From assembly GCA_009694285.1 (NCBI GenBank), contig SHVK01000007.1, positions 1 to 64,000 of the forward strand: a stretch of 64,000 nt of DNA, written 5' to 3'. This DNA is from Candidatus Nanopelagicaceae bacterium (GTDB lineage: Bacteria; Actinomycetota; Actinomycetes; Nanopelagicales; Nanopelagicaceae). The position numbers were made by a program, and so were the translations under genes. Below the pieces are notes generated by a model that was given only the letters and a program-made list of their open reading frames with translations, was not told the DNA's origin and ran no database searches. Positions 1 to 64,000 of this stretch are shown piece after piece (the first letter of the stretch is position 1; the number at the start of each line of letters is the position of its first letter).

Positions 1-1
1 C

Positions 2-50
2 AGGCAGCATTCCCATAGAACCCACAACTCGTTCTATGGGAATGCTGCCT
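2..50. repeat. Perfect 20-bp inverted repeat (hairpin)
   Basis: Bases 2-21 are the exact reverse complement of bases 31-50, separated by a 9-nt loop. No T-run follows on the plus strand (ACCATGG comes next), so it is not a standard intrinsic terminator in that direction. It lies next to the window edge, so its upstream gene is unseen. It could be a bidirectional terminator of the left neighbour or the edge of the repeat island. The symmetry is certain; the role is not. Confidence 0.6.
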
Positions 51-122
51 ACCATGGCACGCTTTACCACTCCATTAGCTGAAGCCAGCACTTTCGAACT
101 TCAGTGAAGATCAAGCACCTTT

Positions 123-249
123 CCGGCTTATAGGGCGACTCTTCTTATTAATTGCTACTGCGCGTAATCAAGTATTAATGCAATAATTCGAAAACAATAG
201 TTTGGTAGTAATTGGGACTTGGTTAATTTCCAAGTCCCTTTTTCTTTTG
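123..249 (+). repeat. Island repeat element, full copy 1
   Basis: This is one of three full copies (others at 2799 and 5865). Blocks shared by all copies, in order, are CCGGCTTATAGGGCGACTCT, ACTGCGCGTAATCAA, an AT-rich stretch ending in ATTC, and TTTGGTAGTAATT, followed by a hairpin built on GGACTTGG. Total length and spacing are nearly constant, so it is a unit rather than scattered similarity. It precedes the first tRNA-like sequence and the glycosidase gene. It might be an integration site, a multicopy small RNA gene ending in the hairpin, or both. Confidence 0.85.
214..246 (+). terminator. Intrinsic terminator in repeat copy 1
   Basis: GGGACTTGG (214-222) pairs perfectly with CCAAGTCCC (230-238) around a 7-nt loop and is followed by TTTTTCTTTT. 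This is the canonical form of a rho-independent terminator for plus-strand transcripts. The same hairpin closes every full copy of the island repeat. Confidence 0.8.
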
Positions 250-290
250 ATCCAATTCACAAATTATGTGTCATACTTTCACCACGATGG

Positions 291-338
291 ATTGGTAGTA
301 ACTGGGACTTGGTTAATCACCAAGTCCCTTTTGCTTTT
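291..338 (+). repeat. Partial island repeat: tail half with second terminator
   Basis: ATTGGTAGTAACT followed by the GGGACTTGG / CCAAGTCCC hairpin (304-312 with 320-328) and TTTTGCTTTT repeats only the 3' third of the island element. It lies just downstream of full copy 1 and produces two terminators in tandem. The head (CCGGCTTATAGG) is missing. It is most simply a truncated duplicate left by recombination between copies. Confidence 0.75.
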
Positions 339-417
339 CCACAATTCTTTTTCATTCACAAGATTTTTTGCTGACTATTTTTGCTTGCGCGTTAATCTGT
401 AACTTCGCTCTCGTGAT

Positions 418-492
418 GGGGGCGTGTTGTAATTGGCAGCCTGTTGGTTTACCAATCCATCGGAGCGGATTCGAACCCCGTCGCCTCCACCA
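418..492 (+). tRNA. Degenerate tRNA-like sequence with encoded CCA
   Basis: A 7-bp acceptor stem is visible (GGGGGCG at 418 with CGCCTCC at 482, one G-U), then discriminator A and an encoded CCA. The T-arm has the loop TTCGAAC and four of five pairs. The D-region TGTAATTGGCAGC is tRNA-like. The anticodon arm does not fold normally: in standard register around TTTACCA only one pair forms, while TTGG/CCAA forms a tight stem with a 4-nt loop. It is probably a tRNA remnant or a non-canonical tRNA. The tRNA-Asn at 48801 in this window has no encoded CCA, which hints at a foreign origin. Confidence 0.4.
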
Positions 493-555
493 CAGTCTTA
501 GCAAATACAATTCGATCTATTGGTAGCGATCAAATGAATTAGATTTGCTTTGCAG

Positions 556-590
556 GAAAGAGCCTCGAGAAATCGGGGCTCTTTCGCTTA
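556..590 (+). terminator. GAAA-tetraloop hairpin terminator
   Basis: GAAAGAGCCTCGA (556-568) pairs over 13 bp, with one G-U, with TCGGGGCTCTTTC (573-585) across a GAAA tetraloop. A modest T-rich tail follows. The same hairpin, with the same preceding bases TTGC..GCAG, recurs at 3260-3289 behind the second tRNA-like sequence. It likely ends the tRNA-like transcript. Confidence 0.7.
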
Positions 591-616
591 CTTAGGCACG
601 GTGATAAGTTCGCTCT

Positions 617-2758
617 ATGAAATTCACTCATTGCTCCTTTGTTATGCGCGAGGGTGTAAATGCTAAATATGCACTCCATCCTCACCGAATCCAATCAGAG
701 AATAATTCTGTAAAAGTGCTTGCGGCAACCAAGACAATCAATCACCGTGGAGATGTACTCAATGCCGCGACTCTGACAATGTTTATGGATTCACCTCTTG
801 CCGATGTAATCAGAATCAAAGTCGTTCACCATGCCGGTGGAGAAGCACCGATGCGCTTCGCTCTAGATGAAAGCGCCCCAAAGACCACTTTTGTTGAGGA
901 CCAGAAGAGCGCGCAATTTAGTGCAGGAGCCCTCACTGCCAAGTTGCATAAAGGTAAGAAGTGGAACTTAGAATTTCTAGCAAATAACAAAGTTGTTGCG
1001 ACGCAAGGCGAAAAAAGTTTTGCAAGCATTGATAACGCCGATGGCAAGCACTACATCAGTGTTCAAATGGGCTTAGGTGTTGGCGAAAGCGTCTATGGTT
1101 TAGGTGAGCGCTTCACATCCTTTATCAAAAATGGTCAAAGCGTAGATATTCACAACGAAGATGGCGGAACATCGAGTGAGCAAGCTTATAAAAATATTCC
1201 TTTCTATATAACCAATGCTGGCTATGGTGTCTTTATCAATCAAGCAGGTCGAGTCTCCATGGAGATCGCTAGTGAGGCAGTTGAGCGAGTTCAGTTCTCT
1301 ATCGAAGGCGAAGAGCTTGAATATTTAGTTATTTACGGCCCAACGCCAAAAGCAATACTCAAGAAATACACGGCGCTGACAGGGCGTGCGCCAGTTGTGC
1401 CACATTGGTCATTTGGTTTGTGGCTCTCAACATCATTTGTTACAGATTATGACGAAGCAACAGTGACATCATTTATCGAAGAGATGAAGAATCGGGACAT
1501 TCCACTGAGTGTTTTCCACTTTGATTGCTTCTGGATGCGAGAGTTTGAATGGAGTAATTTCCAATGGGATCCACGTGTATTTCCAGATCCAAAAGGAATG
1601 CTCACTCGCTTGAAGAGCCAAGGTCTACATATTTCACTGTGGATCAATAGTTATATTGCACAAGAATCTCCACTTTTTGCTGAGGGCAAAAAAAATGGTT
1701 ATTTACTCAAGAGAGCCGATGGGTCTGTCTGGCAATATGATTTATGGCAGGCAGGTTTAGCAGTTGTAGATTTTACAAATCCTGCTGCTTGCGATTGGTA
1801 TAAATCAAAATTACGCGCACTCCTTGATATGGGAGTCGATACTTTCAAAACTGATTTCGGCGAAAGAACTCCACCTGATGTCGTCTACTTTGATGACTCA
1901 CACCCTGGTGATATGCATAACTATTACACGCTTCTCTATAATCAAACTGTTTTTGAACTTTTACAGGAGCACAATCCAAAAGATGCAGTCGTCTTCGCGC
2001 GCAGCGCAACAGTGGGAGGCCAGAAATATCCAGTTCACTGGGGTGGAGATAACTCTGCTTCATTTGAATCAATGGCAGAGACTTTGCGCGGTGGTTTGAG
2101 TTTGGGATTGAGTGGATTTGGATATTGGAGCCATGACATTGGTGGCTTTGAGGGAACCCCAGATCCTGCAGTGTTCAAACGTTGGCTGCCATTTGGTCTC
2201 TTGAGTTCGCATTCACGCCTGCATGGAAATGAATCAGTGCGAGTGCCGTGGATATTTGATGAAGAGGCAGTTGATGTAACACGCAAATTTACAAAGCTCA
2301 AAGCATCTTTGATGCCTTATCTATATAGCGTTGCACACGAAGCCCGCGATCTTGGTCTGCCTATGGCTCGCGCAATGCTTATTGAATTTCCAGAAGATCG
2401 CACATGCCATTTCCTTGATCTGCAGTACATGTTTGGCTCATCCATACTAGTTGCACCAGTATTTAGCGTCAGCGGTGAAGTTGAGTTTTACTTACCTGCT
2501 GGAATCTGGACAAACTTCTTTACAGGCGCACGGATTGTTGGCCCACAATGGGTAAAAGAAAAGCACGGCTTTGATTCGCTGCCGCTCTATGTTCGCGAAA
2601 AATCAGTACTCGTACTTGGTCGCGATGACACCTTCGATTACGACTATCAGAGCGCTACAGATATTCGTGGATACGCCCTTGAAAAAGGTGAGAGCGCATC
2701 AATAATTGTTTACAGCCACCTAAACGATAAAGGTAAGACGGTAACTGTTACTGGTTAG
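617..2758 (+). CDS. yicI: Alpha-xylosidase, GH31 family (YicI-like)
   Basis: Intracellular glycoside hydrolase, 713 aa, with no signal peptide. It is predicted to release alpha-xylose from the non-reducing end of xyloglucan-type oligosaccharides, and could have broader alpha-glucosidase activity. The catalytic nucleophile sits in FKTDFGER (Asp413) and the acid/base in HWGGDN (Asp478). GLSGFGYWSHDIGGFEG and the downstream SSHSRLHG segment closely follow E. coli YicI. The start has no strong ribosome site. It is the only gene between two island repeat copies, with terminators on both sides, so it looks like a single-gene cassette. The family call is very secure; the exact substrate is inferred. 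Confidence 0.9.
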   Translation: MKFTHCSFVMREGVNAKYALHPHRIQSENNSVKVLAATKTINHRGDVLNAATLTMFMDSPLADVIRIKVVHHAGGEAPMRFALDESAPKTTFVEDQKSAQFSAGALTAKLHKGKKWNLEFLANNKVVATQGEKSFASIDNADGKHYISVQMGLGVGESVYGLGERFTSFIKNGQSVDIHNEDGGTSSEQAYKNIPFYITNAGYGVFINQAGRVSMEIASEAVERVQFSIEGEELEYLVIYGPTPKAILKKYTALTGRAPVVPHWSFGLWLSTSFVTDYDEATVTSFIEEMKNRDIPLSVFHFDCFWMREFEWSNFQWDPRVFPDPKGMLTRLKSQGLHISLWINSYIAQESPLFAEGKKNGYLLKRADGSVWQYDLWQAGLAVVDFTNPAACDWYKSKLRALLDMGVDTFKTDFGERTPPDVVYFDDSHPGDMHNYYTLLYNQTVFELLQEHNPKDAVVFARSATVGGQKYPVHWGGDNSASFESMAETLRGGLSLGLSGFGYWSHDIGGFEGTPDPAVFKRWLPFGLLSSHSRLHGNESVRVPWIFDEEAVDVTRKFTKLKASLMPYLYSVAHEARDLGLPMARAMLIEFPEDRTCHFLDLQYMFGSSILVAPVFSVSGEVEFYLPAGIWTNFFTGARIVGPQWVKEKHGFDSLPLYVREKSVLVLGRDDTFDYDYQSATDIRGYALEKGESASIIVYSHLNDKGKTVTVTG

Positions 2759-2798
2759 TTAGTTTTGAACGTAACTGAAACTGTTCAGATTCTAAGCC

Positions 2799-2926
2799 CC
2801 GGCTTATAGGGCGACTCTTCTTTATTATTTTTACTGCGCGTAATCAATCAATTATGTAATGATTCAGCAACAACGGTTTGGTAGTAATTGGGACTTGGTT
2901 AATAGCCAGGTCCCTTTTGCTTTTTG
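2799..2926 (+). repeat. Island repeat element, full copy 2
   Basis: It has the same order of conserved blocks as the copy at 123: the CCGGCTTATAGGGCGACTCT head, ACTGCGCGTAATCAA, an AT-rich middle and TTTGGTAGTAATT before the hairpin. It starts about 40 bp after the glycosidase stop. The middle parts between the blocks have diverged from copies 1 and 3 while block spacing is preserved. Confidence 0.85.
2890..2926 (+). terminator. Intrinsic terminator in repeat copy 2
   Basis: GGGACTTGG (2890-2898) pairs with CCAGGTCCC (2906-2914). The A-to-G change relative to copy 1 turns a U-A pair into U-G, so pairing is retained. A TTTTGCTTTTT tail follows. It ends plus-strand transcription after the glycosidase or after a short transcript started in the repeat. 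Confidence 0.8.
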
Positions 2927-3006
2927 TAATGTGATAAATTATGAAATGCAAGGACTTGAGCTGGTAACTCCTTTACAAGAAGTCTTCGCTGGAGCTGGTG
3001 ACATTT

Positions 3007-3045
3007 AGAAGTCCTGAGATTCGTCTTGGGACTTCTTTGTTTTCC
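3007..3045 (+). terminator. UUCG-tetraloop terminator
   Basis: AGAAGTCCTGAGA (3007-3019) pairs over 13 positions, several G-U, with TCTTGGGACTTCT (3024-3036) across a TTCG tetraloop, and a TTTGTTTT tail follows. No protein gene lies between this and the terminator 80 bp upstream, so the stretch 2927-3006 may be a short non-coding transcript. That stretch contains two GAGCTGGT motifs and an AAGGACTT that resembles the hairpin arm. Confidence 0.75.
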
Positions 3046-3122
3046 ACAACATTAAATCTTGCACAATTTACAAATACTTAACCTTTAGCTTGCCACTTAA
3101 CTGGCCATTCTTATCCTGCGAT

Positions 3123-3196
3123 GCTGGTGTGGCGTAATGGTTAGCGTATTAACTCTTACCAAGTTAGAGGTACGGGTTCGATTCCCGTCACCAGTT
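3123..3196 (+). tRNA. Unusual tRNA, anticodon loop CTTACCA (UAC, Val-like)
   Basis: Acceptor GCTGGTG pairs with CACCAGT (3189-3195, one G-U), discriminator T, then CCG rather than CCA. The T-arm is perfect (ACGGG / TTCGATT / CCCGT). The anticodon stem TAACT/AGTTA is perfect around CTTACCA, which places UAC as anticodon with an atypical C at position 37. The D-stem is weak (GCGT/GCGT with two G-U). The acceptor and T-arm recall bacterial tRNA-Gly(UCC), whose loop would be CTTCCAA; an inserted base could have changed it. It may be a functional odd tRNA or a decaying copy. Confidence 0.55.
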
Positions 3197-3259
3197 CCGC
3201 AGACTCGCGATTGGGCAGTGGTTATTGGTCAAACCATATAGCTGACCATTTGCTTGCAG

Positions 3260-3299
3260 GAAAGAGCCTCGAGAAATTGGGGCTCTTTCTCATTTTTTT
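3260..3299 (+). terminator. GAAA-tetraloop terminator, second copy
   Basis: GAAAGAGCCTCGA (3260-3272), GAAA loop, TTGGGGCTCTTTC (3277-3289), then CTCATTTTTTT. It differs from the copy at 556 by one base in the stem (C to T opposite G), which still pairs. It sits about 65 bp behind the tRNA-like gene, the same arrangement as the first copy. Confidence 0.8.
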
Positions 3300-3324
3300 C
3301 CAGCTTATGGGGCGATTCTTCTTT
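3300..3324 (+). repeat. Partial island repeat: head only
   Basis: CCAGCTTATGGGGCGATTCT followed by TCTTT matches the first 25 bp of the island element with three substitutions, but the middle and hairpin are absent. It directly follows the T-run of the terminator at 3260 and precedes the esterase block, so this cassette border keeps only the head of the element. Confidence 0.65.
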
Positions 3325-3413
3325 AAAAGATCAAATTTGGAAACATTTGTGGGCAAAAACGTAGATTCTGACTCAATCTCGGCCTAAACTATTTTCAAAC
3401 TTCAGGAGGAATC

Positions 3414-4358
3414 ATGTCGCAACAACGTAATCGAATAGATCCTGCATCAAGGGAACCGCTCGAAGGGTTGCTTGCAGCAATCCCTGGCGGATTTAATTCC
3501 ATTTCAGATATCGAACAACGGCGAACAGTTGTTGGGCAGTTGTTGGTTGAGCCAGAGCTCGACAAAAACGTGACGATGGAAGAAAGATTGATCCCGGGAC
3601 CTGCCGGAGAACAGAAGATTAGAATTTATCATGCTAAAAAATCAAAAAAACCAGCACCCGCTTTGGTTTACATCCATGGTGGTGGAATGATTCTTGGCAG
3701 CATTGCAGGTGAAGCTGCAATTTCGCAAATGTTTTGTGCACAAACTGGGGCAACCGTGATTTCAGTTGATTATCGAAAGGCTCCAGAATTTCCGTACCCA
3801 TGTGGACCAGATGATTGCTACTCAGCAGCTAAGTGGGTCTTTGATAACGCATCAGAATTAGGAATAGATGTTAAGAACATTGGAATTTATGGTGGTTCAG
3901 CCGGTGGGGGATTGGCTTTAGCCGTTGTGCTCATGGCGCGAGATAGAAAAACTCTGAACTTCAAATATATGTTGCCTATCTATCCAATGATCGATGACCG
4001 TAACGAGACATCATCAACCCATGAAGTCACCGAAATTGGAATTTGGGATCGATCTGCAAACATTGAGGCCTGGAATTGGTACTTAGGCGGCAAGCCTGCT
4101 GATAGTTACGCAGCGCCTGCCCGCGCCACTGATCTCTCGGGATTACCTCCAGCATTCATAGACGTGGGTGAGTTGGATGCCTTCCGCGTTGAGGACGCAG
4201 AATTCGCATTACGTCTTTTGAAAAGTGGAGTCGCCTGCGAATTTCGAATTTATCCAGGTGCGTATCATGGCTCGGAAATTTTTGCCCCAGAAGCTGACTT
4301 ATCTAAGCGCATCGTGGCAGGTCGAGTAGATGCATTAAAGCGCTTTATAGCTCTTTAA
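3414..4358 (+). CDS. Alpha/beta-hydrolase esterase, HSL (family IV) type
   Basis: Cytoplasmic carboxylesterase-like protein, 314 aa. The oxyanion motif HGGG lies at residues 88-91. The nucleophile elbow YGGSAGGG gives Ser162; Asp255 (GELDAF) and His285 (AYHGSE) complete the triad. The N-terminal cap helix region before residue 80 is typical of hormone-sensitive-lipase-like esterases, which act on short-chain acyl esters. An AGGAGGA ribosome site precedes the ATG at good spacing. It is the first gene of the second island block. The natural substrate cannot be told. Confidence 0.85.
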   Translation: MSQQRNRIDPASREPLEGLLAAIPGGFNSISDIEQRRTVVGQLLVEPELDKNVTMEERLIPGPAGEQKIRIYHAKKSKKPAPALVYIHGGGMILGSIAGEAAISQMFCAQTGATVISVDYRKAPEFPYPCGPDDCYSAAKWVFDNASELGIDVKNIGIYGGSAGGGLALAVVLMARDRKTLNFKYMLPIYPMIDDRNETSSTHEVTEIGIWDRSANIEAWNWYLGGKPADSYAAPARATDLSGLPPAFIDVGELDAFRVEDAEFALRLLKSGVACEFRIYPGAYHGSEIFAPEADLSKRIVAGRVDALKRFIAL

Positions 4359-4408
4359 AAATCAACCCTACTTGGATACAGCTCTTTTAAGTTTGCATGT
4401 GACCCAAG

Positions 4409-4442
4409 TTGCCTAAAAGGTAGCAACTGGTAAAATTTTTAC
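4409..4442 (+). promoter_or_regulatory. Predicted promoter giving a leaderless mRNA
   Basis: TTGCCT (4409-4414), a 16-bp spacer and TAAAAT (4431-4436) resemble a housekeeping-sigma promoter. The expected start, seven bases after the -10 box, is the A of the ATG at 4443. No ribosome site is present. Leaderless transcripts are common in actinobacteria. An AGTTGC...GCAACT inverted repeat lies across the spacer and might bind a regulator. Confidence 0.55.
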
Positions 4443-5000
4443 ATGGGTATATTAACCAAGAGCAATAAGTTATTGGCGCTGCTAGTCGTTATTTTTATTC
4501 CCTTTCTCAGTGAGCCTGCAACAGCTAGTTCGCATGCCAGTAGCCTAAAGAATTTGGACATGAATGAAATCATGTTTGCCCAAGGCATGATTCCTCATCA
4601 CCAACAAGCTATAGACATGTCTAACATGGCTTTAAAAAATGGCGCTAGTGCCGAAGTGAAGAAGTTGGCTAAGGGAATTATTTCTGCTCAGAAAAAAGAG
4701 ATCAGTCAGTTGAAGTATTGGCTTAAAGCGACTAACTCTTCAATGACTATGGATCATGACATGGGCATGAATGGCATGCTTTCTATGAATGATCTGAATG
4801 CTCTGAAAAAACTCAGGGGCAGTAAATTTGATGCTGCTTTTCTTAAGGGGATGATTGCCCATCATGAGGGAGCGCTAGAGATGGTTAGCATGATTGATGA
4901 CACAAAAAACAGTGAAGCAAAGAAGATTGCAATTGATATCCGAAAAGGGCAATCAGCCGAAATCACTCGGATGAAGAAATTATTGGCTAACAATACATAA
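4443..5000 (+). CDS. Secreted DUF305 protein
   Basis: 185 aa. Residues 1-29 form a signal peptide (hydrophobic LLALLVVIFIPFL, then an Ala-Ser-rich cleavage region). Two copies of the DUF305 signature follow: MIPHHQQAIDMSNMAL near residue 55 and MIAHHEGALEMVSM near residue 140, each with a paired His. DUF305 domains are ferritin-like helical bundles often encoded with copper and other metal-handling genes. A Met/His-rich linker (MTMDHDMGMNGMLSM) between them strengthens a metal-binding guess. The function is not established. It is probably co-transcribed with the propeller gene 30 bp downstream. Confidence 0.85.
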   Translation: MGILTKSNKLLALLVVIFIPFLSEPATASSHASSLKNLDMNEIMFAQGMIPHHQQAIDMSNMALKNGASAEVKKLAKGIISAQKKEISQLKYWLKATNSSMTMDHDMGMNGMLSMNDLNALKKLRGSKFDAAFLKGMIAHHEGALEMVSMIDDTKNSEAKKIAIDIRKGQSAEITRMKKLLANNT

Positions 5001-5030
5001 GGTCAGAGGATTGATAGTAGGAAGCAGCGA

Positions 5031-5864
5031 ATGTGGGAAAAAATGAAGAAGTTAGATAAAAAGAGTTTGAGAATTAGATTTTTTGTTGTTGTAATTGTTA
5101 CGCTCGTGGGGTTCACTAATCATGCAAGTGCGGAAACTCTAGATTCAGTCTCACACATACACCATGTAAAAGTCGTGGAAAACAAAGTGCTTGTTTTAAC
5201 TCATGAAGGTCTCTTTGAGTTAGTCAGCAAGAATGAGATGAAGTTAATTGGAAAAGATAAGATTGATGTGATGGGATTTACAACCTTAGGTAAGACATGG
5301 GTTGCAAGTGGACACCCTTCCCAAGGTTCTAAAATGCCAAACCCAATTGGCCTTGTTCAATCTAGTGATGGTGGATCAAATTGGAATGCTGTCTCTTTGG
5401 TCGGAGAAGTAGATTTTCACTTTTTAGAAGGTGCTGGAAGTGATCTATACGGTGCCGATTCACAGAGTGGAAATTTACTGCATTCAGCAGATTCCGGAAA
5501 GACATGGATCTCATTAGGAACCAACACCTTTACAGATATCGCAGTTTCACCTGAGATGTCAGGAATGGCTATTGCAATTAAGGATTCTGAATTGTTGCTA
5601 ACTGAAAACGCCTTCAAGTCAACCTTTAAAATTAAGAGCAATCTCAAAATTACTCAGATTGAATGGCGCAAATCAGGTCTTTACGCTTTGAGCGGTAGTG
5701 CGCTCTACAAGTCAATAAATTTTGGTAAAAGTTGGACAAAGCTCACTTCATTTAAAGGCGCATCAGGGATTCTTAGTGCTAGTGATCGGTTGATGTTGGT
5801 AACTGTGGGCGCAGATATCTATACATCATCAAATGCTGGCAAAAAATTCAAAGTACTTTCTTAA
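5031..5864 (+). CDS. Secreted VPS10/BNR-type beta-propeller protein
   Basis: Up to 277 aa; the true start may be the ATG at 5043 (MKKLDKK). A signal peptide with a FFVVVIVTLVGF core ends near HASA. The rest is built of repeats with Asp-box-like turns (SSDGGSNW, SADSGKTWISL, SINFGKSWTKL, SSNAGKKF), as in sortilin/BNR propellers. It resembles the bacterial F510_1955-type exported proteins often found beside DUF305 proteins; their biochemical role is unproven. HIHHVKV near the mature N terminus matches that family's opening. The gene ends directly at the next island repeat, with no spacer after the stop codon. Confidence 0.75.
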   Translation: MWEKMKKLDKKSLRIRFFVVVIVTLVGFTNHASAETLDSVSHIHHVKVVENKVLVLTHEGLFELVSKNEMKLIGKDKIDVMGFTTLGKTWVASGHPSQGSKMPNPIGLVQSSDGGSNWNAVSLVGEVDFHFLEGAGSDLYGADSQSGNLLHSADSGKTWISLGTNTFTDIAVSPEMSGMAIAIKDSELLLTENAFKSTFKIKSNLKITQIEWRKSGLYALSGSALYKSINFGKSWTKLTSFKGASGILSASDRLMLVTVGADIYTSSNAGKKFKVLS

Positions 5865-5986
5865 CCGGCTTATAGGGCGACTCTTCTTTTTAATCTCCAC
5901 TGCGCGTAATCAAGTAATTATGTAATAATTCGGGAACGCTTGTTTGGTAGTAATTAGGACTTGGATAATTCCAAGTCCTTTTTGCT
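5865..5986 (+). repeat. Island repeat element, full copy 3
   Basis: It starts at the base after the propeller stop codon with CCGGCTTATAGGGCGACTCT and keeps all blocks of the copies at 123 and 2799. It closes the second cargo block; beyond it lies the convergent, ordinary chromosomal gene yaaA. This suggests it marks the right edge of the island. Confidence 0.85.
5956..5983 (+). terminator. Intrinsic terminator in repeat copy 3
   Basis: AGGACTTGG (5956-5964) pairs with CCAAGTCCT (5971-5979), loop ATAATT, then TTTTT. The outermost G-C pair of copy 1 is A-T here: both arms changed, so this is a compensatory pair change supporting selection on the hairpin. Confidence 0.8.
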
Positions 5987-6026
5987 ATCCACTTATGCAT
6001 TCCATCCCGAGTTATTGGAAAAGCCT

Positions 6027-6677
6027 TTAGGTAATCACATCAATAAACCAACTCTTCTTGCCTTCAGCTTCGGTCAAACGACAAGTGAATTCTTTGCTAA
6101 GTAATTTATGAAGTTCTTCTGGAGTTCGTGAATTTTTAGCTTGAGAAACTAAGTATCGAGTTACCTCACCTCGAGTTAGTTTTGACATATGGGTGATCAC
6201 TTTCAATTGACCGGCAACTTTCTTGAATACACGTATGCCGACAGTGTTAAGTGGATTAGGCGTCCAGACGGTTGAGTAAGTAGATGACCTGCAATCAATT
6301 ATTAATTCATTTTTGAATCCAGCGAGAGCATTAGAAAGTGGATCTTTCCAAACAGAGGGATCAATTTTGAATTTGTAATAAGGAATTACGTCAGTTAAAC
6401 GAAGCGCACCAAAGGCTGCTGAAATAATAATAATTGAATTGTTCGCCCGTGTTTGAGCAGCGGCTGACAAAGATGTGTAATCAAGTGCTTGGTATAAAAC
6501 TCCTTCGTAAACATTCGAAGCAAAATTGCAATGCGATAGATCTATTTCTTTATGCTTTTTTAACACAGCCGTTCGAGTTGCAGTGAGATCTGCATTAAAT
6601 GAAAGTGCATTCAATTTAAGGGCAATTTTCTGCTTAGGCTCGTTCTTTTTCTCACTTGGTGGAAGAAGAATCTTCAT
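6027..6677 (-). CDS. yaaA: YaaA family peroxide-stress protein
   Basis: 216 aa from the Met in MKILLPPSEKK; an upstream in-frame start would add 15 residues with no family match, so this start is preferred. The MKILLPPSEKK opening, SNVYEGVLYQALDY, and the IDCRSSTYSTVW block are the hallmarks of the YaaA (UPF0246/DUF328) family. In E. coli the protein lowers intracellular iron and DNA damage during hydrogen-peroxide stress. The divergent neighbour is katG, which fits a shared peroxide role. Confidence 0.85.
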   Translation of the reverse strand: MKILLPPSEKKNEPKQKIALKLNALSFNADLTATRTAVLKKHKEIDLSHCNFASNVYEGVLYQALDYTSLSAAAQTRANNSIIIISAAFGALRLTDVIPYYKFKIDPSVWKDPLSNALAGFKNELIIDCRSSTYSTVWTPNPLNTVGIRVFKKVAGQLKVITHMSKLTRGEVTRYLVSQAKNSRTPEELHKLLSKEFTCRLTEAEGKKSWFIDVIT

Positions 6678-6856
6678 TACAGATTGCTCGCAGACATTCA
6701 GCAAGAGTAGTGGAGCAAGCAAGTTGGAGTTAGATTACTTTTGATCTGGCGGGAAAAGTGCTCAAGAAATCTCATTTTTCCAGGTTTAGCAGGTCCCTAC
6801 AAAGGGGTTTTCATTGATTTTTCCAATGGATAATTTCGGCTTTACACCTAGAATGA

Positions 6857-9046
<2,190 letters not shown>

Positions 9047-9159
9047 ATTTATAATATAAATTACAGATAAGATCAGTAGGCGAAGATTCAGCTCTGGTCT
9101 AAACCCCGCAAGGCTTCTCTTGAAACATTAAATGCTGCCTGGAATGAAAAATAAAGGTT

Positions 9160-9345
9160 GTGAATAACCGCGAGGCGATAAGTAAAAGTTTGCCCATATT
9201 TATTGCTGCTATAAATATGCGTACCGGCTTAACGATCATAAGCCCATTAATACCTATTCTCAAAGAGCAATATCAGCTAAGTTCATTTGCACTCTCTTTT
9301 CTTGCTTCACTTTCGATCGACGGCTCGCCATACTTTTTTCAATAG
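9160..9345 (+). pseudogene. Remnant of an MFS transporter (CynX/NimT-like N terminus)
   Basis: A GTG-started frame of 61 codons. AAINMRTGLTIISPLIPIL followed by a second hydrophobic stretch resembles the first transmembrane segments of cyanate/NimT-type MFS carriers (pattern N-x-R-x-G-x-x-S-x-x-P), which are near 400 aa. The frame then ends at a stop and no continuation is visible in the 150 bp before the next gene. It is therefore a decayed or deleted transporter. The wider gap 9047-9502 holds only this and a hairpin at 9363. Confidence 0.55.
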
Positions 9346-9362
9346 CCGGAAAGTACGACTCT

Positions 9363-9394
9363 CGATTCCCATCCTTGCTGGTCATGGGGAATCG
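9363..9394. repeat. Imperfect hairpin between remnant and deacetylase
   Basis: CGATTCCCAT (9363-9372) pairs with ATGGGGAATCG (about 9384-9394) with one bulged G. No T-run follows. It may be left from the deleted transporter region or form part of the 5' untranslated region of the deacetylase gene. Confidence 0.35.
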
Positions 9395-9502
9395 TAGACC
9401 GAAGGGCAAAACACGGTAGGCGAGATGCGAAATTCCAGATTCACCCCATTTTCCTGAATTCCAATACGCATTCAGATAGATTTCGCTTCTGCCTAGCAGA
9501 CA

Positions 9503-10228
9503 TTGGAGAGCGCCCTGGAGCGTAGAGGTTTTTTAAAGGTGATGGGTGCATCTATTGCCACTGTGGCATCTAGCGCACTGCCGCAATCGTTTCTGGATGT
9601 AGCAAATGCAGCATCCGTTAATACAATTATCAGATTACCGGAAAGTGACACAGCGCGCTTTGCTTGGACTGTAGATGATGGCTGCAGCCACGATGCTGTA
9701 AAGAGTTACATCAATTTTGTTGCTGAAAATGACCTGCGATTGACTTTCTTTGTTTACGGTGCGGTATCACCATGGCAGACAAATGCAAAACCACTTAAGC
9801 CTTTTGTTGATAGTGGACAGATTCAATTAGCAAATCACACAATGCATCATCCATTGTTAACAAAGCTAAGCGCAAAACAAGTACAGAAAGAGTTAATGGA
9901 TTGTCATAATTTTATGGAAAGACGTTTTGGAATTAATGCAAAACCTTATTTCCGGCCTCCATATGGTGGAATTAATGGTCAAGTGATCGACGCTGCCGCT
10001 GAGATTGGTTACACAAAACCAATGTTGTGGTCAGGGACTTTGGCAGATTCTGGGAAAGTGAGATCGGCTAAATTTATGAACTTGGCGAATCAGGGAATAC
10101 GAGATCGTGGAATCGTTCTTGGCCATGCAAATAATATGGTTGCTCCAAATCATTTTGATCGATTATTAGAAATTGTAAATAGTCGTGGACTAACTACAGT
10201 AACTCTTACTGATGCATTTGGAGTTTAG
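9503..10228 (+). CDS. Tat-exported polysaccharide deacetylase (NodB-like)
   Basis: 241 aa from a TTG start, which is needed to include the twin-arginine signal ERRGFLKVMGAS followed by a short Ala-rich hydrophobic core. Carbohydrate-esterase-4 motifs follow: TVDDG (metal Asp pair; the usual TFDDG), NHTMHHP (His ligands), YFRPPYGG and a late GIVLGHAN. Such enzymes remove N-acetyl groups from peptidoglycan or other polysaccharides, here outside the membrane. Export by Tat implies folding before secretion. A GTG at 9538 would destroy the signal. Confidence 0.8.
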   Translation: MESALERRGFLKVMGASIATVASSALPQSFLDVANAASVNTIIRLPESDTARFAWTVDDGCSHDAVKSYINFVAENDLRLTFFVYGAVSPWQTNAKPLKPFVDSGQIQLANHTMHHPLLTKLSAKQVQKELMDCHNFMERRFGINAKPYFRPPYGGINGQVIDAAAEIGYTKPMLWSGTLADSGKVRSAKFMNLANQGIRDRGIVLGHANNMVAPNHFDRLLEIVNSRGLTTVTLTDAFGV

Positions 10229-10283
10229 GAATTTTTTGTAGGGTACTGTGGCAATTCACTAATTTCTTAGCTTAGGTGAACAC

Positions 10284-11198
10284 CTAGCCGAATAATTCAG
10301 ATTTGGTGCCCTTTTTTACATCGTGAAAACAAGCAAGGTTTGTAGGAATCTGAGCGCAAGGCTCACAAAGCAATATTAGTTCATAACAATTTACTTCTGA
10401 ACAGCTATGGAATCTATTTGTTGGAGATTCGCACTTTTCACATCGTCCAATAATATCTGCTTTATCGGTGAAAACGATTGCCATTCTGGCATCAAAGGTA
10501 TAAAGCGATCCTTGCCATAACCCGTCATCGCCATATTTATTTCCATAGCGGGTAATCCCACCTTCGATTTGATAAACCTCATTGAAGCCATACTTTTTCA
10601 TCACTGAGGAAAGAATTTCGCATCGGATTCCACCAGTGCAGTAAGTAACAATCGGTTTATTCTTTAAGTGGTCGTATTTGCCACTTTCAATTTCACCAAC
10701 AAAATCTCTAGTTGTAGTGATGTTTGGGATAATCGCATCTTTGAATTTTCCAATTTTTACTTCAAAAGCATTCCGTCCATCGAAAAAGACAACTTCATCT
10801 CCACGTTCTTCGACAAGTTTATGCACCTCATAGGGGTTCAAGTGCTTACCTGCGCCAACAACTCCATTTGCATCAACTATTAGTTCTTCAGGAGAGCCAA
10901 AAGTAACTAGCTCATCCCGCACTCGAATTTTGAGTCTGGGGAAATCGTTTCCGGTTCCATCTGACCATTTAAAATCTATTTTCTTAAAGACTGGATACTT
11001 TTTAGTTTCTTTTACATACTTTTTTAAAGCAGACATATCCCCACCGAGAGTTCCATTAATTCCATCTTTAGAGATAATAATTCGGCCTTTGAGCCCCAGT
11101 GATTGACAGAGGGTTTCCTGCCAAAGTCGTATTGCTTCTGGGTCAGCGATCGGAGTAAAACGGTAGTAAAGGACGACTTTCTGGAGTTCCACACCCAT
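10284..11198 (-). CDS. trhO: tRNA uridine(34) hydroxylase TrhO, rhodanese family
   Basis: 304 aa. An N-terminal acylphosphatase-like domain ([15 protein letters not shown]...GINGTLGG) is followed by a rhodanese domain with the active Cys in [11 protein letters not shown] and a C-terminal Cys-rich part ([13 protein letters not shown]). This is the layout of TrhO (YceA), which makes 5-hydroxyuridine at tRNA position 34 using molecular oxygen. Convergent to the deacetylase gene; its start lies 62 bp from the divergent YbaK-like gene, so both promoters share that gap. Confidence 0.92.
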
Positions 11199-11260
11199 AT
11201 CTTAAAGGTTATTAAGTGGCTGTTCTACTAGTTGAAATCTTCTTCAAATAGGGTGGAGTA

Positions 11261-11749
11261 GTGGAAAAAATCTTAGAAAACGCATCTGTGGTCCGAGTTC
11301 AAAGCTACCTTGCAAAAGCTGGGATTGACCGTCAAATTGTGGCTTTATCGGATAGCGCTAGAACTGCAGCAGAAGCCGCTGAAGCACTTGGCATTGAAGT
11401 TGGACAAGTGGCATCTTCGATCGTATTTAAGTTGCCGAATGAAAGTGCATTGTTGGTAATCACTAGCGGAAGGCATCGGGTGGATACCAAATTAGTGGCG
11501 ACTGCTATCGGTGTCGAGAAATTGCACCGAGCCGATGCAGGTTTTGTTCGCGATGTAAGTGGTTTTGCTATCGGAGGCGTTTCACCAGTTGGCTGGATTA
11601 ATCCACCAGGTCTGATTTTAATTGACGAAGCACTCAATGATTATGAAGTTGTTTGGGCCGCTGCCGGGCATCCGCATTCGGTTTACTCGACTACCTATTT
11701 AGAGCTAACTAATTGCACAGGTGCCAAACCCATGGTTGTTGGTGATTAA
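11261..11749 (+). CDS. YbaK/EbsC family aminoacyl-tRNA deacylase
   Basis: 162 aa from a GTG start (VEKILENASVVRVQ). The YbaK domain covers nearly the whole protein: AEALGIEVGQVASSIVFKL, TSGRHRVDTK, GFAIGGVSPVG and the VWAAAGHPHSVYSTT block. Such enzymes remove mischarged amino acids from tRNA-Pro or related tRNAs. The FKL lysine and the GGVSPVG loop are typical of YbaK/ProX-like members. The exact tRNA substrate is not predictable. Confidence 0.88.
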   Translation: MEKILENASVVRVQSYLAKAGIDRQIVALSDSARTAAEAAEALGIEVGQVASSIVFKLPNESALLVITSGRHRVDTKLVATAIGVEKLHRADAGFVRDVSGFAIGGVSPVGWINPPGLILIDEALNDYEVVWAAAGHPHSVYSTTYLELTNCTGAKPMVVGD

Positions 11750-11850
11750 GAGAATCTATCAAGATCCTTCCCTAGTCAAGGTAGAAACTTTTTGAAGCAG
11801 ATTTTGCTTTGAATTAGTGGATATCAAGAGGTACCAAGCACAATACCCCT

Positions 11851-13620
11851 GTGAGTAATCTGCTTAATGTTGAAAATATCTCAAAGTCTTATGGCAAAGG
11901 GGATGTGATTCATCAAGTTTCCCTTGGTGTTTCAACAGGTGACCGCGTTGGCATAGTCGGATGCAACGGCGGAGGTAAAAGCACATTGATGCGTTTGATG
12001 TCTGGCATAGAAGAGGTTGATAGCGGACGGGTAACTCATCACGGTGGTTTACGTTTTGGCCATTTAATGCAGGTGGATGAATTCGATCCAGAGTTAACCA
12101 TCCGTGAAGTTATTTTTGGCACTGATTCAACACACTCATGGGCGAGTGATCCGCTGATTAGAGACGTATTAAAAGGATTGTTTGGCTCTCATGGCGAAGA
12201 GGTTCTACATCGAAAAATAGCTGGGCTTTCTGGTGGCGAAAGGCGTCGCACCTCATTAGCTCGCTTGTTAACAAGTGAATTAGATTTAATTATGTTGGAT
12301 GAACCAACAAATCATTTAGATGTAGAAGGTGTTAGTTGGCTGTCGAATCATCTGAAAAATCGAAAATCTTTGGCAGTTGTTGTAGTAACCCATGATCGCT
12401 GGTTTCTAGATGAAGTAAGTGAACGAACTTGGGAAGTTATCGATGGTGGAGTAGAAGAGTATGAGGGCGGTTATTCAGCTTTTGTTTTAGCAAAAGCTGA
12501 GCGGATGCGCCAAGCATCTGCTGAAGATGCAAGAAGAAATCAATTAATCCGTAAAGAGTTGGCCTGGTTAAGACGTGGCGCCCCAGCCCGTACCACTAAG
12601 CCTAAATTTAGAGTTGATGCAGCGAATCAATTGATTTCAGCCGAACCTCAACCTCGTGATGGAGTTGAACTTTTAGCTTTTGCAGGTGCTCGGCTAGGTA
12701 AACGTGTTTTTGAATTGCATGATGCAACGCTTGGTATCGGAAGCGGGGATGACGCCAAAATTTTGGCAGAGCGAATCTCATTAAATATTGGTCCGGGACA
12801 AAGATATGCAGTTGTTGGCGCAAATGGAGCGGGTAAGACATCCTTACTGCGTTTACTTTCGGGTGCGATCAAACCACTTGCTGGCCATTTACAAACCGGC
12901 ACAACTGTAAAACTTGCTTTTCTTTCCCAACATTTAGATGAGTTGAATCCAAAGTGGCGGGTATTAGAAGCAGTTGAAGAGGTGGCCCAACGAGTAGATC
13001 TTGGAAAAGGGCGGGAATTATCTGCCTCTCAACTCTGCGAACGGCTGGGTTTTGGCACCGATAGCCAATGGACTCCTGTTGGGGATTTATCGGGTGGAGA
13101 GCGTCGTAGATTGCAACTCACCAGATTATTAATGAGTGGGCCAAATGTTTTATTTTTAGATGAGCCAACTAATGATTTTGATGTTGAAACGCTTGCATCC
13201 CTTGAAGATTTATTGGATGGTTTTGCGGGAACCATCATGGTTGTCTCACACGATCGGTACTTTATTGAACGAGTTTGCGATATCACCTTAGCTTTGATTG
13301 GTGATGGGAGTATTCAAGATCTTCCACGCGGAATTGATCAATATCTGGAGTTGCGTAAAGTAATAAATGATTCTACCGGCGATGGTGGAACTAGAGAAAA
13401 GGGCGATTCCAGATCTGAGCGCAAAGAGTTGTCAAAAATCGAGAAACGAATCGAAAAAATTGATAATCAAATTGTGAAGTTACAAGAAGAGGCATTGAGA
13501 TGCGGAGAAAATTATCAAAAAGCGATTGAAATTGAAAAAGAGTTAAGTGAAATTTCTGCAAAAAAATCTGAAGCAGAGGAAGCATGGATTTTGCTAGCCG
13601 AAAAAATAAATCCTAGCTAA
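11851..13620 (+). CDS. ABC-F family ATPase (Uup-like)
   Basis: 589 aa from GTG; no membrane segments. Two ABC modules are seen: Walker A GCNGGGKST near residue 38 and GANGAGKTS near residue 328; signatures LSGGERRRTSL and LSGGERRRLQL; Walker B LIMLDEPTNHLD and VLFLDEPTNDFD. The inter-domain linker (RKELAWLRRGAPARTTKP) matches Uup/ABC-F proteins, which act on ribosomes or recombination intermediates. The charged C terminus from about residue 515 (KELSKIEKRIEKIDNQIVKL) is a coiled coil, as in Uup. Confidence 0.92.
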   Translation: MSNLLNVENISKSYGKGDVIHQVSLGVSTGDRVGIVGCNGGGKSTLMRLMSGIEEVDSGRVTHHGGLRFGHLMQVDEFDPELTIREVIFGTDSTHSWASDPLIRDVLKGLFGSHGEEVLHRKIAGLSGGERRRTSLARLLTSELDLIMLDEPTNHLDVEGVSWLSNHLKNRKSLAVVVVTHDRWFLDEVSERTWEVIDGGVEEYEGGYSAFVLAKAERMRQASAEDARRNQLIRKELAWLRRGAPARTTKPKFRVDAANQLISAEPQPRDGVELLAFAGARLGKRVFELHDATLGIGSGDDAKILAERISLNIGPGQRYAVVGANGAGKTSLLRLLSGAIKPLAGHLQTGTTVKLAFLSQHLDELNPKWRVLEAVEEVAQRVDLGKGRELSASQLCERLGFGTDSQWTPVGDLSGGERRRLQLTRLLMSGPNVLFLDEPTNDFDVETLASLEDLLDGFAGTIMVVSHDRYFIERVCDITLALIGDGSIQDLPRGIDQYLELRKVINDSTGDGGTREKGDSRSERKELSKIEKRIEKIDNQIVKLQEEALRCGENYQKAIEIEKELSEISAKKSEAEEAWILLAEKINPS

Positions 13621-13640
13621 TCAAATTTGAGGAGGTGAAT

Positions 13641-14369
13641 GTGCTTGAGTTTGGGTTGGTTCTTGTTGTTGGTTTTATCGTCGGAACTATAAATGGAATG
13701 GCTGGCGGTGCATCACTACTTTCATTTCCAATTTTACTGGCAATTGGTTTGAACCCAGTAAGTGCTACGGTAACAAATTCTTTGGGTGTATCAAGTGCCA
13801 ATATTTTTGCTTGGATTTCAAATAAGCAAACCGGGTGGGCAGTTTTTCATAAGTACAAGAAGATTATTTTTCTCGCCACGTGTTTTTCGGCCTTAGGTGC
13901 AATCACATTACTGGCTTTACCAAGTGAGGTTTTCCAGCACGCCGTACCTTTCTTGTTACTCTTTGCAACTTTTTCATTATTACTGCCTCGAAAACCTAGA
14001 ATTGGCAAGCTTCATAAAAATCTTGAACGCAGCGCTCTAGCAGCAAGTGGTTTCTACTGTGGCTATTTTGGACCAGGCCAAGGCGTGATAGTGATTGCCA
14101 CACTTTCACAAGATTCCTCGCGCACTCCGCAAGAAGTTAACTCAGCTAAAAATGTTATTGTTGGCATTACTAGTGGGTTATCTAACATCATTTATCTATT
14201 TAGCGGTCAGGTAATCTGGCCAATTTTTGCGACGCTATTTGTCGGATCAAGTTTAGGTGGATTGATGGGTGGTTATTGGGCAAGCAGGATACCCACACAA
14301 CTTTTTAGGGCATTAGTTTTTTGTGTTGGCTTAACTGCTTCATGTTGGTTATTTCTCCGTACTTTTTGA
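13641..14369 (+). CDS. TauE/SafE family membrane transporter
   Basis: About 242 aa with seven or eight hydrophobic segments. The N-terminal GFIVGTINGMAGGASLLSFP with the following NPVSATVTNSLG, and the second-half repeat FGPGQGVIVIAT, are the internal repeats of the TauE/SafE/YfcA family of anion (sulfite or organosulfonate) exporters. GTG at 13641 is chosen because AGGAGG ends five bases upstream; a GTG at 13635 overlaps that site. It follows the ABC-F gene closely. The transported anion is unknown. Confidence 0.8.
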   Translation: MLEFGLVLVVGFIVGTINGMAGGASLLSFPILLAIGLNPVSATVTNSLGVSSANIFAWISNKQTGWAVFHKYKKIIFLATCFSALGAITLLALPSEVFQHAVPFLLLFATFSLLLPRKPRIGKLHKNLERSALAASGFYCGYFGPGQGVIVIATLSQDSSRTPQEVNSAKNVIVGITSGLSNIIYLFSGQVIWPIFATLFVGSSLGGLMGGYWASRIPTQLFRALVFCVGLTASCWLFLRTF

Positions 14370-14377
14370 TTTTTATT

Positions 14378-15442
14378 TTAAGGAACGATGACCGCTCGCC
14401 CTTCAATTTTCCCAGCGGCAAGATCTAGATAAACTTGTGGTGCATCTGCTAATTTAAATTTAGATATTTTCGAAGAGATCAGATGATGTGCAGCCAGATC
14501 AAGAACTTCTGCTAATTCAACTCTGCTTCCCCAATAAGTTGTTTGCAAACTAGTCTTATAAGGGACCGAGAAGAAGGAGAAAGGAAGTACTTCTCCTGCT
14601 ATTCCCACTATTGTGAAATCACCTAAGGTCCGACAAATTGATGCACCCAGTGCCATTGTTTGTTTATTTCCAACAAAATCTAAAACTACTTCTGCGCCGT
14701 GACCACTAGTTAAGTCTTTAACTTTGGATTTGATCTCATCGCCAACTTTAAAGGTGTAATTAGCGCCAAGGGAAGTTGCTAGTTCTAAAGCTTCATTTCT
14801 GGAATCAATTGCAATAATTGTTGCGCCAGTAGTTACTTTCGCAATTTGCACTGCCATGTGGCCTAATCCACCTACGCCAATAATTACGATAAATGCATCT
14901 GGAGTTAACTTTGCCCAGGATCTTTTAATCGCGTGATAAGGAGTTAGTGCGGCATCTGTGAGTGGAGCGGCATCAATTGGTTTTAATCCATCGGGAAGGT
15001 CAAGTAACAATCTTTCAAATGGCACCAACATATATTCCGCCATTCCGCCATCAAGACCTAAGCCACCACCTCCACCAGGAACCGGCGCTTTGGCTGGGTT
15101 GTCGCAATATGTTTCAAAACCAGCTTTGCATTTTCCGCATTTACCACAGCCCCATGAACCATACACAGCAACAGGATCACCTTCTCTAAATCTGGAGACT
15201 CCAGCACCAATTAAATCTATCCATCCGGCATTTTCATGTCCTAAAGTAAAAGGTGGTTTCCATGCCATAGCTGGCAGCGGTGAGAGCTGACCATCTCCAA
15301 AATCTTTCATTAAATCCAGATCTAAATGACAGGCTCCCGCGCCGCCAATTTTTATGACCAACTGACCCGGAGCTGGCGTTGGCTTTGGAAGCTCAACTAT
15401 TTCCGCTTCGGATTTCCACTTCATCAAACGTAGCGCTTTCAT
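14378..15442 (-). CDS. Zinc-dependent alcohol dehydrogenase
   Basis: 354 aa, MDR superfamily. Catalytic zinc ligands are Cys in GAGACHLDLDL, GHE, and the distal Cys/Asp; the structural zinc site is CGKCGKCKAGFETYC. The Rossmann motif is VGGLGHMAVQIA with an acidic end of strand (AIDSRNE), favouring NAD. SWGCGKCGKC and the AEYMLVP segment resemble propanol-preferring/AdhP-like and carbonyl-reductase-type members. It stands alone, convergent with the TauE-family gene. The natural alcohol or aldehyde cannot be assigned. Confidence 0.85.
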   Translation of the reverse strand: MKALRLMKWKSEAEIVELPKPTPAPGQLVIKIGGAGACHLDLDLMKDFGDGQLSPLPAMAWKPPFTLGHENAGWIDLIGAGVSRFREGDPVAVYGSWGCGKCGKCKAGFETYCDNPAKAPVPGGGGGLGLDGGMAEYMLVPFERLLLDLPDGLKPIDAAPLTDAALTPYHAIKRSWAKLTPDAFIVIIGVGGLGHMAVQIAKVTTGATIIAIDSRNEALELATSLGANYTFKVGDEIKSKVKDLTSGHGAEVVLDFVGNKQTMALGASICRTLGDFTIVGIAGEVLPFSFFSVPYKTSLQTTYWGSRVELAEVLDLAAHHLISSKISKFKLADAPQVYLDLAAGKIEGRAVIVP

Positions 15443-15589
15443 TATTACTTCAATCTAGGATGTAGATCGAGATGCCCCGAATGGGAGATCCGTTAACTTT
15501 TAATTACCTTATGCGGGAAATATGTGGGAGTGAATCTTTTTTACGGTGCTACCACTCTGAGATCTGGAAGTAGAGGTACCATCAATTCC

Positions 15590-16300
15590 ATGAAACCGAT
15601 CGTCCAGATATCCCTTGATTTAACTGATATTAATGAAGCTTTAGAGATGGCTCATATTGCAATGCGAGCCGGAGTTGATTGGCTTGAAGCAGGAACCCCC
15701 TTCATTATTGCTGAAGGAATGCATGGAGTTCGCGCATTGCGTGCAGAGTTTCCAAACACTCCAATTGTCGCCGACCTAAAAACAATGGATGGTGGATATT
15801 TAGAGGCTCAGATGATGGCGCAAGCTGGTGCAACTCATGTTGTGGTTATGGCGCGGGCCCATCCTGAAACAATTAAATGTGTTGTACAAGCCGGAAAAGA
15901 TTTTGGAATCAAAGTAATGGGCGACAACCTTGGTTGTCCAGATATGGTTCAAGGTGCCCGGCAATTAGCTGAACTTGGTTGTGACATGGTGATTCACCAC
16001 ATCGGTTTTGATGAACGTCGTGGCATTGCTACAACTGGAGTACGTGCACCAAATCCGATGGATCAACTTCGCGAAGTTGTTGATGCAGTAAATGTTCCGG
16101 TGCAAGCTGTTGGCGGATTAACTCTGGAACAGGCGATAGCTTGTCCTTCATATGGTGCTCCACTAGTTGTAATAGGCGCACCTCTTGCAATAGATGCAGA
16201 TTCTTTTAGTCGAGGTGCTGGAAATGTGGAAGAGGTATTGCGCAAAATCTGTGAAAAAGTTCATGCATTCGGAGATGTGTCAGTCAAAGGAGAGCAGTAA
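15590..16300 (+). CDS. HUMPS-family TIM barrel (hexulose-phosphate synthase / KGPDC-like)
   Basis: 236 aa from the ATG giving MKPIVQIS; a GTG at 15524 would add 22 residues with no family support. The OMP-decarboxylase-superfamily motif is DLKTMD (Asp62, Lys64, Asp67), with WLEAGTPFI and the phosphate-binding AVGGLTLEQA and VVIGAPLAI near the C terminus. Relatives include 3-hexulose-6-phosphate synthase and 3-keto-L-gulonate-6-phosphate decarboxylase. No 6-phospho-3-hexuloisomerase or sugar kinase is adjacent. It begins a four-gene operon of sugar enzymes. The reaction is unassigned. Confidence 0.75.
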   Translation: MKPIVQISLDLTDINEALEMAHIAMRAGVDWLEAGTPFIIAEGMHGVRALRAEFPNTPIVADLKTMDGGYLEAQMMAQAGATHVVVMARAHPETIKCVVQAGKDFGIKVMGDNLGCPDMVQGARQLAELGCDMVIHHIGFDERRGIATTGVRAPNPMDQLREVVDAVNVPVQAVGGLTLEQAIACPSYGAPLVVIGAPLAIDADSFSRGAGNVEEVLRKICEKVHAFGDVSVKGEQ

Positions 16301-17340
16301 TGGGAAGTAAATCACTTGGAGTTGTAAATTTTTCTTCAGAACCATTAAGTGTTGAAATACGCGAAGTTGAGCGGCCTACGGCAGGCGACGATGATGTTAT
16401 TTTGCAAGTTGAGGCAGTGAGTGTTTGTGGAAGTGATTTGCATCAATGGCATGGAACAAATAGTTGGCCGGTTAATTACCCGGTAGTTCTTGGCCATGAG
16501 TTTGGTGGTCAAATTGTTGAGCTTGGGAAAAATGTTGCTGAAAAAGAATTTTGGAAAATAGGAGATCGCGCAGTAAGTGAAACTGCTGCGGTAGTTGACA
16601 TGTCTACTCCGATGTCAAGAATCGGAAAATATAATCTTGACCCAGATCGAAAGGGATTTGGATATGGTGTAAATGGCGGTATGACCCGCTATGCAAAAGT
16701 TCCCTCACGATGCTTGCATCGCATTCCAGATACGGTTTCATTTGAGCATGCCGCTTTAACTGAACCTTGTGCAGTTGCATTTAGCGCAGTGATTGCTTCT
16801 GGAAATATCAAACCAGGTGATCGAATTGTGGTTTTAGGACCTGGACCAATTGGAACTTTATGTGCAGCAATGGCTCGGCTTGCCGGTGCCGAAGTTGCCG
16901 TTGTTGGTTTAGAGCGTGACAAAATCCGCCTTGAAGCGGCAAAAAATTATGGCTGTGAAGTCATCATTGGAGATGCCACAGAGTGGGCGCAATATGTTGA
17001 TGGATTAGGTGCCGAAGGTGTTGTTGATGCAGCTGGAATTTCAGCAACATTAAAAGCTGCGATGGGATTAGTTCGCCCAGATGGATGGATTTCCAAAGTT
17101 GGTTGGGGTCCGCAACCTTTAGATTTTTCTTTAGATCCACTGGTGCAGAAAAATGTAACTTTGCAAGGAAGTTTTAGCCACAATTGGCCGATGTGGGAGC
17201 GCGTTCTGCGAATGCTCGGAACTGGACAACTTAATGTGGCTCCCGTTTTAGGTGGAGTGTGGCCAATCAGAGAATGGGAACAAGCTTTCGAGAAAATGTC
17301 ATCAGGTGCAATTCTAAAATCAGTAATTAAGCCGGAGTGA
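16300..17340 (+). CDS. Zinc-dependent polyol/threonine-type dehydrogenase
   Basis: 346 aa, MDR superfamily. Its ATG shares one base with the previous stop (TAATG), so translation is coupled. Motifs: CGSDLHQW (zinc Cys), GHEFGGQIVELG, and nucleotide-binding VVLGPGPIGTLCAAMARLAG. The usual structural-zinc Cys cluster is absent: the segment around residues 90-120 has no four-Cys set. Sorbitol, threonine and galactitol dehydrogenases are the nearest functional relatives. It would oxidise a secondary alcohol in the same pathway as the HUMPS protein. Confidence 0.8.
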   Translation: MGSKSLGVVNFSSEPLSVEIREVERPTAGDDDVILQVEAVSVCGSDLHQWHGTNSWPVNYPVVLGHEFGGQIVELGKNVAEKEFWKIGDRAVSETAAVVDMSTPMSRIGKYNLDPDRKGFGYGVNGGMTRYAKVPSRCLHRIPDTVSFEHAALTEPCAVAFSAVIASGNIKPGDRIVVLGPGPIGTLCAAMARLAGAEVAVVGLERDKIRLEAAKNYGCEVIIGDATEWAQYVDGLGAEGVVDAAGISATLKAAMGLVRPDGWISKVGWGPQPLDFSLDPLVQKNVTLQGSFSHNWPMWERVLRMLGTGQLNVAPVLGGVWPIREWEQAFEKMSSGAILKSVIKPE

Positions 17341-17342
17341 AT

Positions 17343-18113
17343 ATGCGTTTGCAAAATAAGGTAATCATTGTTACAGGTGCAACCGCTGGAATCGGTGGCG
17401 CAATCGCTACCGCATGCATCCGCGAAGGTGCCAAAGTTTTAGTTCATGGAATTAATGAAAGTGAAGGCAACTTATTAGTTACAAAATTAGGAGAGAACGC
17501 CAAACTTTGTATCGCAGATTTATTTGCTGCAAATTCACCTAAACTGATCGTGGAAAGTGCAATTTCCCACTTTGGAAAAATAGATGGCTTAGTTAACAAC
17601 GCCGCAGTTGTTGAACGGTCAACATTGGATGCTGAAACTCCTGAAAGTATCGAGAGAACTTTGCAAGTAAATTTAAAAGCACCTTTCTTCTTAATTCAAG
17701 CAGCATATAAAGAGCTAGTAAAAAACAAAGGAGCCGTTTTAAATATTGGTTCGGTTAATGCTTATGCAGGCGAATCAACACTTTTGGCATACAGCATCAG
17801 CAAAGGTGCGATGCAGACAATGACGCGCAACCTTGCAAATGCTCAAGGGGTAAATGGAGTAAGAGTCAATCAAATTAACCCAGGGTGGGTACTAACGGAG
17901 CGTGAAGACCGTGATCAAGTTAAAAAAGGATTAGAACCTGGTTGGCACCAAAGATTGGAGCGCGAGGCGATCCCATCTGGTGCAATGACTACTTCTACTC
18001 AAATGGGAGAAGCAGCTATTTATTGGCTATCTGATGAATCAAAACCATTTACTGGATCAGTTGTAGATCTTGAACAATTTTCGATTATCGGAAGAAATCT
18101 GGAGAAATTATAA
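17343..18113 (+). CDS. SDR family oxidoreductase
   Basis: 256 aa. Start ATG at 17343 is placed five bases after GGAG; a GTG at 17337 overlaps that site. Classical SDR motifs: TGATAGIGGAIA for cofactor, NNAAVV, catalytic Ser in NIGSVNAY, YSISK (Tyr, Lys), and INPGWVLTERE after the active site. The loop after strand 2 (HGINESEG) lacks an acidic residue, leaving cofactor choice open. Third gene of the operon. Confidence 0.85.
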   Translation: MRLQNKVIIVTGATAGIGGAIATACIREGAKVLVHGINESEGNLLVTKLGENAKLCIADLFAANSPKLIVESAISHFGKIDGLVNNAAVVERSTLDAETPESIERTLQVNLKAPFFLIQAAYKELVKNKGAVLNIGSVNAYAGESTLLAYSISKGAMQTMTRNLANAQGVNGVRVNQINPGWVLTEREDRDQVKKGLEPGWHQRLEREAIPSGAMTTSTQMGEAAIYWLSDESKPFTGSVVDLEQFSIIGRNLEKL

Positions 18114-18995
18114 ATGCCACAATTAGCCGCATTTCCAAAAGGATTTATTAAGCAATTAGTTTCAGGTGAAATGAGTATTTATGAGTGGATTGAATTAGCA
18201 ACCAAACTTGAAATTGACGGCTTGGAGTTTTACAACGATTTTGCAGATGTAAAAGATTCTACAAATTGGCCAAAGATTCGTAAAGCCGTAGAAGCAACTG
18301 GCATGGTGATTCCAATGATGTGTGCTTCTCCAGATTTCACAATTCCAGATCCAGAGGGTCGGGCACGTGAGGTAGCAAAAGAGATCGCCTCTATCAGAAT
18401 GAGTGCTGAACTTGGAGCAAAGTATTGCCGCGTGCTCTCTGGGCAAAGACGCAAGGAGATTACTCGGGAAGAAGGTCTTGGATACGTTGTTGCTTCGATT
18501 GAAGCATGTTTGCCTATTGCAGAAGAGCTGGGAATAACCCTAATTATTGAAAATCATTACAAAGATGATTTTTGGACTGAGCCAGAGTTCGCCCAAATGA
18601 TGGATGTTTTTGTAGAACTTGTTGGACGCATTAACTCACCATGGTTTGGAGTTAATTTCGATCCGAGCAATGCGATTGCAGCCGGGGAAGAGCCGCTTGA
18701 TTTGCTTGAAGCAGTTAAACATCGAGTTGTGACAATGCATGCCAGTGATCGCTACTTGGCAAATGGAACTATCGAAGATTTGCGACGCCAAGAAGGCGGA
18801 ACAGCCGGTTATGTTTCATTTTTTAAACATGGCGTAATTGGAAAAGGGTTAAATGATTACGACGCGATTTTTAGTACCTTAAAAGGTGTTGGTTTTAATG
18901 GATGGATCAGCATTGAAGATGGCGTTGATGGAATGGAGCAGATGCACGAATCTGCCGAATTCTTAAAACGCAAAATCACCCAACATTGGGGTTAA
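18114..18995 (+). CDS. Sugar phosphate isomerase/epimerase (xylose-isomerase-like TIM barrel)
   Basis: 293 aa, starting directly after the preceding stop. The AP-endonuclease-2/xylose-isomerase-like barrel shows metal ligands typical of the group: Glu in LIIENHYK (near residue 144), Asp/His in GVNFDPSNAI and VVTMHASD, and the late Glu in GWISIEDGVD. Family members isomerise or epimerise keto sugars, sugar phosphates or inosose. Its place as last gene of the operon suggests it isomerises the pathway's sugar intermediate. Confidence 0.82.
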   Translation: MPQLAAFPKGFIKQLVSGEMSIYEWIELATKLEIDGLEFYNDFADVKDSTNWPKIRKAVEATGMVIPMMCASPDFTIPDPEGRAREVAKEIASIRMSAELGAKYCRVLSGQRRKEITREEGLGYVVASIEACLPIAEELGITLIIENHYKDDFWTEPEFAQMMDVFVELVGRINSPWFGVNFDPSNAIAAGEEPLDLLEAVKHRVVTMHASDRYLANGTIEDLRRQEGGTAGYVSFFKHGVIGKGLNDYDAIFSTLKGVGFNGWISIEDGVDGMEQMHESAEFLKRKITQHWG

Positions 18996-20431
18996 ATAAC
19001 AACCATCTCAATATCAAGTAGTTCTGCCACTGCGCGCAATTCGCCGACACGATGCCCTGTTCCAAGTGCCCAATGGTGAGGTACTCCGGTTGCGCTCCAG
19101 GCATCACACCATTCGCCAGGATTTACTCCGAAATCAACAAGGGATGTGGTGTTTCCAATACGCAATCTTGGGCCATCAACGACTTTTCCTTCTGATGCCA
19201 CAAATTGATAGGTGCCATTTTTACGTTGCGTGACCCCAAAGACCGTCACCGGTCCGTGTTTTACGTCAAACTCAACCGAAATTCCGAAGCCACGTTTGCC
19301 GTGATAAACACCAAGACCACGCAACATTGGCTTCCCATTGCTAATTGAAAGATGTGCTGGTCCATCATGACCCATCTCAACAACACCGGCGTTGAAATTC
19401 AAAGCTTGGAATTCTGTAAATGAACCACCAGCACCCATGCGATCAAGCATTAGCATTCCAATTGAAGTACGAAGTTCATATTCTCCAACCGCTGGAATAC
19501 CGGCGCCGGTGAGTAGTGAACAACCTAAAATCATTCCAGCCCCAAGACGTTCATGGATTTCTCCATCTAAGCCGCGGTGATAGTAAGCAAGTGAGTTGAT
19601 ATCAAAATCATCCACTAGTTGGCGAAGGCCTACTGCAACTTTGCCGGCCCATCTAAAATCATCTTCGACAACTGTTTTATCAATTTCGAAAATAGATCTG
19701 GATTCATCAAGGACAGAATCAATTTCTTTCTCACTTACTTTTTCGACACGTACGCGAAGATCATCAAATTCGAGAACTTCCATATGTCCACCAAAGTGGG
19801 TGCTGACCATTGTCATATCGGTTGAGACATCTAACATTCCTGGATAGAGATGTCCCATTATTCCATGTCGAGAGTTACGCAAAATTGCGCGGATACCAGC
19901 TGCTTGAATCCAACTATCAATTTTTTTCCATGCTCGCTCTTCATGTAGATAGCCAGAGACACTTCGGAATGGAACTCCAGCGCGCTCAAAAGCATTTGCC
20001 ATTTCAGGAAGTGGACAAGCACCGCAATAGGCCAACCAAGCGCCGGTATCAAAATTTGCATGATCCATCTGTTCAGTTGGTTGCATGTTAATAACCAGCA
20101 CCGGAGCATTTGATCTTTGGGCAATTGGAACAATCATTGAGGCGGTCATGTAAGTAGTTAAAAAAGTTACAATTAAATCGCATCCAGCTGTGCGTAATTT
20201 TTCAGCAGCAGCGGCTCCTTCTTGAGCATCTGATATAAAACCGACATCTACTAACTCAACATCTAATTTCGCTATGCGCTCGGAAACAAACTTTGCCGAA
20301 GCTTGTAATTGTGGAAGTAACCCCGGAAATTGTGGCCAATATGTGCCAAGTCCTCCAGCAACCAAACCAACTTTGATTGATTTACGGGGACGCGGGGCTG
20401 GGGTGATGCGAACGCTCTCATTGAGAGTCAT
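18992..20431 (-). CDS. L-arabinose/L-fucose isomerase family protein
   Basis: 479 aa, cytoplasmic. The N-terminal VGLVAGGLGTYWPQFPG and the central GMLDVSTDMTMVSTHFGGH resemble the arabinose/fucose isomerase fold; the C-terminal domain carries CSLLTGAGIPAVGEYELRT and GHDGPAHL, the metal-site regions with Glu and His. Such enzymes interconvert aldoses and ketoses with Mn2+. The gene is convergent with the operon ending at 18995, and their stop codons overlap by four bases. A 12-bp palindrome lies upstream of its start, so it may be regulated separately. Confidence 0.75.
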   Translation of the reverse strand: MTLNESVRITPAPRPRKSIKVGLVAGGLGTYWPQFPGLLPQLQASAKFVSERIAKLDVELVDVGFISDAQEGAAAAEKLRTAGCDLIVTFLTTYMTASMIVPIAQRSNAPVLVINMQPTEQMDHANFDTGAWLAYCGACPLPEMANAFERAGVPFRSVSGYLHEERAWKKIDSWIQAAGIRAILRNSRHGIMGHLYPGMLDVSTDMTMVSTHFGGHMEVLEFDDLRVRVEKVSEKEIDSVLDESRSIFEIDKTVVEDDFRWAGKVAVGLRQLVDDFDINSLAYYHRGLDGEIHERLGAGMILGCSLLTGAGIPAVGEYELRTSIGMLMLDRMGAGGSFTEFQALNFNAGVVEMGHDGPAHLSISNGKPMLRGLGVYHGKRGFGISVEFDVKHGPVTVFGVTQRKNGTYQFVASEGKVVDGPRLRIGNTTSLVDFGVNPGEWCDAWSATGVPHHWALGTGHRVGELRAVAELLDIEMVVI

Positions 20432-20467
20432 AATTTCTCCTACAAGTTAGATGAATCTCTGGTCTGA

Positions 20468-20479
20468 TGAATCGATTCA
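20468..20479. promoter_or_regulatory. Palindrome TGAATCGATTCA, candidate operator
   Basis: A perfect 12-bp palindrome 37 bp upstream of the isomerase-like gene (minus strand), in the divergent region shared with yhhQ. A LacI- or GntR-type regulator would suit the size, but none is encoded nearby. A tandem repeat of GGAAGTAACTGTG lies on the yhhQ side at about 20523-20550. Confidence 0.35.
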
Positions 20480-20584
20480 GCGGCTTTACCCTAGAAGGGG
20501 TTGATAGGGCAGGTCAAGACGGTGGAAGTAACTGTGGGAAGTAACTGTGGGAAATAGCAGTGCTGAGTAGGGTTGAATACGCAC

Positions 20585-21250
20585 ATGCCCGAACAAGTTG
20601 CTACAAAATATGCGCAAATAAACCGCACTCTTTACCCATTTATTGTGGCAATATTTTGTGGCTTGCTACTCCTTTCAAATGTGGGCGCAGTAAAGCTCAT
20701 TGAGTTTGGACCAATAATTACTGATGGGGGTGCATTTTTATTTCCATTGGTTTACATAGCCGGAGACGTGCTGAGTGAGGTCTACGGTTTAAGGGCTGCT
20801 CGCAAATGCATTTATCTTGGATTTGCTTTTGCGATTTTGGCGGCTTTAACTTTTTACTTAATTCAACTTTCGCCACCTGCTGATGGTTGGGGAAATCAAA
20901 AAGCGTACGAAGCGATTTTAGGATTTGTTCCCCGAATAGTTTTGGCCAGTATTTGCGGATTTCTAGTTGGTCAATTATTAAACGCTTATGTATTAGTAAA
21001 AATAAAGGAGCGCACTCAAGAAAAAGCTCTCTGGGTTAGATTAATAGGTTCGACAGTTGTCGGAGAGTTGGCAGACACTTTGGTCTTTTGCACTGTGGCT
21101 TTTTACGGTGTTATCACCGGTAATGATTTTTGGAATTACGTAATAACTGGTTACATTTATAAAACTTTGCTTGAGATAATTTTGTTGCCAATCACTTACC
21201 GAGTGATTAAAGTTGTAAAAAATTATGAACCAACTTATTCAGCAAACTAG
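20585..21250 (+). CDS. yhhQ: Queuosine precursor transporter, YhhQ/VUT family
   Basis: 221 aa from the ATG (MPEQVATKYAQ); a TTG at 20573 is the alternative. About six transmembrane segments. FGPIITDGGAFLFPLVYIAGDVLSEVYGLRAAR is the family signature (given here in part: DGGAFLFPLVY and GDVLSEVYG). YhhQ-type proteins import queuine or preQ bases. The convergent neighbour tgt inserts such bases into tRNA, so the pair forms a salvage unit. Confidence 0.88.
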   Translation: MPEQVATKYAQINRTLYPFIVAIFCGLLLLSNVGAVKLIEFGPIITDGGAFLFPLVYIAGDVLSEVYGLRAARKCIYLGFAFAILAALTFYLIQLSPPADGWGNQKAYEAILGFVPRIVLASICGFLVGQLLNAYVLVKIKERTQEKALWVRLIGSTVVGELADTLVFCTVAFYGVITGNDFWNYVITGYIYKTLLEIILLPITYRVIKVVKNYEPTYSAN

Positions 21251-21261
21251 TTTTAGTACTC

Positions 21262-22470
21262 TTATTTAGCTGGGTAATAGCGAGATAAGAAATCATCACG
21301 GTAATCCACATAAGTCCCATCACTTAAGGATTCTCTAATTCGATTTACTAAATTTACAGTGAAATAAAGATTGTGAATTGTGGCTAAAGTTGCGGCAGCA
21401 ATTTCTTTGCTTTTGAAGAGATGATTCAAGTAAGCCCTACTGTAATTAGCGCAGGTATAACAGCCACAATTTTCATCAATTGGATTAAAATTACTTTTAT
21501 TTGCACTAACTAATAGATTGAATCGACCGTTTGCTCCAAAGACTGCACTGGTACGGGCATTTCTTGAAGGCGCGACGCAATCAAAAGTATCAGCACCTGA
21601 TTCGATTGCTTTAAAAAGATCATTAGGTTCGCCAATGCCAAGCAAGTGACGTGGTTTGTCTTCTGGCAATTCATCAGTCACCCACGAAACAATTTCTCCC
21701 AGTGCACTCTTATCAATCGCACCACCAATTCCAAAACCATCAAAATCCATCGCAGCTAAATCTCTGGAGGCTTTACGTCGCAGATCTTCATATTGTGCAC
21801 CCTGAATTACGCCGAATAATGCTTGATACGGTTTACCAACTCTTTCTAGAGTTAATCGTTCATGTTCAACAATGCAACGCTCCGCCCATATGCGGGTGCG
21901 CTCTAATGCGATCTCTTGGTAAGCACGGGAGTTCATCAAAGTTGTTAGTTCATCAAATGCCATCATGATGTCAGCGCCGATTTGATGTTGCACCTGCATT
22001 GAAATTTCGGGTGTAAATCTATGCATCGCTCCGTCTAGATGTGATTTGAAAGTGACTCCATCATCATCCACGTGAGCCAGTCGCAATTTATCTGGTGCGA
22101 TAACTTCATCGGCTTCATATTCGCCAGGATCCATCGCTAATGTTTTTTTAAATCCAGCACCAAGTGAAAGAACTTGAAACCCACCGCTGTCAGTAAATGT
22201 TGGTCTATTCCAATTCATAAATTTAGCCAAACCGCCGGCTTGGTCGATTAAAGCCGATCCTGGCTGCAGGTAGAGGTGGTAGGCATTCGAAAGCACTGCT
22301 TGGGCGCCTAGTTGGCCCACTGTTTCAGGTAGCAATGATTTGACTGCGGCTTTGGTGCCGACCGGGATAAAGGCCGGAGTTTGGATCTGGCCATGTGGGG
22401 TTTGGATGATTCCGCGGCGCGCCCGCCCTGATTGATGTGAAGGGGTAAATCCCCAATTAGCGCGCTCCAT
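21262..22470 (-). CDS. tgt: tRNA-guanine transglycosylase Tgt
   Basis: 402 aa. Exchanges guanine-34 for a queuine-type base in GUN-anticodon tRNAs. Visible: DSGGFQVLSLG (substrate Asp), the nucleophile Asp in TFDCVAPSRNART, GIGEPNDLF, and the zinc site CGCYTCANYSRAYLNHLF with its His. No queC/D/E/F biosynthesis genes are in the window. The convergent gene is a queuosine-precursor importer, so salvage is the likely source of the base. Confidence 0.95.
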   Translation of the reverse strand: MERANWGFTPSHQSGRARRGIIQTPHGQIQTPAFIPVGTKAAVKSLLPETVGQLGAQAVLSNAYHLYLQPGSALIDQAGGLAKFMNWNRPTFTDSGGFQVLSLGAGFKKTLAMDPGEYEADEVIAPDKLRLAHVDDDGVTFKSHLDGAMHRFTPEISMQVQHQIGADIMMAFDELTTLMNSRAYQEIALERTRIWAERCIVEHERLTLERVGKPYQALFGVIQGAQYEDLRRKASRDLAAMDFDGFGIGGAIDKSALGEIVSWVTDELPEDKPRHLLGIGEPNDLFKAIESGADTFDCVAPSRNARTSAVFGANGRFNLLVSANKSNFNPIDENCGCYTCANYSRAYLNHLFKSKEIAAATLATIHNLYFTVNLVNRIRESLSDGTYVDYRDDFLSRYYPAK

Positions 22471-22633
22471 CAGTTGAGCCTATCGACCTGCGTATGAGGG
22501 ATGAAAATTGGGCGATATTCAGGCTTTTTGAGTGTTAGAACTATGGAGTCCAGCCAGCAGTTGCGATAGGTTTGCTGGGAAGTTACTGATGAGTATTTTC
22601 AGCACCTGCGCTGATGGCTTATTAATAGGGGTG

Positions 22634-23584
22634 ATGAAAACGGTTGTAGCGAGCGTAATCGGACGGACTCCACGTCAACTAGCTTGGCGACGTTTTCGAC
22701 GAAATCGTTTTGGACTCCCTGCTTTAGTAATTTCGCTAACGATTACTTTTATGACCTTAATGACCCCAATAATTGGGAAGTTGCTGGGAATAGATGGCCG
22801 TGAACGTTTCCCAGAAACTCTCAGTAGTCGCGGTATGCCGATCGGAAAATTTGGCGGCATAAGTTGGTCTCATCCACTTGGAATAGAACCTGGAATTGGT
22901 CACGACTTATTGGCCAGACTGTTGTTCGGAGCGCGAATATCTTTTTTTGTCGCGTTAATTACCACTGTCCTCTCCATTTCCATCGGAGTTGTTGCCGGAA
23001 TTATGATGGGATTTTTTCGTGGAAGAGTTGATTCAACTATCGGTAGATTTATAGATTTCTTATTGGCATTTCCGTCCTTTTTCATGATTGTTGCGTTAAG
23101 CCTTCCCATGGTTCAGAGATTAGAAAAATCTGGAATAGCGGAAGGCAATACAGCGCGAATGCTTTATTTAGTTTTGATTTTGATTTTCTTTGGTTGGCCC
23201 TACCTGGCTCGAGTAATCCGTTCACAAGTTCTCTCTATTCGGGAACGAGATTACGTGATGGCTGCTCGCGCATTAGGTGCAAGCAATACCCGAATTATTT
23301 TTAAGGAGATTCTGCCTAATCTTTGGAGCATAATAATTGTTTACTTCTCGCTTTCACTTCCGGGCTATCTAACTGCAGAAGCCGTTTTCTCATTTTTAGG
23401 GTTGGGCATCCAGCCTCCAGATGCTTCATGGGGACTTTTGATTTCGGACTCAATTAAGTATGTAATGAATGCACCAACTTACTTTTTCATAACCACAACA
23501 TCATTAATTTTTGTGGTGCTTACCTTCAATTTACTTGGCGATGCAGTTCGTGATGCACTTGACCCAAAGAGCGATATAACTTAA
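22634..23584 (+). CDS. Oligopeptide ABC transporter permease (DppC/OppC type)
   Basis: About 316 aa from MKTVVASVIGRTPRQ. An ATG at 22589 with GGGAAG upstream is a real alternative and adds 15 residues. About six transmembrane segments; the cytoplasmic EAA loop is MAARALGASNTRIIFKEILP. The N-terminal RQLAWRRFRRNRFG is typical of DppC/OppC permeases. It is first in an operon followed by the binding protein, the partner permease and two ATPases, an order that differs from the usual A-B-C-D-F. Confidence 0.87.
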   Translation: MKTVVASVIGRTPRQLAWRRFRRNRFGLPALVISLTITFMTLMTPIIGKLLGIDGRERFPETLSSRGMPIGKFGGISWSHPLGIEPGIGHDLLARLLFGARISFFVALITTVLSISIGVVAGIMMGFFRGRVDSTIGRFIDFLLAFPSFFMIVALSLPMVQRLEKSGIAEGNTARMLYLVLILIFFGWPYLARVIRSQVLSIRERDYVMAARALGASNTRIIFKEILPNLWSIIIVYFSLSLPGYLTAEAVFSFLGLGIQPPDASWGLLISDSIKYVMNAPTYFFITTTSLIFVVLTFNLLGDAVRDALDPKSDIT

Positions 23585-23594
23585 AAATAGATTT

Positions 23595-23618
23595 CTATAC
23601 AACTACGTAACTGTATAG
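23595..23618. promoter_or_regulatory. Inverted repeat before the binding-protein gene
   Basis: CTATACA (23595-23601) and TGTATAG (23612-23618) are exact reverse complements flanking a central TACGTA. No T-run follows, so a terminator is unlikely. It lies between the permease stop and the binding-protein start, and may be an operator for a promoter internal to the operon. Confidence 0.4.
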
Positions 23619-23688
23619 ATGCTTAATAACTTAATACCGATATGAACAAACAAATGGAGATCGACATATCCATCGTTAAGGGGGAGAT

Positions 23689-25449
23689 ATGTTTAAAAAT
23701 GCTTCGGGAACTTCCCGGATCGCACGTAAAGCTCTTGCATCACTAGCAGCTGTAACATTGTTAGGTGCAGGATTAGTAGGTTGTTCTTCATCTTCAAATG
23801 GCGGCGGCACGCTCACCTATCTGACTAATGCAGATTCCTGGACGCACGCTGATCCAAACCGTAACTACACCGGTCAGCACATCGCCTGGTTTGGCTCTTA
23901 CATGCACCGTACTTTGACTGCATACAAGCGGGCAGCAGGTGCTGACGGATCTACAGTTGTGCCAGATATGGCAACTGACACTGGTCGCGCTTCAAATGGC
24001 AACAAAACTTGGGAATTCACCCTACGTGATGGCGTTACCTTCGAAGATGGCTCAGCGGTAACTTGCGAAGATGTGAAGTACGGTGTTTCACGTACATTTG
24101 CAACTGATGTAATTACCGACGGCCCAGGGTATGCAATCTCGATGTTGGATATTCCAAAAGACAAAGATGGTGCCTCTGTTTATAAAGGTCCATACAAGAC
24201 TGATGGAAATGACACAGCAGCGTATGACAAGGCAGTTTCTTGTTCAGCAGATAACAAGACAATTACCTTCAATCTTTCACGTGCCGTAGGAGACTTCAAC
24301 TACACCGTTACTTACCTCTCATTTAGTGCCGTTCCAAAAGCCAGTGATGGTGGAGATAAGTACGATATGAGTCCAGTTTCAACAGGGCCATACAAAATTG
24401 AAAAGTATGTAGCCAAAGATGAAATGGTGCTAGTTCGGAATGACAAGTGGAGCAAAGATTCTGATCCACTTCGCAACGCATACCCAGACAAGATCGTTGT
24501 TCGCTTTGGTCTTGCAGAGGAAGTTCGCGATCAGCTTGTGATCAATGATTCAGAACCAGCAGCATTCTCACTTGATGGCATTCTTCCAACCAACTTGGCA
24601 ACCATCTTTGATGATGCCGGAGTTCCAGTTGAGGCTTGGAAAGATCGCGCACTCAATGTCTATGATCCATATGTAACTTACACAGCCGTAAACGTTGCGA
24701 AAGTGCCTTGCGTACAGGTTCGTAAAGCGATCTATTACGCACGTGATTTCGCAGCTCTTCAAACACTTGCTGGTGGAGCAGCCTTCACCGGCGATCCAGC
24801 AGATGGCGTAATCAAGCCATTGATGGGACTTGATTACAAGAAGACGATTGGTTATGACGATTGGAAAGAAGAAGGAAATGCCGAAAGAGCGGGGAGTCTT
24901 ATGGCAGAAGCAAAAACTGCATGTCCTGATGTCTACAAAAAAGCAACTACTGCTGGATTGACTTACGATGTTGGCGACACGGCTACCAATAAAAAAGCAG
25001 CAACAATCTGGATCGATTCAGTTAAGAAGAACTCAGGAATTATCTTGAAGTTCAACTTCATCGAACCAGGTGCTTATTACAGCGTTGTGCAAGATGAGAC
25101 CAAGCAGGGCGATCTATCTCGCGCCGGTTGGGCTCCAGATTGGGCAAATGCTTCAACAGTTATTCCTGAACTCATGCTTGATGGCTATGGATTCCCATTG
25201 TCACGAGCAGGTAAAGATCCAACTTATGCCGAGTTCAAGAAACGTGCTGAAGCAAACCTCGCTGAACCAGATCGGGTAAAGCAAGGCGCCGAGTGGGCCG
25301 CGCTTAACCAGTATGTAATGGATCAAATGTGGATTATTCCTGGTGTCTTCTCGAAGACCCAAGAGATGTGGGGCTCCAAACTAACTGGAGTCTTCTTCTG
25401 GGAACCACAGGGTGCTCCATCATTTGGAGATATCCAAATAGCTAAGTAA
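23689..25449 (+). CDS. Oligopeptide-type ABC transporter substrate-binding lipoprotein
   Basis: 586 aa. Lipoprotein signal with lipobox LVGC (Cys near residue 33), then a Ser/Gly linker. Family-5 extracellular solute-binding domain: WEFTLRDGVTFEDGSAVTCEDVKYGVSR is its signature region (shown in part: LRDGVTFEDGS), with STGPYKIEKYV and the late LNQYVMDQMWIIPG. It captures peptides, or possibly nickel or opine-like ligands, at the outer membrane face of the cytoplasmic membrane. GGGGGAGAT precedes the ATG. A strong hairpin follows the gene. Confidence 0.9.
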   Translation: MFKNASGTSRIARKALASLAAVTLLGAGLVGCSSSSNGGGTLTYLTNADSWTHADPNRNYTGQHIAWFGSYMHRTLTAYKRAAGADGSTVVPDMATDTGRASNGNKTWEFTLRDGVTFEDGSAVTCEDVKYGVSRTFATDVITDGPGYAISMLDIPKDKDGASVYKGPYKTDGNDTAAYDKAVSCSADNKTITFNLSRAVGDFNYTVTYLSFSAVPKASDGGDKYDMSPVSTGPYKIEKYVAKDEMVLVRNDKWSKDSDPLRNAYPDKIVVRFGLAEEVRDQLVINDSEPAAFSLDGILPTNLATIFDDAGVPVEAWKDRALNVYDPYVTYTAVNVAKVPCVQVRKAIYYARDFAALQTLAGGAAFTGDPADGVIKPLMGLDYKKTIGYDDWKEEGNAERAGSLMAEAKTACPDVYKKATTAGLTYDVGDTATNKKAATIWIDSVKKNSGIILKFNFIEPGAYYSVVQDETKQGDLSRAGWAPDWANASTVIPELMLDGYGFPLSRAGKDPTYAEFKKRAEANLAEPDRVKQGAEWAALNQYVMDQMWIIPGVFSKTQEMWGSKLTGVFFWEPQGAPSFGDIQIAK

Positions 25450-25465
25450 ATAAGTAAGTAAGTTG

Positions 25466-25501
25466 AAGATTCTGGAGGGGAGTAATCCTCTCCAGAATCT
25501 T
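25466..25501 (+). terminator. 15-bp hairpin after the binding-protein gene
   Basis: AAGATTCTGGAGGGG (25466-25480) pairs with CCTCTCCAGAATCTT (25487-25501), one G-U, loop AGTAAT. Only a short mixed tail follows, so it may act as a partial terminator or as a 3'-end stabiliser. That would give more binding protein than permease, a common arrangement in ABC operons. Confidence 0.6.
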
Positions 25502-25538
25502 TCTCAAGAGTTTTACAGAGTGAAAAAGGAGGTAAGTG

Positions 25539-26540
25539 ATGTTTGGGTACTTAGTACGTCGTATTGCAACTTCACTTGCGATTTTATTTGCAGTTAGCTT
25601 TGCGGTGTATGCGATTTTTGCGCTTTTGCCTTTTGATCCAGCAGCACTTACTTGTGGAAAAAACTGCAACAATCCGGCAATAATTGAAGCGAATCGAATC
25701 CGACTCGGGTATGACATACCTTTTTGGCAGCAGTACATAGTTTTTCTAGGTGGCTTATTTGTGGGGCGGAGTTACAGTGAAGGAGCAGCAGCGATTCACT
25801 GCCCAGCACCCAGCCTTGGTTACTCTTTTAATGAACATGAATGTGTAACAACATTGATTGTGCGAGCACTTCCGGTTACCGCCTCTTTAGCAATTGGAGC
25901 GATGATTTTATGGTTGGTCGTTGGAATAACTCTTGGTGTAGTAGCCGCCAGATTTCGTGGGAGATCAGCTGACACCGCGAGCACCATCTTTGTATTGATT
26001 GGCACCTCGCTCCCCACCTTCCTCACTGGTCTATTGCTCCTAGTATTTGTGGTCATTAAGTGGAAGATCATTCCTTTTCCAGCAGGCAACTACACCCCAT
26101 TACTAGAAAATCCTTTTGAGTGGGCTCAGATTTTATTTTTGCCTTGGGTCACTTTGGCATTTGCATCTGCGGCTCTCTACACCAGATTTGTTCGAAACGC
26201 AGTTATTGAAACTTTGAGTGAAGATTTCATTAGAACAGCACGGGCAAAAGGGTTGAGTGAGAAAGTGATTTTACGCAAACATACTTTGCGAGCCGCGCTG
26301 GCACCGCTTGCAACTATGGCTGGACTTGATTTTGCGGCTTTGCTAGGCGGGGCGATTTTGACTGAAAAAGTTTTCAACTTACCGGGCCTTGGCAGACTTT
26401 CACTTGGAGCAGTGATTGAGTATGACCTACCAATAATTGTTGGTGCGACCTTGTTATCTGCTGCGATTGTGATCACGATGAATTTAATTGTAGATCTTTT
26501 ATACGCATTTATTGACCCAAGAGTTCGGGTGGCTTCATGA
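25539..26540 (+). CDS. Oligopeptide ABC transporter permease (DppB/OppB type)
   Basis: 333 aa, six transmembrane segments. Start ATG is placed six bases after AAGGAGG; a GTG three bases earlier is less well spaced. The N-terminal YLVRRIATSLAILFAVSFAV is typical of DppB; the EAA loop is RTARAKGLSEKVILRKHTLR. An extended periplasmic segment between residues 35 and 110 with several Cys (CGKNC, HCPAP, HECV) is larger than usual and could be disulfide-linked. Confidence 0.88.
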   Translation: MFGYLVRRIATSLAILFAVSFAVYAIFALLPFDPAALTCGKNCNNPAIIEANRIRLGYDIPFWQQYIVFLGGLFVGRSYSEGAAAIHCPAPSLGYSFNEHECVTTLIVRALPVTASLAIGAMILWLVVGITLGVVAARFRGRSADTASTIFVLIGTSLPTFLTGLLLLVFVVIKWKIIPFPAGNYTPLLENPFEWAQILFLPWVTLAFASAALYTRFVRNAVIETLSEDFIRTARAKGLSEKVILRKHTLRAALAPLATMAGLDFAALLGGAILTEKVFNLPGLGRLSLGAVIEYDLPIIVGATLLSAAIVITMNLIVDLLYAFIDPRVRVAS

Positions 26541-27553
26541 GTTTGCTGGAAGTGAATGATTTGTTGGTTGAATTCACAACTTCTGACGGAATTGTCAAAG
26601 CGGTTGATGGAGTTTCGTTTAAAATTGATCGTGGAGAAACTCTGGCAATTGTTGGGGAATCAGGATCTGGTAAAACTGTAACTAACTTAGCAATTATGGG
26701 ATTACTTCCAAGTAAAATTGCCGATATTTCAGGTAGTGCGAAACTAGATAATGGTGCGGGCCCGATTGACCTTTTAACAATCTCGGGTTCTGAGTTACGA
26801 AAGATTCGTGGCAAAGATGTGGCTATGGTTTTTCAAGATCCGATGTCAGCTTTGCATCCCTATTACACAATTGGTGATCAGATTATTGAGGCACATCAAA
26901 TCCATAATCAATGTGATGAAGAAGAAAGTGCCAAACGTGCGATTGAACTTTTAGAGTTAGTCGGAATCTCAGATGCGCAAAAAAGACTAAACGCTTATCC
27001 GCATCAATTCTCAGGTGGAATGCGCCAGCGAGTAATGATTGCCATGGCGCTGGTGAATAACCCTAAAGTTCTGATTGCTGATGAACCAACAACAGCTCTT
27101 GATGTGACAGTGCAAGCTCAAATTATGAAATTGCTTGCCGATTTACAGAAGGAATTAGGTATGGCGATGATTTTAATTACCCATGACCTTGGAGTTGTTG
27201 CTGGTTCTGCTGACCGAATTAATGTGATGTATGCCGGAAAAATAGTTGAATCTGCAAATGTTTTTGAACTATTTGCAAATCCGCAGATGCCTTACACCCA
27301 TGGATTGCTGGCTTCAATCCCGCGAGTAGATCGTCCACAATTGCAGCGCCTAGAAACGATTTCTGGGCAACCTCCATCATTAATCTCATTGCCAGCAGGA
27401 TGCGCTTTCGCTCCGCGGTGCACACGTAAATCTGAGGTTTCCGGAAGTGCCTGTGAGTTAACGATGCCATCGCTTGTAGAAGTAAGCGCAAGCCATTCAT
27501 CAAGATGTCATCTAGTTGGGTTATCTGGGTTATCTGGATCGGTGAAAAGATGA
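26537..27553 (+). CDS. Oligopeptide ABC transporter ATPase (DppD/OppD type)
   Basis: 338 aa, ATG overlapping the previous stop (ATGA). Walker A GESGSGKT near residue 40, signature [15 protein letters not shown], Walker [13 protein letters not shown], His switch ILITHDLG. The C-terminal oligopeptide-transporter domain with [10 protein letters not shown]...C is present, which in relatives may hold an iron-sulfur cluster. Pairs with the next ATPase. Confidence 0.92.
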
Positions 27554-28533
27554 GTGAGCCATTATTTCGAGTAGTGGATTTGCAAAAATTTTTTCCACTA
27601 ACTAGCAACAGTATTTTTGTTAGATCAAAAGGCAGCAACAAGGCGGTAAATGGCGTTTCATTTACATTGAATGCTGGAGAGACCCTCGGATTAGTAGGGG
27701 AGTCTGGTTGCGGCAAATCTACTGTTGGCCGCTCGCTCTTGAAATTGTATGAACCTACTGGAGGCGAAATTTATTTTGAAGGTGAGGAGATCTCTAAATT
27801 CTCTCCCCGAAAGATGAAACCTTTCCGAACAAAGATGCAGATGATTTTTCAAGATCCTTACTCCTCTTTAAATCCGCGCCACTCTATTGGGCAGATTATT
27901 GGCGCAAGTTTCAAGATTCATGGGGTAACAGATCCTGGTGCAGGAAAATCAATTAAAACCTCTGTTCAAGATTTAATGGAACGCGTTGGATTAAACCCAG
28001 AGCATTACAACCGATATCCGCATGAGTTTTCAGGAGGTCAGCGCCAGCGAATTGGTATCGCCCGGGCACTTGCATTAAAACCTAAATTTATAGTTGCAGA
28101 TGAGCCAGTATCGGCACTCGATGTTTCGATTCAGGCCCAGGTAATTAATTTGCTAGAGGATTTGCGAGATGATTTTGGACTTTCATACCTATTCATCGCT
28201 CACGATCTTTCAGTTGTACAACATATTTCTGATCGAGTGGCCGTGATGTATCTAGGAAAGATCATGGAGCTTGCTCCAACATCCTCTCTTTATATTGAGC
28301 CACACCATCCATACACAAAAGCCTTGTTGTCAGCGGTTCCAATACCTGACCCAGTATTAGAGCGCGGGCGGGAGCAGATCGTATTGACTGGAGATCTACC
28401 GTCGCCTTCAAATCCACCATCGGGCTGTGTTTTTAACACCAGATGTTGGAAAGTTCAGGATCGCTGCCGTACTGAAGAACCCGCACTTCTTACTGTGGGG
28501 TCATCGCAAGTTGCTTGCCACTTTCCTGAGTAG
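27550..28533 (+). CDS. Oligopeptide ABC transporter ATPase (DppF/OppF type)
   Basis: 327 aa from the ATG in the ATGA overlap ([13 protein letters not shown]). Walker [10 protein letters not shown], signature [15 protein letters not shown], Walker [13 protein letters not shown], and the C-terminal [14 protein letters not shown] motif of OppF proteins. Last gene of the transporter operon, convergent with map. Confidence 0.93.
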
Positions 28534-28555
28534 GCCCCGAGTAGTTCCAGCAGGA

Positions 28556-29440
28556 TTAGATAGTTGGCAGAGTAAGGATTTCAGCCCCGGTAGCGGTAAC
28601 TAAAAGAGTGTGTTCAAATTGCGCACTCCGCGAGCCATCGGCTGTCAGTACGGTCCAGCCGTCATCCCACATCTGATTTTGGTAAGTGCCAAGAGTCAAC
28701 ATCGGTTCAATCGTGAAAGTCATACCCTCTTCAATTTGAAATGCGTGGTGTGGGGTGTCGTAATGCGGAATGATCAAATCGGTATGAAAAGCGGTGTTGA
28801 TTCCATGACCGGTGAAATCATGAACAACGCCATAATTAAAACGTTTGGCATATGACTCGATCACCCGTCCGATAACCGAACTTTCTCTTCCTGGTACTAC
28901 TGCGGCGATTGCGCGCGCTAGAGCGGCCTCTGTGCGCTCTACAAGCAGATATGAGGCGTCATCTACCTCATTACTTGCCAAGAAGGTGGCGTTTGTATCT
29001 CCATGCGCTCCAACGCCATCAATAGTGAGATAAGCGGTGATATCAATATTTACGATATCTGTCGGCAAAATTTCCCGAGAGTCCGGAATTCCATGGCAGA
29101 TCACCTCGTTAATTGACGTGCAAAGTGATTTCGGAAAGCCGCGATATCCCAATGTTGAGGGGTAGGCGCCATGGTCACATAAATATTCGTGGCCAATTTT
29201 GTCGAGAAAATCTGTACTTACCCCAGGAAGAATTGACCGACCTACGGTGACCAATGCATTTGCGGCTAACTTGCTGGCAGCTCGCATAACTTCGATTACT
29301 TCGTCATTTGGGATATTTGACCCGGCAAATTTACTTGGGCCAGATTTGCCAACATATTCAGGCCGAATAATTTGTGCCGGGACTTGGCGCAGCGGTGAGA
29401 TCTTTCCGGCTTTTATCCCAATCTCTGTTTTGCCCACCAT
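28556..29440 (-). CDS. map: Methionine aminopeptidase, type I
   Basis: 294 aa. Removes initiator Met from nascent proteins; two-metal pita-bread enzyme. Metal ligands: Asp in NIDITAYL and HGDTNAT, His in GHGINTAFH, Glu in FTIEPML and the late FEHTLLVT. The 40-residue N-terminal extension ([19 protein letters not shown]) is typical of actinobacterial MapB-like forms. Confidence 0.95.
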
Positions 29441-29480
29441 TTGGGTGAGTCTACTTTGGCAGCAATAATTTAAAGCAATA

Positions 29481-29516
29481 AAAAAATCCCCACCGCCGAA
29501 GCGATGGGGATTTTTT
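29481..29516 (-). terminator. Intrinsic terminator of the histone-like gene
   Basis: AAAAAATCCCCA (29481-29492) pairs with TGGGGATTTTTT (29505-29516). Read on the minus strand the apex is GC-TTCG-GC, a UUCG tetraloop, followed by a T-run, which matches termination of the gene ending at 29527. Confidence 0.88.
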
Positions 29517-29526
29517 CAATAGATCC

Positions 29527-29826
29527 TTATGCTGCTGGTGCTGCCTTCGCTGCTTTTTTACGGCGACGACGAGGCTTTGCTGCACCGGCTTTCTTAGCGG
29601 CTTTCTTACGACGCTTTGGAGCGGCTTTCTTAGCGGCTTTCTTACGACGCTTTGGAGCGGCTTTCTTAGCGGCTTTCTTACGACGCTTTGGAGCTGCTTT
29701 CTTAGCAGCTTTCTTACGACGCTTTGGAGCTGCTTTCTTAGCAGCTTTCTTACGACGCTTTGGAGCTGCTTTCTTAGCAGCTTTCTTGGTCGTGCGCTTC
29801 TTTGATGTTTTCTTGGCTGCAGCCAC
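29527..29826 (-). CDS. Histone H1-like Lys/Ala-rich DNA-binding protein
   Basis: 99 aa from GTG with AGGAGA upstream. It is almost wholly Lys, Arg, Ala and Pro. Five exact or near-exact 12-residue units AAPKRRKKAAKK make the core, with a KKTSKKRTTKK head and an AAKPRRRRKKAAKAAPAA tail. No HU domain is present, so this is a free-standing analogue of the C-terminal tails of actinobacterial HupB or of eukaryotic H1. It should bind DNA non-specifically and compact it. A strong terminator follows. Function is inferred from composition. Confidence 0.8.
   Translation of the reverse strand: MAAAKKTSKKRTTKKAAKKAAPKRRKKAAKKAAPKRRKKAAKKAAPKRRKKAAKKAAPKRRKKAAKKAAPKRRKKAAKKAGAAKPRRRRKKAAKAAPAA
29605..29784 (-). 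repeat. Five tandem 36-bp coding repeats
   Basis: Units start at 29605, 29641, 29677, 29713 and 29749, each beginning CTTACGACGCTTTGGAGC. They differ only at silent positions, GCGG versus GCTG/GCAG, which split them into two subgroups. Each unit encodes 12 residues, so copy-number change keeps the frame. Confidence 0.9.
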
Positions 29827-29985
29827 GTACTTCTCCTGTCAGCTGGGTTCGATCCGTCACCGAACCTGTTAAGAGAAGGGTTCCACTCTTTTGCAATAAG
29901 TTCCAGCATTTGCGCAAATTATTTTGTGCCGTGTCGCACACCAATATTTTGCAATTTTTGTGCCCTGCCACAAATTTACTTTTCT

Positions 29986-31326
29986 TTACTTTTCTTCCGC
30001 CGAATTTTCTGTTTTCAACGCAGATAATGCTCGTGCTGCCCGGATTTCCCGTTCAGAAACTGCATATGGGTCGGTACGTGCATCATATTTTCGGAATTTC
30101 GGTAAAACCGTACTCAGCGCAGTAACTGATGCGATGCATAACAATCCACCACCAATTACTGCCCCGCGCAATCCAGTAACCGCGGCCATTCCACCGGCGC
30201 GCATCTGTCCGCCGATTGGTCCAACTGCGTAAGAAAGTAATTCAATGCCAGCAAGTCGGCCACGCAACTCATCTGGAATTGTTTGGTTCCAGATAGTTGC
30301 GCGAAAAATAACACTGACATGATCGGCTGCCCCCGAAGCAACTAAACACAATAAAACCCAATAAACATTGTCAAAAATGCCAGCAAGTGCGATTGAAACT
30401 CCCCAAACAAGTGCCGCAAAAATAATAGCTCGACCATGGTGATGCACTTTCAATGTCCATTTACTAGTTACGGTTACTAAAAATGCGCCCACCGTTCCGG
30501 CCGAATACAAGAATCCAAGTGATTGTGGAGAGTGCAATTGATCAGCCCAAAATGGGAACAAAGCAGTAGGCATGGCAAAAAACATCGCGGCCAGGTCGAT
30601 CAGGTAGGTGCCCATCAAATCTTGGCGGCTACTGGCGTATTTGATTCCCTCAAATAGGGCCCCCATTGATGGTGGAGTAGTTTTTTCGCTAGGCGGAATG
30701 CGGGAAACTTGCAGTAAAAGTATCAAGGAGAGTGCGTAGGAGATCACATCAATTGAAAATGCCGGAGTCACACCCCAGATTGAAATGATAATTCCACCTA
30801 GAGCGGGTCCAGCTATTACTGGAATTTGATACCGCAATCCCATAATTGCACTCGCTGCTGGAAGATCTTCGTGCGAAACAATCCGCGGGATTGCCGCGGC
30901 CATGCTCGGGCCACGTAAGCCATTAACTCCAGCAAAAGCCCCGCCAACTACGTAAAGCACCCACAAGCGGGGGTTATCTAATTGCGCATTTATCAGCAAC
31001 ATAATCGATAGAGCCAACGCGCAAGATTCACCAATCAGGATTAACTTCCGTCGATCAACAGAGTCGGCCAGAACTCCACCATATAAACCAAAGACGATGA
31101 GTGGGATTAATTCAGCTGCTCCCATCAAACCAACCGCAACATATGAACCGGTGATCTCTTTTACTTGATACGGCAATGCGACGTAAGTGATCATCGAACC
31201 AAGGCCAGAAACTAGACCGGATGAAAATAAGAGTCGAAAGTCGCGGACTCTGCTAAGCAAAGAGAGATCTAATCCAATCCCTCGTATCCCCCGCAATTTG
31301 GAAAGCCGAGATTTGATTTTACTCAC
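29986..31326 (-). CDS. MFS transporter, EntS-like exporter
   Basis: 446 aa with about twelve hydrophobic segments. DFRLLFSSGLVSGLGSMITY and GVLADSVDRRKL are the typical first-helix and loop 2-3 motifs of the EntS/MFS_3 group, which exports siderophores, macrolides and other small molecules. The C-terminal 50 residues are hydrophilic. No siderophore genes are adjacent. Gap 29827-29985 upstream of the histone-like gene holds its promoter and no other visible gene. Confidence 0.82.
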   Translation of the reverse strand: MSKIKSRLSKLRGIRGIGLDLSLLSRVRDFRLLFSSGLVSGLGSMITYVALPYQVKEITGSYVAVGLMGAAELIPLIVFGLYGGVLADSVDRRKLILIGESCALALSIMLLINAQLDNPRLWVLYVVGGAFAGVNGLRGPSMAAAIPRIVSHEDLPAASAIMGLRYQIPVIAGPALGGIIISIWGVTPAFSIDVISYALSLILLLQVSRIPPSEKTTPPSMGALFEGIKYASSRQDLMGTYLIDLAAMFFAMPTALFPFWADQLHSPQSLGFLYSAGTVGAFLVTVTSKWTLKVHHHGRAIIFAALVWGVSIALAGIFDNVYWVLLCLVASGAADHVSVIFRATIWNQTIPDELRGRLAGIELLSYAVGPIGGQMRAGGMAAVTGLRGAVIGGGLLCIASVTALSTVLPKFRKYDARTDPYAVSEREIRAARALSALKTENSAEEK

Positions 31327-31375
31327 CCGATGATTCTAACTTCATACAAATCAAAATTGGTAAGAGCAGCGTGAA

Positions 31376-32203
31376 TTAGTGGAAACTCTGGCTTTCCTCT
31401 GGAAAGGCGCCACTTGCCACATCTGCCGACCACTCTTTGACTGCATTACTCATTTCCTCGCGTAAGTTTCGATAAGCCTTTGCCAATTTCGGGGGCTTTG
31501 CCGTCAAGCCCATCAGATCACTCCACACTAAGACTTGGGCATCGCAATCTTTTCCGGCACCAATTCCAATTGTTGGGATTTCTAAAGCGGCGGTAATTTC
31601 AGCAGCTAATTCTGCTGGGACTAATTCGAGAACTAATGCAAAAACTCCAGCATCTTGTAATGCAAGGGCATCTGCAATTATTGCGGCACCATTTTCACCA
31701 CGACCCTGTACTCGATAGCCACCTAATGTGTGAATCGATTGTGGTGTTAATCCAAGATGTCCCATGGCTGGGATTCCGGCTTTAATCAACGCTTTTATTT
31801 GTGGTGTGACTTTTGCTCCACCTTCAATTTTTACAGCTTGCACACCAGCTTCTTTGAAAAAGCGGATAGAAGTTTGCAAAGCTTGCTCAGGAGATTGTTC
31901 AAAGGAACCAAATGGAAGATCAGCAACCACAAGTGCCCGCTTTGTTGCACTAACTACAGCCCGTGCCAATGGAATCATTTCATCCACTGTTACTGAAATT
32001 GTATTTTCTCCACCTAAAAAATTATTACCGGCACTATCGCCAACTAGCAATACCGGAATTCCAGCTTGCTCAAATATTTCAGCAGTTAGTTGTTCATAAG
32101 AAGTGAGCATCGCCCACTTGCCTTGACCTTTTGATTTTGTGATATCTAAAGTCGTAATGCGCCGATGAATGGCACCACCATAAATCGCGTTAACCGGTTC
32201 CAT
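31376..32203 (-). CDS. panB: 3-methyl-2-oxobutanoate hydroxymethyltransferase PanB
   Basis: 275 aa. First step of pantothenate synthesis: methylene-THF plus 2-oxoisovalerate gives ketopantoate. Motifs: MLTSYEQLTAEIF, LLVGDSAGN (Mg Asp), VVADLPFGSFE, VKIEGG (catalytic-site Glu), GHLGLTPQS and the late GIGAGKDCDAQVLVWSDL. ATG overlaps no neighbour; divergent with nadE, and the 145-bp gap holds both promoters (TATATATA near 32321 for nadE). Confidence 0.96.
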   Translation of the reverse strand: MEPVNAIYGGAIHRRITTLDITKSKGQGKWAMLTSYEQLTAEIFEQAGIPVLLVGDSAGNNFLGGENTISVTVDEMIPLARAVVSATKRALVVADLPFGSFEQSPEQALQTSIRFFKEAGVQAVKIEGGAKVTPQIKALIKAGIPAMGHLGLTPQSIHTLGGYRVQGRGENGAAIIADALALQDAGVFALVLELVPAELAAEITAALEIPTIGIGAGKDCDAQVLVWSDLMGLTAKPPKLAKAYRNLREEMSNAVKEWSADVASGAFPEESQSFH

Positions 32204-32348
32204 TTTTCTCCCCTCAAGGCCACGTGGGTCCCTGGGTCAGTTTTGAAGGTAACAACTGCAATCCTCTCACTTCGGCGGGCAGTTGGCACACAGCCAAAAT
32301 CCCCGCCTCAAATCAGCACCATATATATAGGGACAGTAGGCTGTATTT

Positions 32349-34127
32349 ATGAGCGCTTCAGCTGATGCCGGCCAGATACCAGTCCAGCCGGGCCCCACAG
32401 TTAACCCGTCTGCTCAATTACGGCTCGCCCTTGCTCAGGTAAATCCCACTTTGGGCGCGATTGATGACAATTGCGAATTGATCCTGAAGTACGTAAAACA
32501 TGGCGCGACAGGCGGAGCACATATTGTCGTTTTCCCAGAGATGGTGGTTACCGGATATCCGGTTGAAGATTTAGCGCTTCGCTCTGCTTTTAGATTAGCT
32601 AGCCGAACCGCAGTTGCCCAATTAGCAACTCAATTATCTCTTTCGGGTTTGGGGGAGATAGTCGTAGTTGTTGGTTACTTAGATCAGATTGATGGCGCAC
32701 TTGATCGACTTGGGACTCCAGTTGGCGCACCACAGAATGCGCTCGCCGTAATTTATCGAAATCAAGTTGTCGCAACTTACGCAAAACGCCATCTTCCAAA
32801 TTACGGCGTATTTGATGAGTTTAGAAATTTCATTCCTGGTGCAAAATCTTTAGTTGTACGAGTGCATGGAATAGATCTGGCTTTTGCGATCTGTGAAGAT
32901 ATTTGGCAAGACGGTGGATTGATGCCCGAGATCGCAGCGCGCACCCCAGGTGCGTTGGTTGTTATAAATGGCAGTCCATTTGAAAAAGAAAAAGATGATG
33001 TACGTCTTAATTTAATTTCACGTAGAGCTCGCGAAATTGGGGCACCAGTTGCATATGTAAATCTGGTCGGCGGTCAAGATGAACTGGTTTTTGATGGAGA
33101 TAGTGTTGTGGTGAATCAACGTGGTGAAACAATGGCAAGAGCGCCACAATTTTCTGAAGGCTTACTACTAATAGATATGCAGAGTAAATCTCATTCATCT
33201 GTCCCAGATGTGGTAATAAGTGAACAGATACTTGCCCCTTATCCGCCAAATTCAGCAGGTATCGCGCCTTCATTAGACCGCGAAGCTGAGATCTGGGGCG
33301 CACTAGTTACTGGATTGCGTGATTACGTTGAAAAAGGAAAATTCAAATCGGTAATTCTCGGAGTATCAGGTGGAATCGATTCTGCTCTGGTAACTGCTAT
33401 TGCTGTTGATGCAATTGGTGCTGATCGAGTCCATGGCGTCGCATTGCCTAGTAAATACTCATCTGATCACTCACTTAATGATGCGCAAGAACTAGCAACA
33501 AATACTGGAATTCATTTTAGAGTGGTGCCAATACAAACCATGGTGGATAGCTATTTGGAGTTGCTGCACTTCACTGGAGTTGCTGAAGAAAATCTACAAG
33601 CCCGGGTTCGCGGTACAACTTTGATGGGAATTTCAAATCAAGAAGGACATTTAGTTTTAGCAACCGGAAACAAAAGCGAACTTGCAGTCGGGTACTCCAC
33701 AATTTATGGAGATGCTGTCGGGGGATATGCGCCGATAAAAGATCTTTGGAAATCATTAGTTTGGGAGTTGGCGCGGTGGCGAAATAAAGTCGCGATCAGC
33801 AATGGACAAACTCCGCCGATTCCAATCCGTTCTATTGAGAAAGAACCAAGCGCTGAATTACGTCCTGATCAAAAAGATACTGATTCACTCGGTGATTATT
33901 TAACTCTCGATCAAATTTTAAATCGATATGTCACCCAAGATCAGAGTGTGCAAGAGATTGTTTCGGCTGGATTTGATCAGGCAGTGGTGAATCGGGTAGT
34001 TGGAATGGTTGATGCGGCTGAGTACAAACGTCGCCAATACCCACCTGGCACCAAGATCAGCACCCGAGCATTTGGAAAGGATCGTCGCTTGCCGATCATC
34101 TCGGCTTGGGGCCGGCAAGCTAAATAG
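32349..34127 (+). CDS. nadE: Glutamine-dependent NAD+ synthetase NadE
   Basis: 592 aa. N-terminal nitrilase-type amidase releases ammonia from glutamine: Glu in FPEMVVTGYP, Lys in AKRHLPNYG, Cys in FAICEDIW. The C-terminal synthetase has the P-loop LGVSGGIDSALV near residue 340 and ATGNKSELAVGYSTIYGD. It amidates nicotinic acid adenine dinucleotide. The length matches two-domain family members. It faces panB across a shared promoter region, both serving cofactor synthesis. Confidence 0.96.
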   Translation: MSASADAGQIPVQPGPTVNPSAQLRLALAQVNPTLGAIDDNCELILKYVKHGATGGAHIVVFPEMVVTGYPVEDLALRSAFRLASRTAVAQLATQLSLSGLGEIVVVVGYLDQIDGALDRLGTPVGAPQNALAVIYRNQVVATYAKRHLPNYGVFDEFRNFIPGAKSLVVRVHGIDLAFAICEDIWQDGGLMPEIAARTPGALVVINGSPFEKEKDDVRLNLISRRAREIGAPVAYVNLVGGQDELVFDGDSVVVNQRGETMARAPQFSEGLLLIDMQSKSHSSVPDVVISEQILAPYPPNSAGIAPSLDREAEIWGALVTGLRDYVEKGKFKSVILGVSGGIDSALVTAIAVDAIGADRVHGVALPSKYSSDHSLNDAQELATNTGIHFRVVPIQTMVDSYLELLHFTGVAEENLQARVRGTTLMGISNQEGHLVLATGNKSELAVGYSTIYGDAVGGYAPIKDLWKSLVWELARWRNKVAISNGQTPPIPIRSIEKEPSAELRPDQKDTDSLGDYLTLDQILNRYVTQDQSVQEIVSAGFDQAVVNRVVGMVDAAEYKRRQYPPGTKISTRAFGKDRRLPIISAWGRQAK

Positions 34128-34198
34128 CCTCAAAAAGGGCAATCTTGAGTAGTAATTTTGTTAACACAGCCGAAACGCACAAGAGGCAGGATTAAGGG

Positions 34199-35581
34199 AT
34201 GAGCCAGTTGAGCAGTAATCCAAATAATCCAAATAATCCGGTGGCGCAAAATGCCCGCCAAAAAGAGTTTGTGCTGCGCACGCTTGAAGAGCGCGGAATT
34301 CGTTTTGTCAGGCTTTGGTTTACCGATGTGCTTGGATTCCTAAAATCTGTTGCAGTTGCTCCGGCTGAATTAGAAAATGCATTTGATGAAGGCATTGGTT
34401 TTGATGGTTCAGCAATTCAAGGTTTTGCGCGAAGCCAAGAATCTGACATGTTGGTGATGCCAGACCCAAGTACTTTTACAATTTTACCTTGGCGCACTGA
34501 AGCACCAGGTGCCGCACGGATGTTTTGCGACATCATCATGCCTGATGGAGCACCATCGCCTGCGGATCCGCGTAACGTATTAAAGAGAACATTAAATCGT
34601 GCTGCAAAGATGGGTTACAGTTTTTATACGCACCCTGAGATTGAATTTTTCTTGTTTAAAGAAGAGCCTAAAAAAGGTGAAGCACCGCAACCTGTTGATT
34701 CGGCTGGATATTTTGATCACACACCAAGTGTTGTTGGAAATGATTTTAGGCGCCAAGCCATCACATTGCTTGAAGCAATGGGAATTAGCGTTGAGTTCAG
34801 TCATCATGAGGGAGCACCAGGACAACAAGAAATAGATTTGCGTTATGCAGATGCACTTAGCACAGCAGATAACATCATGACATTTAGATTAGTTGTAAAA
34901 GAAGTTGCCCTTGATCAAGGTTTCTATGCATCATTTATGCCAAAACCATTTACTGATCATCCCGGTTCTGGAATGCATACTCATCTTTCACTTTTTGAAG
35001 GTGAGCGAAATGTTTTTTATGAAGAAGGAGTACCACTTCAACTTTCACAAGAGGGAAGATCTTTTATCGCCGGACTTTTGAAGCATGCACCTGAGTATTC
35101 TGCGATCACAAATCAATGGGTTAACTCTTATAAGAGATTACATGGTGGCGGAGAAGCTCCATCTCATATCTCATGGGGATATAACAATCGAAGTTCATTA
35201 GTTCGGATACCGATGTACAAACCAAATAAATCTAACTCAACTCGAATTGAATTGAGATCACCAGATTCAGCCTGTAATCCATATTTGACATTCGCTGTAA
35301 TATTGGCGGCTGGCTTAAAAGGAATCGAAGGTAAGTATCAGTTACAAGATCCAGCTGGAATTGATTTAACTTCTGCCGAAGAGGTGGCTGCTGCCGGACT
35401 GGCTTCACTTCCACGGGATTTAAATGGAGCGATTGATGCCATGGCGCAGAGCGAATTAGTGCGCGAAACCTTGGGTGAGCATGTCTTTGAGTATGTACTT
35501 CGAAATAAACGCGCGGAGTGGGCTGAGTACCAACGCCAAGTCAGCGTTTACGAACTTGATCGTTATTTGCCACTTCTCTAG
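34199..35581 (+). CDS. glnA: Glutamine synthetase, GSI-alpha (GlnA2) type
   Basis: 460 aa. Makes glutamine from glutamate and ammonia with ATP. Seen: FTDVLGFLKSVAV, GFDGSAIQGFAR, HPEIEFFLF (metal Glu), GMHTHLSLF, NSYKRLHGGGEAP and ELRSPDSACNPYL. The short form and the C-terminal sequence lack the Tyr adenylylation segment NLYDLP of the beta type, so covalent regulation is not expected. An Asn-rich N terminus (SSNPNNPNNPV) precedes the conserved domain. The leuA promoter lies over its 3' end. Confidence 0.93.
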   Translation: MSQLSSNPNNPNNPVAQNARQKEFVLRTLEERGIRFVRLWFTDVLGFLKSVAVAPAELENAFDEGIGFDGSAIQGFARSQESDMLVMPDPSTFTILPWRTEAPGAARMFCDIIMPDGAPSPADPRNVLKRTLNRAAKMGYSFYTHPEIEFFLFKEEPKKGEAPQPVDSAGYFDHTPSVVGNDFRRQAITLLEAMGISVEFSHHEGAPGQQEIDLRYADALSTADNIMTFRLVVKEVALDQGFYASFMPKPFTDHPGSGMHTHLSLFEGERNVFYEEGVPLQLSQEGRSFIAGLLKHAPEYSAITNQWVNSYKRLHGGGEAPSHISWGYNNRSSLVRIPMYKPNKSNSTRIELRSPDSACNPYLTFAVILAAGLKGIEGKYQLQDPAGIDLTSAEEVAAAGLASLPRDLNGAIDAMAQSELVRETLGEHVFEYVLRNKRAEWAEYQRQVSVYELDRYLPLL

Positions 35582-35602
35582 CCCCTGCCTTACCCTTATG
35601 AC
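35567..35602 (+). promoter_or_regulatory. Predicted leuA promoter, leaderless start
   Basis: TTGCCA (35567-35572), an 18-bp spacer and TACCCT (35591-35596) overlap the last codons of glnA. The expected transcription start is the A of the leader-peptide ATG at 35603. Confidence 0.55.
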
Positions 35603-35653
35603 ATGACACGTCGCAGCGCACTACTCCTTGCCTGCCGTGGCGGGGCCAAGTAA
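35603..35653 (+). CDS. leuA leader peptide (leucine attenuator)
   Basis: 16 codons: MTRRSALLLACRGGAK. Three successive different Leu codons (CTA CTC CTT) and the CRGG ending match the type of short leader found upstream of leuA in actinobacteria. Ribosome stalling at the Leu codons when leucine is scarce would alter folding of the following RNA, which contains CCGG...CCGG and CCCTGTCACGGG complementary segments. No ribosome site; the promoter places the transcript start at its ATG. The gene is too short for routine gene callers. Confidence 0.75.
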   Translation: MTRRSALLLACRGGAK

Positions 35654-37459
<1,806 letters not shown>

Positions 37460-37489
37460 TTCTCACTCAGAGGTACTACCGTTCTACTT

Positions 37490-38221
37490 ATGGGTCTTTA
37501 CCGAGATGAAGCGGTCGTAATTCGCACGCAACGTCTTGGTGAAGCCGATCGCATAATTACCTTGTTAACGCGCGAGAGCGGCCGTATTAGAGCCGTTGCC
37601 AAGGGAGTCCGGCGCACTAAATCTAAATTTGGTGCACGCCTCGAGCCAGGAAGTTACTTAGATATCCAGCTTTACACGGGAAAAACTTTTGACATCGTCA
37701 CCGAAGTCTCTTCTCGTGAAAATTTTGGCGATGTCCTTTCGGCCGATTATCAAAAGTGGACTATTGCTTCAGCAATTTTGGAAACAGCAGAGAGATTTAC
37801 TCTCAATGAGCACGAACCTTCTTTACAACAATTTTTATTGGTCATCGGAGCCCTTCGTTCACTTGCAAATAGTGAACATGAACCATCTTTAATTCTTGAC
37901 GCATTTTTACTCCGCTCCCTTTCAGTGGGTGGATACGCACCTTCACTTGAAGATTGCTCGGTATGTGAAGCTACTGGCCCACATCGCTTCTTCTCACTCT
38001 CTGGCGGTGGAAGTATTTGCCCAAATTGTCGAACATCAGGATCCGCAACTGTTACTGCACCTACTCTTGAATTAATGGGCGCACTCTTATCTGGCCAGTG
38101 GGAAGTTGCCGAAAGCAGTGATCCACGCAGCAGGCGAGAAGCAAGTGGAGTTATCGTGGCATATTTGCAGTATCACTTAGAGCGTTCGCTACGTTCGCTT
38201 CCATTGGTAGAGCGCGCATGA
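37490..38221 (+). CDS. recO: DNA repair protein RecO
   Basis: 243 aa. N-terminal OB fold (YRDEAVVIRTQRLGEADRI, AKGVRRTKSKFG), helical middle, and a zinc-binding CSVCEATG...ICPNC segment near residues 161-183. RecO loads RecA with RecR at gaps and anneals single strands. It overlaps uppS by four bases (ATGA), the standard actinobacterial pair. Confidence 0.93.
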   Translation: MGLYRDEAVVIRTQRLGEADRIITLLTRESGRIRAVAKGVRRTKSKFGARLEPGSYLDIQLYTGKTFDIVTEVSSRENFGDVLSADYQKWTIASAILETAERFTLNEHEPSLQQFLLVIGALRSLANSEHEPSLILDAFLLRSLSVGGYAPSLEDCSVCEATGPHRFFSLSGGGSICPNCRTSGSATVTAPTLELMGALLSGQWEVAESSDPRSRREASGVIVAYLQYHLERSLRSLPLVERA

Positions 38222-38964
38222 GAAAACCAACACCACATCCAAGCGGCGCAAAACCTCCCAAACTTTCTAAAACATTAATACCAAATCATGTTGCTGTTGT
38301 GATGGATGGAAATGGAAGATGGGCAAAGCAAAGAGGATTGCCGCGGACTGCCGGCCATGAGGCAGGCGAGGTGGCTTTGTTTGATTTAGTCGAAGGTGCA
38401 ATAGAGATTGGTGTTAAAGAGATTAGCGCTTTTGCTTTTTCAACTGAAAATTGGAAACGGTCACCTGATGAGGTCAAGTTTTTGATGGGATTCAATCGAG
38501 ATGTAATCCGCCGTCGCCTAGATGACATGCATGATCTAGGTGTTCGCGTTAGGTGGGCCGGTCGAGATCGCAAGTTATGGAAAAGCGTTATTGATGAGTT
38601 AGAACAGGCTGAAAAACTCACTGCAAAAAATAAAGTGCTTACCTTGAATATGTGTGTTAACTATGGTGGAAGAGCTGAAATTATTGATGCAGCAATTGAA
38701 TTAGGTAAAGATATTAAGGGCAAAAAAATAGATCCAGATAAAGTAAATGAAAAAACTCTCAGCAAGTATTTAGATGTTCCGACAGATGTAGATCTATTTT
38801 TAAGATCTTCAGGTGAAGAACGCATCAGTAATTTTATGTTGTGGCAAAGCGCTTATGCGGAATTGGTATTTTTAGATGTACTTTGGCCAGATGTTGATCG
38901 ACGTACACTTTGGAATGCGATTGAGATTTATGCTAAGCGAGATCGAAGATTTGGAAAGGCATAG
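38218..38964 (+). CDS. uppS: Isoprenyl transferase (UPP synthase)
   Basis: 248 aa. Cis-prenyltransferase making the polyprenyl diphosphate carrier for cell-wall precursors. VAVVMDGNGRWAKQRG holds the Mg Asp and substrate residues; FAFSTENWKR, and DLFLRSSGEERISNFMLWQ near the C terminus are family signatures. The usual TGGE reads SSGE here. Cytoplasmic, membrane-associated. Translationally coupled to recO. Confidence 0.95.
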   Translation: MRKPTPHPSGAKPPKLSKTLIPNHVAVVMDGNGRWAKQRGLPRTAGHEAGEVALFDLVEGAIEIGVKEISAFAFSTENWKRSPDEVKFLMGFNRDVIRRRLDDMHDLGVRVRWAGRDRKLWKSVIDELEQAEKLTAKNKVLTLNMCVNYGGRAEIIDAAIELGKDIKGKKIDPDKVNEKTLSKYLDVPTDVDLFLRSSGEERISNFMLWQSAYAELVFLDVLWPDVDRRTLWNAIEIYAKRDRRFGKA

Positions 38965-38995
38965 CTAATCCCCATCAAAGAGTTAGCCTAAATTT

Positions 38996-39181
38996 TTAGG
39001 CTGCTGGATGATCTATTGGTGTCGGTGCTGTTAATTCCGCCTGGCACATGGCACAACGAGCGTTATCAAGTAAATACATTTCAATTTCATAGGTATCTGG
39101 ACTAAACAACGCTGTAATTTCCAAAAGATGTGAGCCGCACGCTGGACATGCGCATGTTGGTATACCTCTGTAATCGCCCAA
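38996..39181 (-). CDS. Small zinc-ribbon-like protein
   Basis: 61 aa from a TTG preceded by AGGAAGG; a longer ATG frame starting at 39250 would run through the promoter of znuA and is less likely. Two CxxC pairs (CPACGSHLLEI and CAMCQAEL, 30 residues apart, plus an earlier Cys) suggest one zinc ribbon. No family recognised. It is divergent from znuA and close to a predicted Zur box, so zinc-linked expression is possible. Confidence 0.55.
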   Translation of the reverse strand: MGDYRGIPTCACPACGSHLLEITALFSPDTYEIEMYLLDNARCAMCQAELTAPTPIDHPAA

Positions 39182-39234
39182 TTCTCCCCTTCCTGAGTGA
39201 TGGTTATTCCACCACTGTGATAGAGTACTGTTAA

Positions 39235-39249
39235 TTGGAATCATTATCA
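39235..39249. promoter_or_regulatory. Candidate Zur box upstream of znuA
   Basis: TTGGAATCATTATCA matches 11 of 15 positions of the actinobacterial Zur consensus as remembered (TGAAAATCATTTTCA), with the core AATCATT intact. It lies 22 bp before the znuA start and upstream of the divergent small zinc-ribbon gene. The zur gene itself ends the znu operon, which fits autoregulation by zinc. Confidence 0.55.
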
Positions 39250-39270
39250 ATAAGGAAGCAAGGTAAAGCC

Positions 39271-40218
39271 ATGAAAAAAAACCTCCCTATCCTCTCGGCA
39301 ATAACTTTGTTAGGACTGGTCCTTTCTGGATGTAGCTCATCAGATAAAAGCAGCGAATCTTCTGGAGTTGTAAAGGTTGTAGCTGCTATGTATCCACTTG
39401 AGTTTGTTGCCAAAGCAATCGGTGGTGACTTGATTAGCGTTGAAAACTTCACCCCTCCTGGAGTTGAGCCGCATGACCTTGAATTGACTCCATCTCAAGT
39501 TGTGACCCTAGATGATGCAAGCCTTCTTCTTTACATCTCTGGATTTCAACCTGCTGTAGAAGAGGCGGCGCAACTCTCCGCCCCAGCAAATTCATTAGAT
39601 CTGCTCTCTGTTGATGGCTTGGATCTCCTAACAGCGACTGAAGATGGCCACAACGATGGAGCCGAACCGGAAACGGGTGACGATGTCCACTCTGATGAAG
39701 AGATGGTTAACGATCCACATGTGTGGCTAGATCCTAAGCGCCTAGTTGTTATTGCAAAGGCAGTAGCTTCAAAATTATCTGAGATTGATCCAGATAACTC
39801 TGCAAGTTACGAAACTAACTTGGCCGTTTTTGTGGAAGAACTTGAGACACTAGATCAAAAGTTTGTGGCAGGTCTAGCTTCATGTCAAAGGGATTTAATA
39901 GTTACTTCACATGCAGCATTTGGATACCTAGCTGATGCATATGGACTTTCCCAAGAGGCACTCGCGGGCTTGAGTCCAGAGTCCGAGCCAACTCCAAAGC
40001 GTTTAAATGAAATCGGCAAGGAAGCAAAGGCCGATGGAACTACAACTATCTTCTTTGAAACTTTAGCCTCGCCAAAAGTTGCTCAAACCTTAGCTAATGA
40101 CTTAAATATCGAGGCAGCGGTCCTCGATCCTATTGAAGGAATCAGCGAAGGTCAGACATACTTCTCTGTCATGGAGAGCAATCTAGAAGCATTACGGAAA
40201 GCTCTTAATTGCAAGTGA
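39271..40218 (+). CDS. znuA: Zinc ABC transporter substrate-binding lipoprotein ZnuA
   Basis: 315 aa from the ATG that opens the signal MKKNLPILSAITLLGLV; lipobox LSGC. Family-9 solute-binding fold with metal His at PPGVEPHDLEL, the acidic, His-containing loop (EDGHNDGAEPE...DDVHSDEE), NDPHVWLDP, and TSHAAFGYLADAYGL. It captures zinc (or manganese) for the ZnuCB importer. An upstream in-frame TTG at 39235 falls inside the Zur box. Confidence 0.92.
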   Translation: MKKNLPILSAITLLGLVLSGCSSSDKSSESSGVVKVVAAMYPLEFVAKAIGGDLISVENFTPPGVEPHDLELTPSQVVTLDDASLLLYISGFQPAVEEAAQLSAPANSLDLLSVDGLDLLTATEDGHNDGAEPETGDDVHSDEEMVNDPHVWLDPKRLVVIAKAVASKLSEIDPDNSASYETNLAVFVEELETLDQKFVAGLASCQRDLIVTSHAAFGYLADAYGLSQEALAGLSPESEPTPKRLNEIGKEAKADGTTTIFFETLASPKVAQTLANDLNIEAAVLDPIEGISEGQTYFSVMESNLEALRKALNCK

Positions 40219-40961
40219 AACAGGCTTTACAGGTAAGTAATCTCAGTGTTCATTATCCAGGTCATCTCGCCCTGGATAATGTGACCCTGGGAATTAATAG
40301 TTCTTCTGTTGTTGCAATTCTTGGTTCAAATGGTTCTGGTAAATCCACCTTTGTAAAGGCCTGCTTAGGGCTTGCTCCTATTCAAAGCGGCACAGTCTCA
40401 ATTTTTGGCACTGAGTTCTCGCACTTTAAAGATCGTGATCGACTTGGATATGTTCCTCAGCGAATTCATGACTCGATGGGAATCCCCGCAACAGTTTCTG
40501 AAGTAGTTCAATCTGGTCGCCTTTCCCATGGTTGGCTTCGACGATTTACCCAGGAAGATAAAGAGAAGATTTCTCATGCAATCGATGTTGTTGGGCTAAA
40601 AGATCGTGAAAATGATTCGATCAATACCCTTTCAGGTGGGCAGTATCAAAGAACCCTAATCGCGCGGGCGCTAGCTAGCGAGCCCGATTTACTCTTTCTC
40701 GATGAACCAACAGCTGGAGTAGATCTTGCAACTCAAAATGTCTTTGCAGAAGCGCTCAAGCACTTAGTTCGAGGTGGAACAACAGTGGTTTTGGTTTCAC
40801 ATGAACTTGGGCCTTTACGCCCACTGATTGACCGGGTGATTATGTTTCGTGAAGGAAGAGTTATCTTTGATGGTTCACCAGATGCTGAAGCGGTAGATAG
40901 CCATATTTTCCATGATCATCCGCACTCTTCTGCAAAACCAGCTGAAGGCTGGCAGATATGA
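40209..40961 (+). CDS. znuC: Zinc ABC transporter ATPase ZnuC
   Basis: About 250 aa; TTG 40209 or GTG 40215, both overlapping the znuA stop. Walker A GSNGSGKST, Q-loop YVPQRIHDS, signature LSGGQYQRTLIARAL, Walker B LLFLDEPTAGVD, His switch VVLVSHELG. The C-terminal SHIFHDHPHSSAKP is His-rich and may sense or hold zinc. Confidence 0.92.
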   Translation: MQVKQALQVSNLSVHYPGHLALDNVTLGINSSSVVAILGSNGSGKSTFVKACLGLAPIQSGTVSIFGTEFSHFKDRDRLGYVPQRIHDSMGIPATVSEVVQSGRLSHGWLRRFTQEDKEKISHAIDVVGLKDRENDSINTLSGGQYQRTLIARALASEPDLLFLDEPTAGVDLATQNVFAEALKHLVRGGTTVVLVSHELGPLRPLIDRVIMFREGRVIFDGSPDAEAVDSHIFHDHPHSSAKPAEGWQI

Positions 40962-41797
40962 CAATTTTTGAATTCCTAGAGCCTGCATTTATGCAACGTG
41001 CACTATTAGCTGCACTTGTTGTTGGATTGTGTGCACCGCTAGTTGGAATTTTCCTGGTTCAACGTCGTCTTTCATTGATGGGTGATGGATTAGGACATAT
41101 CGCCTTAACAGGAGTGGCCTTGGGGTTTCTTTTACAAACCAATCCAGTAGCTACTGCCGTTGTTGTTGCCTCAATTGGTGCGATCGTAGTAGAACTAATT
41201 CGAGCATATGGAAAGACAAGTGGAGATGTCGCACTTGCCGTTCTCTTCTATGGTGGAATTGCCGGGGGAGTACTGCTGGTTGGGCTTTCTTCAAAGAAAT
41301 CAAATGTGAATCTGCTTTCTTATCTCTTTGGCTCCCTAACCACCGTGAGTAAATTTGATATTGGATTAATCGTAGCTTTGGCGGTAGTAATATTTTTTAC
41401 AACGCTTTTGCTGAAAAAATCGCTCTTTGCACTGTGTCATGACAGTGAATTTGCTCAGGTCTCTGGAATTCCAGTGAAATTGCTATCCATGCTCTTGGCG
41501 GTAATGACCGCCGTTACGGTAACAATCGCAATGAGAGTGGTTGGATTACTCTTAGTCAGCGCTTTAATGATCATTCCCGTTGCCACCGCTCAGCAAATAA
41601 GCAAGAGTTTCAGTGGGACCCGAGTTTTATCTGCTGCTATTGGTGCATTTGCAGCAGTTGCAGGTGTGATTACTAGCTTTTACCTTGATTTAGTCCCAGG
41701 AGCATTAATCGTGTTACTTGTGATCTTCCTTTTTATTTCTAGTATCGGAATTTCATCAATTAGTCGCAGACACGATTTGAGGCTTCAAGTCAGATAG
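40958..41797 (+). CDS. znuB: Zinc ABC transporter permease ZnuB
   Basis: 279 aa, seven or eight hydrophobic segments, ABC-3 family. RALLAALVVGLCAPLVGIFL, GDGLGHIALTGVALGF and MRVVGLLLVSALMIIPVATA are the conserved helices and loops. ATG overlaps the znuC stop by four bases. Confidence 0.92.
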   Translation: MTIFEFLEPAFMQRALLAALVVGLCAPLVGIFLVQRRLSLMGDGLGHIALTGVALGFLLQTNPVATAVVVASIGAIVVELIRAYGKTSGDVALAVLFYGGIAGGVLLVGLSSKKSNVNLLSYLFGSLTTVSKFDIGLIVALAVVIFFTTLLLKKSLFALCHDSEFAQVSGIPVKLLSMLLAVMTAVTVTIAMRVVGLLLVSALMIIPVATAQQISKSFSGTRVLSAAIGAFAAVAGVITSFYLDLVPGALIVLLVIFLFISSIGISSISRRHDLRLQVR

Positions 41798-41806
41798 TAT
41801 TTAGGT

Positions 41807-42223
41807 GTGCCTCTAAAGGAAAAGAAAAAAATCGTAGAGCGATCTACTCGGCAACAAAGTGCCATCCTTGGAGTCCTTTACGGAATAGATGAGTTCAAAA
41901 GTGCTCAAGAGATTCATGCACTCCTAACCAAAAAGAAGTTAAAAGTTGGGCTTGCCACTGTTTATCGAACATTACAGAAAATGGCTGAGAAAGAAGATAT
42001 TGATGCGATCCAAAGTATCGACGGGGAGACGCTTTATCGGCATTGTGGGCAAAATGATGGACATCACCACCACCTAATTTGCAGCAAGTGCGGATTAACT
42101 ATCACTGTTGAGGGCCCTGCTATAGAAAACTGGACAGATAAAGTTGCAAAGGAAAATGGCTTCAGTGAGGTCAGTCATAGGGTTGATATTTTTGGCGTCT
42201 GCAAGAACTGTAAAAAGAAATAG
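41807..42223 (+). CDS. zur: Fur-family regulator, probably Zur
   Basis: 138 aa from GTG. Winged helix with TRQQSAILGVLYGIDEFKSAQ and GLATVYRTLQKMAE; metal-binding HCGQNDGHHHHLICSKCG; second structural zinc CxxC in GVCKNCKKK. As the last gene of the znu operon it most likely represses zinc uptake when zinc is sufficient, acting at the box near 39235. Confidence 0.88.
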   Translation: MPLKEKKKIVERSTRQQSAILGVLYGIDEFKSAQEIHALLTKKKLKVGLATVYRTLQKMAEKEDIDAIQSIDGETLYRHCGQNDGHHHHLICSKCGLTITVEGPAIENWTDKVAKENGFSEVSHRVDIFGVCKNCKKK

Positions 42224-42282
42224 ATCAGTTTCGCAAAAACTCTCCTGAAATCACCTGAAAACCCAAAGATTGCCAGCGGCTA

Positions 42283-42420
42283 ATGGGAGAGAGAACCCGT
42301 TTTGAACTTCAACTCAAAGATGTCCTTGAGGGATATTCGGGCTGCCCGCGAAATTTACGCGGAGAATCAGACCAGAATCTCGAAGAGATGAGTGCGTGCG
42401 AACGCTCTTACACAGAGTAA
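42283..42420 (+). CDS. Possible small ORF upstream of glyS
   Basis: 45 codons in the 260-bp zur-glyS gap, starting MGERTRFELQLKDVLEGY. No ribosome site, no recognised family. It contains two Cys and many charged residues and is not Gly-rich, so it is not an obvious glycine-sensing leader. The same stretch has a CCGCG/CGCGG hairpin, and TAAAAT at 42418 may be the -10 box of glyS. Coding potential is weak. Confidence 0.2.
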   Translation: MGERTRFELQLKDVLEGYSGCPRNLRGESDQNLEEMSACERSYTE

Positions 42421-42484
42421 AATACTTTCACGGAAGTAGCGCACGTTGCTTTCCGCCGACAGCCAGCCGGATGGAGATTAAATA

Positions 42485-43864
42485 ATGGCAATGGATCGTT
42501 TAGAAACTATTGTGAGCCTGGCCAAGCGCCGGGGATTTGTTTACCCATCCTCTGAAATTTATGGCGGGTTGCGGGCTTCTTGGGATTACGGACCATTAGG
42601 TGTTGAGCTAAAAAACAATGTAAAGCGCCAGTGGTGGAAATACATGGTCATGGGTCGCGAAGATATTGTCGGAATTGATTCCTGCGTAATTTTGGCACGT
42701 GAAGTATGGGAAGCATCTGGACACGTTGCAACTTTCTCAGACCCGTTAACAGAGTGCACCGCTTGCCATAAACGCTACCGTGCTGATCATCTTGAGGAAG
42801 CGTATGAAGGAAAAAACAAACGCAAAGCTGAATCATTAGCTGAAATAAATTGCCCAGCATGTGGAAATAAAGGCCAATTCACAACACCAAAGCAATTTTC
42901 AGGTTTGCTAAAAACTTATTTAGGGCCAGTCGAAGATGAATCTGGTTTAGCTTATTTACGTCCCGAAACAGCACAGGGAATTTTTATAAATTTTGATCAA
43001 GTAATGACTACATCTCGCAAAAAACCACCATTTGGAATCGGACAGATTGGGAAATCATTCCGAAATGAAATTACTCCAGGAAACTTTATTTTTCGTACTC
43101 GAGAGTTTGAGCAGATGGAGATGGAATTTTTTGTAGTTCCGGGTACTGATGAAGATTGGCACCAATATTGGATTGATACCAGGTTGGCTTGGTACAAAGA
43201 TTTGGGAATAAATCCGGATCGCCTGCGAATTTATGACCATCCAAAAGAAAAACTTTCACATTATTCCAAGCGCACTGCAGATATTGAGTATAAATTTGAA
43301 TTTGCCGGTACTGAATGGGGAGAGCTCGAAGGTATCGCCAATCGAACCGATTTTGATTTAAAAGCGCATTCGGCTGCTTCTGGAAAAGATCTTTCTTACT
43401 TTGACCAAGAGAAAAATGAGCATTGGACTCCATATGTGATTGAACCAGCGGCTGGAGTGGATCGCTGTGCACTTACTTTCTTGATGGATGCTTACACTGA
43501 AGATGAAGCACCAAATGCAAAAGGTGAGATGGAAAAGCGAGTTGTATTACGTCTTGATCATCGTTTAGCTCCAATTAAGGCTGCAGTATTGCCTTTATCG
43601 CGCAACGCTGATTTGTCACCAAAAGCTCGTGACCTTGCTGCGCAATTGCGTAAAAATTGGAGTATTGATTTTGATGATTCGGGTGCAATTGGTCGCCGCT
43701 ACCGTCGTCAAGATGAGATCGGAACTCCTTTTTGCATCACAGTTGATTTTGAATCCCTTGAAGACCACGCGGTAACAATTCGTGAACGCGACTCAATGGA
43801 ACAAGTTCGCATCTCAATTGATCAAGTGGAAACATGGTTAGCACTACGCCTGCTCGGCTGTTAA
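42485..43864 (+). CDS. glyS: Glycyl-tRNA synthetase (single-chain)
   Basis: 459 aa, dimeric class II synthetase of the eukaryote/actinobacterial type. Motif 1 region [18 protein letters not shown], zinc-type Cys pairs [12 protein letters not shown] and CPACGNKG, motif 2 [19 protein letters not shown] (shown in part: [12 protein letters not shown]), motif 3 [19 protein letters not shown] region. Start ATG 42485, with GGAG 11 bp upstream; an internal ATG two codons later is equivalent. Confidence 0.95.
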
Positions 43865-45000
43865 AGCCGCTTAGACTTCAAATCCCAACTGGGGAGATCC
43901 AAATAGACCCTCCAGTTGTTTTAGCCCCTATGGCTGGAATTACTAATGCTGCTTTTCGTTTGCTTTGCCGTGAACAAGGAGCCGGACTTTTTGTATCTGA
44001 GATGGTGACCGCTCGTGCCCTTGTTGAACGTCATCCAGAAACTTTGCGGATGATCACACCAGGCAAAGGTGAATTTCCAAGATCGGTGCAGTTGTATGCA
44101 GTTGATCCAATAGTCGTTGGTCAGGCCGTAACAATGTTAGGGCGCGAGAACTTAGCCGATCACATTGATTTAAATTTTGGATGCCCTGTACCAAAAGTTA
44201 CTCGCAAAGGTGGCGGCGCAGCGCTACCTTTCAAACGTAAATTGTTTTCGGCAATTGTTGAATCAGTTGTGAAATCAGCAAAACCATTTGGAATTCCAGT
44301 AACAGTAAAAATGCGAATTGGCATCGACAGCGATCACATCACATATTTAGAAGCAGGAGAGAGTGCAGCAAAACTAGGCGTAAGTTGGGTGGCCCTTCAT
44401 GCCCGGACCGCAGCACAAATGTATTCCGGAAAAGCACAATGGGATGCGATTGGAAGACTTGTCGAACATCTTGCGCCATATGGAACACCGGTTTTAGGTA
44501 ATGGAGATATCTGGTCAGGTGCAGATGCTTTAAATATGGTTGAACAAAGCGGTTGCCACGGTGTCGTAGTCGGTCGCGGGTGTCTAGGAAGACCATGGTT
44601 ATTTGCAGAGTTAGTTGCTGCATTTGAAGGTCGCGAAATTCCACAGCAACCAACCTTGCGTGAAGTAGCTCAAATCATGGTGCGCCATGGTGAATTACTC
44701 GGCGATTATTTTGAAGATGAGTTTCGTGCCGCAAGAGATTTGCGTAAACATATGGCTTGGTATTTAAAAGGTTTCCGTGTTGGTGGAGAGATTCGTGCGT
44801 CTCTCGCCATGATTGAGAATATTGAACAGTTACGAGATTTACTTGGACAGATTGAGCAACAACCATATCCCGTTGCACTTGGTGAACAACCACGCGGAAG
44901 ATCATCATCAATTAGAACAATTGCGTTACCAGATAAGTGGCTAGATGATCCTGATGAGTATGCACATATAGAAGTTGAAGATTTGGTTTCTGGAGGATGA
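43834..45000 (+). CDS. dusB: tRNA-dihydrouridine synthase DusB
   Basis: 388 aa; starts inside the last 31 bp of glyS. FMN-dependent reduction of uridines in the tRNA D-loop. [35 protein letters not shown] with the catalytic Cys, [10 protein letters not shown], and [27 protein letters not shown] for FMN phosphate. The C-terminal helical domain ends about residue 335; the remaining 50 residues are a family-variable tail. Confidence 0.93.
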
Positions 45001-45605
45001 ACCCTTTTAAAATAATTTTTCGAGTAATTTCATTGATGGTAATTATTGTGGTTGCTATCCCGACATTGATAGTAGGTAGAGTTTGGTGGAGTGGGACGCA
45101 TCCAATTGAAAGCAAATCAGATGTAGCAATAGTTTTGGGCGCCGCTCAATTTAATGGTCGCCCTGGCCCGGTACTTGAGGCGAGATTGAAGCAAGCGCGA
45201 ATTCTTTATAAAGAAAATTTAGTCGATCAAATCATCACCGTAGGGGCTGGTGCACCAGGTGATCGAACCACCGAAGGTGCGGCAGGAAGATATTGGCTAG
45301 TCAATCATGGAGTTAAAAACTCAGCTGTAATCTCTGTCCCAAAAGGAAGAGACACTCTTTCGAGTACCAAGGCTTACGCAAAAGTTGTGGCTGGTAAAAA
45401 AGTTTTAGTGGTTACTGATCCGTGGCACTGTCTTCGTGCAACAACTATGGCTAAAGATTTAGGAATCTCAGTCACTTGCTCGCCAGTTGAAAGTGGTCCA
45501 AATTCTGTGGGTTCAGCTACCTCAAAATATTTATTGCGCGAAAGCGTTGCCTATCTTGCCTACATAACTTTAGGAAGAGCGGGCATAAATTTAAGTGATC
45601 ACTAA
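44997..45605 (+). CDS. DUF218 (YdcF/SanA-like) membrane-anchored protein
   Basis: 202 aa, four-base overlap with dusB. One N-terminal transmembrane helix (ISLMVIIVVAIPTLIVGRV), then the DUF218 domain: DVAIVLGAAQFNGRPGPVLEARL, ITVGAGAPGDRTTEG and VVTDPWHCLRA. SanA-type proteins are linked to envelope barrier function and vancomycin tolerance in enterobacteria; the biochemical role is unknown. Confidence 0.82.
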   Translation: MNPFKIIFRVISLMVIIVVAIPTLIVGRVWWSGTHPIESKSDVAIVLGAAQFNGRPGPVLEARLKQARILYKENLVDQIITVGAGAPGDRTTEGAAGRYWLVNHGVKNSAVISVPKGRDTLSSTKAYAKVVAGKKVLVVTDPWHCLRATTMAKDLGISVTCSPVESGPNSVGSATSKYLLRESVAYLAYITLGRAGINLSDH

Positions 45606-45672
45606 AACCTATTAGCCCCTATTTAAAGTGGTTTTTGGGCTCAAGTCGGCACCTTCTACTAAGGTGAGGGCT

Positions 45673-46908
45673 GTGGGATATTTAGAATTTGATCGCGAAC
45701 GGTATGTTAACGAGCCAGCAAAAAGGCCCGGACGTACTGAATTTGCGCGTGATCGCGCGCGCGTACTGCACTCGGCGGCATTGCGCCGTTTAGCAGCAAA
45801 AACTCAAGTTGCAGTTCCATGGGCAAGTGACTTTCCGCGAACTCGCTTGTCACACTCACTCGAGTGCGCCCAGGTAGGTCGCGAAATTGGTGGCGCCCTT
45901 GGTGCAGATCCGGATTTAGTTGAGACTGCTTGTTTAGCTCATGATTTAGGGCATCCGCCTTTTGGACACAATGGTGAAAATGCACTTAGTGAACTTGCAT
46001 CCGCCAGCGGAGGTTTTGAGGGTAATGCACAAAGTTTTCGAATTTTAGTGCGCCTTGAGCCAAAAACAATTTCTGATCAAGGTTTATCAGCAGGGTTAAA
46101 TTTAACTCGGGCAACTTTAGATGCATCAATTAAATATCCTTGGGCTGTTGGAGAAAATGAAAAACTGCCAACTAAATTTGGCGTTTATCAAGATGACATT
46201 GCACATTTTAATTGGGCAAAATCGGCCAGTAGTTTAAACGAAAAGAAATTTTCAAAACCGCTTGAAGCTCAGATTATGGATTGGTCTGATGATGTGGCGT
46301 ACTCAGTTCATGATTTTGAGGACGCACTTCAAGCTGGATTAATATCGGTTTCTTCATTTAGAGCAGATATTGAAGAACTCTGGAAATTAAGTGCAGATGA
46401 AAATTTACCTAATCTAAGTCAGAGTGAATTTGAAAAAGGGTTAGATCGCTTAGAGGAACTTTCCTGTTGGCCAAGTAATTTTGACGGCTCGCATAGTGCA
46501 ATGGCCCGACTTAAAGATTTAACAAGTCAATTAATTGGTCGCTTTGCCCACGGTGCAGAGTTAGCAACACATTCCAAATATGGAGATGCACCACTCAACC
46601 GTTATGAAGCTGATTTAGTTGTGCCACAAAATGAAAGAGTTGAAGTTGCGGTGCTTAAAGCAATTTCAGCTCATTACATTTTTGCAGCGCAAAGTTCGTT
46701 GGGTCGGTATGAACGTGAGCGCACCTTAATTCAAAGGCTTTTTTCGGCTTTAAGCGACAACGGAGCTAAATACCTGGACCGTAATTTTCAACTCAGTTGG
46801 CAAGAAGCCGCCTCAGATCATGAAAAGGTTCGGGTAATCGTTGATCAAATCGCCTCACTAACCGATCCAGCGGTTGATCTGTTACTCGCCAAGATAGATG
46901 GGAATTAG
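45673..46908 (+). CDS. dgt: Deoxyguanosine triphosphohydrolase-like protein
   Basis: 411 aa from the GTG behind GGTGAGGG; a GTG at 45628 is less likely. HD-domain hydrolase splitting dGTP or other dNTPs to nucleoside and triphosphate. Metal site: RTRLSHSLECAQVG (His), ACLAHDLGHPPFGHNGE (His-Asp), and a later Asp in WSDDVAYSVHDFEDAL. Placed directly before dnaG as in many actinobacteria. Confidence 0.92.
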   Translation: MGYLEFDRERYVNEPAKRPGRTEFARDRARVLHSAALRRLAAKTQVAVPWASDFPRTRLSHSLECAQVGREIGGALGADPDLVETACLAHDLGHPPFGHNGENALSELASASGGFEGNAQSFRILVRLEPKTISDQGLSAGLNLTRATLDASIKYPWAVGENEKLPTKFGVYQDDIAHFNWAKSASSLNEKKFSKPLEAQIMDWSDDVAYSVHDFEDALQAGLISVSSFRADIEELWKLSADENLPNLSQSEFEKGLDRLEELSCWPSNFDGSHSAMARLKDLTSQLIGRFAHGAELATHSKYGDAPLNRYEADLVVPQNERVEVAVLKAISAHYIFAAQSSLGRYERERTLIQRLFSALSDNGAKYLDRNFQLSWQEAASDHEKVRVIVDQIASLTDPAVDLLLAKIDGN

Positions 46909-46917
46909 GATCTGCTT

Positions 46918-48732
46918 ATGGCCGGCCGAATAATTGATGCTGATGTGGCTCACATTCGTGATACCAGTCGTATTGATGATGTTGTTGCCGATTATGTGCA
47001 GTTAAAAAGTGCCGGCGGTGGCCAAAAGAAAGGGCTCTGTCCATTCCATGATGAAAAAAGTCCGTCTTTTCATGTGACTCCAAGCAAAGGTTATTACCAC
47101 TGCTTTGGGTGTCAAACTGGCGGAGATGTAATTTCTTTTGTGATGAAAATTGAGCATCTTTCCTTTACGGAAGCGGTTGAACGTTTAGCAGATCGAATGA
47201 ATTACCAACTTAATTATGAAACCTCATCTGATTCTTCGCCACGAATAAGTGGGAGTGAACGCAAACGGGTATTAGAAGCAAATAAATTAGCCGCAGCTTT
47301 TTACAAAGAACAATTAAATGGTCCTGGGCCGGCACAAGTTGGACGAGAATTTTTAAAACAGCGGGGATTTGATCGAAGCGCCGCAGAAAGTTTTGGAGTC
47401 GGTTACGCCCCCGATGAGTGGGATGCGCTTTCAAAACATTTGAAAGCAAAAGGCTTTACCGATGCCGAATTAGAGATGGCTGGTTTAACTAAAGAGGGCC
47501 AACGTGGATTTATTGATCGTTTTCGCAACCGTTTAATTTGGCCTATTCATGAGATATCAGGTGATGTGGTGGGTTTTGGTGCTCGTAAATTATCTGAAGA
47601 AGATACCGGTCCAAAATATTTGAATACTTCTGAAACTATTGTGTATAAAAAAAGTGCACTTTTGTATGGTCTTGATATTGCCAAGAAAGAGATTGCTAAA
47701 ACCAGACAAGTTGTAGTTGTAGAGGGTTACACCGATGTGATGGCGGCACATTTGGCGGGAGTGACCACGGCTGTTGCTACCTGTGGAACTGCTTTTGGTG
47801 ATGAACATATCCGAATATTGCGCAGACTTTTAATGGATGATGATTCTTTTCGCGGTGAAGTGATTTTTACATTTGACGGAGATGCAGCGGGCCAAAAAGC
47901 AGCGATGCGAGCATTTGGTGATGATCAAAAATTTGTAACGCAAACATTTGTTGCAGTTGAGCCAAATGGGTTGGATCCATGTGATCTTCGAATTAAAAGT
48001 GGAGATGCTGCCGTGCGCGATTTAGTTGCTAAGCGAGTACCGCTTTTTGAATTTGCCATCAAAACCCATTTAAAAAATTATGATTTGGCAACAGCAGAAG
48101 GAAGAGTGGCGGGATTACGCGAGAGCGCTCCACTAGTTGCAAAAATTCGCGATCGCTCGCTTCGTCCGGAATACACTAGAGCACTTGCAGGTTGGCTAGG
48201 AATGGATATTGAAGCAGTTCGAGACGCTGTTCGGGATGCAGGTGGTCGCAATTCAGGAGGGCGCGAAAGTGCACGTGCACCAAGACCGGATCAAGCTAGC
48301 CCCACAATTACTTTAGAACGAGAAGCGTTAAAAATCATTTTGCAGCAACCAGTAATTAGTGCACTTTGGAGCGAGATTGAAGCTCGTGATTTTAGTGATC
48401 CACTTTATGAAGCGATCCGCACTCTAATCGGTGGAGGATTGCAAAATCCGGCACAGTTAATTGAAAATCAAGATGAGGTAATCCAAGGACTATTACGTGA
48501 GTTGCTGGTTGAACCAATTCAAACAGGTGAGATCAATCAAAGATATGCCGAAAGTGTTTTTGCTCGGTTGCGCGAAGTTTCCCTCACTCGCCAGGTAGCT
48601 GAGATTAAATCTAAATTACAACGAATTGATCCCGAAGAAGAGCAATACATGGGGATTTTTGGGGAACTAGTGGCTCTCGAGGCTAAGCGGCGTGCATTGC
48701 ACGATCTCGGTCTAGGGGAGTTGGCCTTTTAG
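46918..48732 (+). CDS. dnaG: DNA primase DnaG
   Basis: 604 aa. N-terminal zinc site CPFHDEKSPSFHV with YYHCFGCQTGGD; TOPRIM catalytic core VVVEGYTDVMAAHLAG and TFDGDAAGQKAA; C-terminal helicase-binding region after residue 450. It makes RNA primers for replication. RNA-polymerase-basic motif GFGARKL precedes the TOPRIM part. Ten bases separate it from dgt. Confidence 0.96.
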   Translation: MAGRIIDADVAHIRDTSRIDDVVADYVQLKSAGGGQKKGLCPFHDEKSPSFHVTPSKGYYHCFGCQTGGDVISFVMKIEHLSFTEAVERLADRMNYQLNYETSSDSSPRISGSERKRVLEANKLAAAFYKEQLNGPGPAQVGREFLKQRGFDRSAAESFGVGYAPDEWDALSKHLKAKGFTDAELEMAGLTKEGQRGFIDRFRNRLIWPIHEISGDVVGFGARKLSEEDTGPKYLNTSETIVYKKSALLYGLDIAKKEIAKTRQVVVVEGYTDVMAAHLAGVTTAVATCGTAFGDEHIRILRRLLMDDDSFRGEVIFTFDGDAAGQKAAMRAFGDDQKFVTQTFVAVEPNGLDPCDLRIKSGDAAVRDLVAKRVPLFEFAIKTHLKNYDLATAEGRVAGLRESAPLVAKIRDRSLRPEYTRALAGWLGMDIEAVRDAVRDAGGRNSGGRESARAPRPDQASPTITLEREALKIILQQPVISALWSEIEARDFSDPLYEAIRTLIGGGLQNPAQLIENQDEVIQGLLRELLVEPIQTGEINQRYAESVFARLREVSLTRQVAEIKSKLQRIDPEEEQYMGIFGELVALEAKRRALHDLGLGELAF

Positions 48733-48800
48733 CCATCTAGAGCCGGCGGAAAGATTAAGATTTAGCTCAGGTTGCCACCTGCGATAAGGTTTGTCTCTAT

Positions 48801-48873
48801 TCCCTGATAGCTCAATTGGCAGAGCAGCCGGCTGTTAACCGGCAGGTTCTTGGTTCGAGTCCAAGTCAGGGAG
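48801..48873 (+). tRNA. tRNA-Asn (GTT)
   Basis: Full cloverleaf: acceptor TCCCTGA/TCAGGGA, D-arm AGCTCAATTGGCAGAGC, anticodon arm GCCGG CTGTTAA CCGGC with anticodon GTT, T-arm CTTGG TTCGAGT CCAAG, discriminator G. CCA is not encoded. It follows dnaG, a usual actinobacterial position. Confidence 0.97.
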
Positions 48874-48935
48874 CCCACAAAAAGCTCTCAGAAAGGGCAC
48901 CGCCTTTAGGCAGGCTCGTGCAGTTAGGTAGGAAG

Positions 48936-50180
48936 ATGAAATTAACTGGGACGCTGGAAAGAGTGGGCAAGTCAACTTTGGCTAATTTAGCTAAAGTTAA
49001 AAGTGCGAAAACCGGTAGCAAAATCGTGGTCGCATTTATGGCTGGCGTTGCCGTAGCCGGAGGTGGCGCATATGCAGTCACTTCTACCTCACCTACTGTT
49101 GCTGCATGTGTTGATACCAAAACCAAAGTTATGTACTTCTCAAAAACTGCTAAATGTCCGACCGGTCGCTCACTAGTTAGTTGGAACGTTACGGGGCCGC
49201 AAGGAGCAGCAGGTGCAGCGGGAGCTGATGGAGTCACTAAAGATAATTCAGGGAATTTATCGATAAGAGATATTGCAGTAAAAGTACTTCCTTCAGTCGT
49301 TTCGATTTCAGTAACTGCAACTGGCGGTTCTGGAACTGGCTCTGGCTCAGTTATTCAAAGTGATGCAACTAAGAGTTACATTATTACTAATAACCATGTT
49401 ATTAATGATGCAGTTTCGAGTGGCACCGTAAAAGTAGAGTTAAAAAGTGGTGAAAAAGTTACCGCAACCATTCGCGGTCGAGACATTGCATATGATTTAG
49501 CTGTTCTCCAAATCTCAAAAGGTAATCTTCCAATAATGGAGATTGGTGACTCAAGTAAAGTTGTAATTGGAGATTTATCAATTGCGGTTGGATCTCCGCT
49601 TGGATTATCTGGAACAGTAACTAGTGGAATTATTTCGGCTCTCAATCGTCCAGTTAGTACTGGGAGTTCTACATCAACCGAATCATTTATTGATGCAATT
49701 CAAACTGATGCTGCAGTAAATCCGGGAAACTCAGGTGGCCCACTTGTAAATGGCCAAGGTCAAATGATCGGGGTTAACTCCGCTATCGCATCACTTGCCG
49801 ATTCGGCATCAAGCCAAGCTGGAAGTATTGGACTCGGGTTTTCAATTCCAGTAAATCAAGCGATGCGGGTTGCCCGCGAAATCATTGAAACCGGTAAATC
49901 CACCAGACCTTTGATGGGCGTAAATATTGATCCCACCTTTACGGGCGTGGGTGGAAAGATAATTGGTTTAACTACGGGTGGAGCCGCTGATAAAGTTGGA
50001 ATTCCAGTAAACAGTGTGATCAGAGCAATCGATGGCTTTGTAATCAACAGTGATGTTGAAGCAATTGTCAGAATTCGCTCTTATGCTCCAAATGCCACAG
50101 TGAGCGTCCTGGTTGATTTACCAAGTGGTGGCCAACAAACTTTTTCTGTGAAACTTGGTAGCGCGCTTTCAAATCCTTAA
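48936..50180 (+). CDS. HtrA/DegP-like membrane-anchored serine protease with PDZ
   Basis: 414 aa from the ATG behind AGGTAGGAAG; a longer frame would begin inside tRNA-Asn. One transmembrane helix near residues 31-50 (KIVVAFMAGVAVAGGGAYAV). The next 55 residues contain two Cys and a short collagen-like GPQGAAGAAGADG. Trypsin-like catalytic residues are His154 (TNNHVIND), Asp187 (YDLAVLQI) and Ser266 (NPGNSGGPL). A PDZ domain follows from about residue 320. It should degrade or chaperone misfolded proteins outside the membrane. Confidence 0.9.
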   Translation: MKLTGTLERVGKSTLANLAKVKSAKTGSKIVVAFMAGVAVAGGGAYAVTSTSPTVAACVDTKTKVMYFSKTAKCPTGRSLVSWNVTGPQGAAGAAGADGVTKDNSGNLSIRDIAVKVLPSVVSISVTATGGSGTGSGSVIQSDATKSYIITNNHVINDAVSSGTVKVELKSGEKVTATIRGRDIAYDLAVLQISKGNLPIMEIGDSSKVVIGDLSIAVGSPLGLSGTVTSGIISALNRPVSTGSSTSTESFIDAIQTDAAVNPGNSGGPLVNGQGQMIGVNSAIASLADSASSQAGSIGLGFSIPVNQAMRVAREIIETGKSTRPLMGVNIDPTFTGVGGKIIGLTTGGAADKVGIPVNSVIRAIDGFVINSDVEAIVRIRSYAPNATVSVLVDLPSGGQQTFSVKLGSALSNP

Positions 50181-50224
50181 TCTCTAATTCACATGGCAGA
50201 AATATGAAGGGATATAATTAAGTC

Positions 50225-50461
50225 ATGGCTCAATTTCATCTGCAGATTAAACTTCCTGATCGCCCCGGCTCGCTCGGCACTGTTGCCTCAGCGATTGGCT
50301 TTGCCGGAGGAGATATCCGCAATCTCTCAGTGATGAAAAATGAGAATGGCGAGGGTGTTGATGATTTAGTTGTCGCTATTCCTGGCTCTGATCCAACAGA
50401 TTTGTTAAATGTTTTAAATGCTATTGGGGGAGTCGAAGTAATTTCGATCGAGAAAGTTTAA
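50225..50461 (+). CDS. Small ACT-domain protein
   Basis: 78 aa, one ACT domain and nothing else: FHLQIKLPDRPGSLGTVASA opens the fold and ends with VLNAIGGVEVISIEKV. ACT domains bind amino acids and regulate enzymes. Free-standing members are partners or sensors of unknown target. Its stop overlaps that of the convergent enolase-like gene by four bases. Confidence 0.8.
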   Translation: MAQFHLQIKLPDRPGSLGTVASAIGFAGGDIRNLSVMKNENGEGVDDLVVAIPGSDPTDLLNVLNAIGGVEVISIEKV

Positions 50462-51747
50462 ATATTTAAATTTTTGACATGAGATAGCGCGGCTTTGCCA
50501 ATATATGACGCCGTAGCAAAATGCGAAAGTTCAAGTAATCGATTCCATTTAGCACTTCGTTCAGATCTATGGGTAGAGCCAACTTTTATTTGACCAGCAT
50601 TGCTACCAACCGCTAAATCAACCAACCAACTTTCCTCAGTATCTCCAGATCTGGCAGAAACTACTGTTCCCCAATTTGAACCCTTTGCAGTCGTTAATGC
50701 AGTCAGCGCTGAATGCAATGTGCCGGCTTGATTTGGCTTGATTAAAATAGTATTAGCTTCCAAATTTGCGATTCCACTTACTAAGCGATCATTTTGGGTT
50801 GCGTAACGATCATCCCCAATTATTTGAATCCGATCACAATATTCACCTTGCTGTTTCCAGCCATCGTTGTCATCTTCGGCGGCGCCATCTTCAACTGAAA
50901 TAATCGGATAGATATCTAGCCACTTGCCCCACCTAGAAACAAATTGTTCTGAAGAGAGTTTCTTAATATTTCCGCTCTCATGGATTTGATAATGGTCGCC
51001 TTGGAATGATTGCGTTGCTGCGATATCAAGAGCGATCGCTACTTTCCCGGATAGTCCAGCCTTGGCTATTCCATCACTCACAAATGCGAGTGCTTGTTCA
51101 TCAGATTGCAAACGAGCGGTAACTCCGCCCTCATCAGCCACCAAGGATTGATCATGACCACTTTTACTCAGTAGTGATTTCGTAGATTCTCGAACTTTCC
51201 ATACCCACTCCATCGCTTCTTCTATAGAGGTTGCACCAATGGGAACCGCCAAAATATCTTGCAGATCTATCGCTCCACCAGCATGAGCACCACCTGAGAA
51301 AATATTTACCATCGGCAGCGGGAGAGTGGGCGTGCAATGTAAGTGCTCAGCGATAACTGTAAATGGTTCAACGTTATTTTCTTTCGCAGTTGCTAACCAA
51401 GCAGCAATAGTTATGGCAACTGGAATGTGACCACCAAATTTAGAAAAGGTACGTGATGAATCGTAAATGCGAAGAGTTTTATCTAACTCTGCGAAATTAT
51501 TTCCATCAATTCCGATTAAATGCGGAAGTACTTCTTTAGTGAAAAGTGAGATTGCTTCAGTTACGCTATTTCCTCCGAATGATTCCTTGTTATCTCGTAA
51601 AAATAAGGCTTCATGAGCACCTGTACTAGCCCCTGAAGGAGCAATCGCATTGGCTGATTTATCACCCAATACAACGCGCGCCGCAACAGTTGGCATTCCC
51701 CGGGAATCAAGGACCTGCCAAAGATCAATCTTAGTTATTGCGCTCAT
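50458..51747 (-). CDS. Enolase-superfamily paralog (divergent enolase)
   Basis: 429 aa, full-length enolase fold: VLDSRGMPTV, APSGASTGAHEA, GGAHAGGAIDLQD, Mg ligands in ALDIAAT, VEDGAAEDD and IIGDDRYAT, catalytic Lys337 in LIKPNQAG and Lys388 in GQIKVGS. Departures from true enolases: the active-site SHRSG reads SARSG (Ala365), GDDLFVTN reads GDDRYATQ, and the LQE glutamate reads Asp. A different substrate from 2-phosphoglycerate is likely. It sits 19 bp after an RraA-family aldolase gene on the same strand. Canonical enolase is expected elsewhere on the chromosome. Confidence 0.8.
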   Translation of the reverse strand: MSAITKIDLWQVLDSRGMPTVAARVVLGDKSANAIAPSGASTGAHEALFLRDNKESFGGNSVTEAISLFTKEVLPHLIGIDGNNFAELDKTLRIYDSSRTFSKFGGHIPVAITIAAWLATAKENNVEPFTVIAEHLHCTPTLPLPMVNIFSGGAHAGGAIDLQDILAVPIGATSIEEAMEWVWKVRESTKSLLSKSGHDQSLVADEGGVTARLQSDEQALAFVSDGIAKAGLSGKVAIALDIAATQSFQGDHYQIHESGNIKKLSSEQFVSRWGKWLDIYPIISVEDGAAEDDNDGWKQQGEYCDRIQIIGDDRYATQNDRLVSGIANLEANTILIKPNQAGTLHSALTALTTAKGSNWGTVVSARSGDTEESWLVDLAVGSNAGQIKVGSTHRSERSAKWNRLLELSHFATASYIGKAALSHVKNLNI

Positions 51748-51766
51748 AAATACTGATTACAACTTT

Positions 51767-52444
51767 TTACAAAACGCCAAATTTTGCAAATGCCGCACTT
51801 GGTGCCATTCCTTCACGGACAGCTTTGCGGAAATCGCTTTCTCCAGAGTTTTTCTCTTCAACTTTTGCAACAACAATATCGATCATATGTTGTGGAATAA
51901 CTGCAACTCCATCAACATCGCCGACAATCAAATCACCAGGATTAATTGTCACACCATCAATGACTGCTTGCACATTGTGTTCAACAACTTCATAGCGACT
52001 ATTAATATCTGTTGGATCAGTTTCGACTCCAAATACTTTGAAGCCCATCGCACGCATTCTGGTTACATCGCGTACTGGACCATCTGTTAGCGCACCAGCA
52101 ACACCTTTGAAAGCACAGGCAGTTGAAAGCAATTCACCCCACAGCGCAGCACGTTTTAATCGGCCAGAGGGTGTTACATAAACCTGATCTTTTTGAATCG
52201 CATCAAGTGCGGCAAGCAAGCCCACATATGGGACTTCTGGATATGTATCTACAACTTCAAGCCTGACTGGAAATGCGTAACCCATCATTACGCCATCACC
52301 TGAGATCATGCTGACATCTGATTTCAATACTTGATTTCGATAACCAAGATGATCTAAAACATCGGAAGTTAGCGCCGCACCAAAGATTGTGCGGAGTCGG
52401 GCCAGTTCATGCGCTGGGTTAGCTGGGTTGTTTGCTGAGATCAT
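51767..52444 (-). CDS. RraA family aldolase/decarboxylase-like protein
   Basis: 225 aa. ALTDGPVRDVTRMRAMGFKV and NPGDLIVGDVDGVAVIP are the conserved RraA/HMG-aldolase motifs with the metal Asp and the Arg. Relatives split 4-hydroxy-4-methyl-2-oxoglutarate or related 4-hydroxy-2-oxo acids to pyruvate, others lost catalysis and inhibit RNase E. A catabolic aldolase suits the neighbouring enolase-like gene and the divergent sugar transporter. Confidence 0.82.
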   Translation of the reverse strand: MISANNPANPAHELARLRTIFGAALTSDVLDHLGYRNQVLKSDVSMISGDGVMMGYAFPVRLEVVDTYPEVPYVGLLAALDAIQKDQVYVTPSGRLKRAALWGELLSTACAFKGVAGALTDGPVRDVTRMRAMGFKVFGVETDPTDINSRYEVVEHNVQAVIDGVTINPGDLIVGDVDGVAVIPQHMIDIVVAKVEEKNSGESDFRKAVREGMAPSAAFAKFGVL

Positions 52445-52655
52445 GGCCTCAGCCTAAAGGGCATCGAGGAAATTTGTTAAATCGCTCTAATTCGTAAAGT
52501 TGGAACCATTCATTTATCAATTTTACGCTCAGAATTTCCTAAATCGGACAAATTCTCATTTATAATTTAAATTGAATATGGTAAAAAACTCAGTATTAAT
52601 GCTGTCACCAACGGGTCTTCAATTTGACCTAAGGCAAATATGAGACCAGCATTCG

Positions 52656-52676
52656 GGATGTAGTTCTGCTACATCC
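52656..52676. promoter_or_regulatory. Inverted repeat before the sugar-binding-protein gene
   Basis: GGATGTAG (52656-52663) and CTACATCC (52669-52676) are exact reverse complements with a 5-nt spacer, 29 bp before the ATG at 52705. It may be an operator or a 5' hairpin of the mRNA. The remaining 260-bp divergent gap (52445-52704) is AT-rich with TATAAT-like stretches near 52561 and no gene. Confidence 0.45.
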
Positions 52677-52704
52677 AAATACCCTCGCAGAGAATGGAAT
52701 ATGA

Positions 52705-54006
52705 ATGCGTAAAAGCTCATATCGCGTCGCTGCTGGTCTTGCTGTAATTGCACTTCTTGCAGCAGGTTGCTCATCAGACAAAGCAGCCGAAGACACAGCC
52801 GCTACAGAAGAAACCGTAGCCGCAGATCCACAGCTTGAAATCTTTACCTGGTGGTCGTCAGGTGGAGAAGCTCTAGGACTTGCTGGCATGGAGTCCGTAT
52901 TTAAAACAAATAACGCAGACACCGAATATGTAAATGCATCAATCGCCGGTGGTGCTGGAGTTAACGCAAAGGCTGTACTTACCAGCCGTCTAGAAGCAAA
53001 CGATCCACCAGATTCATTCCAAGCACATGCTGGTATGGAACTTGATGGATATGTTAAATCTGGAAAACTTGAAGATTTAACTGATCTCTACAAATCTGAA
53101 GGATGGGACACAATTTTCCCAGCAGATTTAATTAAGACTCTTACCGTTGATGGCAAGATTTATTCAGTTCCAGTAAATATCCACCGTGCAAACGTACTGT
53201 GGTGGAATCCTGCAACTGCAACCAAGGCCGGAATTACTGCCGCTCCTGCAACTCTTGATGAGTTTTTTGCTGATCTTGAGAAGTTTAAGAAAGCTGGCAT
53301 CACCGGACTTGCACTTGCAGGTAATGGTGACTGGGCAATTGCTCACTTGATGGATTACATCCTGCTTGCATCACTAGGTTCAGATTCATATGAAGGTCTC
53401 TTCAAGGGAACAACTTCATGGACTGGTCCAGAAGTTGCAGCCGCATTGAAGAACTTCCAGAAAGCACTCTCTTATGGAAATAAGGGTGCCGGAAACCTTG
53501 ACTGGCCAGATGCTGGCAAGTTAGTTACCAGTGGAAAAGCTGGATTCTTCATCATGGGTGACTGGGCATCAGCTCAGTGGCAATCAGAAGGTCTTGTACT
53601 AGGCACCGATTACACCTGGGCACCTGCTCCAGGAACAGTTGGCGTTTACCAATGGCTATCTGATTCATTCACACTTCCAATTGGAGCAAAGCACCGCAAC
53701 GCCGGTTTAGCTTGGCTCAAAGTCTGTGGATCTAAAGAAGGTCAAGATGCATTTAACCCTAAGAAGGGTTCAATCTCTGCACGTACCGACTCTGATCCAT
53801 CAGTTTATGATGACTATCTAAAAGCAGCTATGGAAATGTGGAAGACCGATCGTTTGGTTGGTTCAACAGTCCACGGAGTAAATGGCAACAACGCTTTGAT
53901 GGCCGCATACAACACAGCAGTTGGTAAGTACTTCTCAGGTGGATTCAAGGACAATGCCGGTTTGGCAAAAGACCTTGATGCTGCTTACATGGCAGGACAA
54001 GCCTAA
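52705..54006 (+). CDS. CUT1 sugar ABC transporter substrate-binding lipoprotein
   Basis: 433 aa. Signal peptide with lipobox AAGC near residue 22. Family-1 solute-binding fold: LEIFTWWSSGGEALGLAG, the FQAHAGMELDGYVKSGKLEDL, VPVNIHRANVLWWN, and the C-terminal NAGLAWLKVCGSKEGQ. Likely binds a mono- or disaccharide. Followed by two matching permeases but no ATPase, which is then shared from elsewhere, as is common for CUT1 systems (MsiK-type). Confidence 0.9.
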   Translation: MRKSSYRVAAGLAVIALLAAGCSSDKAAEDTAATEETVAADPQLEIFTWWSSGGEALGLAGMESVFKTNNADTEYVNASIAGGAGVNAKAVLTSRLEANDPPDSFQAHAGMELDGYVKSGKLEDLTDLYKSEGWDTIFPADLIKTLTVDGKIYSVPVNIHRANVLWWNPATATKAGITAAPATLDEFFADLEKFKKAGITGLALAGNGDWAIAHLMDYILLASLGSDSYEGLFKGTTSWTGPEVAAALKNFQKALSYGNKGAGNLDWPDAGKLVTSGKAGFFIMGDWASAQWQSEGLVLGTDYTWAPAPGTVGVYQWLSDSFTLPIGAKHRNAGLAWLKVCGSKEGQDAFNPKKGSISARTDSDPSVYDDYLKAAMEMWKTDRLVGSTVHGVNGNNALMAAYNTAVGKYFSGGFKDNAGLAKDLDAAYMAGQA

Positions 54007-54024
54007 GAAGTAAAATAATTTACG

Positions 54025-54047
54025 ACTAACTAACAACTTTAGTTAGT
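54025..54047. repeat. Short inverted repeat after the binding-protein gene
   Basis: ACTAACTA (54025-54032) and TAGTTAGT (54040-54047) with a 7-nt loop, just upstream of a larger hairpin. AT-rich and without a T-run. Possibly part of the same 3'-end structure. Confidence 0.4.
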
Positions 54048-54066
54048 TGCAAATTTGTAAGTGATC

Positions 54067-54098
54067 TCTGGTGGGTGGTGGAAACACCGCCCACCAGA
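54067..54098 (+). terminator. 14-bp GAAA-tetraloop hairpin after the binding-protein gene
   Basis: TCTGGTGGGTGGTG (54067-54080) pairs with CACCGCCCACCAGA (54085-54098), one G-U, closed by GAAA. No clear T-run follows. It probably protects the 3' end of the binding-protein mRNA or attenuates transcription into the permease genes. The rest of 54007-54192 shows no gene. Confidence 0.65.
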
Positions 54099-54192
54099 AT
54101 CATTAATTGGTAAGAGTTTTTAATTACAAGTAGAGTCAGATCATCAGATTATTGAACAATTAGATTAATAAGTTTGTGAAAGGTTTTTTTAA

Positions 54193-55098
54193 ATGGCTAC
54201 GGTTCAAAGCAAGCAAGTATCCGCGCGAATCGGTGGATTCTTCTTCGTTTTGCCTTCCATACTCGCTATTGCGATTTTCGTCTACGGAATGATTGCATAC
54301 ACCTTCAATGTCTCTTTGACTAACCGAAATTCGGCTTCGGTTAAAGATATTAAGCATGTGGGATTTAAAAATTACACTGAGCTTTTTGCCGATGAGCGCT
54401 TTATTCACGCACTTGGAAATCTTTTAAAGTTCACTGGCGTATTTTTGGTGGGAACTTTACTTTCAGGATTTATTATGGCTTTGCTACTCGAAAAAGGCGT
54501 AGCTGGAGAGGGTCTATTTAGATCCTTTTACCTTTACCCGATGGCGATCTCATTTATCGCAATGGGCACGGTTTGGCGTTGGTTGTTAAATTCAAGTCGC
54601 GATGGTGATGCTGGCGGATTAAATCTCGTTCTACAAAAAATTGGTCTTGGCTTTTTACAAAATGATTGGTACTTATCCCCCCGTGGGGCGATGTTTGCGA
54701 TGGCAGTTCCCGCAATTTGGCAGATGAGTGGTTATGTTATGGCCCTGTTTCTCGCTGGATTCCGTGGAATTCCAGATGATCTACGTGAAGCAGCCCGAGT
54801 TGATGGTGCCAGCGAATTTAAGATTTATCGGCATGTGCTTTTCCCACAATTAAGTCCAACATTTTTGACTGTATTAATTATTTTAGGCCACATTTCTATG
54901 AAGGTATTTGATCTAATTATTGGTATCTCTGGAAAGAGTTACGTCACTGACGTGTTGGCCGTTTATATGTGGCAAGTTACCTTTGATATTACAAACTTTG
55001 CTAAAGGTGCATCTATAGCAATGATTATTTTATTTTTGGTTGCGATAGTAGTTATTCCTTATCTGAGCCATGTAAATAAGACAGAGCGGGAGAACTAA
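54193..55098 (+). CDS. CUT1 sugar ABC transporter permease (UgpA/MalF type)
   Basis: 301 aa, six transmembrane segments. GGFFFVLPSILAIAIFVYGM opens the first helix; the EAA loop is LREAARVDGASEFKIYRHVLFP. AAGGTTTTTTTAA before the ATG is a weak ribosome site. Forms the membrane channel with the next gene's product. Confidence 0.9.
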   Translation: MATVQSKQVSARIGGFFFVLPSILAIAIFVYGMIAYTFNVSLTNRNSASVKDIKHVGFKNYTELFADERFIHALGNLLKFTGVFLVGTLLSGFIMALLLEKGVAGEGLFRSFYLYPMAISFIAMGTVWRWLLNSSRDGDAGGLNLVLQKIGLGFLQNDWYLSPRGAMFAMAVPAIWQMSGYVMALFLAGFRGIPDDLREAARVDGASEFKIYRHVLFPQLSPTFLTVLIILGHISMKVFDLIIGISGKSYVTDVLAVYMWQVTFDITNFAKGASIAMIILFLVAIVVIPYLSHVNKTEREN

Positions 55099-55995
55099 AT
55101 GAGTGCAGATATCGTAGACCGCATCACGCATTCAACAGCGCCCAAGAAGAATCGCAGGCAGCTTTCTGGGGTTGCGCAATTTTGGTTAATTTTTCGCTAC
55201 ATATCATTAACCATTATTTTGGCGATGGTCATTTTGCCGATCTATGTTTTGGTAGTTAACTCTTTTAAAGGAATTAGCGGTGTTTACCTAAATACAGCTT
55301 TCGAGCTGCCTAAAACTTTAAATTTCGAAACCTGGTCGGCTGCTTGGGATTGGCTTGCCGTTCCGATGGGAAGAACACTTTTATTTGTTACGCAATCATC
55401 AATAATCTCAGCGCTAATTGGATCTATCAACGGTTATGTGCTTTCAAAGTGGCGCTTTGCTGGTTCTAATGCAGTATTTATGCTCTTTCTTTTTGGAATG
55501 TTTATTCCGTATCAAGCAATTATGATCCCACTGACTCAATTTAATAAATTAGTTGGGTTGACCGGTTCAATTTACGTCCTCGTACTAGCCCACGTGGTTT
55601 ATGGAATTCCAATCTGTACGCTGATTTTCCGAAATTACTACGCCTCAATTCCCGATGAAATCATTGAAGCAGGACGCGTCGATGGTGCATCAATGGTGCG
55701 GATTTACCGGGCCATAATTTTGCCATTATCTATTCCGGCATTCGTGGTGGTCTTAATCTGGCAATTCACTTCAGCTTGGAATGATTTCCTTTTTGCAATC
55801 TTCTTAACGGGTGGATCACCAAAACTTGCAGTTGCCACGACTGCACTCAACTGGCTTACTGGAAGTTCAAATCAGGTTTACTACGGAAAGAATATGACCG
55901 CTTCATTAATGGCCTCAATTCCTACATTGTTGGTTTATATGTTCTTAGGGCGGTACTTCTTACGTGGACTGCTTAGCGGTTCGTTAAAGGGATAA
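55099..55995 (+). CDS. CUT1 sugar ABC transporter permease (UgpE/MalG type)
   Basis: 298 aa, six transmembrane segments, ATG immediately after the previous stop. EAA loop IIEAGRVDGASMVRIYRAII; the mid-protein FRNYYASIPDEI is typical of MalG/AraQ. No ATPase gene follows; the next gene is convergent. Confidence 0.9.
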   Translation: MSADIVDRITHSTAPKKNRRQLSGVAQFWLIFRYISLTIILAMVILPIYVLVVNSFKGISGVYLNTAFELPKTLNFETWSAAWDWLAVPMGRTLLFVTQSSIISALIGSINGYVLSKWRFAGSNAVFMLFLFGMFIPYQAIMIPLTQFNKLVGLTGSIYVLVLAHVVYGIPICTLIFRNYYASIPDEIIEAGRVDGASMVRIYRAIILPLSIPAFVVVLIWQFTSAWNDFLFAIFLTGGSPKLAVATTALNWLTGSSNQVYYGKNMTASLMASIPTLLVYMFLGRYFLRGLLSGSLKG

Positions 55996-55996
55996 T

Positions 55997-56935
55997 TTAA
56001 AGTAAATCTGCTCCATTAAGTAATGATCTTGCTTTTTCAATTACCTTCAGTTTTGCCGAATCATTCAAATACTTTACTTGCGAAATTCCAACAACTCGCA
56101 CCGCAGTAATGATGCCTACATGGTGACCCAGGTTCGCTGGTACTTCTCCTCGCTGCTGTTTATATGCCGCTAGGAAGTTTGCAATTGTTGCTAAGAGCAA
56201 ATCTTTTTGCTCTTCAAGATGGATAGATTTAATAATCAGATGAGCACACATAAAAGCTAGATCAAATACAGGGGCACCTTGATGCGTAACTTCAAAATCT
56301 AAAACCCAAGTTCCACTTGGTCCAGCCAATATATTTTTGGGCGAGAAATCACCATGTACTGCGCACTCCATGCTCTCCATTAACTCTTTTGCGCATGTCG
56401 AGATTAAAGGTTCATACTCCAGCCAAATTTTTGCCATTCCGCCGTAAAAAGCTCCAGCCCTTAAGTCGTAAAGTCTTTTCTTGCCATTTTCGATACGTGG
56501 GGGGAGTTGCGCTCCGGTGGTTTTGTTGTGCCAAATCCCAAGCACTGTACCTAATTCGCTTCCAATCTTCGGATCCACAATTCCGTCAAGCATCTGTTGA
56601 CGCCACTCACTCATATCCTCTGGTGCAAGTTCGAGCATGATTGCTAACTTTTCATCATTTCGTCCAAGTAATTTTGGAACAAACTCAGGTGTGAGTTGGT
56701 GGTACATAGTTATCGCATCGCCTTCAGCAAGAATTCGATCAACATCTGCTTCCCAGGTTCCCGGCACGCGCAACTGTGCAAGCGCACGCTTGATAACACC
56801 AGACCCGTTGTCCCAATTTACTTTTATGGTGTCACATGAGACTCCACCTGAAAGAGTTACAGCGGTTATCTCTTTGGCTTCAGGCACCAGCGATAGCAGA
56901 GTTTGAGTTGCAAACTCAGCATCCGATGAACTCAA
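55997..56935 (-). CDS. Aminoglycoside-phosphotransferase-fold kinase
   Basis: 312 aa from TTG, overlapping the glcF stop (TTGA). Protein-kinase-like small-molecule kinase: Brenner motif CAVHGDFSPKNILA, DFG-like WVLDFEVTHQGAPVFDLAF. Relatives phosphorylate choline, ethanolamine, homoserine, methylthioribose or antibiotics. Translational coupling to glycolate oxidase subunits suggests a metabolic hydroxy-acid or sugar substrate rather than drug resistance, but this is inference. Confidence 0.8.
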   Translation of the reverse strand: MSSSDAEFATQTLLSLVPEAKEITAVTLSGGVSCDTIKVNWDNGSGVIKRALAQLRVPGTWEADVDRILAEGDAITMYHQLTPEFVPKLLGRNDEKLAIMLELAPEDMSEWRQQMLDGIVDPKIGSELGTVLGIWHNKTTGAQLPPRIENGKKRLYDLRAGAFYGGMAKIWLEYEPLISTCAKELMESMECAVHGDFSPKNILAGPSGTWVLDFEVTHQGAPVFDLAFMCAHLIIKSIHLEEQKDLLLATIANFLAAYKQQRGEVPANLGHHVGIITAVRVVGISQVKYLNDSAKLKVIEKARSLLNGADLL

Positions 56936-57978
56936 CTAACTGCCATTTCGATTAATTGAGCAATGTGCAGCACCCGAGTTTTCACTCGAGAGCGGCGCAA
57001 AGTGGTAGCTAATTGCCGGGTGCAACCTGGGTTAACTGTGATTACATAATCTAAGTTGAGATCTCGAATATCCTCAATTTTTTTAGCGATAATTTTACGA
57101 CTGTTTTTTCTTTGCAGAAGTGAGTAACTTCCAGCCGCACCGCAACATCCACTTGCATCTGGGATTTCGACATAATCACCTAATGATTTAAGAATTTCGC
57201 GCGGTTGCTTAAATATGCCCAAGCCATTGCGCAAATGACATGAATCTTGAAAGCCGATGCGAATTTTTTTGCCATTTTTTTCTATCGGTTTTAAGAGTTT
57301 TTCTTGAGCGCTCCACCATTGCGAAAATTCATTTACTCGCTCATTTCCCAATACTGCGGCTAGATGGGCGGCACATCCTCCGGCGGTAGTGAGAATTGTT
57401 CCAGGCAATTTGTCGCCCAACTCTTTGGCCATCTCTTTGCCGCGTTCCAACTCGCCATTGTGGGCATGTAGCGCTCCACAGCATCCTTGGTTTTTGGTAA
57501 TTGAAAGTTCAGGGGCGATCCGAGCAACAGTTCTACTAACTTTAGGAAATAAAACTCTTTCAAAGCAGCCCATCATCAAATTTAGATTTGGATCTGATTT
57601 TCGCTCACGTGCTGTGGGGGATACCAATCCCATACTCCGAACTCTCCAAGTAGATTTCACTGCTTCAAATAATCCGCGCACAATCAGCGGGCGATTCTTT
57701 CCTTGCCAACTTATTTCCCGCCACTCTTCAAGTAGTACTCCGTACTCAACTCCGGCAGGGCAAACTGGTTCGCAGGCCCTACATCCAAGGCAAAGAGATG
57801 ATTGCTCCAGCCCTTCACTAAATGGCATCTTTCCATCTTGCAGCGCCCGCATCAATGTGATGCGACCACGGGGTGATGATTGCTCATCTCCAGTTAATTG
57901 ATATGTGGGACAAGCAGGCAAGCAATAACCGCATGAGATGCAGCGATCTAATTTACTTTGGGTAAATTTATCGGTCAT
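56932..57978 (-). CDS. glcF: Glycolate oxidase iron-sulfur subunit GlcF
   Basis: 348 aa. Two 4Fe-4S ferredoxin motifs, CISCGYCLPACPTY near residue 13 and CLGCRACEPVCPAG near residue 63, then two CCG domains (NQGCCGALHAHNG and DASGCCGAAGSYSL). Passes electrons from the flavin subunit to the respiratory chain. ATGA overlap with glcD. No separate glcE gene is present, as in many actinobacteria. Confidence 0.9.
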   Translation of the reverse strand: MTDKFTQSKLDRCISCGYCLPACPTYQLTGDEQSSPRGRITLMRALQDGKMPFSEGLEQSSLCLGCRACEPVCPAGVEYGVLLEEWREISWQGKNRPLIVRGLFEAVKSTWRVRSMGLVSPTARERKSDPNLNLMMGCFERVLFPKVSRTVARIAPELSITKNQGCCGALHAHNGELERGKEMAKELGDKLPGTILTTAGGCAAHLAAVLGNERVNEFSQWWSAQEKLLKPIEKNGKKIRIGFQDSCHLRNGLGIFKQPREILKSLGDYVEIPDASGCCGAAGSYSLLQRKNSRKIIAKKIEDIRDLNLDYVITVNPGCTRQLATTLRRSRVKTRVLHIAQLIEMAVS

Positions 57979-59375
57979 GAACCCAGCCTGCCTGGATTCA
58001 AGATTCCAGCCGGATCAAAAACCGATTTAATGCCGCGTTGTAATTGCATTTGGCCCTCACCTAAGCGTGCCGTTAGATAAGGCAACTTCGCGCTACCTAC
58101 GCCATGTTCACCGGTGATAGTTCCACCAAGTGCAAGTGCCATTTCAAATATTTCCTTGAGCGCCGTTTCGGCACCATGCACTGCTCTCTCATCATTTTTA
58201 TCAACCACAATTGTTGGGTGCAGATTTCCATCACCGGCATGTCCAAATGTTCCAATTAAAACTTGATTCTTTTTGCCGATTTCATTTATTCCATTAACCG
58301 CATCACTCATTATCGGGCGAGGTACTGAGATATCTTCCAAAATCGATAGAGTTCCTAATCTGGCAAGTGCCGGAAGAGAGCATCTACGCGCATACAAAAG
58401 CGCATCAGCGGCAGCAGTATCAGCAGCAAGGGTTACGCCACGCGATCCACTTACTTCAGCCGCAATCTGGGCCATCTTGTCAACAGCGGCATCGATAAAA
58501 TCAGGTTCACCGTCATCACCAAATAATAAGAGTGCTCCAGCTTGAGTATCCAAGCCAAGATGAGCAAACTCTTCTACAGCCAAGATGCATGGGTTGTCGA
58601 GAAACTCCATAGTGGCTGGCAAGATTCCGGCACGCACGACTTGATCAACGGCATTTGAGGCGGCGGCTAAATCGGTGAAGTATGCCACGCCATATTTAGC
58701 AGCACGTGGACGTGGATTTAATATCGTTGTTATCTCGGTAAAAATTCCAAGTGTGCCTTCGCTTCCGACAAACAATCTAGTCAAGTCATAGCCGGCAACA
58801 TCTTTAACCATTCGCGAACCTGTTCGAACAATTTCGCCAGTTCCAGTCACAACTTCTAACCCTAAAATGTAATTTTTAGTTGTTCCATATTTCAATCCGC
58901 GCAAACCGCCTGCACTTGTTGCAACATTGCCACCGATTGTTGAAACATTTTTCGAACCTGGATCGGGAACAAACATCAAACCTTCTTTTGCTACAGTTTC
59001 ATCAAGTGTTTGATTTGTGACTCCGGGCTGCACAACTGCCAACATTTGCGCACGATTTACTTCAAGAATTTTATTCATCTTGTTCATGCTTAAAACAATT
59101 CCACCATTTAATGGAACAGTCGCCGCACATAAATTACTTCCAGCTCCTCGAGCAATAATCGGAGTTTTAGTGCTTGCCGCAAATTTCACAATCTCAACTA
59201 CTTCATCCGTAGATCGTGGAGTTACTACCACTTCTGGCAATCCATGAAACAGTGGAGTCGCATCACGACTATAACTCTCTAAAGCAACGGCATCACCATG
59301 CACTATTTCAGCGCCAACCAGAGCAGTAAGCCGGTCAACCAATTTTTGGTTGTCGTGGTTTGGGGCTGGTGACAT
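57975..59375 (-). CDS. glcD: Glycolate oxidase FAD subunit GlcD
   Basis: 466 aa, FAD-binding type 4. PP-loop IARGAGSNLCAATVPLNGG, STIGGNVATSAGGLRGLKYG, VGSEGTLGIFTEIT, and the C-terminal GHAGDGNLHPTI plus GEHGVGSAKLPYL. Oxidises glycolate or D-lactate-like 2-hydroxy acids. First gene of a minus-strand operon glcD-glcF-kinase, divergent from the lactonase operon. Confidence 0.92.
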   Translation of the reverse strand: MSPAPNHDNQKLVDRLTALVGAEIVHGDAVALESYSRDATPLFHGLPEVVVTPRSTDEVVEIVKFAASTKTPIIARGAGSNLCAATVPLNGGIVLSMNKMNKILEVNRAQMLAVVQPGVTNQTLDETVAKEGLMFVPDPGSKNVSTIGGNVATSAGGLRGLKYGTTKNYILGLEVVTGTGEIVRTGSRMVKDVAGYDLTRLFVGSEGTLGIFTEITTILNPRPRAAKYGVAYFTDLAAASNAVDQVVRAGILPATMEFLDNPCILAVEEFAHLGLDTQAGALLLFGDDGEPDFIDAAVDKMAQIAAEVSGSRGVTLAADTAAADALLYARRCSLPALARLGTLSILEDISVPRPIMSDAVNGINEIGKKNQVLIGTFGHAGDGNLHPTIVVDKNDERAVHGAETALKEIFEMALALGGTITGEHGVGSAKLPYLTARLGEGQMQLQRGIKSVFDPAGILNPGRLGS

Positions 59376-59408
59376 TCGGGCTTGCCCGCCTTTCTGCGGT
59401 TATTTGGG

Positions 59409-59443
59409 GGTACTCAAATGAGGGGTACTCGCCGTAGAGTACC
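59409..59443. promoter_or_regulatory. GGTACTC operator-like cluster
   Basis: GGTACTC occurs at 59409 and 59424, and its exact reverse complement GAGTACC at 59437. The last two form a 7-6-7 palindrome. Position between divergent glcD and the lactonase operon suits a regulator controlling both. No regulator gene is adjacent. Confidence 0.5.
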
Positions 59444-59472
59444 GCTCAAAGATAACCATAAATGGGGGCAAA

Positions 59473-60348
59473 ATGCAGGTAACTGTCTTTGATCAGCGAC
59501 GCAATATTCTCGGTGAGGGCCCAACCGCCACCGGCGCCAAAAATCAGCAGATTCAATGGGTCGACATTATGGGCAAGCTGGTTCGCACCCGACATTTAAT
59601 TACTGGAGAAATTTCCGAATATCAGACAGCGGAGCATGTTGGTTTTGCTATTCCACGCAAAAATGGCGGAGATGTAATTGGCACGGCAAGTGGTCCACAT
59701 CTTCGTGATGCCGATGGAACTTTGCATAAATTGCCAACTCGAGTAGATGCTGATGGTTTTAGCGCAACCCAGATAGTTCGTTGGAATGACGGAAAGATCT
59801 CTCCTGCTGGAGATTTATTTTTAGGGACTATGGGATATAAATTTGAAAACAATGCCGCCGCTCTTTATCAGATGCGTGGAGATGGAAAACATCTGCGCAG
59901 GATTTTTGGTGATGTAACAATCAGTAATGGTCTTGATTGGACTCCTGACGGTAAAACAATGTTTTACATTGATACAACTTTGCAGAGAGTTGACAGATTA
60001 GATGTAGTGGAAAGAGATGTGATAAACCGTCGTCCATTTATAAATTTCCCAGAGAGTATGGGAATGCCAGATGGAATGTCAGTTGATGCAAATGGAAATC
60101 TTTGGGTCGCTTTTTGGACCGGCTCAGCAGTACGTTGCTTTGATGGGGAAAACGGCAAGCAACTTGATGAAGTAAGTTGCCCAACCCCAAGAATTACTTC
60201 TTGTGTATTTGCTGGTGAAAATTTAGATCAATTAATTATCACTAGCGCTCGCGAAGAAAGTGAAGTAGGCGAACCAAAGGAATCAGGAATGACATTTATC
60301 GCAACTCCCGGGGTGCGCGGTCAAAAGACCACCCTCTTTGAAGCGTAA
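59473..60348 (+). CDS. SMP-30/gluconolactonase family lactonase
   Basis: 291 aa, six-bladed propeller, no signal peptide. Metal-site residues: Glu near the start (RNILGEGPTA), Asn in ISNGLDWTPDGKTM, Asp in MPDGMSVDANGNLWVAFW. Hydrolyses sugar lactones such as gluconolactone, galactono- or xylonolactone to the acid. First gene of a five-gene operon that continues with KDG-type kinase and aldolase. Confidence 0.88.
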   Translation: MQVTVFDQRRNILGEGPTATGAKNQQIQWVDIMGKLVRTRHLITGEISEYQTAEHVGFAIPRKNGGDVIGTASGPHLRDADGTLHKLPTRVDADGFSATQIVRWNDGKISPAGDLFLGTMGYKFENNAAALYQMRGDGKHLRRIFGDVTISNGLDWTPDGKTMFYIDTTLQRVDRLDVVERDVINRRPFINFPESMGMPDGMSVDANGNLWVAFWTGSAVRCFDGENGKQLDEVSCPTPRITSCVFAGENLDQLIITSAREESEVGEPKESGMTFIATPGVRGQKTTLFEA

Positions 60349-61301
60349 TGCCTGATCTATATACCTTCGGGGAAGCAATGGCATTGTTTCTTTCCGAAGA
60401 CACCGATTCAGTTATTGATGCGAAGTTGTATCGCAGAAGCACTGCAGGCGCCGAAGGGAATGTCGCAGTAGCAGTTTCTAGACTCGGTTTGCACGCACAT
60501 TTTTATACCCACCTCGGACAAGATGAGTTAGGTACCGCAATCCTTGATGATTTTATCGCTGAAGGCGTAGATGTCTCTGAAGTTAAGCGAGTGCCAGAAT
60601 TTAGTGGCACCATGATCAGAAATCCTGGAACTACCCGTCCTGTTGAAGCAACATATTTAAGAAAAGGTGCCGCAGCAACAACAATTTCGCCAGCTGATAT
60701 TAATTTAGGAATGCTGCACTCATCGAAATGGGTTCATACCACGGGAATTACTTGTGCAATATCAACCTCAGCCACAAGCGCTGTTGAATTTGCATTAACA
60801 AAAGCAAGAAAAGCAAAGATCACTTGCAGTTTAGATTTAAATATTAGAAGAAAATTGTGGAGCGAATCTCAAGCAAGAGTAGTTCTTGAACCTTTAGCTC
60901 ATGATATTGATCTACTTATTGGTGGAGAAGATGAGTACCTTGCAATCTTTGGTGAAAATGATCCAAAACGAGCCTTGGAATTAGTTGCAGATCGTGGTTG
61001 CAAAATTGCAATAATGACAAAAGGTGACCAGAAAATTCGTTACCTTATTAATGGTGAGTTCGGGGAAGTAACGCCACCTAAAGTTAAAGCTGTTGATCCG
61101 GTTGGATCAGGGGACGCATTTACAGGTGGGGTAATCGCAGGGTTGCTAAGTGGTTTGAGTGCAATAGATGCGATTAAACAGGGCAGCGTTTCAGGGGCCC
61201 GTGTAGCAAGCCAATTTGGTGATTGGGCTGGATTGCCAACTGGGGTTAAAGGTAGAACTGATCCAGCGATAATTGCCCAACTAACCGGAGGAGTCCAATG
61301 A
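60348..61301 (+). CDS. PfkB family sugar kinase, probable 2-keto-3-deoxygluconate kinase
   Basis: 317 aa, ATG sharing one base with the previous stop. RRSTAGAEGNVAVAVSRLG is the first PfkB signature region; DPVGSGDAFTGGVIAGLL is the second, with the catalytic Asp in GSGDAF. Position directly before a KDPG-type aldolase makes 2-keto-3-deoxy-sugar-acid the most likely substrate. Confidence 0.85.
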   Translation: MPDLYTFGEAMALFLSEDTDSVIDAKLYRRSTAGAEGNVAVAVSRLGLHAHFYTHLGQDELGTAILDDFIAEGVDVSEVKRVPEFSGTMIRNPGTTRPVEATYLRKGAAATTISPADINLGMLHSSKWVHTTGITCAISTSATSAVEFALTKARKAKITCSLDLNIRRKLWSESQARVVLEPLAHDIDLLIGGEDEYLAIFGENDPKRALELVADRGCKIAIMTKGDQKIRYLINGEFGEVTPPKVKAVDPVGSGDAFTGGVIAGLLSGLSAIDAIKQGSVSGARVASQFGDWAGLPTGVKGRTDPAIIAQLTGGVQ

Positions 61302-61918
61302 GTGTTGTCGATACATTATTGAAAAGTGGTGCAGTTGCGATTGTTCGAACTGCTGATCAAGCAAGTTGTCAGGAAGCCGCCGAAGCAATTATTGGCGCTG
61401 GGTTAACTTCAATAGAAATTACACTCACAACTCCAGGTGCGCTTGATGTAATTGCCTCATTGGCAGCACGCAAGAATATTTGCGTTGGAGTAGGAACAGT
61501 TTTGACAATTGCAGATGTGGCTAATGCAGCAAAAGCTGGTGCAACTTTTGTGGTTTCTCCAAATACAAATTCGGAAGTTATTGCGGCCACTAAAAAGGCT
61601 GGTTTGATTTCAATTCCTGGAGTCGCAACTCCAAGTGATGTTGCGACCGCACTTGCCGCAGGTGCTGATGTGTTGAAATTATTTCCAGCATCTTCATATG
61701 GGCCGGCTCATCTAAAAGCGTTACGTGATCCATTTCCAGGAAATCTTTGGTGTCCCACTGGTGGATTAAGTGTGGCCGCGGTCCCAGATTGGTTCGCTGC
61801 TGGTGCAAATATGGTTGGCCTTGGCGGCCCCCTTCTAAAAGGTGGCCTGACTGCTATCCCAGCAAATGTGGCCGCATTCTTGGCTGTTGTTGCGCAAGTA
61901 AGAGAGATAAACTCCTGA
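61298..61918 (+). CDS. eda: KDPG/KDPGal-type aldolase
   Basis: 206 aa, class I TIM barrel. Schiff-base Lys127 in DVLKLFPASSYG; Glu in TSIEITLTTPG; GVGTVLTIADVANA and PTGGLSVAAVPDW phosphate loop. Splits 2-keto-3-deoxy-6-phospho sugar acids to pyruvate and glyceraldehyde 3-phosphate. ATGA overlap with the kinase gene. Confidence 0.92.
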   Translation: MSVVDTLLKSGAVAIVRTADQASCQEAAEAIIGAGLTSIEITLTTPGALDVIASLAARKNICVGVGTVLTIADVANAAKAGATFVVSPNTNSEVIAATKKAGLISIPGVATPSDVATALAAGADVLKLFPASSYGPAHLKALRDPFPGNLWCPTGGLSVAAVPDWFAAGANMVGLGGPLLKGGLTAIPANVAAFLAVVAQVREINS

Positions 61919-61920
61919 TC

Positions 61921-62679
61921 ATGAAATTACCAAATGACCATATTTTAGTAACTGGCGGAGCAAATGGAATCGGGGCTGCAATTGTGCTCGATGCAGCACA
62001 GGCCGGAGCACGTGTCTCCTTCGTAGATATCGATGTTTCAGGTTCTGAAAAATACCTTGGTGAATTAAGAGCTGCCGGCCATAAAGTTGAATTTGAACGT
62101 GCCGATGTAGGTAACTTTGCTGATGTAGAACAAGCGCTCAAAAAGTTAGTAGCCAAACAAGGTGATTTTACTGGCGTAGTAAATAATGCTGGCGTCGGTT
62201 CAAGTGCTGATCCAGTAACGATGACTGATGAAGAGTGGGATGTTTTTTTTGCTATTGATATGAAATCAATTTGGCACACTGCAAAGTTAACTTTGCCGGC
62301 AATGCGTAAAGCGCGAAAAGGCTCAATTGTAAATATTGCATCGATCCATGCTCGCATGACAGCCCCAAATTACTTTCCTTATGGTGCCGCTAAATCTGCA
62401 GTCTTGGGATTGACTCGAAATTTAGGAATTGATGAGGGTCCTAACAATATTCGCTGTAATGCGGTTTCTCCTGGTTACATTATGACTGCAATGGCAGAGG
62501 CTTGGTATGCCGAGGAAGCTGGAAGATATGAACATGCACTTTCTGTTCAATCCATGGGTCGTGTAGGTCAGCCAATTGAAATCGCTAAGGTGGTCACTTT
62601 TTTACTCTCAGATGCTGCCTCTTTTGTAAATGGATCAGATTGGGCTGTAGATGGCGGAATAGGAGCGCGGTCAGTATGA
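61921..62679 (+). CDS. SDR family oxidoreductase, tandem copy 1
   Basis: 252 aa from the ATG two bases after the aldolase stop. VTGGANGIGAAIVLDAA, NNAGVG, NIASIHARM (Ser), YGAAK (Tyr, Lys), VSPGYIMTAMAEAWY. Asp in FVDIDVS after strand 2 favours NAD. Likely oxidises the sugar to the lactone that the operon's first enzyme opens. Closely similar to the next gene. Confidence 0.9.
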   Translation: MKLPNDHILVTGGANGIGAAIVLDAAQAGARVSFVDIDVSGSEKYLGELRAAGHKVEFERADVGNFADVEQALKKLVAKQGDFTGVVNNAGVGSSADPVTMTDEEWDVFFAIDMKSIWHTAKLTLPAMRKARKGSIVNIASIHARMTAPNYFPYGAAKSAVLGLTRNLGIDEGPNNIRCNAVSPGYIMTAMAEAWYAEEAGRYEHALSVQSMGRVGQPIEIAKVVTFLLSDAASFVNGSDWAVDGGIGARSV

Positions 62680-63473
62680 GTTCATCAAATTCATCAAATT
62701 CATCAAATTCATCATTGGCATTAAAAGGTCATCACGTATTAGTAACTGGCGGATCTCAAGGAATCGGCGCAGCTATTGTTGTAGATGCTGCTGCTGAGGG
62801 TGCTCGAGTTTCATTTTTTGATATTGATGTAGAACGCGGCGAAGCGCTAGCCGCTAAATTAAATTCCGAAGGTAATGAAGTGCTCTTTGTTAAAGCTGAT
62901 GTTTCAAAGTTTGCGCCTTTTAAAGCAGCTTTTGATGCTGCAGTGGCAAAATTTGGCCCAGTAACTGCAGCCTGTTCTAATGCAGGGCGCAACTCGTATG
63001 CAGATCCAGTCACTTACACAGATGAAGAGTGGGAATCATTTTTTGCACTTGATTTAAAATCAAGTTGGTATATTGCAAAATTATGCTTACCTGAGATGCG
63101 CAAAGCCAAAAAAGGATCAATTGTTTTTATCTCATCGATTCATGGTCGGATGACCGCACCAAATTATTTCCCATACTCTGCTGCAAAAGGTGGATTAAAT
63201 GGCTTAGCTCGCAACTTGGCTCTTGATGAGGGCCCACAAAATATTCGGACCAACACGGTTTCTCCGGGATATACCTTGACCGCATTGGTTCACTCTTATT
63301 TTGACCTCTACCCTGATCGCAAAGCTGATGCCGAAGCGGTGCAACCCATGGCTCGAATGGGTAATCCTTCAGAAATTGCAAAAGTTGTTTCATTTGTTTT
63401 ATCTGATGATGCATCATTTATAAATGGTGCAGATTTAATGGTTGATGGTGGGCTGCACGCACGGTTTGCTTAA
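62676..63473 (+). CDS. SDR family oxidoreductase, tandem copy 2
   Basis: 265 aa from the ATG overlapping the previous stop. After a Ser/Asn-rich 15-residue head the SDR domain repeats copy 1: VTGGSQGIGAAIVVDAA, FFDIDVERGEA, YADPVTYTDEEWESFFALD, ISSIHGRMTAPNYFPYSAAK, VSPGYTLTALVHSYF. Matching blocks such as TAPNYFPY and the DEGP..IR stretch show the two genes arose by duplication. The changes after the active site suggest distinct substrates or steps. Confidence 0.9.
   Translation: MSSSNSSNSSNSSLALKGHHVLVTGGSQGIGAAIVVDAAAEGARVSFFDIDVERGEALAAKLNSEGNEVLFVKADVSKFAPFKAAFDAAVAKFGPVTAACSNAGRNSYADPVTYTDEEWESFFALDLKSSWYIAKLCLPEMRKAKKGSIVFISSIHGRMTAPNYFPYSAAKGGLNGLARNLALDEGPQNIRTNTVSPGYTLTALVHSYFDLYPDRKADAEAVQPMARMGNPSEIAKVVSFVLSDDASFINGADLMVDGGLHARFA
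62681..62716 (+). repeat. 9-bp tandem repeat at the start of SDR copy 2
   Basis: TTCATCAAA is repeated three times (62681, 62690, 62699) and then once in altered form. It encodes the SSNSSNSSNSS head. Unit length is a multiple of three, so copy-number change keeps frame. Confidence 0.85.
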
Positions 63474-63508
63474 TTAAATTTTATAAATTGAAAAAAGGGG
63501 AGCAATAA

Positions 63509-64000
63509 ATGTCTGAGTGGAAAAGTAGTCGCGATCCTAAAGGTCCAATGCATGCCGGTATTTTATTATTAAGTAATCAAAAGGTAGTAAGTGCTGATGC
63601 GGACAATCTCCCTGAGAGTCCAAAAAGATTTTCTGACGGTAGCCGTTGGAAAGTAGAGATTCCCTCCGTTGAAGGTCCCGCTGCGATGCGAGTTGTTATT
63701 GAAGAGGCGGCAAAACATAAATTGGCTTTCCATCGTGCTAGCCAAGGTAGCGGAATAATGATGCTTACCGATCCAGAGATTAAAGAGTTTTTAGAGTTAG
63801 GTGAAAAAGTTAAAGCTGAAGTTTGCCTATTCGTCGGACCACGCTCATCTTGGGATATTGGGCGAGCTACGATTGGCACATCCAGTGCAACAGTTCACCC
63901 ATCACTACGCGGTGCCGACCAACTTCGTTTTGCCGTTGAAGATGTACTGCATGGAGTAAAGCTAGGAGTTAAATCAGTATTAGTGGGTGATATCGGATTG
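63509..64000 (+). CDS. Unknown protein in the sugar-acid operon (cut by window end)
   Basis: 164 codons are visible from an ATG behind AAAAAGGGGAGC; the reading frame is open to the end. No signal peptide. The start MSEWKSSRDPKGPMHAGILL and the later FVGPRSSWDIGRATIGTSSA and VHPSLRGADQLRFAVEDVL segments look conserved-enzyme-like, with Gly-rich turns and an alternating beta/alpha pattern compatible with a TIM barrel, but I recognise no family. It follows the two SDR genes by 35 bp on the same strand, so it probably belongs to the same pathway. Confidence 0.6.
   Translation, partial: MSEWKSSRDPKGPMHAGILLLSNQKVVSADADNLPESPKRFSDGSRWKVEIPSVEGPAAMRVVIEEAAKHKLAFHRASQGSGIMMLTDPEIKEFLELGEKVKAEVCLFVGPRSSWDIGRATIGTSSATVHPSLRGADQLRFAVEDVLHGVKLGVKSVLVGDIGL

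Follow-up and report, generated by a model that had tools for sequence, protein, structure and literature searches.

We describe here an array of gene cassettes stacked behind rnpB, the gene for RNase P RNA, inside which the window begins, the window being the whole 64,000-nucleotide (64-kb) stretch of DNA that was analyzed from a Nanopelagicaceae (acI) genome. The short repeat at the borders of the cassettes, here referred to as the head, is the 3' end of rnpB. In our estimate the probability is roughly 0.86 that the heads are attachment (att) sites resulting from site-specific integration into the rnpB 3' end and that the cassettes were stacked behind this gene by a tyrosine integrase. Contig C5 starts with the window, so that the array is cut by the contig edge.

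An earlier note on this DNA had described a structured element of ~125 bp that borders successive blocks of cargo. Its three full copies are present at 123-248, 2799-2924, and 5865-5986; copy 2 is 84% identical to copy 1, and copy 3 is 86% identical to it over positions 1-123. The tail-only copy also exists, but it spans 284-338 and does not start at 291 as had been stated, and the head-only copy reported at 3300 was found at 3300-3323 as a degenerate copy with 3 mismatches. In agreement with the statement that the other 58 kb lack copies, no further head with up to 3 mismatches was detected elsewhere in the 64-kb window (0 in 100 shuffles), and no other significant copy of the element was found in the whole 1.28-Mb assembly. 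As had also been observed, copy 3 starts right after the stop codon of the open reading frame at 5031-5864, and the att copy at 2799 separates the alpha-xylosidase gene (617-2758) from the block of esterase, DUF305, and propeller genes (3414-5864). The features of the region are as follows.

122-146, + strand: att copy 1, TCCGGCTTATAGGGCGACTCTTCTT, the same sequence as at the rnpB 3' end in relatives
214-245, + strand: terminator hairpin GGGACTTGG-TTAATTT-CCAAGTCCC-TTTTT, 3' of att copy 1, seen in the sequence and recurring in tRNA cassettes
284-338, + strand: second copy of the cassette terminator (the tail-only copy)
418-492, + strand: tRNA-like gene of a tRNA cassette (Rfam tRNA, 35 bits; elsewhere this sequence family is tRNA-Gly(ACC) by ARAGORN)
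550-585, + strand: terminator-like hairpin at the end of the tRNA block, with 97% identity to 3254-3289
617-2758, + strand: cargo, glycoside hydrolase family 31 (GH31) of the alpha-xylosidase/alpha-glucosidase type, with no match in four same-genus relatives
2799-2822, + strand: att copy 2
3123-3198, + strand: tRNA-Val(TAC) in the cassette at 2799-3300
3254-3289, + strand: terminator-like hairpin closing the tRNA-Val cassette
3300-3323, + strand: degenerate att copy, with 3 mismatches, at the end of the tRNA-Val cassette
3414-4358, + strand: cargo, alpha/beta hydrolase (Abhydrolase_3 esterase)
4443-5000, + strand: cargo, DUF305 protein, with 46-74% homologues in rnpB arrays of other genomes
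5031-5864, + strand: cargo, BNR/sortilin-like propeller protein, with 60-79% homologues in other rnpB arrays
5865-5888, + strand: att copy 3, directly 3' of the stop codon of the propeller gene
6027-6722, - strand: right flank, YaaA peroxide-stress protein, of uncertain island membership
6890-9046, + strand: right flank, catalase-peroxidase (KatG), found a few kb downstream of rnpB also in G030 and G106

A decayed att copy between the tRNA block and the GH31 gene, at ~586-608, was considered and rejected, since the match there was no better than those in shuffles (215/500). Farther along the window, a 36-bp tandem repeat occurs in six overlapping copies (29545-29823); on the minus strand they apparently encode a predicted lysine/alanine-rich stretch, as in the tails of histone-like proteins.

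The constant head, TCCGGCTTATAGGGCGACTCTTCTT, corresponds to the last ~25 nt of rnpB in relatives of the window genome. A search of 100 relatives gave head matches in 43 genomes, all belonging to the window's own family. In an Rfam search of 19 genomes, RF00010 matches covering model positions 1-367 had the last base of the head as their own last base (for example, the match at G013:C1:1463296-1463642 with its head at 1463296-1463319), and the same was true of the same-genus relatives G001 and G002. These matches identify the head as the rnpB 3' end. In the window's own assembly rnpB was not found, and the rnpB upstream flank of a same-genus relative gave no match in a search run without a positive control, both of which fit a contig broken inside the repeat array.

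Multiple-sequence alignment of 180 cassette copies other than rnpB itself revealed a conserved T CCGGCTTATAGGGCGACTCTTCTT (25 nt), with nothing consistent outside it. Of the ~125-bp element that had been taken as the border unit, the first ~25 nt do recur at cassette borders, but the other ~100 nt are the start of a recurrent type of cassette carrying a tRNA gene; likewise, the constant tail is a real hairpin but represents a cassette-borne terminator rather than a part of the repeating unit. In these tRNA cassettes, often ~380 bp in length, the att site is followed by a short TTACTGCGAGTAA motif and a terminator, then by the tRNA or tRNA-like gene with a closing terminator, and finally by the next att site. 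Among 30 tRNA cassette starts collected, ARAGORN recognized 21 tRNA genes, most of them Gly(ACC) and two Val(TAC), including that of the window; the glycine anticodon ACC is unusual in bacteria. Cassettes of this type, ~380 bp and longer, were seen at 418-492 and 3123-3198 of the window and at L013, L210, L255, and other loci. In the tRNA-like copies the anticodon-stem positions 29 and 41 are paired in only 6 of 17 distinct copies, and the acceptor and T stems are intact. Terminator-like hairpins lie within 130 nt of the head in 18 of 73 rnpB-proximal copies, compared to a shuffle mean of 1.2, and in 42 of 187 other copies, compared to a shuffle mean of 3.2; terminators after heads are thus enriched but not universal. 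Their likely role would be to restore the termination of rnpB after an insertion.

Across 85 cassettes, the spacing between copies ranged from 163 to 11,133 bp with a median of 826 bp. Many cassettes consist of one small gene, and the array of G060 includes one SnoaL-like cassette and one cassette for a TipAS-domain protein. The earlier note had proposed to test whether the cargo varies between close strains, and the cargo does differ among relatives: the GH31 gene at 617-2758 had no match at threshold in the four same-genus relatives and is present in 1 (G036) of 32 other family genomes searched, and both this gene and the esterase gene are absent from the other array loci examined.

The distribution of the head was surveyed with a 20-mer, allowing up to 1 mismatch, in 67 genomes of the family, namely, 66 that are at least 95% complete and the window's own. 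Matches were obtained in 60 of the 67 genomes, and a reversed control pattern matched in none. The 17 single-contig genomes with matches contain 47 copies, 46 of which fall into a single cluster per genome, none of these clusters exceeding 12.3 kb, and two or more copies are present in 13 of these 17 genomes. The copies form same-direction arrays behind rnpB, heads on both strands being found at none of the loci examined. Records of the cultured isolates IMCC19121 and IMCC26103 are among the array matches. The single exception to the clustering, at G108:C1:347005 (L258), is an ectopic rnpB 3' end far from rnpB; the HTH gene pair behind it resembles one of the cassettes of the G013 array. A second off-locus head, at G007:C2:558202 (L206), is an exact 20-nt match that overlaps a same-strand open reading frame. 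Whole or partial extra copies of rnpB occur in G018, G007, and G050. At G018:C19 (L190), two complete RNase P RNA genes enclose ~8 kb with transporter and polyol dehydrogenase genes, and similar dehydrogenase genes are located directly upstream of the single rnpB of G041, which suggests that a segment including rnpB itself moved.

As judged from sequence comparison, one cassette has moved between genera, with the similarity ending at the repeat. A cassette of 4,104 bp, which encodes DUF305 and a heavy-metal-associated domain, is located immediately after rnpB in both G021 (genus g2) and G060 (genus g16), with 2 mismatches between the two copies. The rnpB sequence upstream of it differs heavily between the two genomes, and downstream, divergence resumes at the first base past the second repeat. 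G005, a member of the same genus as G021, is without this cassette and has kept the next one, representing the uninserted state, so that filled and empty sites are seen in relatives (G021/G060 versus G005) and one unit is seen in different hosts. The starts of this cassette and of the next one share ~180 bp at 91% identity, and because these repeats flank the cassette, homologous recombination could have helped in this case. In total, 55 cassette pairs across genomes match over at least 70% of their length, 39 of them between genera, and the window's tRNA-Val cassette (2799-3300) matches a cassette in G039, from another genus, with 89% identity over 79%. Each unit has direct repeats at its borders that are identical in sequence to the rnpB 3' end. 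A viral origin was considered and rejected: IMG/VR contained no exact 18-mer att match, and the five 15-mer matches, which were without the rest of the repeat, look like chance.

The earlier note had placed the recombinase outside the window, and we indeed trace it to a tyrosine integrase on small integrative elements of other genomes and not of the window genome. No recombinase gene was found among the array genes of the window. The only two full-length tyrosine recombinases of the window genome are encoded on other contigs and were taken as XerC and XerD, and for this reason an active recombinase cannot be named in this genome. A serine recombinase was rejected as a candidate, since serine resolvases were absent from the 12 genomes searched, including that of the window. 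In G020, a 375-amino-acid tyrosine integrase is encoded 5.6 kb behind rnpB on the same contig. Its relatives, with 44-100% identity, amount to seven matches in six family genomes, two of them in G264, and in every case a head copy lies no more than ~310 bp from the end of the match. On the five contigs that are complete on the left, the element starts at rnpB's own head and is the first behind rnpB; five complete elements with their own integrase at the rnpB att site were found in G020, G267, G153, G212, and G275. A close integrase is present in only 6 of 296 family genomes, and most family genomes carry arrays. In an alignment of five of the integrases, R201, K239, H306, R309, H332, and Y342 are invariant, an R-K-H-R-H-Y set that constitutes the catalytic residues of tyrosine recombinases. 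The array integrase contains a PF00589 domain, consistent with membership in the tyrosine recombinase (phage integrase) family, and the closest solved structures are those of Int (6en0/6emy). Given its association with rnpB-derived repeats, the recombinase is very probably this tyrosine integrase. The G020 element also encodes excisionase-like HTH proteins and a 432-amino-acid candidate replication protein without a Pfam or PHROG match; a defense role for its zinc-ribbon protein was rejected, as PADLOC gave no match. The element of G212 encodes a type III restriction-modification pair and a primase-like protein. Since the window genome is without the array integrase, the cassettes of the window are probably immobile or mobilized by a helper.

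Integrases beside rnpB are also found outside the family. When the class was searched with the G020 integrase, four matches with 33-37% identity were obtained in other families, and rnpB is present in the flank of three of them. Searching within the family of one of these matches returned 36 genomes, and 19 loci were examined, 18 of them new and one being the G501 locus already counted. A complete rnpB lies beside the integrase in 14 of the 19, and one further locus has the repeat only. In G494 and G501, a second copy of the host's own rnpB end is located 17 kb and 10.6 kb away, respectively, just beyond a second integrase, which indicates that elements are stacked there too. According to the coordinates, the layout differs, with the 3' end of the integrase facing rnpB in these genomes and the distal repeat in acI. 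The loci of integrases beside rnpB in other actinobacterial families are L260-L262 and L276-L291.

In light of this, we propose that the integrase catalyzes recombination between the 25-nt site of a circular element and the 3' end of rnpB. The inserted DNA would bring its own copy of these 25 nt, in many cases with a terminator behind it, so that rnpB would stay intact and presumably functional. Repeated insertion behind rnpB would then stack elements, and units that lost or never had an integrase, like all of those in the window, may persist as cassettes, probably moving only with an integrase-bearing neighbor or with an integrase provided in trans. More tentatively, it is conceivable that rnpB is an integration hot spot throughout the class Actinomycetes and that it has turned into an integron-like capture locus in acI, at which integrase-less, often single-gene cassettes are inserted rnpB-proximally by the integrase of a helper element. 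If so, a streamlined genome could gain and lose genes without keeping a recombinase.

That the head is an attachment site, as the earlier note had suggested, agrees with its identity to the rnpB 3' end, with the cargo stacked between copies, and with their clustering at rnpB. The clear terminator hairpin at the end of the full 125-bp form and the enrichment of terminators after heads could also be expected of a terminator- or REP-like repeat family at operon ends with no role in mobility. The earlier note had described what such a family would look like, with copies scattered at operon ends and cargo conserved in relatives; instead, 46 of 47 copies are confined to one rnpB cluster, always in the same direction, the cargo differs between relatives, conservation is limited to the 25 nt identical to the rnpB end, and cassettes between copies move between genera. 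We therefore regard a REP-like family as scarcely credible. Tandem duplication and homologous recombination at rnpB, with capture of foreign DNA and no site-specific recombinase, would account for the extra whole or partial rnpB copies in G018, G007, and G050 and for the longer starts that some cassettes share (~180 bp at 91%). However, such a process would leave rnpB pieces of varied length, whereas 180 copies share a sharp 25-nt unit, and an rnpB-associated integrase family exists, making this explanation quite improbable.

It is also very improbable that the host XerC and XerD proteins mobilize the cassettes with no dedicated integrase being involved, even though most of the array-bearing single-contig genomes searched contain only two full-length tyrosine recombinases, far from rnpB, and no serine resolvase was found in the genomes searched. 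Six family genomes have a dedicated integrase next to rnpB-derived repeats, distant relatives of it are located beside rnpB elsewhere, and, by inspection, the head does not look like a dif site.

The acI actinobacteria belong to the most abundant bacteria of fresh water and have small genomes that still differ between strains. The rnpB array represents a physical site where such strain differences accumulate, and with the 25-nt marker these arrays can be found, the integrase family being named as the candidate enzyme. RNase P RNA is essential and near-universal, and its gene joins the RNA genes used as integration sites. As arrays are present in cultured isolates, excision and capture are directly testable. 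No report of rnpB as an attachment site was found in the open-licence papers searched, in which tRNA and tmRNA targets are reported. The cassette system, called undescribed in the earlier note, has an apparently undescribed target, but islands of this kind are known for tRNA and tmRNA genes; the features that appear novel are the use of rnpB as the target, the integrase family linked to it, and the dense arrays of small cassettes in acI.

Similar to the acI arrays, the ssrA islands of Dehalococcoides are arranged in tandem behind an essential single-copy RNA gene and are bordered by ~20-nt copies of its 3' end; many lack the integration module, and for these, movement by accretion as cis-mobilizable elements has been proposed (PMC3146451). 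In contrast to the acI arrays, they target the tmRNA gene, use the serine recombinases DsiB and DsiA, and carry the catabolic gene rdhA (PMC3146451). Going by the available parts of the respective reports, the additive islands of "Ca. Actinomarinales" (PMC7771536) and fGI-2 of "Ca. Methylopumilus" (PMC10872708) likewise comprise small, strain-variable cassettes in streamlined aquatic bacteria, bordered by ~20-nt copies of a tRNA 3' end, that of tRNA-Lys in fGI-2 (PMC10872708); unlike the acI arrays, they target tRNA genes, and those parts tie no integrase to the repeat (PMC7771536, PMC10872708). Accretion of actinobacterial integrative elements (AICEs) at tRNA sites resembles the acI arrays in its tyrosine integrases, excisionase-like genes, stacking at one site, identical direct repeats, and decayed remnants, but AICEs have TraB-type genes for transfer, and their targets are mostly tRNA genes (PMC9513070, PMC3218068). 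The G020 element has the integration module of an AICE, consisting of the integrase and an excisionase-like protein, but no FtsK/TraB-type conjugative transfer protein was found among the eight of its proteins that were scanned. With integrons, the acI system shares arrays of mostly small cassettes, repeated recombination sites, and integrase-bearing elements at a fixed proximal end. It differs from them in that there is no IntI-type integrase, most array genomes having only the XerC/XerD type and the array integrases matching general integrase families, and in that there are no attC-like conserved inverted-repeat arms, nothing being conserved beyond the 25 nt in 180 copies. Furthermore, unlike the recombination sites of integrons, the repeat in acI forms the end of a housekeeping RNA gene.
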